34,348 bases of DNA from a virus: the IMG/VR virus record IMGVR_UViG_3300025917_000044, positions 1 to 34,348 of that record. The stretch is one strand, 5' to 3'. Made by a program: the position numbers and the translations under genes. Numbering within the stretch: position 1 is the first letter of the stretch; each line of letters opens with the position of its first letter. A model generated the notes under the pieces. The model was given only the letters and a program-made list of their open reading frames with translations. It ran no database searches and had not been told where the DNA came from. Below are positions 1-34,348 of the stretch, in pieces.

Positions 1-54
1 CTGTTCACCCCCGGGCCGGTTGGGGGTCACCCCCCTGGGTCGCGTGACCGTGCG
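1..54. other. candidate cos/packaging region, left part
   Basis: This non-coding stretch lies between the end of the HNH gene and the window start. It carries compact dyads: GGGGGT/ACCCCC at 22-34 and CGTGAC-N5-GTCACG at 43-59 (the latter runs just into the HNH stop). With the structured right end of the window (34242-34348) it would form one region between HNH and terS if the ends join. In cos-type actinophages the HNH gene usually lies at one genome end and terS at the other. The actual cleavage position and overhang cannot be read from sequence alone. Confidence 0.4.
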
Positions 55-393
55 TCACGTTCCCCATGTCTCGGCTGCGGTCTTGCGGGAGTGGTGGCGC
101 TTGCTCATGGCCTGCCAGTTGCTTGGGTCGAAGCCGCGGGGGCCGAGCGGTCCGAGTCCGTCGATGTGGTCGACCTCGGTGGCCAGGTCACGCTGGAGCT
201 GGGGCAGGGCAGCGCAGGTAGGGCACTCGCAGTACGGGTGCGTCTGTAGGTACTCGGCGCTGGCCTTGCGCCATGCCGTGTTGTAGCCGCGCTGGTTGGG
301 CTGGGGCCTGGCCGCTCGGGCCTTGGTCTGGCAGGCAGGGCAGCGTCCGGACGCGGTGAGGGTGGGGCAGCCTGGTGTGGGGCAGACCTGCAT
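55..393 (-). CDS. HNH endonuclease (cos/terminase-associated type)
   Basis: This 112-aa protein has an N-terminal cysteine cluster (CPTPGC near residue 4, CPAC near 18) and an HNH core: CECPTC, then VDHI, then an SNWQ asparagine, then RHHSRKT. Small HNH proteins beside terS are required with the terminase for cos cleavage in several siphophages; that is family knowledge, and its role here is inferred from position. The ATG at 393 was chosen because it lies 4 nt after the stop of the preceding small gene with AAGG just upstream; a longer reading from ATG 411 has no ribosome site. It is the last gene before the window end, and terS follows if the ends join. Confidence 0.85.
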   Translation of the reverse strand: MQVCPTPGCPTLTASGRCPACQTKARAARPQPNQRGYNTAWRKASAEYLQTHPYCECPTCAALPQLQRDLATEVDHIDGLGPLGPRGFDPSNWQAMSKRHHSRKTAAETWGT

Positions 394-397
394 CGCC

Positions 398-574
398 TTA
401 CGCGAGGCCATGGATGTGCATGTGTGCGAGGAGCCGGGCGAGGGCTTGGGGCATGGGGTCGTCGGTGTGGCCACAGCTGCACTCGGTGCTGACCATGCCG
501 ATCAGCTCGCGTGGGGTGCTCTCGGTCTGGTCCACGGGGATCAGACGGACGTCGTGCACGGTGTACGCAAGCAT
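398..574 (-). CDS. small CxCGH protein, 58 aa
   Basis: This short ORF fits exactly between its neighbours: its ATG follows the upstream gene's TGA by 2 nt, and its TAA is 4 nt before the HNH ATG. The product has a single CSCGH motif near its middle (residues 32-36) and a histidine-rich end (HMHIHGLA). The fit of starts and stops and the GC-rich third codon positions support a real gene. The Cys/His content suggests metal binding, possibly pairing two chains, but no family was recognised. The upstream CPCG protein may be functionally linked. Confidence 0.65.
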   Translation of the reverse strand: MLAYTVHDVRLIPVDQTESTPRELIGMVSTECSCGHTDDPMPQALARLLAHMHIHGLA

Positions 575-576
575 GG

Positions 577-843
577 TCAGTCCCTGGTGATCTCGCCGAG
601 CATGCCGTTCAGGACAGCGCTGGCTGGCCCGGTCTCAGGGTGGATCCGCACGGATCCCGTGGGGGCGTTCTCCTGGGCGTGCTCGCGGTACTGCTCGGCG
701 GCGTCGGCCTTCTCGATGAAGCCGGTGGAGAGTCCGCACGGGCACACGATGGCTGCGTATCCCGTGGGTTCGTACTCAGCCCATTCCCCGTCGGGGCCCG
801 GCTTCTGCTGGAGTCCGGCAACAAGGATCATGGAGTGGAGCAT
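577..843 (-). CDS. hypothetical protein with CPCG motif, 88 aa
   Basis: The ATG at 843 has GGGAG 8 nt upstream. The protein contains a glutamate-rich middle and one CPCG motif (about residue 34) followed by an amphipathic helix (EKADAAEQYREHAQE). No family was recognised. It sits in a tight minus-strand run: the lipoprotein gene ends 17 bp upstream and a second small CxCG gene begins 2 nt downstream. Two successive small proteins each with one Cys pair could form a heteromeric metal site, but this is speculation. Confidence 0.7.
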   Translation of the reverse strand: MLHSMILVAGLQQKPGPDGEWAEYEPTGYAAIVCPCGLSTGFIEKADAAEQYREHAQENAPTGSVRIHPETGPASAVLNGMLGEITRD

Positions 844-859
844 GGCGTGTCTCCCTGGG

Positions 860-1213
860 TCAGGGGCAGTTGACCGCCAGGTGTGGCCAGCTGCTCGGCG
901 TGGTCTGGCCGACGGTGTGCGCCTGGAAGGATGCGGCGTCCCGGTACCAGCGAGCGCGGCAGACGTACGTCGTGGCGTCCTCGGTGTGCATGACCTTCAG
1001 GTAGTACAGGTCGACGTCCTCAAGGCCGGCCGCGTACTCGGTGAGCGCGTCGCGGGCCTGGGTCTTGGTGGCGTCGGGCCAGATCAGGTCAGCGCTTCCG
1101 GTCCGGTTGTCCTGGGCGCGGTTGGTCACGGTGTACGACGTGGCCGCGTCTGCTGAGCAGGCGGTGAGTGTGACGAGTGCTGCGATCACGGACGTCGTGG
1201 TGCGAATGCGCAT
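860..1213 (-). CDS. small secreted lipoprotein, 117 aa
   Basis: The N-terminus is a textbook lipoprotein signal: MRIRTTT (basic), a hydrophobic stretch (SVIAALV), then the lipobox LTAC with the lipidated Cys at about residue 19. The mature part has two further cysteines (in TYVCRARW and the final VNCP) that could form a disulfide. GGGGG lies a few bases before the ATG. Phage- and plasmid-encoded small lipoproteins often act at the cell surface, for example in superinfection exclusion. That role is inferred from family precedent and location, not from a recognised domain. The gene lies in the small-gene block before the putative cos region. Confidence 0.8.
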   Translation of the reverse strand: MRIRTTTSVIAALVTLTACSADAATSYTVTNRAQDNRTGSADLIWPDATKTQARDALTEYAAGLEDVDLYYLKVMHTEDATTYVCRARWYRDAASFQAHTVGQTTPSSWPHLAVNCP

Positions 1214-1243
1214 GGTCCCCCCTGGATGTGCGCGAGGGGGACA

Positions 1244-1606
1244 TCATGCAACAGGGACGCCGTCCTCGCCGTCGCCTCGGGCGATGCTGCGGATGGTGCG
1301 CTGGATGACCTCGCCCGCGTTCTCGGCGTTCAGGTCCAGGACCACGTCGGCCGGGACGGGGTGGAGTTCGACGACGTACCGGTGGACGGGCTTGCCCGCG
1401 TTGCGCTCCCTGGCCTTCACCGAGTTGAGCGGCGCCTCTTCCCATCGCACGGTCCCGCGGTGCCCGCTGGGGAAGCGGCACTCGAACCGGTCCGGCGTGG
1501 TGGGTACGCCCATGGCCGTGTTGTTCAGGCGGGCCTTGGTGAGCTCTTCGACGCGGTCCGCGATGGTGCGGAGCTGTCGGGGGGTGAGGCTGCGGGCTAC
1601 CGGCAC
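1244..1606 (-). CDS. hypothetical protein, 120 aa
   Basis: It starts with GTG at 1606, preceded by CAGGGAG at a 7-8 nt spacing; no ATG gives a comparable start. The protein begins with a basic helix (SLTPRQLRTIADRVEELTKARLNN), followed by a beta-rich middle with FECRFPSGHRGTVRW and a C-terminal acidic helix. There is no recognisable family, signal peptide or membrane segment. It is the first gene of the small-gene block that runs on minus toward the putative cos site, and it follows the hairpin-rich spacer 1607-1872. Confidence 0.7.
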   Translation of the reverse strand: MPVARSLTPRQLRTIADRVEELTKARLNNTAMGVPTTPDRFECRFPSGHRGTVRWEEAPLNSVKARERNAGKPVHRYVVELHPVPADVVLDLNAENAGEVIQRTIRSIARGDGEDGVPVA

Positions 1607-1630
1607 TGTGTTCTCCCTGGGGGTCGTGGT

Positions 1631-1667
1631 CCCCGCACGCGAGCCTGCCGACGGGCCGCGTGCGGGG
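1631..1667. terminator. hairpin, 10-bp perfect arms
   Basis: CCCCGCACGC (1631-1640) and GCGTGCGGGG (1658-1667) are perfectly complementary. It lies in the spacer between the recombinase/HTH operon and the next minus-strand gene. It has no T tract, as is common for actinobacterial terminators. It could equally be an RNA leader structure for the gene starting at 1606. Confidence 0.4.
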
Positions 1668-1674
1668 ACAGGGG

Positions 1675-1721
1675 TTCACGAGCCGCGCGCGCTGGCCTTC
1701 CCGTCAGCGGGGGCTCGTGAA
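1675..1721. repeat. inverted repeat, 10-bp perfect arms
   Basis: TTCACGAGCC (1675-1684) pairs with GGCTCGTGAA (1712-1721). The 27-nt loop holds a second small dyad (GCTG/CAGC). It is the second of three consecutive strong hairpins in this 266-bp gene-free spacer. It may be a terminator, an RNA structure or a protein-binding dyad. Confidence 0.4.
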
Positions 1722-1777
1722 CAGGGGGCCCGGCGGGTGGGACGGGGGAGTCAGTCCGCCGGGTGTCTGGGAACGCC

Positions 1778-1813
1778 GAAGCCCCGCCGCGTGGTGGACG
1801 CTGGCGGGGCTTC
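1778..1813 (-). terminator. terminator of the recombinase/HTH operon
   Basis: GAAGCCCCGCC (1778-1788) and GGCGGGGCTTC (1803-1813) form a perfect 11-bp GC-rich stem with a 14-nt loop. It sits 60 bp past the stop of the HTH gene on the minus strand, where a transcription terminator is expected. Confidence 0.65.
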
Positions 1814-1872
1814 AGTGGCGTGTGGGCATAAGTGTGCCGCACGAAGATCGTGGCGCATTCAAATGGTTCGTG

Positions 1873-2121
1873 TCAAGCGGCGGCCTTTGCCCGCTGGTTG
1901 GGGCGTGTGGTCTTGGGTGCGTTCTTGGCGGCGTGCAGGTCCTCGAGGGCGTACAGCGGGCGGCGGGCGGTGCCGGCGGCGGGCTTCAGCAGTCCACGGC
2001 GGCGCCAGTCCCGGATGGTGGCGGGCTGGACTTGGACGGCGAATGCGGCGAGGTCGGCAGGGAGAAGGCGGCGCATGCGGCCAGTGTCGGCGGGATTCGC
2101 GCGCGCGTTCCCCTGGCTCAC
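1873..2121 (-). CDS. small HTH DNA-binding protein co-translated with the recombinase
   Basis: This 82-aa basic protein has a MerR/excisionase-like helix-turn-helix: LLPADLAAFAVQVQ, then PATIRDWRRRGLLKP (about residues 33-47), then PLYALEDL, the usual wing-like continuation. Its GTG start overlaps the recombinase stop (GTGA), so translation is coupled. An internal ATG (residue 16) is an alternative start. The tail is lysine/arginine-rich. Proteins of this kind act as recombination directionality factors or small regulators; a co-translated partner suggests it assists or controls the recombinase, or represses its promoter. P1 Cre has no such partner, which makes the pairing notable. Confidence 0.75.
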   Translation of the reverse strand: MSQGNARANPADTGRMRRLLPADLAAFAVQVQPATIRDWRRRGLLKPAAGTARRPLYALEDLHAAKNAPKTTRPNQRAKAAA

Positions 2122-3197
2122 AGCCCGATGCCGTCGGTGGCGGCGTCCTCCCACATCTCGCCCTCCTCCACGTACTCCCAGAAGACGGGGGAGTTGGTGG
2201 CGTGCCCGGTCTGGGCTCGCAGCTTCTCTACCTTCTTGCCCTTCTTGCGGCCGGTGGTCACCAGGCCTCGGCGCATGGAGTGGCCGACCAGGCGGGTGTC
2301 GAGCTCGGCGCGTTGGGCGGCGCGGGTGATGGCGATGCGGCAGCCGTCCGGGGACAGGCGGCGTTCGCCGAGGCGGCCGGCCTCGTTGACGGGGACGAAC
2401 GCGGGGCCGGTGGTGCGGCCCAGGGTTTCCTTCCAGGACAGCCACAGGCGGACGGGGCAGGTGGCGGCGTGCTCGCCGAACGCGACGGGGACGGTGCGCG
2501 CCTTTCGGCCCTTGACCGAGGGAACGTAGACCTCGAGGCCTTCGCCGGAGAGCTTGATGCCGTCGACGGTGAGCGCGGACACCTCGGAGGAACGGCCGCC
2601 GATCGCGAACGCCATTGCGGCCAGGGCCCGGTCGCGCAGCAGGGCGACGTCCGGCGGGACGTGCTTCTTGCGCGTGGCGGTGGGCTTGGGGACGGCGGTG
2701 TTCATGGCGCGGATCTGTGCGGGGGTGGCGGCCGGCGCCTTCCCGCGGCCGCGGGCGATCCGGTCGGCGGCGAGCTTCAGGGGCTTCAGGGCCTCGCGCG
2801 CTGCCTCGGTTGCTTCCTTGGGGACGGTGACGCCGTGCTCGCGGCGGGCGGTGACGGTGACTCCGGTGATGCGGCGGTCGATGGAGTTCGGGGCGGCCTG
2901 CTTCACCTGGTCCAGCCACACCACGAATCCGACCATCGTGCCCACGGTCAGGTCGGTGTCCTCGAGCCGGTGGCGGGTGCGTTCGGCGGTCCAGTCGTGG
3001 AACTCCTGCCACAGCTTCCAGTCGCGGGCGTAGCCGGTCCGGGTCTTGGCGGGGCGGTTATCGGCGAGGTGCTTCACTGCGGCCTGGTCGAGGGCGGCGA
3101 GGACCGCGTTCGACGGGTCGACAACGGCGGGAAGATCTCCAGCGGCCTGCGTCGATGTTGCCGGGAGCAGTTCTCCGGTGAGCACTTCGGCGTCCAT
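2118..3197 (-). CDS. Cre-like tyrosine site-specific recombinase
   Basis: The protein is 359 aa, close in size to P1 Cre (343 aa). It has an N-terminal SAM-like core-binding region (about 40-150) and a C-terminal catalytic domain. The tyrosine-recombinase residues are visible: Arg202 in GGRSSEV, a beta-hairpin Lys near 229-232 (SVKGRKART), His306 and Arg309 in GHSMRRG, His332 in QTGHA, and nucleophile Tyr342 in FWEYVEEG. GHSxRxG resembles Cre (GHSARVG). The ATG at 3197 has GGAGGG at about 4-5 nt; longer readings would run through the lox-like dyad at 3222-3255. The gene overlaps the HTH gene by 4 nt. Dimer resolution of a circular prophage is the favoured role; integration is the alternative. 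Confidence 0.9.
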   Translation of the reverse strand: MDAEVLTGELLPATSTQAAGDLPAVVDPSNAVLAALDQAAVKHLADNRPAKTRTGYARDWKLWQEFHDWTAERTRHRLEDTDLTVGTMVGFVVWLDQVKQAAPNSIDRRITGVTVTARREHGVTVPKEATEAAREALKPLKLAADRIARGRGKAPAATPAQIRAMNTAVPKPTATRKKHVPPDVALLRDRALAAMAFAIGGRSSEVSALTVDGIKLSGEGLEVYVPSVKGRKARTVPVAFGEHAATCPVRLWLSWKETLGRTTGPAFVPVNEAGRLGERRLSPDGCRIAITRAAQRAELDTRLVGHSMRRGLVTTGRKKGKKVEKLRAQTGHATNSPVFWEYVEEGEMWEDAATDGIGL

Positions 3198-3221
3198 CCG
3201 ACCCTCCGTCATATCCCTTGA

Positions 3222-3255
3222 AGACCCTCGGATATCGCATCTTATCCGAGGGTCT
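3222..3255. repeat. loxP-like recombination site (13-8-13)
   Basis: The left arm AGACCCTCGGATA (3222-3234) and right arm TATCCGAGGGTCT (3243-3255) are perfectly inverted around an asymmetric 8-bp spacer, TCGCATCT. This is the exact geometry of P1 loxP. The arm matches the loxP arm (ATAACTTCGTATA) at 9 of 13 positions, including the spacer-proximal ATA and the inner TCG. It lies 25 bp upstream of the recombinase start. It could also act as an operator for the recombinase. A terminator is less likely because it sits in a promoter position with no gene ending into it. Confidence 0.8.
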
Positions 3256-3292
3256 AGAGGCTCGGGGGTGCGCCTTCCCTCCCCGGACATGC

Positions 3293-3326
3293 CGACCGCC
3301 CCCGAGGCGAACCCTGGGGGCGGTCG
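3293..3326. terminator. hairpin with 11-bp perfect arms
   Basis: CGACCGCCCCC (3293-3303) and GGGGGCGGTCG (3316-3326) form a strong stem. It probably stops minus-strand transcripts coming from the RHH-like gene before they reach the lox-like site and the recombinase. Confidence 0.5.
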
Positions 3327-3583
3327 ACGGTGGGCCGGTGCTGCGATCCCGACCCGGTCCTGAGATGGCCAGTGCCCCGACCGTTGTTCGCAGCCGGCCG
3401 GGGCACCAGGGCGCCCTGCCTACCCGTGGGGGAACGCGGGCGGCCGGGGCCTGCGCCGAGGCCGGCCGGACCGTGGGCGAGACGGTCCCGTGGGGTCCGG
3501 CGCACACCTGGCAACGCTGCTTGCTGCCGACGGATGTACGCCTACCCACGTGCCAACGCGGGGCGCGTGCCCCACAGTACCGA
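3327..3583. other. gene-free spacer
   Basis: Open frames exist on both strands but lack good ribosome sites and show compositions typical of shadow frames (Arg/Pro/Gly-rich). A GTG-started minus-strand reading with a CQVCAGPHG motif (start about 3549) is the only one worth a glance. It runs through the hairpin and the lox-like site, so it was not called. Short palindromes such as GCCGGC and GGGCGCCC are present. No other structure was seen. Confidence 0.4.
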
Positions 3584-3603
3584 ACTTCCGGAGTTCGGGA
3601 GTC
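3584..3603. repeat. 20-bp repeat copy A, candidate centromere/operator
   Basis: The sequence starts ACTTCCGGAGT and ends TCGGGAGTC. It matches copy B at 3893-3912 in 17 of 20 positions, in the same orientation. It lies 9 bp past the stop of the RHH-like gene. It is preceded by an overlapping GAACT/AGTTC dyad (3583-3597) and followed by one more GGGAG unit. Confidence 0.6.
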
Positions 3604-3612
3604 GGGAGCGTG

Positions 3613-3876
3613 TCACGATCCGGCGTCCTCCCCGAGCAGGGCGCGGCGCATCTCCTCCTCGGTGTTGCCCTGGATGTCGTCGGCGTGCGCCAGCAGCAGA
3701 TCGACCGCCAGGCGCAGCATCGTGTTGTCGGTGATCCGCTCGCCCTTGTCGGTCCGGTTGGCCGCCACCCGCTTGCGGAGCGCGCCGATGTCCGCGACCT
3801 GGTCGGGGCGCAGCCGGGCGTCGGTCCGCTCGAACGTCTTGTAGCGCGGGGTTTCCTCGTCGGGGTCAGTCGTCAT
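3613..3876 (-). CDS. ribbon-helix-helix-like small DNA-binding protein
   Basis: This 87-aa protein starts at the ATG at 3876. After a short acidic tail it reads RLRPDQVADIGALRKRVAANR, then RITDNTMLRLAVDLLLAHADD (about residues 47-67). A short strand-like segment followed by two helices and the phrase ITxNTxxRxAVDLLL is typical of RHH/CopG-like proteins of actinobacterial elements. It is divergent from parA and flanked by near-identical 20-bp repeats, the usual setting of a centromere-binding or partition-regulating RHH protein. No clear ribosome site precedes the ATG. A plain transcriptional repressor is the alternative. Confidence 0.75.
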   Translation of the reverse strand: MTTDPDEETPRYKTFERTDARLRPDQVADIGALRKRVAANRTDKGERITDNTMLRLAVDLLLAHADDIQGNTEEEMRRALLGEDAGS

Positions 3877-3892
3877 AACGCCAGACTGTGTC

Positions 3893-3912
3893 ACTCCGGG
3901 AGTCCGGGAGTC
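3893..3912. repeat. 20-bp repeat copy B, candidate centromere/operator
   Basis: The sequence starts ACTCCGGGAGT and ends CCGGGAGTC, with two CCGGGAGT units in tandem. The surrounding 25 bp (3890-3914) is a near-perfect dyad (20 of 25 positions symmetric). It sits in the divergent region between the RHH-like gene and parA, immediately upstream of the RHH start, so it is well placed to be both an operator and a parS-like site. Confidence 0.65.
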
Positions 3913-4002
3913 ACCAGGGCACCCCCTCGGCATCCGGCGTTACCACACCCCCCTGACGGCTGGATTGGCCCGGGGTGTAGCGGGAGCGTGATGTGGGGCG
4001 GT

Positions 4003-4015
4003 TAGGTTCCGTGGC
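4003..4015 (+). promoter_or_regulatory. possible -10 of a leaderless parA transcript
   Basis: TAGGTT at 4003-4008 is followed after 7 nt by the parA ATG, and no Shine-Dalgarno sequence precedes the ATG. That spacing would place the transcription start at or next to the ATG. No good -35 was seen. Confidence 0.35.
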
Positions 4016-4936
4016 ATGAGCGACCTTCCCAGGACCTTGTTGCCTGCTCTGTCCAGTCCGCCGGGCGACCGGCTGGAGATCGTGTCGGTGTGGGACGACG
4101 ACACCCCGTATCAGTCGTGGCGGCCGCAGATACTGGTCCCCGCTACGTTCCGGCCGGGGGCGACCCGTGTGTTCGTCGTGGTGAACCAGAAGGGCGGCGC
4201 CGGCAAGACGACGACCGTGGTGGAGCTGGCGGCCGCATGGGCGGCGCAGGGCCTGCGGGTACGGGTCATCGACGCCGACCACCAGGAAGCGGCCCTGTCC
4301 CAGTGGCTGCTCCCCCAGTTCCCCGAGGGTGCCCCGCGGCACACCCTGCGTTCGGTGTTCTTCAACGAGTGCACGCTGCTCGAGGCGACCTACCCGACGC
4401 TGTTCGAGAACATCGACATCATCCCGTCCACGGTCGACCTCGTTCGGGTGGAGTACGAACGGCCGATCGGCGCCGAGATGGCCCTGGCCCGTGCGCTCGC
4501 CGCCGAGGAAGAACAGCAGGGCTCCGCGCCGTACGACGTGACGCTGCTGGACTGCGCGCCCTCCCTCAGCCTGGTGACGGTGGCGGCGATGTCGTGCGGG
4601 GATGAGGCGATCGTGCCCCTGAGCGTAGGCGGCCTGGACCTCAAGGCCATGGCGAGCCTTCACCGAACGATCCTGACGGTGCAGGAGAAGAACAACCCGA
4701 AGCTGGACGTGGGCGCGGTGTTCCTGACCGCGTGGGACAAGTCCAGCTTTGCCCGCCAGCTGGCCACCCGGCTGTCGACGGACTACCCGGACGCCGCCAT
4801 CATCCCGATCCGGCGCAGCATCCGTGCCGCCGAGGCCCCCATCGTCGAGCAGCCGGTCAGGTTGTACGCGCCGGAGTCGACGGCGGCCGCGGACTATGCC
4901 CAGGGCGCCGACATCATCCGGCGGGGTGCGGCGTGA
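4016..4936 (+). CDS. parA: ParA-type partition ATPase
   Basis: This 306-aa deviant Walker ATPase has KGGAGKTT at residues 59-66 (with the signature lysine), the A-prime motif VIDADHQ (84-90) and the Walker B-like strand VTLLDCAP. ParA proteins bind DNA non-specifically with ATP and, stimulated by ParB, move plasmid copies apart. The roughly 50-residue N-terminal extension shows no obvious HTH, so autoregulation may lie with the RHH-like or ParB-like protein. Its stop overlaps the parB-like GTG start (GTGA). Its presence in a phage genome points to plasmid-state lysogeny. Confidence 0.92.
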   Translation: MSDLPRTLLPALSSPPGDRLEIVSVWDDDTPYQSWRPQILVPATFRPGATRVFVVVNQKGGAGKTTTVVELAAAWAAQGLRVRVIDADHQEAALSQWLLPQFPEGAPRHTLRSVFFNECTLLEATYPTLFENIDIIPSTVDLVRVEYERPIGAEMALARALAAEEEQQGSAPYDVTLLDCAPSLSLVTVAAMSCGDEAIVPLSVGGLDLKAMASLHRTILTVQEKNNPKLDVGAVFLTAWDKSSFARQLATRLSTDYPDAAIIPIRRSIRAAEAPIVEQPVRLYAPESTAAADYAQGADIIRRGAA

Positions 4937-5901
4937 GCGGCAGGCGGCCCACCCTGAACCTGCCGGGCATCAACGGCACGCCCCCGGCGGAGCAGACGGC
5001 CCTCGATGTCGGGCAGCCGGCGCCGTCGGAGGACGGTGTCCTGTTCGGCGTGACGGGCGCCTCGGTGTCCGCGCCGCCCCTGACGCTGAGCCAGCTGCCG
5101 ACGCCGTACGACGTGGGAGCGGAGGTCGTCTCCCCGCTCACCGACAAGGAGCGCACCGACCTCCAGACGTGCGAGCAGGCGTTGCACGGCTTCCGGAAGG
5201 CGCTGATCGTCGCGGGCAAGGCGCTGGAGGTCATCAACCGGGGACGGCTGTACCGGGAGACCCACGCGACGTTCGCCGACTACGTGCTGGAGGTCTGGGG
5301 GTTCAAGCGCACGCACGCCTACCGGATGATCGAAGAGTGGCCGGTGGCCGTCGCCGTGTCCCCAATTGGGGACATCAACGAAGCTCAGGCCCGGGAGCTG
5401 CTGCCGGTGTTCAAGGACCACGGGCGGGAGGCCGCCGCCGTGCTGTACCGGGAGACGCGGGAGCTGACGGGCGGGAAGGTGACGGCGGCCGCGCTCGCCG
5501 AGGCCCGCGCCGTTCTGCCCCCGAGGCTGGCCGCGCCGGAGCAGGCGGCGGACGTGCTGCGGGTGGCGGCCGCCGAGGGCCGGGTGCCGCGCATCGTTGC
5601 CCCGCGGGTGGCCATCCCGGAGCAGGCGGCCGGGGATCCTGTGCTGACCGCCGAGGACATCGCCCGGGAGGACGTCCGCGCGGGAGCCGAGGGAATCGCC
5701 GTCCTCGAGGCCGCGCTCGCGCAGCAGAAGCAGATCTATGACCGGCTCGCCGGGGTGGTGCCCAAGGCCCTCGGGTACGACCCGGGCCGTGCCGAGATGC
5801 TGCTGGGTGACCTGCGGGCGTACGCACACCGGACGGCATACCGGGCCCGTGGCCGGGAGCGCGACGACGGAGGGGAACACGGGCCTGATCAGGCCCCATG
5901 A
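4933..5901 (+). CDS. ParB-like DNA-binding partition protein
   Basis: This 322-aa protein starts at GTG 4933, overlapping the parA stop. The first 65 residues are low-complexity. A helical domain follows, with VINRGRLYRETHATFADYV and the HTH-like GFKRTHAYRMIEEW (about 123-136). The C-terminal half (230-310) is rich in Ala/Glu/Arg and probably dimerises. No canonical ParB CTPase box (GERRxxA) was seen, so this is not a chromosomal-type ParB. The identification rests on the HTH and on coupling to parA. It is likely the centromere-binding partner, perhaps together with the RHH-like protein. Confidence 0.75.
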   Translation: MSGRRPTLNLPGINGTPPAEQTALDVGQPAPSEDGVLFGVTGASVSAPPLTLSQLPTPYDVGAEVVSPLTDKERTDLQTCEQALHGFRKALIVAGKALEVINRGRLYRETHATFADYVLEVWGFKRTHAYRMIEEWPVAVAVSPIGDINEAQARELLPVFKDHGREAAAVLYRETRELTGGKVTAAALAEARAVLPPRLAAPEQAADVLRVAAAEGRVPRIVAPRVAIPEQAAGDPVLTAEDIAREDVRAGAEGIAVLEAALAQQKQIYDRLAGVVPKALGYDPGRAEMLLGDLRAYAHRTAYRARGRERDDGGEHGPDQAP

Positions 5902-5929
5902 TGGAGGTGCTGAAAGGCGCGGGGACTCC

Positions 5930-5977
5930 AAGGCCCCCCATCCCAACGTCGGGGCGACGCAAGGGGTGGGGGGCCTT
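5930..5977. terminator. bidirectional terminator between convergent genes
   Basis: The 15-bp arms (5930-5944 and 5963-5977) pair at 14 of 15 positions, and the loop contains its own CGTC/GACG dyad. It lies between the parB-like stop (5901, plus) and the zinc-finger gene stop (5991, minus). It is one of the strongest hairpins in the window. Confidence 0.8.
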
Positions 5978-5990
5978 CGGCATGCTCGGG

Positions 5991-6617
5991 CTAGGCGTGG
6001 GTGGGTTGCCCGAGCTGCACCCAGTAGTCCAGCCACTGGGCGGGCTCCAACTGCGTTCCGCAGGTTCGGCATCGGGCGGCGCGGGACGCGTCGTCGTAGC
6101 GGAGCTGGCCGATGCACGTGGTGCCGTCGGGGAGTTCGGCGGGGCACGGGATGCGGTGGGTGGTGGCGCCGTCGGTGACGCGTCGCAGGTCCTCGGCGAC
6201 GGTGCGCAGTTCGCGGTGGGTCAGGGTGAGGTCGACGGCCTGGGCGGCCCACGGGAGGTGCCGGCGGATGCCGCGAACGGCACGTGACAGGCGGGCGTCG
6301 GCGCCCGGGGGCATGGTCTGCGGCTGGAGGCGGCGGGCCACGGCCAGGTCGGCGTAGCGCAGGTATACCCGGTGGGGGACTCCCATGGGGCCGATCAGGT
6401 CCAGGACCTGTTCGGCGGCGGGCGGGGTCCAGTCGGTGCTGCGGGTGACCCTCGGTCCGGTGTGCCCGCGGGACGGCTCGAGGCAGTCGGACAGGTGGGG
6501 CCATGCCTGCTCTATCTCGGTGAGGCAGGCGGCGATGCGGTCCTGGCAGGCGTGGCAGGTGGTCCACAGGGAGCGGTCGCCGGTGAGGCCGTGGCCGCAT
6601 GTGGTGCAGGTGTTCAA
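5991..6617 (-). CDS. zinc-ribbon protein, 208 aa, unknown function
   Basis: It starts at TTG 6617, preceded by AGGAG at a 6-nt spacing, 11 nt after the stop of the upstream gene. The N-terminus holds two Cys pairs (CTTCGHG and CHACQDR) and the C-terminus another set (CPAEL, CRTCGTQL). The middle is helical (PPAAEQVLDLIGPM, LRYADLAVARRL). Such proteins are common in actinophage early regions and have no assigned function. DNA or RNA binding through the zinc ribbons is plausible. Codon use is strongly GC3-biased in this frame, whereas longer minus-strand frames covering the same DNA read as Arg/Pro shadows. Confidence 0.75.
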   Translation of the reverse strand: MNTCTTCGHGLTGDRSLWTTCHACQDRIAACLTEIEQAWPHLSDCLEPSRGHTGPRVTRSTDWTPPAAEQVLDLIGPMGVPHRVYLRYADLAVARRLQPQTMPPGADARLSRAVRGIRRHLPWAAQAVDLTLTHRELRTVAEDLRRVTDGATTHRIPCPAELPDGTTCIGQLRYDDASRAARCRTCGTQLEPAQWLDYWVQLGQPTHA

Positions 6618-6628
6618 CGTGGCTCCTG

Positions 6629-6982
6629 TCAGGCCGCGCGGGCGATCGGGGGGCGGCGGATGAGTTGGCGGAGGATGGCCGGCGCGGGTGCGCCGCCTCG
6701 GCTGGTGGAGCCTCCCCGGCACAGGCACGGGTGGCCCCCGTGGGAGGTGATCTCCGGGCGGGGTGCGCCGCGCATCCGCATCGCCAGGTCGATGTCCAGC
6801 AGGGCGGGCTGATCGAGGCTCATCCATCCGGCGAGACGGTGGAAGTAGTCCGGGTCGCCGTGGTGGTCGAGGTGGTCCTGGACCTGGCGGGCGTAGCCGT
6901 TGACGGCGGCCTCGGACCGGTCGTGCCCATCGGCCCAGAAGCGAGCGATACGCCAGGCGTTGGTGCTCACTCGTGTGTCCAT
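6629..6982 (-). CDS. hypothetical early protein, 117 aa
   Basis: The ATG at 6982 has GGAAGGGAAG about 8 nt upstream. The sequence begins with a helix (NAWRIARFWADGHDRSEAAVNGYARQVQDHLDHH), then SLDQPALLDIDLAMRMRG, and ends with PCLCRGG and a proline/arginine tail. No family was recognised. It is followed after 11 nt by the zinc-ribbon gene, and it has a promoter-like element (7037-7073) about 55 bp upstream that is shared with the excisionase-like gene. It probably starts a two-gene minus-strand operon ending at the hairpin at 5930-5977. Confidence 0.7.
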   Translation of the reverse strand: MDTRVSTNAWRIARFWADGHDRSEAAVNGYARQVQDHLDHHGDPDYFHRLAGWMSLDQPALLDIDLAMRMRGAPRPEITSHGGHPCLCRGGSTSRGGAPAPAILRQLIRRPPIARAA

Positions 6983-7036
6983 GGGGACACTTCCCTTCCT
7001 GTTCCATCCGTGCGTCCCCACGCCGTAACTCACGGT

Positions 7037-7073
7037 CGCACAGAATCTTCAGGACGTTCCCCCGGCTTCCCCT
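7037..7073 (-). promoter_or_regulatory. shared 37-bp promoter-like element, copy 1
   Basis: On the minus strand it reads GGGGAAGCCGGGGGAACGTC, then 8 variable bases, then TCTGTGCG. It is identical to copy 2 (10128-10164) over a 21-bp block and an 8-bp block at the same spacing. GGAAC is the classic -35 of several Streptomyces ECF sigma factors. It lies about 55 bp before the ATG at 6982. Confidence 0.55.
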
Positions 7074-7102
7074 CGGGCCAACTCGGGCCCCCGGAAACGC
7101 AG

Positions 7103-7138
7103 GTAGGGCCCGCCCCCGGGGTGGGGAGCGGGCCCTAC
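7103..7138 (-). terminator. terminator downstream of dnaB
   Basis: GTAGGGCCCGC (7103-7113) and GCGGGCCCTAC (7128-7138) form a perfect 11-bp stem, and inner CCCC/GGGG pairs extend it. It lies 14 bp after the dnaB stop on the minus strand. Confidence 0.75.
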
Positions 7139-7151
7139 GGAGCGCAGTCGG

Positions 7152-8534
7152 TCAGGTCTGCGCCATGTCCACGAATCGCGAGTAGTGCCCCTGGAAGGCC
7201 ACGGTGATCGTCGCGGTGGGCCCGTTGCGGTGCTTGCCCACGATGATGTCCGCCTCGCCCGCGCGGGCTGTCTCCTTCTCGTAGGCGTCCTCGCGGTGCA
7301 GCAGGATCACCATGTCGGCGTCCTGCTCGATGGCGCCGGACTCCCGCAGGTCGGACATCATCGGCTTCTTGTCGGTGCGCTGCTCGGGCCCACGGTTCAG
7401 CTGCGACAGGGCAACGACCGGGATGCCGAGTTCCTTGGCCAGCATCTTCAGGCTGCGGGACATGTCGGCGACTTCCTGCTGCCGTGACTCGGCCTTGCGG
7501 GCGGTGCCCATCTGCATCAGCTGGAGGTAGTCGACGACCAGCAGGTCCAGCCTGCCGCGCTGCTTCAGCTTGCGCGCCTTGGTGCGGATGGACATCAGGG
7601 TGAGGTCAGGTGAGTCGTCGATGTAGAGGCCGCTGTTGGCCACCTTGGTCTTCGCCTTGGCCAGGCGACCCCACGCGGGTTCGTCCAGGGTGCCCCCACG
7701 GATGTTGTGGAGGCCAACCGATCCCTCGGCGGACAGAAGGCGCTGGTGGATCTCCCTTCGGCTCATCTCGAGGGAGAAGTAGGCGGCATGGCCTCCGTGC
7801 TTGATGGAGACGGCGCGGGCGAAGTCCAGGGCCAGGGTCGACTTGCCCATGGCGGGGCGACCAGCCACCACGATCATCTGGCCGCTCTGGAAGCCGTCGG
7901 TGAGGCTGTCCAGGTCGGTGAAGCCGGACGGCTGACCGGTCAGTTGCTCGGGGTCCCGCTTGCTTGCTGCGTCGATGGCGTCGACCGTGTCGTCCAGTCC
8001 GACGTCGGCGTGCAGCAGCGTGTCCTCGGTGGCCTGTTCGGCGATGTTGAAGACCTCGGCCTGGGCGGCGTCGACCAGCTCGGAGGCGTCACCGCCACGC
8101 TGGTATCCGATCTGCGTGATGCGGGTACCGGCCTCCACCAGGGAGCGGGCCACCGCAGCGTCGTGCACCAGCTCCGAGTAGTAGGCCGCGTTCGCTGCGG
8201 TCGGCACGGTCTGGACCAGGGTGTGCAGGTAGCTGGCGCCGCCCACCTTGTTGATGTCGCCGGTCTTGGTCAGGTGCGCGGCAACCGTGATGGGGTCGGC
8301 CGGCTCACCCTTGCCGTACAGCTCGAGGATGGCGGCGTAGATGGTCTGGTGGGCGGGCTTGTAGAAGCCCTTGCCGTCACGCATGATCTCCGCGACTTCG
8401 CCGATGGCGTCCTTGGACAGCAGCATGCCACCGAGGACGGACTGTTCCGAGTCCAGGTCCTGCGGGGGGATGCGCTCGAAGGGGTCCGGCTCGTACGCCT
8501 CGGCATCGTGGCGGGCGTCGGTCTGTACGCTCAT
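7152..8534 (-). CDS. dnaB: replicative DNA helicase, DnaB family
   Basis: This 460-aa protein has full DnaB architecture: an N-terminal domain (PPQDLDSEQSVLGGMLL, residues 24-40; PTAANAAYYSELV), a linker, and a RecA-like C-domain with Walker A GRPAMGKST (225-233), FSLEMS, Walker B LLVVDYLQLM (331-340), LSQLNRGPEQR, and the DLRESGAIEQDAD sensor region. It unwinds DNA 5'-3' as a hexamer at the phage fork. The ATG at 8534 has GGAGAT 6-8 nt upstream; a TTG 18 nt earlier is less likely. The helix-turn-helix replication gene upstream is the likely loader/initiator. Length and motifs are intact. Confidence 0.95.
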   Translation of the reverse strand: MSVQTDARHDAEAYEPDPFERIPPQDLDSEQSVLGGMLLSKDAIGEVAEIMRDGKGFYKPAHQTIYAAILELYGKGEPADPITVAAHLTKTGDINKVGGASYLHTLVQTVPTAANAAYYSELVHDAAVARSLVEAGTRITQIGYQRGGDASELVDAAQAEVFNIAEQATEDTLLHADVGLDDTVDAIDAASKRDPEQLTGQPSGFTDLDSLTDGFQSGQMIVVAGRPAMGKSTLALDFARAVSIKHGGHAAYFSLEMSRREIHQRLLSAEGSVGLHNIRGGTLDEPAWGRLAKAKTKVANSGLYIDDSPDLTLMSIRTKARKLKQRGRLDLLVVDYLQLMQMGTARKAESRQQEVADMSRSLKMLAKELGIPVVALSQLNRGPEQRTDKKPMMSDLRESGAIEQDADMVILLHREDAYEKETARAGEADIIVGKHRNGPTATITVAFQGHYSRFVDMAQT

Positions 8535-8610
8535 AGGTGGATCTCCGTTCAAGGGGTTCGAGCGGCGGCCGGGGCCTGGCGAGGTAACCGGCCGCCGTTG
8601 TGCGTTCTGG

Positions 8611-9537
8611 TCAGGCCATGACCAGGGCCGTGCGACAGGCGCACTTCCCAGTGGGCAGGAAGGTTTCCGGGTCCTCGATGATGCCGGTGCCCTTGCAGTC
8701 CGGGCAGCCCGCGCGCGGGGCCCCCGAGGCTCCGGTGGAGGACGGTTCCGGCAGTCGCTTCAGGTGCTTCCGGTAGACCGCGGTCACGTCGTAGACGCGG
8801 GACGGGTCGCACTTGCGGGACAGGTGAGTACGAAGCTGAGGCAACGTCCATCCGGCGCCAAGGGCTTCCAACACCAGCGGCTCGAGGTCCCGCGCATCTG
8901 CCTCCACGGGACGTCCCGGAAGGGAACGGACCATTTCGGTGATCTCCTGGCGCTGCTGCGGCAGGACGGGGTGGTCTTTGTTCTGCGGCGTAGCCGTCTC
9001 TCTCGCTTCTCCCTCGGATCCCTGTGCCTCCTGCTGCTCTGCGGCAGCCCCCGAGAGAGAAGAGGGAGAAGAAGAGGGAAGGAAAAGGGGGGCAGATTCC
9101 GCCGGGGGTGTAGGGGCAGATTCCGCCGCCCCCCCGGCAGATTCCGCCGCCCCCCCGGCAGATTCCGCCGGGGGGTCTGACCTGCTGTTTTCTTCGGGCG
9201 TCGCGAAGGTGAGTTCTTCGATCATGGTCGGCCCGTAGTCCCGGGGCTTCCGCTGCATCTGCTTGAGCAGGTCGACGTTCACCCGGTACAGGTCAGCGAT
9301 CCGGGCGCCGTTCTTCGGGTGGTAGCGCTCGGCAGCGGCAAGCAGACCCCGCTTGATCAGCCGCTGCTTGTTGTCTCGGGCGGTCCGTTCCTTCATGTGC
9401 GCTTCGTCGGCGAGCTGCTGCATAGTCGCGATCACGTAGCCGCGATCGTCGGTGTGGTTGCAGCACGCCATCAGGAACGCGAACTCGCCGGTGTTCAGGC
9501 CATCCGCCCGGAAAACCAGGTTCATGTGCTGGATCAC
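8611..9537 (-). CDS. replication initiator/helicase-loader-like protein with winged helix and zinc motif
   Basis: This 308-aa protein starts at GTG 9537, with GGGAGGG at a 5-nt spacing. Residues 15-95 form a winged helix (GEFAFLMACCNHTD, then MQQLADEAHMKERTARDNKQRLIKRGLL) like phage DnaD/O-type replication proteins. Residues 121-150 are an AESA-rich linker encoded by iteron-like DNA repeats (9091-9170). Residues 190-265 are helical, and a DnaJ-like zinc motif closes the protein (CPDCKGTG, then CAC at 278-301). The next gene is dnaB, so it probably recognises the origin and loads DnaB. It is coupled to a 22-aa leader ORF. Confidence 0.85.
   Translation of the reverse strand: MIQHMNLVFRADGLNTGEFAFLMACCNHTDDRGYVIATMQQLADEAHMKERTARDNKQRLIKRGLLAAAERYHPKNGARIADLYRVNVDLLKQMQRKPRDYGPTMIEELTFATPEENSRSDPPAESAGGAAESAGGAAESAPTPPAESAPLFLPSSSPSSLSGAAAEQQEAQGSEGEARETATPQNKDHPVLPQQRQEITEMVRSLPGRPVEADARDLEPLVLEALGAGWTLPQLRTHLSRKCDPSRVYDVTAVYRKHLKRLPEPSSTGASGAPRAGCPDCKGTGIIEDPETFLPTGKCACRTALVMA
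9053..9170. repeat. candidate origin: four iterons plus polypurine tract inside the rep gene
   Basis: GGCAGATTCCGCCG occurs four times in one orientation, at 9091, 9115, 9136 and 9157 (spacings 24, 21 and 21 bp, about two helical turns). Directly beside them, 9053-9092 is 40 consecutive purines on plus. Lambda-type origins likewise lie inside the initiator gene, with four iterons next to an easily melted tract. All copies are in the same reading frame (AESA), so a purely protein-level repeat remains possible. Confidence 0.6.
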
Positions 9538-9602
9538 CAGGACCCTCCCGTTGTGTCAGCGGGGGGGAAGGGGCCCCGGTAGTTGGTGGCGGTGATCGCC
9601 AT
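9534..9602 (-). CDS. 22-aa leader peptide ORF coupled to the rep gene
   Basis: ATG at 9602 has GAGGAG at a 9-nt spacing. The product begins MAITATNYRG, contains PFPPADTT and ends GGSW. Its TGA overlaps the GTG start of the replication gene, and the rep ribosome site lies inside this ORF, so rep translation is likely coupled to it. The ORF was read directly and is below usual gene-calling limits. It may be a real small protein or purely a translational control element. Confidence 0.55.
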   Translation of the reverse strand: MAITATNYRGPFPPADTTGGSW

Positions 9603-9603
9603 G

Positions 9604-9798
9604 TGATGGTGCTCCTCGTTGAGCTTTGAGAAGCACTGAGATCCGGATCATTCGGATGGTGACTTACCAGCACCGGCCGGGTACAGGTACCCTCGGCGAT
9701 GAGGTCGCCTTCCCAGATGGCCTCAGAGCTTCAGTTAGTCGCTGAACAACAGGGCACCGATCGGACGGCTAATCCGAGTCAGTGCAAACGCATCCGAG
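9604..9798. promoter_or_regulatory. upstream control region of the replication operon
   Basis: This gene-free stretch contains a perfect 14-bp dyad, GGGTAC-AG-GTACCC (9679-9692), and a GATCCGGATC palindrome next to CGGAT (about 9643-9658). These are upstream of the leader/rep/dnaB operon on minus and are good operator candidates. No clear -35/-10 pair was identified. Confidence 0.4.
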
Positions 9799-9825
9799 GC
9801 CCCACCCCTGCCAGGTAGGTGGGGC
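9799..9825 (-). terminator. terminator of the excisionase-like gene
   Basis: GCCCCACC (9799-9806) and GGTGGGGC (9818-9825) form a perfect 8-bp stem, 11 bp after the stop at 9837 on the minus strand. Confidence 0.65.
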
Positions 9826-9836
9826 TTCAGCGCGTT

Positions 9837-10061
9837 CTAGGCCACCAGGGCCTCTTCGTCCTCGCCGTTGAGCCAGGCGAGGAACTGCGCGCGGTTCACG
9901 TGGATGGTCCGCTCGATGAGCTCCCAGCGGACGGGGATGGAACCGCGTTGAAGGCGGTTCCGGACGGTCCGGCGGGTGCATCCCATACGGGCCGCCACCT
10001 CGTCCGTCTTCATCCAGTCCGGGGTCTGCGGCACCAGGATGGGCGTTACTGTCCCGTCCAT
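9837..10061 (-). CDS. excisionase-like HTH protein
   Basis: This 74-aa protein has DWMKTDEVAARMGCTRRTVRNRLQRGSIPVRWELIERTIHVNRAQFLAWL (residues 15-64), the classic excisionase/MerR-type fold with HTH and wing. The ATG at 10061 has GGAGGTC about 6 nt upstream. Such proteins act as excision factors or as small early regulators. Here it is 6 kb from the recombinase and next to the repressor, so a cro-like or early regulatory role is as likely as recombination control. It has its own terminator (9799-9825) and shares a promoter-like element with the gene at 6982. Confidence 0.8.
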   Translation of the reverse strand: MDGTVTPILVPQTPDWMKTDEVAARMGCTRRTVRNRLQRGSIPVRWELIERTIHVNRAQFLAWLNGEDEEALVA

Positions 10062-10127
10062 CGGATGACCTCCGAGTAGTTCTGTGGCTCGCCCCGCGGG
10101 ATGCGGAGCGAGCGTGTATCAGACACT

Positions 10128-10164
10128 CGCACAGATTTCATGCGACGTTCCCCCGGCTTCCCCT
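10128..10164 (-). promoter_or_regulatory. shared 37-bp promoter-like element, copy 2
   Basis: It has the same GGGGGAACGTC block and TCTGTGCG block as copy 1 (7037-7073) at identical spacing, 67 bp upstream of the excisionase-like ATG. It overlaps the last codons of the GntR gene. Confidence 0.55.
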
Positions 10165-10963
10165 AGGCAGGCGTAACGGGGGGAACCGGCCAGTTTGCGG
10201 AGTCCCCGCGGACCAGATCGGCGCACATTTCGACTCGGTCCCCAGGGATGACCTTGATGGTCACCTCAATGGGCTTGTCGTCCCGTGCGGAGTAGCCGGT
10301 CATGGTGATCTCGAAGACGGGGAGTGCCTGCGCGATCTCCAGCAGCTTCGCCTCTTCAGGGCTCGGCATGCGGACGCGCGTGATCTCCCGCCACGAGATC
10401 GGGCCGTGGCCGGCCTCCTCCAGGCGGTCGAGATAGCCGCCGGGGCCGGTGGACGGCTCGGCAACCTGGGGGGCGTCGGCTACGGCAGCAGGACTGATCC
10501 AGGTGTCGACCAGTTGGAAGGCGGGCTCCCCCGCGGGTGAGGTGACGCGGCGGCGGCGCAGTACGGACGTACCAAGGTCCAGCTCGAACGTCTCCGCCAC
10601 GATGGCGGGCGCGGCCTCGAGGGATCGATACGGCGTCCCGTGGACTTGCCACTTCTCCCCGGGATCGTGCGTGGCAGGGAAGACGTAGCCGGTATGCGGG
10701 TTGCGGGTGACGGTCTGGCCCCGCCTGATACGGCGCCGGCGTACGCGGTCCTGGACCACGACGCCACGACGGTGCACGGACCTGACCAGCCCCTCCGCCG
10801 CCACGATGTTCACGGCTGCTCGGATGGTCTCCCGCGCTACGTCGTAGTGCTCTGCCAGCTGCGCGATCGTCGCCAGGGTCTCACCAGGCTGCTTCTCCTT
10901 GTTGAGCACGCGGGTGCGGATGTCGTCCGCCACGTCCCGCGCGGTCAGCTTCTTGTTGGTCAT
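10163..10963 (-). CDS. GntR-family (HutC/UTRA type) repressor
   Basis: This 266-aa protein has an N-terminal winged HTH (TARDVADDIRTRVLNKEKQPGETLATI..LAEHYDVARETIRAAVNIVAAEGLV, about residues 7-61, then HRRGVVV) and a UTRA ligand-binding-like domain (about 110-250). GntR/KorSA-type repressors control excision and transfer genes in Streptomyces elements such as pSAM2. It is divergent from the plus-strand operon, with three CCTAGG boxes between them. ATG 10963 lacks a ribosome site and lies 7 nt after a TACAGT -10-like box, which suggests leaderless expression. A GTG reading extending upstream to 11233 would cross the operators and was rejected. It is the likely prophage repressor. Confidence 0.88.
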   Translation of the reverse strand: MTNKKLTARDVADDIRTRVLNKEKQPGETLATIAQLAEHYDVARETIRAAVNIVAAEGLVRSVHRRGVVVQDRVRRRRIRRGQTVTRNPHTGYVFPATHDPGEKWQVHGTPYRSLEAAPAIVAETFELDLGTSVLRRRRVTSPAGEPAFQLVDTWISPAAVADAPQVAEPSTGPGGYLDRLEEAGHGPISWREITRVRMPSPEEAKLLEIAQALPVFEITMTGYSARDDKPIEVTIKVIPGDRVEMCADLVRGDSANWPVPPVTPA

Positions 10964-10982
10964 GCGGATCACTGTAGCAGAG

Positions 10983-11027
10983 CCTAGGCGCTTGACGTAA
11001 AGCCTAGGTCTTATGTAGTGTCCTAGG
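10983..11027. promoter_or_regulatory. early plus-strand promoter with three CCTAGG operators
   Basis: TTGACG (10992-10997) and TAGTGT (11016-11021) are separated by 18 bp, a good Streptomyces sigma-70 promoter pointing at the 11148 operon. CCTAGG occurs at 10983, 11003 and 11022, 19-20 bp apart. They lie before the -35, inside the spacer, and at the start site, the arrangement expected for repression by the divergent GntR protein. On minus, TACAGT (10971-10976) could serve gntR. Confidence 0.7.
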
Positions 11028-11042
11028 TGTCGGGCAACGACG

Positions 11043-11083
11043 GGGCCTAGAAAGCCGAAAGGCCCAGGTGATGGCACACCTGG
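11043..11083 (+). promoter_or_regulatory. 5' leader with two mutually exclusive hairpins
   Basis: GGGCCT (11043-11048) can pair with AGGCCC (11060-11065), and CCAGGTG (11064-11070) can pair with CACCTGG (11077-11083). They share 11064-11065, so only one can form at a time. The second encloses the ATG of a 19-codon ORF. An attenuation-like leader is possible. Confidence 0.35.
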
Positions 11084-11130
11084 ACCTCCGGGGGCCTCCG
11101 AAGAAGCCCGGCGACGTCCTACCTGACTGA
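11071..11130 (+). CDS. possible 19-aa upstream leader ORF
   Basis: ATG 11071 to TGA 11130 reads MAHLDLRGPPKKPGDVLPD. AAAGG lies about 8-10 nt upstream, and the stop is 17 nt before the ATG of the 165-aa gene. It lies in the leader downstream of the repressed promoter, with its start inside a hairpin. It may control translation of the operon. No homology is claimed. Confidence 0.35.
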   Translation: MAHLDLRGPPKKPGDVLPD

Positions 11131-11147
11131 CCAGGGAGAACCTCGCT

Positions 11148-11645
11148 ATGCACAACGCTAGCGCAGCGATTGTGGAGTTGACACCAGCCCACATCGTCCC
11201 GTGGCGGAACCCCAACGGGGACTTCACCACCACCTACGTCAACACTCACGCCGGCCGCTACAGCGGCAGCCTCAGCATCGACCAGATCGGCAACCTCACC
11301 GAGGGCCGCCTGTCGGAGATGCTCGACGGCTGGTTCGTCCTCATCTCCGGCACGGTCGAGTCCGTCCGCCTGTTCGGCGACGACGACACCGAGGTCTCCA
11401 CCGCCACGGTCCGCCTGTCCTCGGGCACCGGAGCCGACGTCGTCGTGCACCTCACCGACCGCCACTACGCCAACGTGTGGGGCTACCTGGTGATGGGCCG
11501 CCGCTTCGGTCTGGCCGGCTTCGTCCGCCGCACCTCCCCCGACGCTCCGCCCTTCGTCACCTTCGTCCGGCTGCTGATGACCCGCACGGACACCGTGACC
11601 GCCGACGAGTACCGCGCGTACGCCTGCCAGGCGGTGACCCTCTGA
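11148..11645 (+). CDS. hypothetical protein, possibly OB-fold, 165 aa
   Basis: This is the first full gene of the plus-strand operon; ATG 11148 has CAGGGAG 8-9 nt upstream. The middle alternates strands in a way reminiscent of an OB fold: GWFVLISGTVESVRLFG, STATVRLSSG, ADVVVHLTD, VWGYLVMGRRFGLAGFVRR. That would fit single-strand DNA binding, but no signature residues prove it. Its stop overlaps the next ATG (TGATG), so it is translationally coupled to the HNH gene. The name is left open. Confidence 0.75.
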   Translation: MHNASAAIVELTPAHIVPWRNPNGDFTTTYVNTHAGRYSGSLSIDQIGNLTEGRLSEMLDGWFVLISGTVESVRLFGDDDTEVSTATVRLSSGTGADVVVHLTDRHYANVWGYLVMGRRFGLAGFVRRTSPDAPPFVTFVRLLMTRTDTVTADEYRAYACQAVTL

Positions 11646-12265
11646 TGGCGCTCCTGGACCTGCACGACGCCGAACAGCCCATCGACCCCAAGCTGGTCCT
11701 GGCCATCGAGGCCGCCTTCCGCTCCGTATCCGTGACCCCGGTGGAGTTCGTGCCCGTGCCCCGCGCGTGGCGCCACCCGGCCGGAAGCGTCAGCGGCCCC
11801 AAGTCCGACCGCAAGGCCCAGATCAAGATTGACCTGGCCAAGCGCGACGGCGCCCGGTGCGCGTACTGCGCCCGTGAGTTCATCGACCTGAACGACGCCA
11901 CCCTGGACCACGTCATCCCGAACACGGTGGTCCGGCACTGGCAGCCCTGGAACCTCCTACTGGCCTGTGGCGCGTGCAACAACGCGAAGAACGACCAGGT
12001 TCCGCTGGTGCTGCTGCCGATGATGCTTCACCTGGTGCGGCAGCTGGGGGAGCTGTCCCGCTGGAAGCGCGAGATGTCCAAGCCGATCCCCACGAACGGC
12101 TACCCCTCCAAGTCGGCCGCCAAGAGGGCCCAGAAGGCGAAGCGCAGGCAGCGCCAGGAGTTCTACCGGGCCGTTCACGCGATGGGCGGACCCTTCGTCC
12201 GGCTGGCCCTTGAGGCCGCCCCGGTAAGCGCCGCGCTGCTGGCTGGACAGGACGGCCAGTCATGA
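11645..12265 (+). CDS. HNH endonuclease domain protein
   Basis: This 206-aa protein contains a complete HNH signature: CAYC (about residue 75), LDHVIPN with the catalytic His, NLLLACGACNNAKND with the Asn and the second Cys pair. N- and C-terminal helical extensions flank the domain, the latter very basic (KSAAKRAQKAKRRQRQ). HNH enzymes of this form may be homing, restriction-like or recombination/packaging nucleases. It is not the cos-type HNH, which sits at 55-393. ATG 11645 overlaps the previous stop, and its own stop overlaps the next ATG (ATGA), so it is embedded in the early operon. Confidence 0.85.
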   Translation: MALLDLHDAEQPIDPKLVLAIEAAFRSVSVTPVEFVPVPRAWRHPAGSVSGPKSDRKAQIKIDLAKRDGARCAYCAREFIDLNDATLDHVIPNTVVRHWQPWNLLLACGACNNAKNDQVPLVLLPMMLHLVRQLGELSRWKREMSKPIPTNGYPSKSAAKRAQKAKRRQRQEFYRAVHAMGGPFVRLALEAAPVSAALLAGQDGQS

Positions 12266-12702
12266 GCGACCGCAACGACCAGGCCGCCGACCGCCTCATG
12301 GCCGCCCTGTACGAACTGAGCTACCGCGGCCGCATCAGCATCACCCCGGACATCCGGATCGTGGCGTGTCCCAGCGACCGCAACCCCGAGGGCCCGCGGC
12401 CCCTGTGCGCCGCCGGCCTGTCCGTCGAAATGGCCGAGCTGCTGGCCCAGGCCATCGAGCAGCTGCTCATCACCATCGACACCGCCGGCGCACCGGTCGA
12501 CCCCACCGCGGCCGCCGACTTCGCCCGCAGCAACCCCGAGCTGGCCGAGGACATCGCCAGTGCCTTCACCGGAATCGACCTGACCGAGCTCACCCGCGCG
12601 GTCCTGGACGACACCGACCCCCAGAACCGTATGGCTGTGACGCGCGCCCTGGACGCCATGTTCGGCGACGTCACCGACCAGGAAGCCGAGGACGACGCAT
12701 GA
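12262..12702 (+). CDS. hypothetical acidic protein, 146 aa
   Basis: The ATG overlaps the HNH stop (ATGA) and its own TGA overlaps the next ATG, so it is a coupled operon member. The protein is acidic and mostly helical (MAELLAQAIEQLLITIDTAG; ELAEDIASAFTGIDLTELTRAVLDD), with a short N-terminal strand region (RISITPDIRIVACPSD). No domain was recognised, and there is no signal peptide or membrane segment. Confidence 0.75.
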   Translation: MSDRNDQAADRLMAALYELSYRGRISITPDIRIVACPSDRNPEGPRPLCAAGLSVEMAELLAQAIEQLLITIDTAGAPVDPTAAADFARSNPELAEDIASAFTGIDLTELTRAVLDDTDPQNRMAVTRALDAMFGDVTDQEAEDDA

Positions 12703-13085
12703 ACACCATCACCCAGCCCATCACGAACGCCCCCGGCATCACCGCCGAGATCTCCGACCTCATGGACGACCTCACCGGCTTCCACCCGGTCCTGGACCGC
12801 CTGGTGGCCGCGTTCGGCGACGTCCTCACCGCCGACCTGACCACCGACCAGACCATGTCCGCCGTCGCAGTCCTCGGCGGCCTGGCCGACGGCAACGTCG
12901 CCACCCTGCTCGGCCTGACCCTGCGCCGCATCGCCGACCCCGACGCCAACCAGGCCCTGGCCGACCTCCCCGCCGACCGCAAGCAGACGCTGCGCCGCCT
13001 CGGCGCCGAGTACGCCGCCGCCATCACCGACCGCCACATCGAGCAGACCGCGTCCGAGGCCTGCGCCGCCATCGAGGGCGTCTAG
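12699..13085 (+). CDS. hypothetical helical protein, 128 aa
   Basis: It starts at ATG 12699, overlapping the previous stop. The product is almost entirely helical and acidic (AEISDLMDDLTGFHPVLDRLVAAFGDVL; QTMSAVAVLGGLADGNVATLLGLTLRRIAD). No family was recognised. It is the last gene of the first tightly coupled block of the plus-strand operon; a strong hairpin follows at once. Confidence 0.75.
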   Translation: MNTITQPITNAPGITAEISDLMDDLTGFHPVLDRLVAAFGDVLTADLTTDQTMSAVAVLGGLADGNVATLLGLTLRRIADPDANQALADLPADRKQTLRRLGAEYAAAITDRHIEQTASEACAAIEGV

Positions 13086-13092
13086 CCCACCC

Positions 13093-13122
13093 GCTGGGCC
13101 GCCATCCGAGGGGCGGCCCAGC
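13093..13122 (+). terminator. hairpin with 11-bp perfect arms
   Basis: GCTGGGCCGCC (13093-13103) and GGCGGCCCAGC (13112-13122) enclose an 8-nt loop, 8 bp after the stop at 13085. It is terminator-like, yet co-directional genes continue downstream. Confidence 0.65.
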
Positions 13123-13169
13123 ACCCACAGACCGCCTTCCCACCCTGCGAAGAGAGAGAAGAACCGCAC

Positions 13170-13322
13170 GTGAGCGAGCGCGAACTGACCCTGCTGTTCC
13201 TCGGCGTCGTCCTCGGCGTCTACCTGTCCCTCCTGATCTCGATGCTCACCAGCATGCGGGACGACCGCCGCAACCGCCGCCTGGCCGAGCAGGCCGCCAA
13301 CGCCGGTCAGCAGAAGGACTGA
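13170..13322 (+). CDS. single-pass small membrane protein, 50 aa
   Basis: GTG 13170 is preceded by a purine-rich GAAGAGAGAGAAG. The product reads as a short acidic start, one hydrophobic helix (LTLLFLGVVLGVYLSLLISML, residues 6-26) and a charged tail (RDDRRNRRLAEQAANAGQQ). This is a typical small phage or plasmid membrane protein. Functions could include membrane anchoring, holin-like activity or exclusion; none can be assigned. It is isolated between two strong hairpins. Confidence 0.65.
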   Translation: MSERELTLLFLGVVLGVYLSLLISMLTSMRDDRRNRRLAEQAANAGQQKD

Positions 13323-13332
13323 CGGCTGCCTC

Positions 13333-13357
13333 CCGGGCCCGTCTCGTACGGGCCCGG
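13333..13357 (+). terminator. hairpin with 10-bp perfect arms, 5-nt loop
   Basis: CCGGGCCCGT (13333-13342) pairs with ACGGGCCCGG (13348-13357). It is immediately followed by a smaller GGGA/TCCC dyad. It lies between two tiny ORFs. Confidence 0.6.
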
Positions 13358-13408
13358 TCGCAGGGAGCGGGACAGTCCCGAGCCACCCACCAGGAAGGAA
13401 CCACCCGC

Positions 13409-13552
13409 ATGTTCCGACGGAACAGCAGCAGCACCGGGAAGGTCGGCCGCGCGGCCAAGCCGGGCGAGACCCCCAACCGCAAGGGCATCCCGGTGACCAA
13501 CCCGGACCCCAACAAGACCCGCGTCGTCGGCAGCAAGCCGAAGAAGGGCTGA
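13409..13552 (+). CDS. tiny basic protein, 47 aa
   Basis: ATG 13409 has AAGGA 9-10 nt upstream. The product is basic and probably disordered: it begins MFRRNSSSTGKVG, contains GETPNRKGIPV and ends VGSKPKKG. Nucleic-acid binding by charge is conceivable. No family was recognised. It is followed after 6 nt by a second tiny ORF, with which it probably forms a pair. Confidence 0.6.
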   Translation: MFRRNSSSTGKVGRAAKPGETPNRKGIPVTNPDPNKTRVVGSKPKKG

Positions 13553-13558
13553 TCAGAC

Positions 13559-13705
13559 ATGGGACGCAACAACGACGACCTGAAGGGCTTTGCCGCCCGC
13601 ACCCAGGCGGCCGCGCGAAAGATCGCCGAGAAGGGCATCAGGCCGCCCGACCCGGCCCGACTGACCAAGGCCGTGAACAACGCGGCCAAGAAGCGCGGCC
13701 GCTGA
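13559..13705 (+). CDS. tiny basic helical protein, 48 aa
   Basis: ATG 13559 follows the previous stop by 6 nt. The sequence starts MGRNNDDLKGFAARTQ and ends NNAAKKRGR, with a helical, lysine/arginine-rich middle (AARKIAEKGIRPPD). It may be a small nucleic-acid-binding or regulatory protein, but there is no positive evidence. A strong hairpin lies 24 bp downstream. Confidence 0.6.
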   Translation: MGRNNDDLKGFAARTQAAARKIAEKGIRPPDPARLTKAVNNAAKKRGR

Positions 13706-13728
13706 CCCACCTGTTCGACCGAGCGGCA

Positions 13729-13762
13729 GCCCGCCCCCAAGGTTCCGAGGCCCGGGGCGGGC
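13729..13762 (+). terminator. hairpin with 9-bp perfect arms
   Basis: GCCCGCCCC (13729-13737) and GGGGCGGGC (13754-13762) pair perfectly. It is the third strong hairpin in 670 bp of a same-strand gene run and lies just ahead of the sigma-like gene. Confidence 0.6.
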
Positions 13763-13790
13763 CGCCCGACCCCCTGCGAAGGAGTCAACC

Positions 13791-14846
13791 GTGACGGTAC
13801 AGGGAGCGACCTCCCCCGTCTCTGACACCCAGCGCGCCGACGACCAGTTCACCGAGATCTACGCGGCGCACCGCGTCCGCCTGGTCCGCTACCTGGCGAT
13901 GCTCCTGGGCCCCGGCCAGACACCGCTTGCCGAGGACATGGCCCAGGACGCGTTCATCCAGCTGTGGCGCGACCTCACGGAGAAGACCAACCCCGTCGAC
14001 TCCGCCCGGGTGTACGGACTCCTGAAGATCATGGGACGGCGTGCGATCGGCTCGTACTACAAGAGCGCACGCAACCACGAAGCATCCGTCGACTACGACG
14101 CCCCCGAGAACAAGCCCCTGATCCCCGCCGGCCACTCCTACGCGCCGGACGTCCCCGAGCTGCACGCGCTGGCCCTGGAACTGGACGCCGCCATGCAGCG
14201 CATGACCGAGGCGTCCGCGCTGTGGCGCAACCTCAACAAGGAGTCCGCCGCCTGCCGTCTGAAGCTGAGCGACGGATGGCGCGACAACCGCGGGGGCCTC
14301 ACCCCCAGGACGCGCCAGGACCTCGAGGACAAGGCCGCCGACACCGAGGCCGCCGAGGAGAAGGCACTGGTGGCCTTCCGCGAGACCTGCCGTCAGGTCG
14401 GCCTGCTGCGCGCCGAGATGGAACGCGCGGCCGGCCCGAACTGGCGGTCGTCCACCGGCATGCCGCACCGCACGCACTCCGGCGGCGGTGAACTGTCGTA
14501 CGCCAAGGACCCCACGGCCACGCACTGCGCCAAGGGCCACCTGCTGGACCGGCTCAACACGGCCTACACCGAAGAGGGATACCGGCGCTGCCGGGCCTGC
14601 CTGCGGGAGAAGGGCCTGAAGTCCAAGCCGCGCGCCAACGACCCGTCCGTCCGGCGCGGCCGCACCACCGACCCCGAGGTCATCGAGCGAGCCCGCCAGC
14701 TGCTCGCCGACCCGGCCCTGGACCACAACATGCGCAGCGTCGCCGAGCTGCTCGGAGTCGGCCAGATGACGCTGTACCGCGCCTTCCCCGGCGGTGTCGC
14801 CGCCGTCCGCCAGGCCGCCCTCGAGACCGCGGGGGCCACCCGATGA
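13791..14846 (+). CDS. sigma-factor-like fusion protein with zinc motif and C-terminal HTH
   Basis: This 351-aa protein starts at GTG 13791, with AAGGAG 7 nt upstream. Residues 18-96 resemble sigma-70 region 2: FTEIYAAHRVRLVRYLAMLLG, EDMAQDAFIQLWRDL, VYGLLKIMGRRAIGSYYKS. A long coiled segment follows (125-215), then a zinc-like motif (CAKGH near 246, CRAC at 267-270), and finally an HTH (MRSVAELLGVGQMTLYRAF, about 314-332). No ordinary ECF region 4 follows region 2, so the -35-reading role may have passed to the C-terminal HTH. It could be a phage sigma factor, or a repurposed DNA-binding protein. It is coupled by ATGA to the next gene. Confidence 0.7.
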   Translation: MTVQGATSPVSDTQRADDQFTEIYAAHRVRLVRYLAMLLGPGQTPLAEDMAQDAFIQLWRDLTEKTNPVDSARVYGLLKIMGRRAIGSYYKSARNHEASVDYDAPENKPLIPAGHSYAPDVPELHALALELDAAMQRMTEASALWRNLNKESAACRLKLSDGWRDNRGGLTPRTRQDLEDKAADTEAAEEKALVAFRETCRQVGLLRAEMERAAGPNWRSSTGMPHRTHSGGGELSYAKDPTATHCAKGHLLDRLNTAYTEEGYRRCRACLREKGLKSKPRANDPSVRRGRTTDPEVIERARQLLADPALDHNMRSVAELLGVGQMTLYRAFPGGVAAVRQAALETAGATR

Positions 14847-16087
14847 CTACCTCCCCCATTGCACGACTGCACGAGAGGAACCACCCCGTGACCACCGCCC
14901 CGGCCCTACTGGGCCCCGACGGCCAGGCCCTCCCCCGCACCGCAACGGCGCCGGCGAGCGACTGGATGCCCGTACGCGCCACCGACAACGCCGTCGTATG
15001 GGAGCGTCCCCGGCCAGTGGCCGCACCCGTGCCGGACGTTGACCCCCTCGAGCAGGCCCGCGCCGACGCGGCCAAGCTGCTGGACGACGCCCGCGCCGAG
15101 GCCGACCACATCACCGCCGAGGCCCGCAGCCTCCGCGCGCGCACTCTCGGAGCAGCCGACCACGAAGCCCGCACCATCCGCGAGACGGCCGCCGCCGAGG
15201 TCGCCCGTAAAGAGGAGAAGGGCCGGAAGCTGGACAAGTGGATGGGGCGCGGCGCCATCACGGGCGCAATCGGCCTCACCGCGTTCGGTGAGTACTCCCT
15301 CGCCCGGCTCGCCCACTTCCCGCAACAGGTGGCGTGGCTGCTGCCGTTCGTCATCGACCTGTACGTCATCCAGGCGTTCCGCCGGCACCGCGACACCCGC
15401 CTGGCCATCGCTCTCACCGTCGCCGTGAACGTCATCTACCACCTCGCCGCGGCGGGGATGTTCGGCGTGACGACCGACGCCAACGGCAAGCACCTCGCCA
15501 CCTGGTGGCTGATCGCGATGGTGTCGTCCATCGCCTCCGTGATCCTGTGGCGAATGCACGTCATCACCGAACCGGTCGCGGAGAAGAAGCGGCCCCGCGC
15601 GGTCATCGCCGAGGCGCCGTATGAGAGTGAGAGTGCACCGGTCGCCGTTGCTCTCACGACGCCTGAGAGTGCCCCTGCTGCCGCGCCCGTTGAGAGCGTG
15701 AGAGTGGCAGGTGAGCGCACGGATGAGAGCACCCGTGAGAGTGCCGTTGAGAGCGCGTCTGAGAGTGCCGTTGAGAGCACCGATGAGAGTGCGGGTGAGA
15801 GTGCCCCCAACTCTCACGAGGACGACACCACCGACTCTCACCCGGCCCCCCGTGAGAGTGCACCAGGCCGCTCTCACCGCCGCCCGAACCGGCGCCGTGA
15901 GAGTGCCGAGAAGGTGTCAGCGATCAGCACGCCTGAGAGTGAAGTGGACGCCCTCGTCGCTCTCATGCGAGAGCGTGGCGGTGCCGACGCGGTGACTCTC
16001 AACGACGCCAAGCGCATCGCCGCCGGCCGTTCCGAGGCCACGGCCGCCCGACGCCTTCAGGCAGCCCGAACCCAGTACGCCAAGTAA
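14843..16087 (+). CDS. DUF2637-like (Spi/Spd-type) membrane protein with embedded DNA repeats
   Basis: This 414-aa protein has a coiled coil (about 66-125), then four hydrophobic segments (about 135-157, 162-179, 187-209, 218-240) with the FGEYSLA and LPFVIDLYVIQAFR patterns typical of DUF2637 proteins of Streptomyces plasmids and integrative elements. A Glu-Ser-rich tail (260-340) and a C-terminal small helical domain (364-412) follow. In plasmids such proteins are linked to intramycelial spread. ATG 14843 overlaps the previous stop; GTG 14888 has a better ribosome site (GAGAGGA). The tail-coding DNA carries 21 TGAGAG(T/C) boxes. Confidence 0.8.
   Translation: MTTSPIARLHERNHPVTTAPALLGPDGQALPRTATAPASDWMPVRATDNAVVWERPRPVAAPVPDVDPLEQARADAAKLLDDARAEADHITAEARSLRARTLGAADHEARTIRETAAAEVARKEEKGRKLDKWMGRGAITGAIGLTAFGEYSLARLAHFPQQVAWLLPFVIDLYVIQAFRRHRDTRLAIALTVAVNVIYHLAAAGMFGVTTDANGKHLATWWLIAMVSSIASVILWRMHVITEPVAEKKRPRAVIAEAPYESESAPVAVALTTPESAPAAAPVESVRVAGERTDESTRESAVESASESAVESTDESAGESAPNSHEDDTTDSHPAPRESAPGRSHRRPNRRRESAEKVSAISTPESEVDALVALMRERGGADAVTLNDAKRIAAGRSEATAARRLQAARTQYAK
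15622..16001. repeat. array of 21 TGAGAG(T/C) boxes on both strands
   Basis: Fifteen copies lie on plus (15622, 15628, 15664, 15691, 15699, 15724, 15736, 15748, 15760, 15772, 15784, 15796, 15853, 15898, 15934) and six on minus (15650, 15810, 15834, 15870, 15959, 15995). Seven central copies are exactly 12 bp apart. The boxes fall in several reading contexts (ES, RV, AL, SH, TL), so conservation is at DNA level. One outlier lies at 15410. It is a candidate binding array for a replication, partition or transfer protein. Confidence 0.8.
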
Positions 16088-16102
16088 CCCACGGAGATCC
16101 CC

Positions 16103-16351
16103 ATGAAGTGCAGCGTCCGAGACTGCGACAACGACGCCAGCATGACCAGCCCGTTGCCCCTGTGCACCACCGACGCCTACCGCGTCGTGGGTGCCTACTA
16201 CAGGGCGATCGACCCCGACACCCCTATGACCAGGCTGATGGCGCTCACTGAGGTGCACTCCGCACCGCAGGCCACGGACGCCGAGCTGGCCGCGCGTACC
16301 GGCTGGCCGGTGGACTGGGTGCGCACCCACCGGGCGGCATCCACCACCTGA
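16103..16351 (+). CDS. small Cys-containing protein, 82 aa
   Basis: ATG 16103 has CGGAG 7 nt upstream. The N-terminus has CSVRDC and, after a gap, LPLCTTDAY, resembling a small zinc-binding head. The C-terminal half has an HTH-like stretch (TDAELAARTGWPVDWVRTHR). It is the last gene of the plus-strand operon, ending just before a terminator. It is probably a small nucleic-acid-binding protein; no family was recognised. Confidence 0.7.
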   Translation: MKCSVRDCDNDASMTSPLPLCTTDAYRVVGAYYRAIDPDTPMTRLMALTEVHSAPQATDAELAARTGWPVDWVRTHRAASTT

Positions 16352-16362
16352 CGACGATGACG

Positions 16363-16398
16363 ACGACGCCCGCAGGTCACCAGACCCGCGGGCGTCGT
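16363..16398 (+). terminator. terminator of the plus-strand operon
   Basis: ACGACGCCCGC (16363-16373) and GCGGGCGTCGT (16388-16398) form a perfect 11-bp stem with a 14-nt loop, 11 bp after the last plus-strand stop. Confidence 0.8.
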
Positions 16399-16660
16399 TG
16401 CGTTCACGGAAAGTGACCGATGGGGTCCACCTACTCCCTACTTCCTTCCTTCCTCATTCACTCCCGAGAGCCCGATTCGGGGCCCTGAGACCCCCAAATC
16501 CGCGTTCTCGTCGGGAGGTGGGAAGTAGGTAGGAATGAGGAACCATCAGTTTCCGCAGGTCACAGCGTTTTGGACGTTCACGCGGTTCCCGGTGACTTCC
16601 CAAGATCAAACGAGGGTGTGAAGTCACGCTGTGTATATGGGAGTAAGAGGCGGGAGCCAC

Positions 16661-16756
16661 CTCCCACCCACCTCCCACCACCCGGCGGAACGGACGCCGA
16701 GCCGCGCGTGGCAGGTCGGATGGTCCGTCCTTGGGGTGGTGGGAGGTGGGTGGGAG
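16661..16756. repeat. perfect 23-bp inverted repeat, G-quadruplex-prone
   Basis: Arms at 16661-16683 (C-rich, built from two CACCTCCCACC-type units) and 16734-16756 (G-rich) are perfectly complementary around a 50-nt loop. The right arm has four GGG runs separated by 1-4 nt. GGGAG (16652-16656) and CTCCC (16757-16761) extend the pairing after a bulge. Confidence 0.75.
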
Positions 16757-16761
16757 CTCCC

Positions 16762-16854
16762 GGCGGGGCGGGGCGGGGCGGAAGCCATAGAGGCTCAGGA
16801 AGCCCTCTGCCGGGCATTCAGCCGGGTCTCGCCACCGCCCCGCCCCGCCCCGCC
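16762..16854. repeat. perfect 20-bp inverted repeat of GGGGC units
   Basis: Arms GGCGGGGCGGGGCGGGGCGG (16762-16781) and its exact complement (16835-16854) surround a 53-nt loop. It lies 7 bp past the stop of the last late gene, so it may terminate the late transcript. Its length and G4 potential exceed an ordinary terminator. Confidence 0.75.
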
Positions 16855-16861
16855 GCCGGGA

Positions 16862-17140
16862 TCAGTCCTCGTACAGCGCACCACTCAGGATGTCCTCAAC
16901 GATGCGTCCGATCAGGTCCCGGCGGGGCGGGTCACTGTCGGCGGGCGCCGGGTAGTCCGAGGGCAGACCTCGTTCCACGGCGTCCACGGCGTCCTCCACC
17001 TCGAACTGGATGCCGGTGTCCGCCGACAGACTGCCGATCCTCCTGACGGCCTTCTCCGTGCGGGAGATGAGATCCACCGCAAGGTCCTCGTAGGGGTCGG
17101 TCACGGGGCGGTCCCTTCCGTCGCGCGTCAGAACTTCCAT
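16862..17140 (-). CDS. hypothetical acidic protein, 92 aa, last late-strand gene
   Basis: ATG 17140 has only a weak GGGG ribosome site. The protein is acidic and helical (DPYEDLAVDLISRTEKAVRRIGSL; DLIGRIVEDILSGALYED) with clear coding bias. No family was recognised. It stands apart: 310 bp separate it from the collagen-like gene, with a terminator between, so it may have its own promoter in the structured region 17141-17420. It could be a regulator or an independently expressed accessory gene. Confidence 0.65.
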   Translation of the reverse strand: MEVLTRDGRDRPVTDPYEDLAVDLISRTEKAVRRIGSLSADTGIQFEVEDAVDAVERGLPSDYPAPADSDPPRRDLIGRIVEDILSGALYED

Positions 17141-17420
17141 GATGGCGGCCCCGACGGACGGGCGACACGGACGCGGAGAGTTCTTGCTGCTTGCCTGCTT
17201 CCTGCCGAGAGAGTCCTGCCGTCGGCAAATCCCCGCTCGAGGGCCCGTGATCCGGTGTCTTGTGGTCGGCAGCAGGCAGGCAGCAACTACACCGCGTCAC
17301 GAAAGTCATCATCATAATGACCACGCAGAAGGTGATGAGCGGGCCCCAACGTGCGCGCGCGACGCGCACGCGCGAGGGGAGCACACACGGTGACTGTCCG
17401 TCAAGGCGTAGACGACGAAA
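17141..17420. other. gene-free spacer with imperfect long inverted repeat
   Basis: No gene was seen. An imperfect inverted repeat (17184-17207 with 17266-17286; both arms built from TTGCTGC, TGCCTGC and CTGCCGA) surrounds a 58-nt loop that contains TGCCG-T-CGGCA. GTCAT/ATGAC and GTGCGCG/CGCGCAC dyads lie farther on (17304-17370). These may be the promoter/operator region of the isolated 92-aa gene. Confidence 0.45.
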
Positions 17421-17445
17421 GGCCCCCACCTCGAGGGCGGGGGCC
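17421..17445 (-). terminator. terminator after the collagen-like gene
   Basis: GGCCCCC (17421-17427) and GGGGGCC (17439-17445), with inner CC/GG pairs, lie 6 bp past the stop at 17451 on minus. It probably ends the main late transcript. Confidence 0.65.
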
Positions 17446-17450
17446 AGGCG

Positions 17451-18086
17451 TCACGGGTACTGGCGGCGGGCGGGATCCATACCGAGCGTCAGCGGGCTGT
17501 TGCCGGGGTCGTCGTCCGGCGGCGGCGCGCCGTCCCGTCGGCACACCAGGGCATCGGGGTCGTCCGCCGGCGGCTGGAGGGAGTAGCCATCCGGGCACGT
17601 CTGGCCGTCTCTCCCGTCCGTTCCGGGCTCGCCCTGGGGTCCGGCCGGTCCCGGCTCTCCCTGGGCCCCTGGCGGGCCTGCTGGGCCGGTCACGGACTCG
17701 CCGTCCGTGCCGTTCGTTCCCGGCTCGCCTGGTGCCCCTGTGGCGCCGTCCTGGCCGTCCTGGCCGTCCTTCCCCGGCTTGCCCGTGGCGTCGTCTCCTG
17801 GCACCCCTGACGGCCCCGCAGGACCAGGCGGGCCCGACGGGCCAACGATGGACTCCCCGGGCTCCCCACGGGATCCTGGCGGCCCTGCTACCGGGGTCTG
17901 CCCGAGTGACTGCACCTGAGCGGCGAGAGCGTCCCGGGCCCGGTTCGCTTCCCGCAGGTCGTTGGAGAGGGTGACGACCTGGATGGCGAGCCACCCGAGG
18001 AACAACACGACCATCAGGCCGGTGAAGGCGACCAGCCACTCGGCGCGCGGCGGCCGCCGCAGACGTCTCCTTCGGTCTGTGCTCAT
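17451..18086 (-). CDS. membrane-anchored collagen-like protein
   Basis: This 211-aa protein has a basic N-terminus ([13 protein letters not shown]), one hydrophobic helix ([21 protein letters not shown], about 18-38), a short coiled coil, then about 90 residues of Gly-X-Y triplets ([18 protein letters not shown] and onward, about 68-160). A Cys-containing tail (CPDGYSL, LVCRRDG) follows. Collagen-like repeats are common in tail fibres, but a transmembrane start is odd for a virion protein. It may instead be a cell-surface stalk or lysis accessory. ATG 18086 overlaps the upstream stop (ATGA). Confidence 0.8.
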
Positions 18087-18433
18087 GTACCCACCGCCGT
18101 CCAGACTGCGATCACCGCAGCGAGCAGGGCGAGCAGGATCGGCACGACCGCCTGGTACAGGCGGCGCTGCCGGTCGGCCTCCCGCCGGTCCCGTTCGGAT
18201 ATCTGGTACCGCTCGAAGTCGTCCTCGAGCTTGTCGGCGGCGTCCTTGCACTGCTGGATGTCCGTTCCGAGTTGGGCCAGCCTCTGTTCGACGTGGCCCG
18301 ACTGGATCGCGTAGACGTCCTGCGACACCACTTTGTCCAGGCGGCTGTTCAGCTCCGCGAACCGGGTGGAGATCAGCCGCTGTAGCGATTCGATCTGTCG
18401 GCCCAGTTCGCCGTTGGACAACTCTTCGCCCAT
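18083..18433 (-). CDS. holin-like coiled-coil membrane protein, 116 aa
   Basis: The first 90 residues are coiled coil ([56 protein letters not shown]). One C-terminal hydrophobic helix ([20 protein letters not shown]) follows. A long soluble coil plus a terminal membrane helix at the end of the tail module fits actinophage holin or lysis-associated membrane proteins, but no endolysin accompanies it. ATG 18433 has GAGG about 9 nt upstream. It overlaps the collagen-like gene by ATGA, suggesting the two membrane proteins act together. Confidence 0.65.
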
Positions 18434-18499
18434 CGGCGCGGGTCCTCACATGAAAGGGGCCCCGGCCGACGGCGCGGGGCGGACGGGCGGAGCGCGGAG

Positions 18500-18745
18500 T
18501 CAGCCGGTGGGCGTGATCGGCTCGGCGTAGCTGTACGACCGGGACGCGGACATCAGCCGGAACTTCGGCGAGGCCGCGACCATGTCGACGAACTGCTGGA
18601 CGATGTCGGCCACACCCGGGGCGTCCGGGTTGTCGGTCGTTGCCACCGCGGTGAACGTGACGGGGTAGTCGCCCGCGCTGTCGACGCTGTTGACGGTGAC
18701 CTTCCACGTGCTCGCGGTGGGTCCTTCCGGGGTGCCGAGCGGCAT
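18500..18745 (-). CDS. small tail-associated protein, 81 aa
   Basis: ATG 18745 has AAGGAG 7-8 nt upstream. The product is beta-rich, then helical: [43 protein letters not shown], ending [12 protein letters not shown]. Its place directly after the tail-tip genes suggests a structural or fibre-associated role. No family was recognised. Two nt separate it from the upstream 134-aa gene. Confidence 0.7.
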
Positions 18746-18747
18746 GG

Positions 18748-19152
18748 TTACGGCTCCTTGTTGAAGACGATGTGCAGGCGGAGGTTGCGGCCGGAGGTGA
18801 TGTTGCTGGAGGCGGTCCGCAGGGAGCAGATGCCATCGGTGCCGATGACCCATCCACCGGTCGCGGTGCCGTCGTCCCACGTGCCGTTGATGGTGGACGC
18901 GGAGTTTGGCCGCCACCCCGAGGGCACGGTGCCCACGGCCGAGTCGGAGATGTTGCCGCTGGTTGCGGTGATGTCCGCGCCGGAGCGGTTGACGTAGAGG
19001 TTCATCTCCACCGTGGCGCCCTGGCGGTTGGCCCAGAAGTTGTTCAGGGTCCAGCCGGAGGCGATGGTGAAGCCGGACGTCGTTTCGTCGTCCAGGGAGT
19101 AGTCGTTGAGCCGGTCGGCTGTGATGAGCATGCCGGCGAGCCACAAGGTCAC
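18748..19152 (-). CDS. minor tail protein / receptor-binding candidate, 134 aa
   Basis: GTG 19152 has GGAGG 5 nt upstream. The start resembles the base-plate '[16 protein letters not shown]' phrase seen at the N-termini of actinophage tail-tip proteins. The remainder is beta-rich with many Thr/Ser/Asn ([31 protein letters not shown]). It follows the large tail protein by 9 bp and is likely part of the tail-tip or host-binding apparatus. Confidence 0.75.
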
Positions 19153-19161
19153 AGTCGCCTC

Positions 19162-22100
19162 CTACATCGCCGCGTAGACGGGTCGGGCCAGGCTGATTGC
19201 CTGACCGCTCGAATGGGACTTGGTGACGCCGTTGACGGAGCGCGTCACGGTGAGCGTCTGCGGGTTGAGCAGCGCGAAGTTGTCGAACGACACCGTGACC
19301 GGAAGCGTGTTGGTGTTCCCCGAGGCCAGGATGGAGCGCACGCCCACCGAGCCGGCCGCGGTCAGGTCGCTGTCGGTGGTGGACGTCTGCCACACCACCG
19401 GTTCCGGGTCGGCCACCGGCCAGGCCTTGGCGCGCAGCGTCGTTCCGATCACCTGAAGGCGGACCTTGAAGAAGGTGCCCGCGGCGTGCGTGCCCGGCAC
19501 GGTGACCGTGGTGAGGTCGGTCTGGGCGCCGGCCACCCGCTTCTGGAGGACCAGGGTGAGCGTCTGGGTGGTGTTGAACGCCAGTCGGGCGTAGTAGGTG
19601 TTGTTGCCGTCCAGGTAGCGGGCCACGGGGCCCGCGAACTGTGAGCCGCCCGTGGCCAGGGCCGAGCTGGCCACGCTGACGACCAGGTCGACGTCCGCCG
19701 AGGGGGACGGGGTCACGCTGTAGCGGGAGACGTTGACGGACGTCAGGGTGTGCGTGCCGACGCTGCCGGTGACGTCGAAGTCCGAGGCCGCGCCGCCCGT
19801 GTTCGTCCACGCCGAGCCCACGGTGGGCGTGCCCCACCCGTCGGTGACCGAGCGGGTGAAGGTGTCCCGGATGGCACTGTCGGCGGCGGTCACCCGCAGC
19901 ACCTCGCCCCCGGTCCTCACGTCGAACGGGAACTCCGAGGCGTAGGTGGGCGAGTCGATCCACCGGGCGACGGCCGTGGTGAACACGTCCACCGCGGTCT
20001 CCGAGGCGTCCAGCGCTTCCTTCAGCTCACAGCCGGCCGTGTCCGCCCGCCCGTAGGTGGTGGATCCGACCACGCCCGCCGTCCACGGTTCGCCGGGCAC
20101 GCAGTTGAAGGTGATGCGCCAGACGTCCGGGCCGACCTCTTCGGTGTAGCCGATGACCAGGACGTCGACGTCGTCCGGGCCGTGGTCGTCCGGCACGCGC
20201 GTCAGCCGCAGCTTGTCCCCGATGTCGATGCGCAGGATGTCATCGATCATCTGGAAGACGCGCGGATTGGCCAGGTCCAGCGTGATCCGGGTGTAGCGCA
20301 CCCCGTCATAGGTGCCGAGGTGCACGCGCATCCCGGCGACCTGGCGGGCCTGCGCGTCGGTCTGGACGCTGTAGGTGTAGGCCTTGTCGTAGCGGCCCAC
20401 GCCGCCGTCCTCGGGATCCAGGACGGACAGCTTGCCGTCCTCCCGTACCTCCCGGGCCGGGACGGAGCCGTACTCCCGCTTGATGCTGACGTCGTTCTCG
20501 GTCAGCTTGTCGTCGTCGACCGGCTTGAACGGGGCACTGATCAGCCCCGCCTTGAAGTCGAGCGTCACCGCCGGGGGCTGGTTCCACAGCGTCGACTGCC
20601 CGCGGTGGATGACCTCGGTTCGGTCCCGCGCATCGAGCAGGTAGCCGAAGTTCGTGCGCGCGCTGTCGTTCATCAGCTCGAGCAGCTTCTTCGACCCCTG
20701 GATGCCCATGCGCTGCTGGAACACCGTCTCCCCGGCGACCGACGCGGTGTAGCCCGCCTCGGTTGCCAGGCGCACCACGCGGTCCCCGGCGCGCTCGCCC
20801 TGGAAGCCGGTGAACGCGTCGTACATCTCCCCGGCCGTGGGCCCGTTGCCGTCCCAGTAGGTGATGAACCCCACCGACTGGTCGGCGGTGGTGATGCCGC
20901 CGCCGGTGACCAGCCCCCAGTTGAACCGGATGTCCCGGGCGGCCTTGAAGACGATGCCGGACATGTTGCCGCTGAGGCGCTGCACGCCGTCGATGTAGAC
21001 GTAGAAGTCGGTGGTGGTGGCGAGCGGGTCGATGGTCACCCGGATGTGGTGGCCGCGACCGTCGTTGAAGTTCGCGTTGCTGATCGTGCCGAGAAAGGCG
21101 CCCGAGGACGCGGTCTCGCCGAAGGCGCCCCGGTAGCAAGAGATCTCGTTGGTGCTGCCGAAGAAGGCGACCTGGAAGCGGTAGCGGTTGTCGCTGTCGG
21201 TGCCCGCGCCCCGGTCGTTGATCTCGAGCGTGCCGGACGCGCCGTCACCGCCCCCGGCGATGAAGAAGTCCACCGACCAGGACGACGCGGCCGCGGTGCT
21301 GTTGGGCACGCCACCGGACAGCACGCCCACGGTCTCCGCCTTGAACAGGAAGACGTCCTCAATCCAGTCCTTCAGCTTGCCGCCCTGGAACACGGGCAGG
21401 TCCTGACCGAAGCCGGGGTCGAGGGCGTAGAACATGTCGCGGCCGCCGACCAGCGAGGCCCCGCCGAGGGAGTCGACGCCGTCGGTCAGCGGCCAGCACT
21501 CGATGGGGTTGCTGGCCCGGATGAACCGCAGCAGCGCGGAGTCGGTGGGCTTGTTGCCCGCGTCCATGCGCCGCGTGACCCCGGCCGGCGTGATGCTGAC
21601 GTAGTTGTCGTTGCCGGACCGGTCCCGGGTGGGCGGCCAGGCGGGCACCTCGCCGGCCATGCGGATGTGCCGGTTGGTCAGGATGGCACCGCCGCCGCGC
21701 GACCAGGTCAGGCCGGTGGAGTCGGTGAACGTGGTGCCGCCCGGGGCGGCGGACCGGGTGTTCATGTCGACCTTGACGGTGGTGCCGTCCAGCAGCTTCA
21801 GGGCGTACGCCTTGCCGCGCATGCGGTTCAGGACGCCGCCCGCCGGGGTGGTGTTGAAGGTGAAGCCGGCGCCGAACTCCATGTACGCGGTCCCGGCGAA
21901 CACGTTGGTGGTGGCCCCGCCGACGATCGGGTCGCCGATCAGGTGCCATTCCTCGTCATCGACGGTGCGGCCGGTGTAGAACCGCAGTTCGTAGCCGCCC
22001 GCCCCGTTGTTGATGTCGAGGGTGACGCGCAACGCCATGCGCTGCCCGTTGTAGCCCTTGACCGCCTCGGTCGCGGACTGCGTGATGCGGCTGGCGAACG

Positions 22101-22587
22101 TGCCGTCGGGCGACCACAGGAACGTCAGGACGCCGTCCAGGATCTCCAGGGCCCAGCAGTCGTTCGAGCTCGGCACGTACCGCAGGGCGAGCATCTGCGA
22201 CTCCGCCCAGTCCTCGAGGGCCAGGTCCAGGCGCAGGTCGAAGTCCCCTGTCACGTCCAGGGCGGCGGTGTCGTTGACGAACAGGGAGTTGTAGTTCAGG
22301 CCTCCGGGGAGCTCCGCCCACGGGGCGCCGACGTTGTAGCCGAACCGGAACGGGGTGTTGCGCCCGATCAGGTCGTACAGCGGGGACTGCGGGGCGCGGG
22401 GCGCGTACTTGTAGCCCCGGCTGTCCAGCACGCACTCGCAGGACGTCGGCTCCGCCGCGGAGGACGACTCCGAGGACAGGCCGCGGGTGACGGTCAGCGT
22501 CTGCGTGGTGCGCACGTCGCGGCTGATGTCGTTGAACGCTCCGCTATAGAACAGTTCGGCCCAGATGGGCGGGGGCAGGCTCGGCAT
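19162..22587 (-). CDS. large tail-tip (minor tail) protein with LamG-like domains
   Basis: This 1141-aa protein follows the tape measure with a 1-nt stop/start overlap. The N-terminus (PPIWAELFYSGAFNDISRDV; RFGYNVGAPW) is typical of actinophage minor tail proteins. At least three jelly-roll or LamG-like segments are visible (about 100-270, 440-600 and 930-1110: FDLRLDLALED, RYRFQVAFFG, SQFAGPVARYLDGNNTYYARLAF). The middle (620-860) resembles tail-associated hub regions. It probably fuses Dit/Tal-like and carbohydrate-binding roles, as no separate Dit gene was found. Confidence 0.85.
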   Translation of the reverse strand: MPSLPPPIWAELFYSGAFNDISRDVRTTQTLTVTRGLSSESSSAAEPTSCECVLDSRGYKYAPRAPQSPLYDLIGRNTPFRFGYNVGAPWAELPGGLNYNSLFVNDTAALDVTGDFDLRLDLALEDWAESQMLALRYVPSSNDCWALEILDGVLTFLWSPDGTFASRITQSATEAVKGYNGQRMALRVTLDINNGAGGYELRFYTGRTVDDEEWHLIGDPIVGGATTNVFAGTAYMEFGAGFTFNTTPAGGVLNRMRGKAYALKLLDGTTVKVDMNTRSAAPGGTTFTDSTGLTWSRGGGAILTNRHIRMAGEVPAWPPTRDRSGNDNYVSITPAGVTRRMDAGNKPTDSALLRFIRASNPIECWPLTDGVDSLGGASLVGGRDMFYALDPGFGQDLPVFQGGKLKDWIEDVFLFKAETVGVLSGGVPNSTAAASSWSVDFFIAGGGDGASGTLEINDRGAGTDSDNRYRFQVAFFGSTNEISCYRGAFGETASSGAFLGTISNANFNDGRGHHIRVTIDPLATTTDFYVYIDGVQRLSGNMSGIVFKAARDIRFNWGLVTGGGITTADQSVGFITYWDGNGPTAGEMYDAFTGFQGERAGDRVVRLATEAGYTASVAGETVFQQRMGIQGSKKLLELMNDSARTNFGYLLDARDRTEVIHRGQSTLWNQPPAVTLDFKAGLISAPFKPVDDDKLTENDVSIKREYGSVPAREVREDGKLSVLDPEDGGVGRYDKAYTYSVQTDAQARQVAGMRVHLGTYDGVRYTRITLDLANPRVFQMIDDILRIDIGDKLRLTRVPDDHGPDDVDVLVIGYTEEVGPDVWRITFNCVPGEPWTAGVVGSTTYGRADTAGCELKEALDASETAVDVFTTAVARWIDSPTYASEFPFDVRTGGEVLRVTAADSAIRDTFTRSVTDGWGTPTVGSAWTNTGGAASDFDVTGSVGTHTLTSVNVSRYSVTPSPSADVDLVVSVASSALATGGSQFAGPVARYLDGNNTYYARLAFNTTQTLTLVLQKRVAGAQTDLTTVTVPGTHAAGTFFKVRLQVIGTTLRAKAWPVADPEPVVWQTSTTDSDLTAAGSVGVRSILASGNTNTLPVTVSFDNFALLNPQTLTVTRSVNGVTKSHSSGQAISLARPVYAAM

Positions 22588-24170
22588 CAGCCACCTCCCG
22601 CGTACTTGACGATGTCGCCGCCGGACGTGACCCGGACGTTCTCCTGAAGGAACTCACGGAAGCCGCCGCCGTTGATCTGGAGCACGATCGGGCGCCCGCC
22701 GTCTCCCTGCATGTTCAGCAGGCCCTGAAGCTTGCTCAGGGGAAGCACGGCTTCCTGCTCACGGCCTTCACCGATCATGGCCAGGGTGGGGCCGGTGGTG
22801 ACGCCGCCCTCGGCGAGGTAGGGGATGTACGGAATGAACGGGATGTCGACGCCCGGGATGCTGTTGGCCCCGGCGATCAGCTTGTTCACGCCGTAGATGC
22901 CGTCGTTCAGCAGGCCGATGATTCCGTTGAGCGCCCACTTCAGGCCGTCGGTGACGCCGTCCCACATGCCGCCGAAGAAGCCCTTGATCCTGTCGACCCA
23001 GCCGGAGATCGTCCGTCCGATGTTGCTCCACTGAGTGGAGATCCAGCCGGTGATCGCACCCCAGTTCTTGATGATGATGCCGAGCGGGGTGAAGTTGAAG
23101 AAGATCGTCTTCACCATACCGACGGCCCAGTTGAAGATGCCGACGATGTCGTCCCACAGGTCCTTCAGCCAGTCCCAGACCGCGCTGAAGATCTTGATGG
23201 TCCACGCCTTGATCGTGTCCCAGTTCTTGATGATGACGACTGCCAGGCCGACGACAGCGGCGATGATCAGGGCAATCGGCCAGATGGACAGCAGCCACGC
23301 GGCCGCCATCGTGATCGCGCTCACGGTGGCGGAGGCGGCCATGGCGATCCAGGAACCCACCCAAGCCGCCGCCGTGGCGATGGCCGAGCCGACAGCGGTT
23401 GCAGCGGTAGCGACGGTCCCCGCCCCGAACAGGGCGAAGGTGCCGATGAGACCGAACAGCGCGGTACCGATCTGCGAGATCGTGCCGACCCAGCTGCCCA
23501 TGACGCCCGCGCCGACCTGGTTGCGCTGGGCCTCGTTGAGGTCGATCTGCGCACCCTTGGCGTCGATGGCCGCCTGCTTGCCGTCGAGCTGGGCCTGGTT
23601 GTAGTCCTCGGTCGCCTGCTTGCCGTCGAGCTTGGCCTGCTTGGCATCCGCGTCCGCCTGGGTCAGGTCGATCTGAGCCTGCTGAGCCTCAAGGGAGTTG
23701 GGGCCGAACTCCTTGACCGCGTCGTTGTAGTCCTTCTGGGCAACCTTCTGGTCGAGCAGGGCCTGCTTGAGGTCGATGCCGGACTGGACGCCGTCCACCT
23801 GCGCCTGGTTGGCATCGATCTGGGACTGCTTCATGTCCTGGTTGGCTTGCTTGACGTCGAGCGCGGCCTGGGCGACGTCGTTCTGCGCGCGGGCGAGGTC
23901 GTCGGCCCGCTGCTCTCCCGTGTTCCATAGGTCGACGGCGCCGTTGACGATGTCGCCCATGCTGGCGAACGCGCCGGCGGCCCCGAGTGCTCCGGCGCCG
24001 ACCGCTTCAATGCGGCTGGTGAGACCGTTGGCCTCGCTGTCCGCCTGGGCGAGGTCACCGCTGGCAGAGCTGGCCGCGTCGCCCAGTCCGTCGATGCTGG
24101 TGGTTGCGTCGTCGATCGTTGCGGACGTGCTGCCGATGTCCGCGGCGATCTCAACTGTCACGTCGGACAT
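22587..24170 (-). CDS. tail tape measure protein
   Basis: This 527-aa protein has a long QA-rich helical repeat region (about 95-215; units such as DLTQADADAKQAKLDGKQATEDYNQ), a hydrophobic block (about 230-325) and a C-terminal segment (AEGGVTTGPTLAMIGEGREQEAVLPL) diagnostic of tape measures. Such proteins set tail length at about 0.15 nm per residue, implying a short tail of about 80 nm. ATG 24170 was chosen for the GGGGGG stretch 8 nt upstream; GTG 24179 is the alternative. It overlaps the frameshifted chaperone gene upstream, the canonical arrangement. Confidence 0.93.
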   Translation of the reverse strand: MSDVTVEIAADIGSTSATIDDATTSIDGLGDAASSASGDLAQADSEANGLTSRIEAVGAGALGAAGAFASMGDIVNGAVDLWNTGEQRADDLARAQNDVAQAALDVKQANQDMKQSQIDANQAQVDGVQSGIDLKQALLDQKVAQKDYNDAVKEFGPNSLEAQQAQIDLTQADADAKQAKLDGKQATEDYNQAQLDGKQAAIDAKGAQIDLNEAQRNQVGAGVMGSWVGTISQIGTALFGLIGTFALFGAGTVATAATAVGSAIATAAAWVGSWIAMAASATVSAITMAAAWLLSIWPIALIIAAVVGLAVVIIKNWDTIKAWTIKIFSAVWDWLKDLWDDIVGIFNWAVGMVKTIFFNFTPLGIIIKNWGAITGWISTQWSNIGRTISGWVDRIKGFFGGMWDGVTDGLKWALNGIIGLLNDGIYGVNKLIAGANSIPGVDIPFIPYIPYLAEGGVTTGPTLAMIGEGREQEAVLPLSKLQGLLNMQGDGGRPIVLQINGGGFREFLQENVRVTSGGDIVKYAGGG

Positions 24171-24866
24171 GCTCGTCACCCCCCATCGACTTGTTGATGC
24201 CGCGGATGGCCGCCAGCAGTTCCTGCGGGCCCTTCCGTTCGGTTCCGTAGGGCAGTAGGAAGTCCTGCGGTGTGAATCGCTTGCTGCCCTTGCCCCGGTT
24301 GGCGTTGGCGACGGTGGCGGCGATGGTGGCCGCCTGGATGTCGTTCCGGCGCCTGCCGAGTGGGCCGGTGATTTTCTCGAAGGCCATCCACTCGGTCAGT
24401 TCGGACGAACCCAGCCGGGAGTCCAGGTCGGCCACCGTCATCCCGAGGTGCTCCGCTAGTCGGAAACGGAAGAGCCGCTCTGGGCGGCGTCGGAGTTTCC
24501 CTCTGCTTCCTTCACGGCGAACCGGCCCATGCGTGAGAGCTCCTGGACCTTGCCTGCCAGCCGCTCGATGACTGCGCCGGACTTCTTGCTCAGCTCGCCG
24601 ATCTCCTTGTTGGAGTAGAGCCGCTCGAAGTTCTCGTCCACCAGTCCGAAGGCGACGAGCTTCTCCCGGTACGTCTTGAGCGACTCGATCCGCAGCTGCG
24701 GGCTCTGGCCGTTGGCGACGACGCTGCCGGCCTCGATGTATCCCCGGTCGGCGGCCGTCAGCTCCATGAGCCGGACCATCGCGCCCTCGCCCCACTCGGG
24801 CACGGGCACGTCCTCCCACGTCCGGTCGACGGCGGAGTTGATCTGTGCCTTCGTCAGTAGTGCCAT
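24151..24866 (-). CDS. tail assembly chaperone GT, frameshift product
   Basis: A -1 slip at GGGAAAC (24495-24501) joins the first 124 codons of the chaperone G gene to the frame reading LRRRPERLFRFRLAEHLGMT and onward to the stop at 24151, giving about 238 aa. This G/GT pair directly before the tape measure is conserved in siphophages and assists tail-tube assembly around the tape measure. The extension contains ADLDSRLGSSELTEWMAFEK, a typical GT C-domain phrase. It runs into the start of the tape measure gene. Confidence 0.85.
24456..24866 (-). CDS. tail assembly chaperone G
   Basis: This 136-aa unshifted product starts at ATG 24866 and ends at TAG 24456. It is acidic and helical (KAQINSAVDRTWEDVPVPEWGEGAMVRL; LVDENFERLYSNKEIGELSKKSGAVIERL), as usual for siphophage chaperones of this position. 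It lies between the tail tube gene and the tape measure. Most ribosomes end here; the minority that slip produce the GT form. Confidence 0.85.
   Translation of the reverse strand: MALLTKAQINSAVDRTWEDVPVPEWGEGAMVRLMELTAADRGYIEAGSVVANGQSPQLRIESLKTYREKLVAFGLVDENFERLYSNKEIGELSKKSGAVIERLAGKVQELSRMGRFAVKEAEGNSDAAQSGSSVSD
24495..24501 (-). promoter_or_regulatory. -1 ribosomal frameshift slippery heptamer
   Basis: On the minus strand it reads G GGA AAC in the chaperone G frame, a canonical X-XXY-YYZ slip site (GGGAAAC). It is located 12 codons before the G stop, and the -1 frame is open for 114 further codons. Confidence 0.85.
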
Positions 24867-24888
24867 GGTGCGTTGTTCCCCGTTCTCG

Positions 24889-25323
24889 TCAGGCGCCGGT
24901 CGCGGTCAGGACGGGCTTGCCGGAGATCTTGAACGTGGCCGTCCGCTCCATCTTGTCGTCGTGCGGGAACTCGTCTCCGAGGCTGGTGATCAGCGCGGAG
25001 AACTCCCAGGTGTGCTCGTCCGCCTTCCCCGGGAGGACCACGACCTGGTAGTCGCGCAGGTCGTCCTCTTCGAAGTCGTCGTCGAGGGCCTGGTGGGTCG
25101 TGTCGCCGGGGTCGTAGTTGATGGTGATCTCGACTTCCCCGCCGTCCTTGAGGCCCTTGACGAACTCCCGGTACTTGTCGGGGGAGTCGTGGGCGGTGAC
25201 CTCGATGGCCTCCCGCGACCTCGAGGGACCGGAAACGTCCGAGACGTTGGCGACGGCCACGAAGGTGCCGGCGCCGTTGGAGTCACGCTTGAGCTGGGTA
25301 CCGAATGCGTCAAGACCGGCCAT
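24889..25323 (-). CDS. major tail tube protein
   Basis: This 144-aa protein has the beta-rich pattern of siphophage tail tube proteins: AGTFVAVANVSDVSGPSRSREAIEVTAHDS, then REFVKGLKDGGEVEITINYDP, then WEFSALITSLGDEFPHDDKMERTATFKISGKPVL. The phrases 'VTAHDSPDKYREFVKGLKDGGEV' and the C-terminal 'KISGKP' are typical of the family. It polymerises in rings around the tape measure. It lies right before the chaperone genes in the normal tail order. Confidence 0.9.
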   Translation of the reverse strand: MAGLDAFGTQLKRDSNGAGTFVAVANVSDVSGPSRSREAIEVTAHDSPDKYREFVKGLKDGGEVEITINYDPGDTTHQALDDDFEEDDLRDYQVVVLPGKADEHTWEFSALITSLGDEFPHDDKMERTATFKISGKPVLTATGA

Positions 25324-25378
25324 GGTCTCCGCCCTTCTGGGTTGGTCCGGCGCTTGCGGCCGGTCGTTGATCGAGCGA

Positions 25379-25807
25379 TTACGCGGGGGCGACCTCAGTG
25401 CCGATCCGGAACGTCATCGGTACGTGCCGGATGTCGCCCGGGGGCTCGGGGTCCTTGAGCGTCTGAAGGGACACGAACCGCGTCCACCGGTGGACGTGGC
25501 CCTCGATGGTCAGCGGGGTGTGGTCCAGGACCTGGAGCACACGGGCCGCGATCGTGAGGCTTGTGGCGAAGCCGCGGTTCTGGTCCCAGATGTGCAAGGT
25601 CTCCAGCACCTCGGAGCCGTACCGGTCGTGCGCGTTGGACGGGGTCTCTACCGCCTCACCGATGACGATGTACGGGTACGGCTGCTTCTCGTTGACCCAG
25701 TCGAAGACGCCCTTGATGAGGTCCATGAGCGGCGCGTCGGCCAGCAGCGCGTTACGCACGCCGTCCTGGGTGGGCAGCGCGGCCAGCCCCGGGGTGGGGC
25801 TGCTCAC
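25379..25807 (-). CDS. tail completion/terminator protein (DUF3168-like)
   Basis: This 142-aa protein contains the DUF3168 phrase 'VFDWVNEKQPYPYIVIGEAVETPSNAHDRYGSEVLETLHIWDQ'. This family closes the tail end that joins the head. Its GTG start overlaps the previous stop (GTGA). Its place between the HK97-gp10-like gene and the tail tube gene matches standard siphophage order. Confidence 0.88.
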   Translation of the reverse strand: MSSPTPGLAALPTQDGVRNALLADAPLMDLIKGVFDWVNEKQPYPYIVIGEAVETPSNAHDRYGSEVLETLHIWDQNRGFATSLTIAARVLQVLDHTPLTIEGHVHRWTRFVSLQTLKDPEPPGDIRHVPMTFRIGTEVAPA

Positions 25808-26187
25808 CGCAGGGCCCGCCGTACTTCTTCCGTCAGCCGGGAGGCAAAGCGGCCCCGCTCCCGTTCCAGCGCCGGATACAGCGACGGCTGCGCGGGGCGC
25901 CTGCGGGTACCGAACTCGACATAGGTGGCGTAGGAGTTCTCGGGGCCGAACCAGCCGACATCGGCGACCAGGCCGCCCTCGCGGAACCGGATGTCGACGG
26001 CGTCCTTGAGGTGGTGGCTGTCGCCACCCCTGGTGTCGACCGGCACGTTGCGCTTGACGTCGTCGCGCACCGCCTCAGCCGACTCCTTCACGGCCTCCAC
26101 CACGGAATCCCTGATCCGGTCGGGCAGGCCCTCAAGGCGTTGCTTTGTCCGGGCGATGCCGGAGACCCGTACCCCGCTGCGCGCCAT
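25804..26187 (-). CDS. HK97 gp10-like head-tail/tail completion protein
   Basis: This 127-aa protein has a helical N-half (RTKQRLEGLPDRIRDSVVEAVKESAEAVRDDVKRNVPVDT) followed by HHLKDAVDIRFREGGLVADVGWF and YATYVEFGTRRRPAQPSLYPAL, the diagnostic gp10 ending. AGGAGGT sits about 7 nt before ATG 26187; a GTG at 26196 lies inside that ribosome site. It joins head and tail in siphophages. Confidence 0.88.
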   Translation of the reverse strand: MARSGVRVSGIARTKQRLEGLPDRIRDSVVEAVKESAEAVRDDVKRNVPVDTRGGDSHHLKDAVDIRFREGGLVADVGWFGPENSYATYVEFGTRRRPAQPSLYPALERERGRFASRLTEEVRRALR

Positions 26188-26192
26188 CGCCG

Positions 26193-26372
26193 TCACCTCC
26201 TGCTGAGCTGCTTGCGGATGATGTGCAGTTCGCCGGCGACGGCGAGCAGACCCCAGGCCAGCGCGCGCGGCAGGTCGACCGTGCCGCCGCTCTCGCCGAG
26301 GTGCGTCTCAGCGCGGCGGCGGGCTTCGTGCGGCTCCACCTGGGGAAGCCGGGGCGGGCGTTCGTCCGCCAT
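26193..26372 (-). CDS. small hypothetical protein in the connector region, 59 aa
   Basis: ATG 26372 overlaps the upstream stop, and TGA 26193 lies in the ribosome site of the gp10-like gene, so it fills the gap precisely. The product starts MADERPPRLPQVEPHEARRR and ends AVAGELHIIRKQLSRR: a proline-rich start, then helices with a hydrophobic 'ALAWGLLAVAGELH' segment. Its strong GC3 bias is a further sign of coding. Its function is unknown; it may be a small morphogenesis factor. Confidence 0.7.
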   Translation of the reverse strand: MADERPPRLPQVEPHEARRRAETHLGESGGTVDLPRALAWGLLAVAGELHIIRKQLSRR

Positions 26373-26710
26373 CAGGCGCCCAGTTCGAACGGGCGGACCG
26401 TGACCGTGGTGGCAGAGCTGTAGGTGATGGCCGCCCGCCCGTTCGCCCCGCGGAAGATGTTGGCGAGCGGGATGATGGCGTGCTTCCCGGCCGCGACCAC
26501 GTAGGTCGGGTCGGCGATGCCCACGCCGGAGACGGTGCCCGGGGTGGCGATGGTGACGGTGATGGGCGATGCCGCACCGTTGTTGACGTACAGGAACCGT
26601 CCCGGTCCGACCGGGGCGGTGTCCCCTCCGCCCGCGGCTGCGGTCGCGGCGGCTGCGACGTCGAGGGTGCCGGCTGCGACGGACACGGTGGTAAGGCTGA
26701 GGTCAGCCAC
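26372..26710 (-). CDS. small beta-rich structural protein, possible head decoration, 112 aa
   Basis: GTG 26710 has AAGGAG 6 nt upstream. The sequence is nearly all beta-forming (LSLTTVSVAAGTLDVAAAAT; GRFLYVNNGAASPITVTIATPGTVSG; AAITYSSATTVTVRPFEL), like small capsid-decoration or tail-accessory proteins of actinophages. It lies in the connector block between head-closure and gp10-like genes. Function is inferred from position and fold type only. Confidence 0.7.
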   Translation of the reverse strand: MADLSLTTVSVAAGTLDVAAAATAAAGGGDTAPVGPGRFLYVNNGAASPITVTIATPGTVSGVGIADPTYVVAAGKHAIIPLANIFRGANGRAAITYSSATTVTVRPFELGA

Positions 26711-27059
26711 TGGGTTCTCCTTCTCCCTGGGTCAGCTCAACAAAGGCCTTGGCGTAGACCGGGGTGGACGGGTGGACGATCGACTCCACCCGGAAGACCT
26801 GCATGGTGCCGAGCGCGTCGGCGCCCCGCAGTTCGTCACCGCGGCGCACGATCGTCCGGGGCGAGAGGTAGATGTTGTGCGAGTGACTGGACTCCGCCTG
26901 AGCGGCCATCAGCCGCTCGGTGGGGGAGGGCTGATCGACCTTGCCGCGCACCGTGCCGACCTGGACCAGGGTGGTCGTCTGCCCGCCGTGTCCGTCGTCG
27001 GACGTCTGGGGGCGGTACACCGTCAGGGTGCGGTTCAGCGTGTGGCCGATGCCCCTCAT
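26703..27059 (-). CDS. head-closure / head-tail joining protein
   Basis: This 118-aa protein has the SPP1-gp16-like pattern: RTLTVYRPQTSDDGHGGQTTTLVQVGTVRGKVDQP, then HNIYLSPRTIVRRGDELRGADALGTMQVFRVESIVHPS. Such proteins plug the connector after packaging and bind the tail. ATG 27059 overlaps the upstream gene's stop by 4 nt, and the end overlaps the next gene by 8 nt. Confidence 0.8.
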   Translation of the reverse strand: MRGIGHTLNRTLTVYRPQTSDDGHGGQTTTLVQVGTVRGKVDQPSPTERLMAAQAESSHSHNIYLSPRTIVRRGDELRGADALGTMQVFRVESIVHPSTPVYAKAFVELTQGEGEPSG

Positions 27060-27646
27060 CGGGTCACCAGCATGTCGATGCCGCCGCCGAACCGGGCCCG
27101 TAGCCGGTCCCGCCAGTACTGCGGTAGGTCCATCTCGGTGATGCGTCCGTCGGCCCCGTAGGTCACCGCCCAGTCACCGAGCCGTTCGGAGGTGATCTCC
27201 TTGGTACCGGCCAGGCCCGTGCCGTCGTCCTCGCGGACGGCGACGATGGCGGATGCGGCCATGCGACAAACCAGGTCGACGATGTCCTCGGGCGCCTCGA
27301 GTAGGCCGTGCGTCATGGTGACTTCGACCTCGGACGGCTCGCAGCCGGTCCAGCCGCACGCCCGCCACAGCCGCTCTGAGCGCAGCCGCCAGTCGGTGAC
27401 CGCGTCGCCGTCGATGCTGACGGAGGCGACGGACACGATGGGCGGGGCGGGCAGCCGTAGCCACTGCCCGCGCATGCCCTCGAGGGTGATGGTGGAGGTG
27501 ACGCGGGTGATGGGCACCCCCGCCGCCTCCCGTACGGCCGCCGAGGCGATGCCCAGGTAGACGCCGGCGATGCTCGTCTCGGAGGCTTCCACGGTGAAGC
27601 CGCGGGCCTCGAGGTCAGCAACCGTTGCCAGTGGATCCAGTGCCAC
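27056..27646 (-). CDS. head-tail connector/adaptor protein (gp15/gp6-like)
   Basis: This 196-aa protein starts at GTG 27646 with GGGAGG upstream. It begins ALDPLATVADLEARGF and contains SAAVREAAGVPI, a beta section with APPIVSVASVSIDGDAVTDW, and a helical end (APEDIVDLVCRMAASAIVAV), all characteristic of the adaptor family that binds below the portal. Its order (capsid, small protein, adaptor, head closure) is standard. Confidence 0.85.
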   Translation of the reverse strand: MALDPLATVADLEARGFTVEASETSIAGVYLGIASAAVREAAGVPITRVTSTITLEGMRGQWLRLPAPPIVSVASVSIDGDAVTDWRLRSERLWRACGWTGCEPSEVEVTMTHGLLEAPEDIVDLVCRMAASAIVAVREDDGTGLAGTKEITSERLGDWAVTYGADGRITEMDLPQYWRDRLRARFGGGIDMLVTR

Positions 27647-27662
27647 GGCGGCCCCCTCCCTG

Positions 27663-28019
27663 TCAGCTGACCATGTCGATCAGGTCGGCCTTGGTGTAGT
27701 TGGCGGCGTCCTCGCGGGACATGTGCTGGGTGCGGGCCACGTAGACGACCCAGTCCGCCTTGGGCGCGTTCAGCGCGGGGCGGTCCGGGTCGGGCTCCGC
27801 CTCGGCGGCGGGCTCGTCCACGGGGGTGTCCTGCTCGCCGTCGGCAGCAGGCTCGTCCGTGTCCGTCTCGGGGGCTGGCTCCAGGACATCGCCCGGCCAG
27901 GTCCACTCACCCGAGTCCAGACGGCGCTGGATCTCCTTCTCCGTGAACGGCTGGCCGACGGTCACCATGAACGGTGCGCCGGCCGAGCCGATCAGACGGA
28001 GTTCGTCACCGGTCCTCAC
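27663..28019 (-). CDS. small acidic head-region protein with C-terminal HeH/Rho-N-like helix pair
   Basis: This 118-aa protein's GTG start overlaps the capsid stop. It has a short N-domain (MVTVGQPFTEKEIQRRLDSGEWTW), a long acidic Pro/Glu/Asp linker (about 45-85) and a C-terminal helical module (RTQHMSREDAANYTKADLIDMV) resembling HeH or Rho N-terminal domains found in phage head-region proteins. It may be a capsid-associated or minor structural protein; the exact role is unknown. Confidence 0.72.
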   Translation of the reverse strand: MRTGDELRLIGSAGAPFMVTVGQPFTEKEIQRRLDSGEWTWPGDVLEPAPETDTDEPAADGEQDTPVDEPAAEAEPDPDRPALNAPKADWVVYVARTQHMSREDAANYTKADLIDMVS

Positions 28020-28873
28020 TAGGAGACGATGACGTCGGCGGCCGCCAGGCCGGTCGGGCGGATGACCTTGGCGCCGTACAGGTGCAGGCCCTTCACGATG
28101 TCCGCGAAGCCCTTCTCCTTGCGCGCCGCCTCGGTCTTGTTGATCTGCTCCGCGTAGGTGACCGCGCCGCCGTACCCGGCGAGGATCAGCCGTCCGGCAC
28201 CCGCGCCCGGACCTGCCGGGTGGTTGTTGGACTTGCGGATGGTGAAGCCCGCAGCCTCGCCGACCATGCCGTTGGTGCGGGTCGCTGCGGACGCGGCGTC
28301 ACCGGCGGCGACGAACCGCGAGTCCTTCTGAAGCAGACCGTGGAACGCCGGCGTGACGACCACCCAGCGACCTTCCGTCGGGACGTTGTCGACGTCCAGG
28401 ATGACGCCCATGTCCACAAGCAGGTCGTAGGCCTCGGACGGGGTGGCCAGGGTCTGCTCGGCGACCAGGTTGCCCGCGTCGACACCGGCCGCCATGAGGC
28501 CGGCCACGTACTGGTCCGCGACGTCGCGCAGCTTGTACGCGGCCTTACGGGCCTGCTCGGTCAGGATCTTGCCGCCGTTGAACGCCTGCCGCTTCTCCAC
28601 GTCGTCGACCTCGAACGCGAAGTACTTCGCCTGGTCGATGAGCAGCGTGAGGTCGGCGTCGTCGACATCCTCGATGGTGATGTCGGTGTGCGGGGTGTAC
28701 GTGCCGACCGTCGGGTCGGCGAGCGAGGTGATGTGGACGGTGTCGCCGTAGTTGGAGATGTCGCCCTCGTACTCGCGGTTCACGACGCCGGGCGCCGCGT
28801 ACACCAGGGACTTTTCCAGGGCGACCAGAAGGTTGGCGTTCCACACTTCCGGCTTGAAGGCGCTGATGGCCAT
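28019..28873 (-). CDS. major capsid protein
   Basis: This 284-aa protein follows the scaffold gene. Its N-terminus (FKPEVWNANLLVALEKSLVYAAPGVVNREYEGDI), the middle phrase FAFEVDDVEKRQAF, and GRWVVVTPAFHGLLQKDSRFV are characteristic of P22-coat/HK97-fold capsid proteins of actinophages. It builds the icosahedral shell. ATG 28873 has a GAGG-type ribosome site close upstream. Length and position are typical. Confidence 0.9.
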   Translation of the reverse strand: MAISAFKPEVWNANLLVALEKSLVYAAPGVVNREYEGDISNYGDTVHITSLADPTVGTYTPHTDITIEDVDDADLTLLIDQAKYFAFEVDDVEKRQAFNGGKILTEQARKAAYKLRDVADQYVAGLMAAGVDAGNLVAEQTLATPSEAYDLLVDMGVILDVDNVPTEGRWVVVTPAFHGLLQKDSRFVAAGDAASAATRTNGMVGEAAGFTIRKSNNHPAGPGAGAGRLILAGYGGAVTYAEQINKTEAARKEKGFADIVKGLHLYGAKVIRPTGLAAADVIVS

Positions 28874-28891
28874 GGGGTTCTCCTCGGGGGG

Positions 28892-29581
28892 TTACCGGTT
28901 GAGGCCGAGGTAGTCGTCGAGGCGGCCCTCGTTCTGGGCCTTGACGATCTCGGCGTGGTTGCCCGCCGCTGACAGACGCTTGACGTCCGCCTCGGTGAGC
29001 TGGGTGGGCCGGGCATTCCCCTTGCGGGCGCCGGAATCCGCGGTCCCTTGGAACCGCGGCTTGGTGGGGGTGCCGCCTTGCGCGGCCAGGTAGGGCTTGG
29101 ACTTGATCAGGTCCTCGATCGCGTCGGAGACCTCGTCGGCGTCGACGTTGCCGTCGTCGTCGACCTCGAACTGGGACAGGTCCAGGAAGCGGTAGGCGTC
29201 GGCGGGGTCGGCCAGTTTCCCGGCCGCTGCCGCGCGTACCTCCGCGCGCACGATGCGCTCGTTCACGCGGACCATGGCGGTCTGCTCGGCCTGCCGTACC
29301 AGGGCGTCCTGGTCGGGCTGGACACCGTCGGCCGGCTTGTCGCGCTCGGCGAGAGCGGCCTCGAGGGCGCGGCGCTTCTCGCGCTCCGCCTTGAGCTTGC
29401 CCTTCATGGTGTCCAGGGCCTTCTTGCCCGGGTCGCCCAGGGCTTCCGCGCCCTCCGGGTCGTCGGTCTCCTCGGCGGCCTCTACGGCCTCGGGGTCGTC
29501 GACGGCAGCCGGGTCGACCTCGGGAGTCTCCTCGGTCGGGACGTCCTCGGTCGTGGGCTCGGCAGGGGTGGATGTGGTCAT
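28892..29581 (-). CDS. scaffolding protein
   Basis: This 229-aa, highly acidic protein (first 60 residues almost all Glu/Asp/Pro/Ala) continues with a long coiled coil (KKALDTMKGKLKAEREKRRALEAALAERDK, then VRVNERIVRAEVRAAAAGKL) and a C-terminal tail (LIKSKPYLA, DVKRLSAAGNHAEIVKAQNEGRLDDYLG). This is the usual build of actinophage scaffolds, which direct shell assembly and are then lost. It lies just upstream of the capsid gene. Confidence 0.88.
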   Translation of the reverse strand: MTTSTPAEPTTEDVPTEETPEVDPAAVDDPEAVEAAEETDDPEGAEALGDPGKKALDTMKGKLKAEREKRRALEAALAERDKPADGVQPDQDALVRQAEQTAMVRVNERIVRAEVRAAAAGKLADPADAYRFLDLSQFEVDDDGNVDADEVSDAIEDLIKSKPYLAAQGGTPTKPRFQGTADSGARKGNARPTQLTEADVKRLSAAGNHAEIVKAQNEGRLDDYLGLNR

Positions 29582-29640
29582 CGTGCGCTCCCATTGCGGG
29601 GGTTGGGCCCAGGCGTTGCGCGCGGGCGGGGAAAGGAAGG

Positions 29641-30627
29641 TCAGGCGATGTAGCCGTTCCGGCGCAGCAGCTGCACGGCGTGCTCGCGGTTGTCGGCCGT
29701 GCGGTAGATCTCTTCGGGCATCAGCCGCGCCACGGTCGGGCGGAAGCCGCGGATGGACTGCGAGCGGGGGATGGCTCCGGCCTGCTGGAGGCGGCGGAAC
29801 TCCTGGCGGCGGAACTCGCCGCGCGCCGTGCCCTCGGTCGTCGTGACGGGCCGGCCGCCGAGGGCGGAGGCGCTGGCCATGCCGCGGCGGGCGTTGACCA
29901 GCTGGCCCAGGTCGGCGCCGTCGTTGAGGGCCTTGGTTCCGGCCTGCCCGAACGTCTTGCGCTTCTCTTCCTCGGACATCTGCGCCACCAGCTCATCCGG
30001 CGACGCAGGCCGGGGGCGGTGCTGGCGGGTGACGGGCTCCATGCCGCACTTGCAGCGCGGGTGCCGCAGGAACGCCTTGTCCGTCTGGTACTCGTTCCCG
30101 GCGAGGACGATGCAGCGCGAGCAGGCGCCGCCCTCCACCACGCGGATGTAGCCGGTGACGGCCGGCCGTGCGGTCATGGCGACCGAGTCGGCTGCCCGCC
30201 CGACGTCCGCCACGGCGGTCTGGGCGATGGCGTCCAGCGTTGCCCGCCCGGCAACCAGGGCCTGGACGATGGGGCGTCCGGCGGTGACCATCCGAAGCGC
30301 GGTCCAGATCGGCGCCATCAGGATCCCGGCGAGGGGGCGGCCTGCGCCGTCGAACCCGGCGAACGCGGACGGGATGACCCCGCCGGCGCCGGGCCGGTCG
30401 TCGTTCTGCGGTCCGAGTAGGCGGTTCAGCCACGGCCCGGTCATCTGTGCGGCCGCCGTCTGCCCGCCCATGATGATGGAGAGGGCGTCACCGGCCAGGC
30501 CGAGCCAGGACTGATACAGGTTGTCCTCGTCCAGGCGCGCCCAGACGCCGCGTGTGGCCAGGCCCGTTGCGACCGTCAGGCGCTTGCGCGCTTCCATGTG
30601 CGTGACCGCCTCGGGGGACGGGCTCAC
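29641..30627 (-). CDS. MuF-like minor head protein
   Basis: This 328-aa protein starts at GTG 30627, overlapping the portal stop (GTGA). It has a helical N-half and a Cys/His segment, VVEGGACSRCIVLAGNEYQ, then FLRHPRCKCGMEPV (about 165-200), the signature of the phage MuF/capsid-morphogenesis (VSG-like) family. It binds the portal and is probably ejected or needed for head maturation. The C-terminal tail (PEEIYRTADNREHAVQLLRRNGY) resembles those of other actinophage MuF proteins. Confidence 0.85.
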   Translation of the reverse strand: MSPSPEAVTHMEARKRLTVATGLATRGVWARLDEDNLYQSWLGLAGDALSIIMGGQTAAAQMTGPWLNRLLGPQNDDRPGAGGVIPSAFAGFDGAGRPLAGILMAPIWTALRMVTAGRPIVQALVAGRATLDAIAQTAVADVGRAADSVAMTARPAVTGYIRVVEGGACSRCIVLAGNEYQTDKAFLRHPRCKCGMEPVTRQHRPRPASPDELVAQMSEEEKRKTFGQAGTKALNDGADLGQLVNARRGMASASALGGRPVTTTEGTARGEFRRQEFRRLQQAGAIPRSQSIRGFRPTVARLMPEEIYRTADNREHAVQLLRRNGYIA

Positions 30628-32129
30628 GCCGCCTGCTCCTCACCCTCATCCGGCCCCTCCTCGGGGTCGGCGTCCACGGGCGGGACGTTGCCGGCGGTGT
30701 CGGCGCCGCCGCCGAGCTGGCGGGTGAGCTCGGTGACCGGGTCGGCCTCCAGCTCCGCCATACGCATCGCCATCACGTCGGCCACCTCGGTCGGGGTGAG
30801 GCCGTAGCGCAGGGCCAGCCACTCGAAGGGGAAGCCCAGTTGCTTCAGCTTCAGCAGGGCGTCCGCCATCTGCGCGTGGGAGCGGGACTCCACGTCCTTC
30901 CACAGCACGCGCCCGGAGCGCAGCGCGGCAGCCTTGGCGTCCTCACCGCGGGCAAGGGCGATCAGGCGGGCCATCTCGCGCAGGCCCTGGCCCTGCCAGA
31001 TCTGCTTCTCCTCGGTCCGCTTGACCAGGCCGGTCTCCGCGGCGAGCAGGGCGCCCTCCCCCAGGTTGGCCATCTTCCCGATCAGGTAATGCTGGGGGGT
31101 CCTCGTCTGCGCGGCGAGGTGGCCGACTGCGACCTCGATCAGCCCGGTGTACATGCCGAGGTTGGCGGCCTGCCACTCACCGATCCGGACGTCCTTGCCG
31201 TTGAACATCATCACGCGGTCCACGGCGAACTTCTCGATGTCCACCGGCTGCGTGCCGATGACCTCCCCGTCGCTGTTCAGCTTCGGCACGACCGGGCGTT
31301 CGGCGCCCATGATGACCCGCTGCGGGAAGCTGGCGTAGTCGGAGGCGGTGAACAGCTGCGCCCACAGCAGGTTGATGGCGTCCTGCATGGCGATCACGCC
31401 GCGCACGTCGCTGATCGGCTCGCCCACCAGCACCGACTTGTTGGGCAGTTCCACCATCGGCACCACGCCCATGGGGTTCGGCTGCGGGTTCGGCTCGCCC
31501 AGGGACTCCGGGTCGCGGGGCATCCACCGCTTCATCGCCTCATCGACGTCGACCATCTGCGGGGACTTCTCGCCGTCCTGGAAGACGTGCGGGCGGCAGA
31601 ACTTCCACACCTCATCCGCCAGGTAGAGGGTGGCGTAGTCCACGCTTCCGTCCTGCCACCGCTTCAGCGCGGCACGCCGCAGCCGGCGCGAGCCCGGTTC
31701 GTAGGCGATGATGCACTGGCTCGGGTCCTCGAAGCTGACCACCGGCATGTCCGGGTCGGCAGGGTCGCCCCACACCAGCACGAACGAGCGGGCGTTGACC
31801 ACCGAGCCGAGGAACCCCAGCTGACTGTCGGCGTCCAGGCCGTTGACCTGCCACACGTTCCACAGGTCCCTGTCCGCCGACACCTCACCGGACGCCTGGA
31901 AGCCGGTGACGGTCAGCCGCTCCACCGGGGAGTCGGCCACGACCTGCACCCAGTTGTCGGAGAAGTCGCGGTAGCGGTCCCCGTGGAACTTGGCGAACTC
32001 ATCCGACGCGAACTTCAGCGGGTGCTCCCCGCGGTAGTAGGCGTTGTGGCGGGTGATGTCCCGGCCGCGCTGCATCAGCTCAGCCTCGAGCAGCTGCACC
32101 AGGTTGAGGGCCTGCTCAATCGTCGCCAT
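30624..32129 (-). CDS. portal protein (SPP1 gp6-like)
   Basis: This 501-aa protein has the gp6 family layout: N-terminal HNAYYRGEHPLKFAS, SDNWVQVVADSPVERLTVTGF, a middle with VPMVELPNKSVLVGEPISDV, the ISDVRGVIAMQDAINLLW helix, HLAAQTRTPQHYLIGKMANLGEGALLAAETGLVKR, and an acidic C-tail. The dodecameric portal forms the DNA channel. It starts at ATG 32129, after TerL, and is coupled to the MuF-like gene. The family match is clear from motifs and order. Confidence 0.93.
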   Translation of the reverse strand: MATIEQALNLVQLLEAELMQRGRDITRHNAYYRGEHPLKFASDEFAKFHGDRYRDFSDNWVQVVADSPVERLTVTGFQASGEVSADRDLWNVWQVNGLDADSQLGFLGSVVNARSFVLVWGDPADPDMPVVSFEDPSQCIIAYEPGSRRLRRAALKRWQDGSVDYATLYLADEVWKFCRPHVFQDGEKSPQMVDVDEAMKRWMPRDPESLGEPNPQPNPMGVVPMVELPNKSVLVGEPISDVRGVIAMQDAINLLWAQLFTASDYASFPQRVIMGAERPVVPKLNSDGEVIGTQPVDIEKFAVDRVMMFNGKDVRIGEWQAANLGMYTGLIEVAVGHLAAQTRTPQHYLIGKMANLGEGALLAAETGLVKRTEEKQIWQGQGLREMARLIALARGEDAKAAALRSGRVLWKDVESRSHAQMADALLKLKQLGFPFEWLALRYGLTPTEVADVMAMRMAELEADPVTELTRQLGGGADTAGNVPPVDADPEEGPDEGEEQAA

Positions 32130-32140
32130 CGGGCCCCCTT

Positions 32141-33775
32141 TCAGCTGCCGTAGTAGAAGGACTGCTCTCGCTCGGCGAGGCCCGCGGCGATGACGTCGCC
32201 CAGGGCTTCGTGCGCCAGGACGCTCGGGATGGTGGCGTCGATCTTCTGCGCGGGGCTGGCCTTCTTCAGGACGTAGCGGTCCATCGGGCGCGCGGCCGCA
32301 CGCGTGTTGGCGATGTGGTCCGCGGTGATCGGGCAGTCATCGTGCGAGAACTTCACGGTCCCGCTGCCAGCCCGCACCACGTCCGTCTTCAGCCGCTCGC
32401 AGGCCGCGTGCATCTGGACGATGCGGCGGGTGTACCAGCGGATGACGCGTTCCTCGCCGTACAGGTCGACCCATTGGTCGATCTCGGTCTCCCAGTAGGG
32501 GGGGTCTGCGTACAGCCGGACCACGTCGTAGCGGGCCATCAGCTGCGACATGGCCGCGTGGACCTCTGCCGCGGGCACCTGGCCGCCGTAGTCCGCCGGG
32601 TTCCAGATGGTCGGCTCATCGTTCGGCCCGTAGACCGGGGTGAACTGGTAGCCGTCCATCGTCTCTGCGCGGATCGCGGTCCAGTCGTCGACCTCGGAGC
32701 CGTCGAAGCCCAGCACGATCCGCGTCATCGGGCGCACGCGCCGCGGGCTCGCCTTGGCCGCCCACTTCGCCGGGTCCAGCCACGTCGCCGAGCCGGCCAC
32801 GCACCGGTTGCCGAAGAACCGTTCAGCCTGGGCGGGGTCCCGCTCCATGATTTCGGCGGCCTCGGCCTCGATGGCGTCCAGGTCGACGTGCGCCGATCCG
32901 GCGTACACGATGGCGTGGATCTTCCGGCGCTGCCGCTTGTCGCCGTACGACAGGGACTTCGGGGCCTGGGGGTGGTACTTGAAGATGTCCCGGGCCTTGG
33001 CCTGGTGGGTGGTCTGGGCGACCGAGTTCTCGGAGGGGTCCCAGGAGTTCGTCGTCTCCATCGACCGGCCGCCCATGCCGGCCGCACCGCGGCGCTGGGT
33101 GTCCGCCACCCGCTCGAGCTTGTTGGCCTTGGTGTACAGGCCCGTCTCGTCCTGCATCGCGAAGATGATGGGGTTGCCCAGACGGGACAGGGCGTTCGAC
33201 GTGACGACGTCGATGCGGCCCTGGTCGCCGACCCGGGTGAACTCCTCGCCCACGCGCATCAGCTCGGACAGCGGACCGCGCTTCACCATGGACTGAAGCG
33301 GACGGTAGACGTTGTCGACCTGGTCCTCGGACGTGGCCGTCAACTGGATCAGCGGTGTCGGCCACGGCGTGCCCATCGGCTCGCCCGGCTGGTACTGGTA
33401 CCACCATCCGCAGCTACAGCCGTGGTCAGAACACCGGTACACCTCGCCGCCGGACGCCCACCCGTTGAAGACGACCGGGCCGGCCGCCTCGGCGAGGACG
33501 ATCGTGGCGGACCACGGTCCCTTACCGGTCTTCTGCGGAGCGACGATCTGCGAGCGGCGGTAGTGGAACGCCGGAGCGAACTGGCCAACGGTGGCTTCTG
33601 GGCGAACCCGGTAGTGGTTGACGGTGCACCACAGCTGCCACGGGTACAGCTCCAAGTCCTCGCCGGCACGAAAGCCGTCAGGGACAGGGCAGTGCGCTTC
33701 GATCCAGTACGGAACGATCCAGAGCGTGGGGAAGTCGACGACGAACTCGGGCCCGGCGTCAGGCCCCTTCGTCAC
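32141..33775 (-). CDS. terL: terminase large subunit
   Basis: This 544-aa protein has a Walker A-like motor motif (APQKTGKGP, 79-87), Walker B (IIFAMQDE, 203-210) and a Cys-rich insertion between them (CSDHGCSCGW, 115-124). The C-terminal RNase-H-like nuclease has acidic residues in LGFDGSEVDD (Asp358) and YADPPYW (Asp424), plus a late DATIPSVLAHEALGD segment. It packages DNA into the head and cuts it. GTG 33775 overlaps terS by 17 nt, with AAGG about 9 nt upstream. Length and motifs are complete. Confidence 0.95.
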   Translation of the reverse strand: MTKGPDAGPEFVVDFPTLWIVPYWIEAHCPVPDGFRAGEDLELYPWQLWCTVNHYRVRPEATVGQFAPAFHYRRSQIVAPQKTGKGPWSATIVLAEAAGPVVFNGWASGGEVYRCSDHGCSCGWWYQYQPGEPMGTPWPTPLIQLTATSEDQVDNVYRPLQSMVKRGPLSELMRVGEEFTRVGDQGRIDVVTSNALSRLGNPIIFAMQDETGLYTKANKLERVADTQRRGAAGMGGRSMETTNSWDPSENSVAQTTHQAKARDIFKYHPQAPKSLSYGDKRQRRKIHAIVYAGSAHVDLDAIEAEAAEIMERDPAQAERFFGNRCVAGSATWLDPAKWAAKASPRRVRPMTRIVLGFDGSEVDDWTAIRAETMDGYQFTPVYGPNDEPTIWNPADYGGQVPAAEVHAAMSQLMARYDVVRLYADPPYWETEIDQWVDLYGEERVIRWYTRRIVQMHAACERLKTDVVRAGSGTVKFSHDDCPITADHIANTRAAARPMDRYVLKKASPAQKIDATIPSVLAHEALGDVIAAGLAEREQSFYYGS

Positions 33776-34241
33776 GGGGCACGACCTTCAGCCGGTCACG
33801 CGGGCCAGGCCGCCGCACCATCGGGCGAGCCTCCACCGGCACCGACGTGTCCGGCCCTTCCACCGCGGGGGCGACCTTCCACCGGTTGCGCAGCATGCCG
33901 GACACGGACAGACCGAGGCTGTCGAGGTACCCGCGCACCATCTTCTTCACGTCGACCCGAGCGTCTGGCTTCTCCGCCTCCGCCAGCGTCCGCGCGAACA
34001 GCGCCACCTCGAGGGCCTGGCCCATGTCCTCCCACATCACAGCCTGCGGCTTGGACCACAGGTCGTCCCACAGCGCCAGCTCCCTGGGCGTCGCCTCGGT
34101 CAGCGGCCACTCGGGCAGTTCACCGGTGCGGCCCTCCGCCGGCAACGTCGTCCACCCGCCGCGCTCTGCGGCCTTCATCTGCCTGAGCGAGTTCGGGTCG
34201 GGCGGCGGTCCGGAGACGGCGCGTGCTCCACCACGGGGCAT
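33759..34241 (-). CDS. terS: terminase small subunit
   Basis: This 160-aa protein has an N-terminal low-complexity part and a helical core typical of actinophage TerS: LPEWPLTEATPRELALWDDLWSKPQAVMWEDMGQALEVALFARTLAEAEKP, then LDSLGLSVSGMLRNRWKV. It recognises the packaging site and presents DNA to TerL. ATG 34241 was preferred over GTG 34250 because GGAGGA lies 9 nt before it and abuts the GTG. It is the first gene of the late operon if ends join. Confidence 0.85.
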   Translation of the reverse strand: MPRGGARAVSGPPPDPNSLRQMKAAERGGWTTLPAEGRTGELPEWPLTEATPRELALWDDLWSKPQAVMWEDMGQALEVALFARTLAEAEKPDARVDVKKMVRGYLDSLGLSVSGMLRNRWKVAPAVEGPDTSVPVEARPMVRRPGPRDRLKVVPRDEGA

Positions 34242-34348
34242 GTCGATCACTCCTCCACGCTGCGTTGCGCAGCACGAACGGCGTCACATTGCGTGACGTC
34301 TGGGGGGTCTCGGGGGACCCTCTGAACCCGACGGACCGGGCAGAGCCC
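34242..34348. other. candidate cos/packaging region, right part
   Basis: This gene-free end holds three compact dyads: GCTGCG-TTG-CGCAGC (34259-34273), CGTCAC-N5-GTGACG (34282-34298) and GGGTC-N6-GACCC (34305-34320). The middle one resembles a swapped version of CGTGAC-N5-GTCACG at 43-59 across the junction. This is consistent with terminase/HNH recognition elements near cos. Confidence 0.45.

Follow-up and report, generated by a model that had tools for sequence, protein, structure and literature searches.

On balance, we favor a model in which a membrane-anchored helix-turn-helix (HTH) protein encoded by an actinobacterial phage binds an array of short DNA boxes located within its own gene and thereby tethers its replicon to the membrane. 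The phage is represented by IMG/VR record IMGVR_UViG_3300025917_000044, which may be a fragment and was analyzed over its whole length (34,348 bp, 69.5% GC, hereafter the window). Many relatives of the array gene have arrays of their own, which suggests an undescribed way to tie a mobile DNA element to the membrane. The broader proposition, that widespread one-gene DNA-tethering cassettes exist in actinobacterial phages, plasmids, and chromosomes, in which an element-specific centromere-like array in the linker-coding part is read by the HTH of the same protein to give a private membrane address, we judge to be evenly poised.

Judged from homologues, the phage host is likely a streptomycete or a relative. 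The minus strand of the window carries terminase, portal, head protease, and major head and tail genes. The window also encodes a tyrosine integrase (2118-3290), a ParA protein (4016-4936) followed by a ParB-like gene (the cassette spans 4016-5901), and a DnaB helicase (7152-8552), and no replication initiator was identified within it. Given the integrase and the ParA/ParB-like pair, the phage may either integrate or be maintained as an episome with its own partitioning. Upstream of parA there are GGGAGTC-type repeats (at about 3584-3603 and 3893-3912) that could serve as the centromere of the phage itself, as parS-like elements separate from the array described below.

The array and the protein encoded around it

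The window contains 23 copies of TGAGAGY, 21 of which fall between positions 15622 and 16001 (15 on the plus strand and 6 on the minus strand). The other two are an antisense box at 15410-15416, within the membrane-domain coding part of the same gene, and a plus-strand box at 24534. In dinucleotide-preserving shuffles of the window (n=100) the count was 7.1 ± 2.5, with a maximum of 12. Seven plus-strand boxes with starts from 15724 to 15796 (15724-15802) are at exact 12-bp spacing, and the 5-bp spacers between them differ. The array lies mostly in the part of the gene that encodes a linker and its boxes reach into the HTH-coding end. Our recount agrees with the earlier note on this DNA, which had reported 21 boxes, seven of them in 12-bp phase, inside a membrane-protein gene, on both strands and in several reading contexts (we found multiple frames), with isolated matches only elsewhere.

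The array gene (14843-16087, plus strand) is an open frame that encodes 414 aa and has a coding GC3 pattern; its true start may be the GTG at 14888, the equivalent of the position annotated as the start in the homologue of plasmid CP108844. AlphaFold2 predicts an N-terminal coiled coil (residues 68-132, positions 15044-15238), modeled as a long helix over residues 71-130 with pLDDT 84-97, which is continuous with the first helix of a DUF2637-like four-helix membrane domain (residues 133-242, 15239-15568) also recognized from its conservation across homologues. The membrane helices (to residue 156, 161-180, 185-203, and 221-242) were predicted with moderate confidence (pLDDT 60-71). A disordered linker (residues 246-359, 15578-15919; pLDDT 33-43 over most of the stretch), whose coding region carries most of the boxes, leads to a predicted C-terminal three-helix HTH (residues 360-414, 15920-16084). 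This domain is the presumed box binder, because box class tracks it. The HTH helices (364-378, 386-392, and 398-413) had pLDDT values of 90-98, and no beta wing was predicted in the full protein or when the HTH was modeled alone. The presumed recognition helix (16034-16081), which begins at E398 and has the motif S-E-ATAARRL, was assigned from the models and from the finding that residue X of S-X-ATA tracks base 6 of the box. Structure searches found no close structural relative of the HTH and gave only weak matches, mainly to MYB-like and TetR-like HTHs.

From the model and the loop charges we infer that the HTH is cytoplasmic: the even number of membrane helices, together with basic residues in the RRHRD loop and in the segment that follows the final helix, would place both termini on that side of the membrane. 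The window protein gave no match to Pfam DUF2637 (PF10935) and is tied to DUF2637 relatives through alignments A2 and A3; we regard it as a divergent relative of that family, with a polytopic membrane domain predicted by the model. Among the homologues, P0003/L020 matched the Pfam family with E=2.5e-34 and L023 matched it weakly (0.0015, below the cut-off). A Pfam scan found no ATPase domain in the window protein. The gene immediately 5' of the array gene (13791-14846) shows weak sigma-70 region 2, weak HNH-like, and C-terminal HTH-like matches.

Comparison with recoded genes strongly supports selection of the boxes as DNA. The array gene has 22 boxes, whereas synonymous shuffles (n=5000) had 2.09 (sd 1.30, maximum 8) and codons drawn from other genes of the phage gave a mean of 0.25. 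Fourteen of the 21 array boxes read Glu-Ser in a single frame, and the codon before each of the 14 Glu-Ser pairs ends in T, compared with only 7.7% of the other codons of the gene. The Glu-Ser frame could be taken to mean that the boxes are a by-product of a duplicated protein repeat and have no function as DNA, but this is almost certainly wrong. The seven antisense boxes of the gene (0.5 expected) read ALT, ALT, NSH, DSH, RSH, ALM, and TLN in two other frames, the plus-strand box at 15699 lies in another frame and reads V-R-V, and unrelated boxes occupy the same place in genes with other HTH classes. Moreover, as the spacers of the 12-bp run differ, recent tandem duplication fails to explain the pattern. 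The view of the earlier note that selection acts on the DNA, beyond a Glu-Ser tail, is upheld by the excess over synonymous shuffles on both strands. These would be DNA sites kept inside a coding sequence by shaping its codon choice.

Box identity across the family

The nearest relative of the array gene is carried by the 21.6-kb circular Streptomyces chartreusis plasmid CP108844. Its HTH is the same as that of the window protein and the gene has 18 TGAGAG boxes (11 sense and 7 antisense), with different residues at and around the boxes (e.g., ALM versus TLM and TLN versus TLT). Next in closeness is a relative carried by the 36.7-kb phage-plasmid NZ_CP108470 (L023), with a membrane domain 77-80% identical to that of the window protein but a different C-terminal HTH. 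This gene has no TGAGAG sequence and has GGTACC boxes, with 26 CGGTAC hexamers in more than one frame. Hence, where the HTH was replaced the boxes were replaced too, and boxes do not drift freely under a fixed protein. The earlier note had named a conserved protein repeat with freely recoded boxes as the pattern that would speak against selection on DNA; the homologues show the opposite, in that boxes persist as amino acids change.

With the window protein alone as query no relatives were found in viral or genome contigs, and relatives were recovered by use of a plasmid collection and of small alignments as queries. Viral contigs were also scanned for three boxes at 12-bp spacing, which gave matches mostly in lower-GC contigs; the box-bearing ORFs inspected were those of L017, L020, and L021, of which only that of L020 is a homologue. 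Another contig, L007 (IMGVR_UViG_3300049043_000256, 54% GC), has >30 TGAGAGY copies at 1974-2255, mostly at 6-bp spacing and on one strand. This resembles a simple six-base tandem repeat, and no link to the DUF2637-like family was made.

Genes of the DUF2637 type are frequent on Streptomyces plasmids, and phages and chromosomes have them as well. We gathered relatives from plasmids, IMG/VR contigs, and Streptomycetaceae genomes, a sample biased to the Streptomycetaceae, and the membrane-domain profile matched 42 of 296 Streptomyces genomes. Each relative was then scored for an array by comparing its best hexamer, in all coding sequence downstream of the membrane domain, with the maximum of 200 synonymous shuffles. 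By this measure 56 of 70 distinct relatives had an array, whereas 4 of 68 control ORFs taken from these loci (last 170 codons used) passed the test. The box classes included TGAGAG, TGAGAC, TGAAAC/TGAAAG, TGAGCG, CCGTACG, CGTACAG, GGTACC, GGAACC, GGATAC, and GCAACG, and in the sequences examined the array was usually the sole dense cluster of its box. The 14 relatives that failed were mostly short chromosomal members and the L054-L056/L058 phages. The short chromosomal DUF2637 relatives lacking an array by this test include L081, L082, L086, L091-L094, and L097. Some short chromosomal relatives have the motif LRELQAHFRIGQARAQRIR, which may resemble the FtsK gamma domain.

Given these 56 array-bearing genes, all pairs were compared. 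When the membrane domains were at least 60% identical, pairs with homologous HTHs shared the box in 237 of 283 cases and pairs without in 0 of 51, and at 40-60% identity the values were 91 of 110 pairs with homologous tails versus 4 of 728 pairs without, the pairs in both sets not being independent of one another. By this comparison the box goes with the HTH rather than with the membrane domain, and the contrast is very sharp. Some boxes match common six-base restriction sites; we considered mimicry of such sites and dropped it, given that box identity varies with the HTH.

Among HTHs of the window type, residue X of S-X-ATA varies with the box: E, D, or S is found with TGAGAG, K or R with TGAGAC, P with TGAGCC, and Q with a mixture. 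In the clade having P-K/R-STAAKRL helices, K/R pairs with GAGACC. The correlation is suggestive only, as a tree built without that column gave three residue changes and four box changes, and a phylogenetic sign test of the covariation, which had only two independent pairs, was not significant. The members of the P-K/R-STAAKRL clade (L041, L108, L109, L122, and L131) are rich in GAGACC (Glu-Thr) with no preceding T and have a weaker excess over shuffles; the box of this clade seems to be shifted. Two Kitasatospora plasmids (L024 and L026) that encode SQATAWRRL recognition helices have mixed arrays of TGAAAC, TGAAAG, and TGAGAG and are possibly in transition between specificities. The family would offer a natural set of matched HTH-site pairs, apparently with single-residue and single-base differences, useful for work on specificity and plasmid incompatibility.

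A proposed membrane tether and competing explanations

We propose that the TGAGAG(T/C) boxes are the DNA sites of the HTH from the same gene, which would make the gene a self-contained cassette of binder and array. Binding of the array by its own HTH is the step we consider very probable on computational grounds. Many membrane-embedded copies of the protein would grip about 20 sites on the DNA of their own phage or plasmid by means of the flexible linker and the HTH, and binding would hold the replicon at the membrane; such tethering in vivo seems probable. As site and reader lie in one ORF, both would move and change together and each element would have its own address. The element, being extrachromosomal, would most likely benefit in its positioning and inheritance, or by spreading along the hyphae if its host is filamentous, although we place a role in maintenance or spread midway between likely and unlikely. 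We favor maintenance or intramycelial spread because the array is retained on phages and plasmids in which no transfer ATPase was detected. Two precedents point the same way: SpdA2 of plasmid pIJ101, which binds sps within its own coding region, affects segregational stability and not transfer, and SpdB2 is cited as having a stabilizing effect on SLP2 (PMC4170104). Against the model, ParA-type partition genes are present on some plasmids of the family, so that a further maintenance device is not obviously needed. The gene also adjoins transfer genes on some plasmids and on two IMG/VR contigs, an arrangement that is compatible with a transfer role as well.

Such a role is the basis of the main rival explanation, a clt-like start of transfer or translocation in which the membrane protein docks DNA for a TraB-like double-stranded DNA translocase and the array identifies the molecule for translocation. 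Known clt loci are clusters of short repeats read by the C-terminal HTH of the translocase (PMC3583192). In G055 the genes immediately downstream of the TGAGAG gene match NCBIfam plasmid_TraA and plasmid_TraB, two IMG/VR contigs bearing the array gene encode full-length plasmid_TraB, and on several plasmids the neighbors are annotated as conjugal transfer protein TraB. However, plasmid_TraB was undetected in the window phage, the S. chartreusis plasmid, NZ_CP108470, and the L054-L056 contigs, and the chromosomal array-bearing DUF2637 copies examined have no FtsK-type gene nearby. Moreover, with boxes on both strands and some classes palindromic, the array gives no direction, and box identity tracks the HTH of the membrane protein itself. 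We consider a clt-like function unlikely. It is distinctly improbable that the boxes are the iterons of a replication origin located within the gene, with the protein acting as initiator. The anatomy is like that of phage lambda O, in which the origin lies inside the gene of its binder (PMC7157519), and the window has a DnaB helicase without an identified initiator, but lambda O is a soluble replication initiator, whereas the protein here is predicted to be integral to the membrane and lacks a replication domain. GC skew across the window shifts with gene orientation and does not point clearly to an origin at the array. On large plasmids and chromosomes, where other origins exist, a copy would be superfluous, and nothing here points to replication initiation.

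The protein might instead coat its gene as an intragenic operator that represses its own operon or superinfecting relatives having the same box. HTH proteins are commonly autoregulatory and the box is specific to each element, but we think this improbable also, since no promoter-proximal operator cluster is present (the other copies in the window being the one in the same gene and that at 24534), some 20 sites far 3' of a promoter would be unusual for repression, and repression needs no membrane anchor. It is very improbable that the ParA/ParB-like cassette at 4016-5901 uses the array as its centromere (parS). ParA and the downstream ParB-like protein are encoded in the window and a repeat array suits a centromere, yet there are no boxes near parAB, and ParA of the window type is absent from most family records checked. 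In the closest homologue these boxes and this HTH occur with an unrelated ParA-neighbor protein and with a ParA that resembles the window ParA only around the P-loop; we disfavor a site for the phage ParB-like protein because the boxes coexist there with an unrelated partition cassette. Of the roles listed in the earlier note a centromere-like or clt-like site is plausible, the site of the phage ParB-like protein is disfavored, and nothing speaks positively for a regulatory or silencing array, as boxes outside the gene are nearly absent. The likely binder encoded by the same gene and the family-wide arrangement had been overlooked. If the proteins are membrane tethers with private arrays, then a large uncharacterized family would have a function, and there would be a handle on the positioning and spread of plasmids and phage-plasmids in filamentous bacteria.

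Precedents and outlying arrays

Each ingredient of the tether has precedent, and none of SpdA2/sps, TraB/clt, pSK1 Par, or RocS combines all of its features. SpdA2 is a DNA-binding protein of a Streptomyces plasmid with a site in its own coding region, which is the arrangement that the sequence data suggest here. However, sps is a single conserved palindrome, whereas the array here has about 20 nonpalindromic hexamer boxes that vary with the HTH. SpdA2 is soluble, unlike the predicted membrane protein here. In the TraB/clt systems of Streptomyces conjugative plasmids such as pSVH1 and pWTY27 (PMC3583192), a membrane-linked plasmid protein uses a C-terminal HTH to recognize clustered short repeats that are specific to the element and lie inside or beside the gene of that protein, much as is proposed here. 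TraB, by contrast, is an FtsK-like ATPase whose HTH is winged, and clt contains only a few repeats. The window protein lacks both an ATPase domain and a predicted wing, and here it is the ORF itself that contains the array, in phages that lack TraB.

Plasmid pSK1 Par and pneumococcal RocS (PMC11500499) each combine, in a single protein as is predicted here, a DNA-binding domain with a coiled coil, and they function in segregating plasmids or chromosomes. Membrane binding is a further property of RocS, and for pSK1 Par binding to plasmid repeats has been proposed (PMC11500499). RocS uses an amphipathic helix in contrast to the four membrane helices predicted here, and for these two proteins sites inside their own genes have not been reported. 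By description, SpdB2 (pSVH1 and SLP2) is similar in being an integral membrane plasmid protein with DNA-binding activity, which is described as non-specific (cited in PMC4170104). We did not find the combination together with family-wide matched arrays in the searched literature, which covers few subscription papers, and an earlier description is possible. DUF2637 is almost absent from that literature, the name being mentioned in a single paper and only in passing.

Some arrays depart from the common arrangement. A gene on the Embleya plasmid NZ_CP108778 (L028, 2807-5110) encodes a tail that apparently has two copies of the DNA-binding domain, and the tail-coding region contains 23 CGCTCA hexamers, most of which are antisense TGAGCG. 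L114 and L130 each have 18 TGAGCC boxes that are split between the strands, and their membrane-protein tails match the HTH profile weakly (about 20 bits), hence the arrangement may reach beyond the DUF2637 family.
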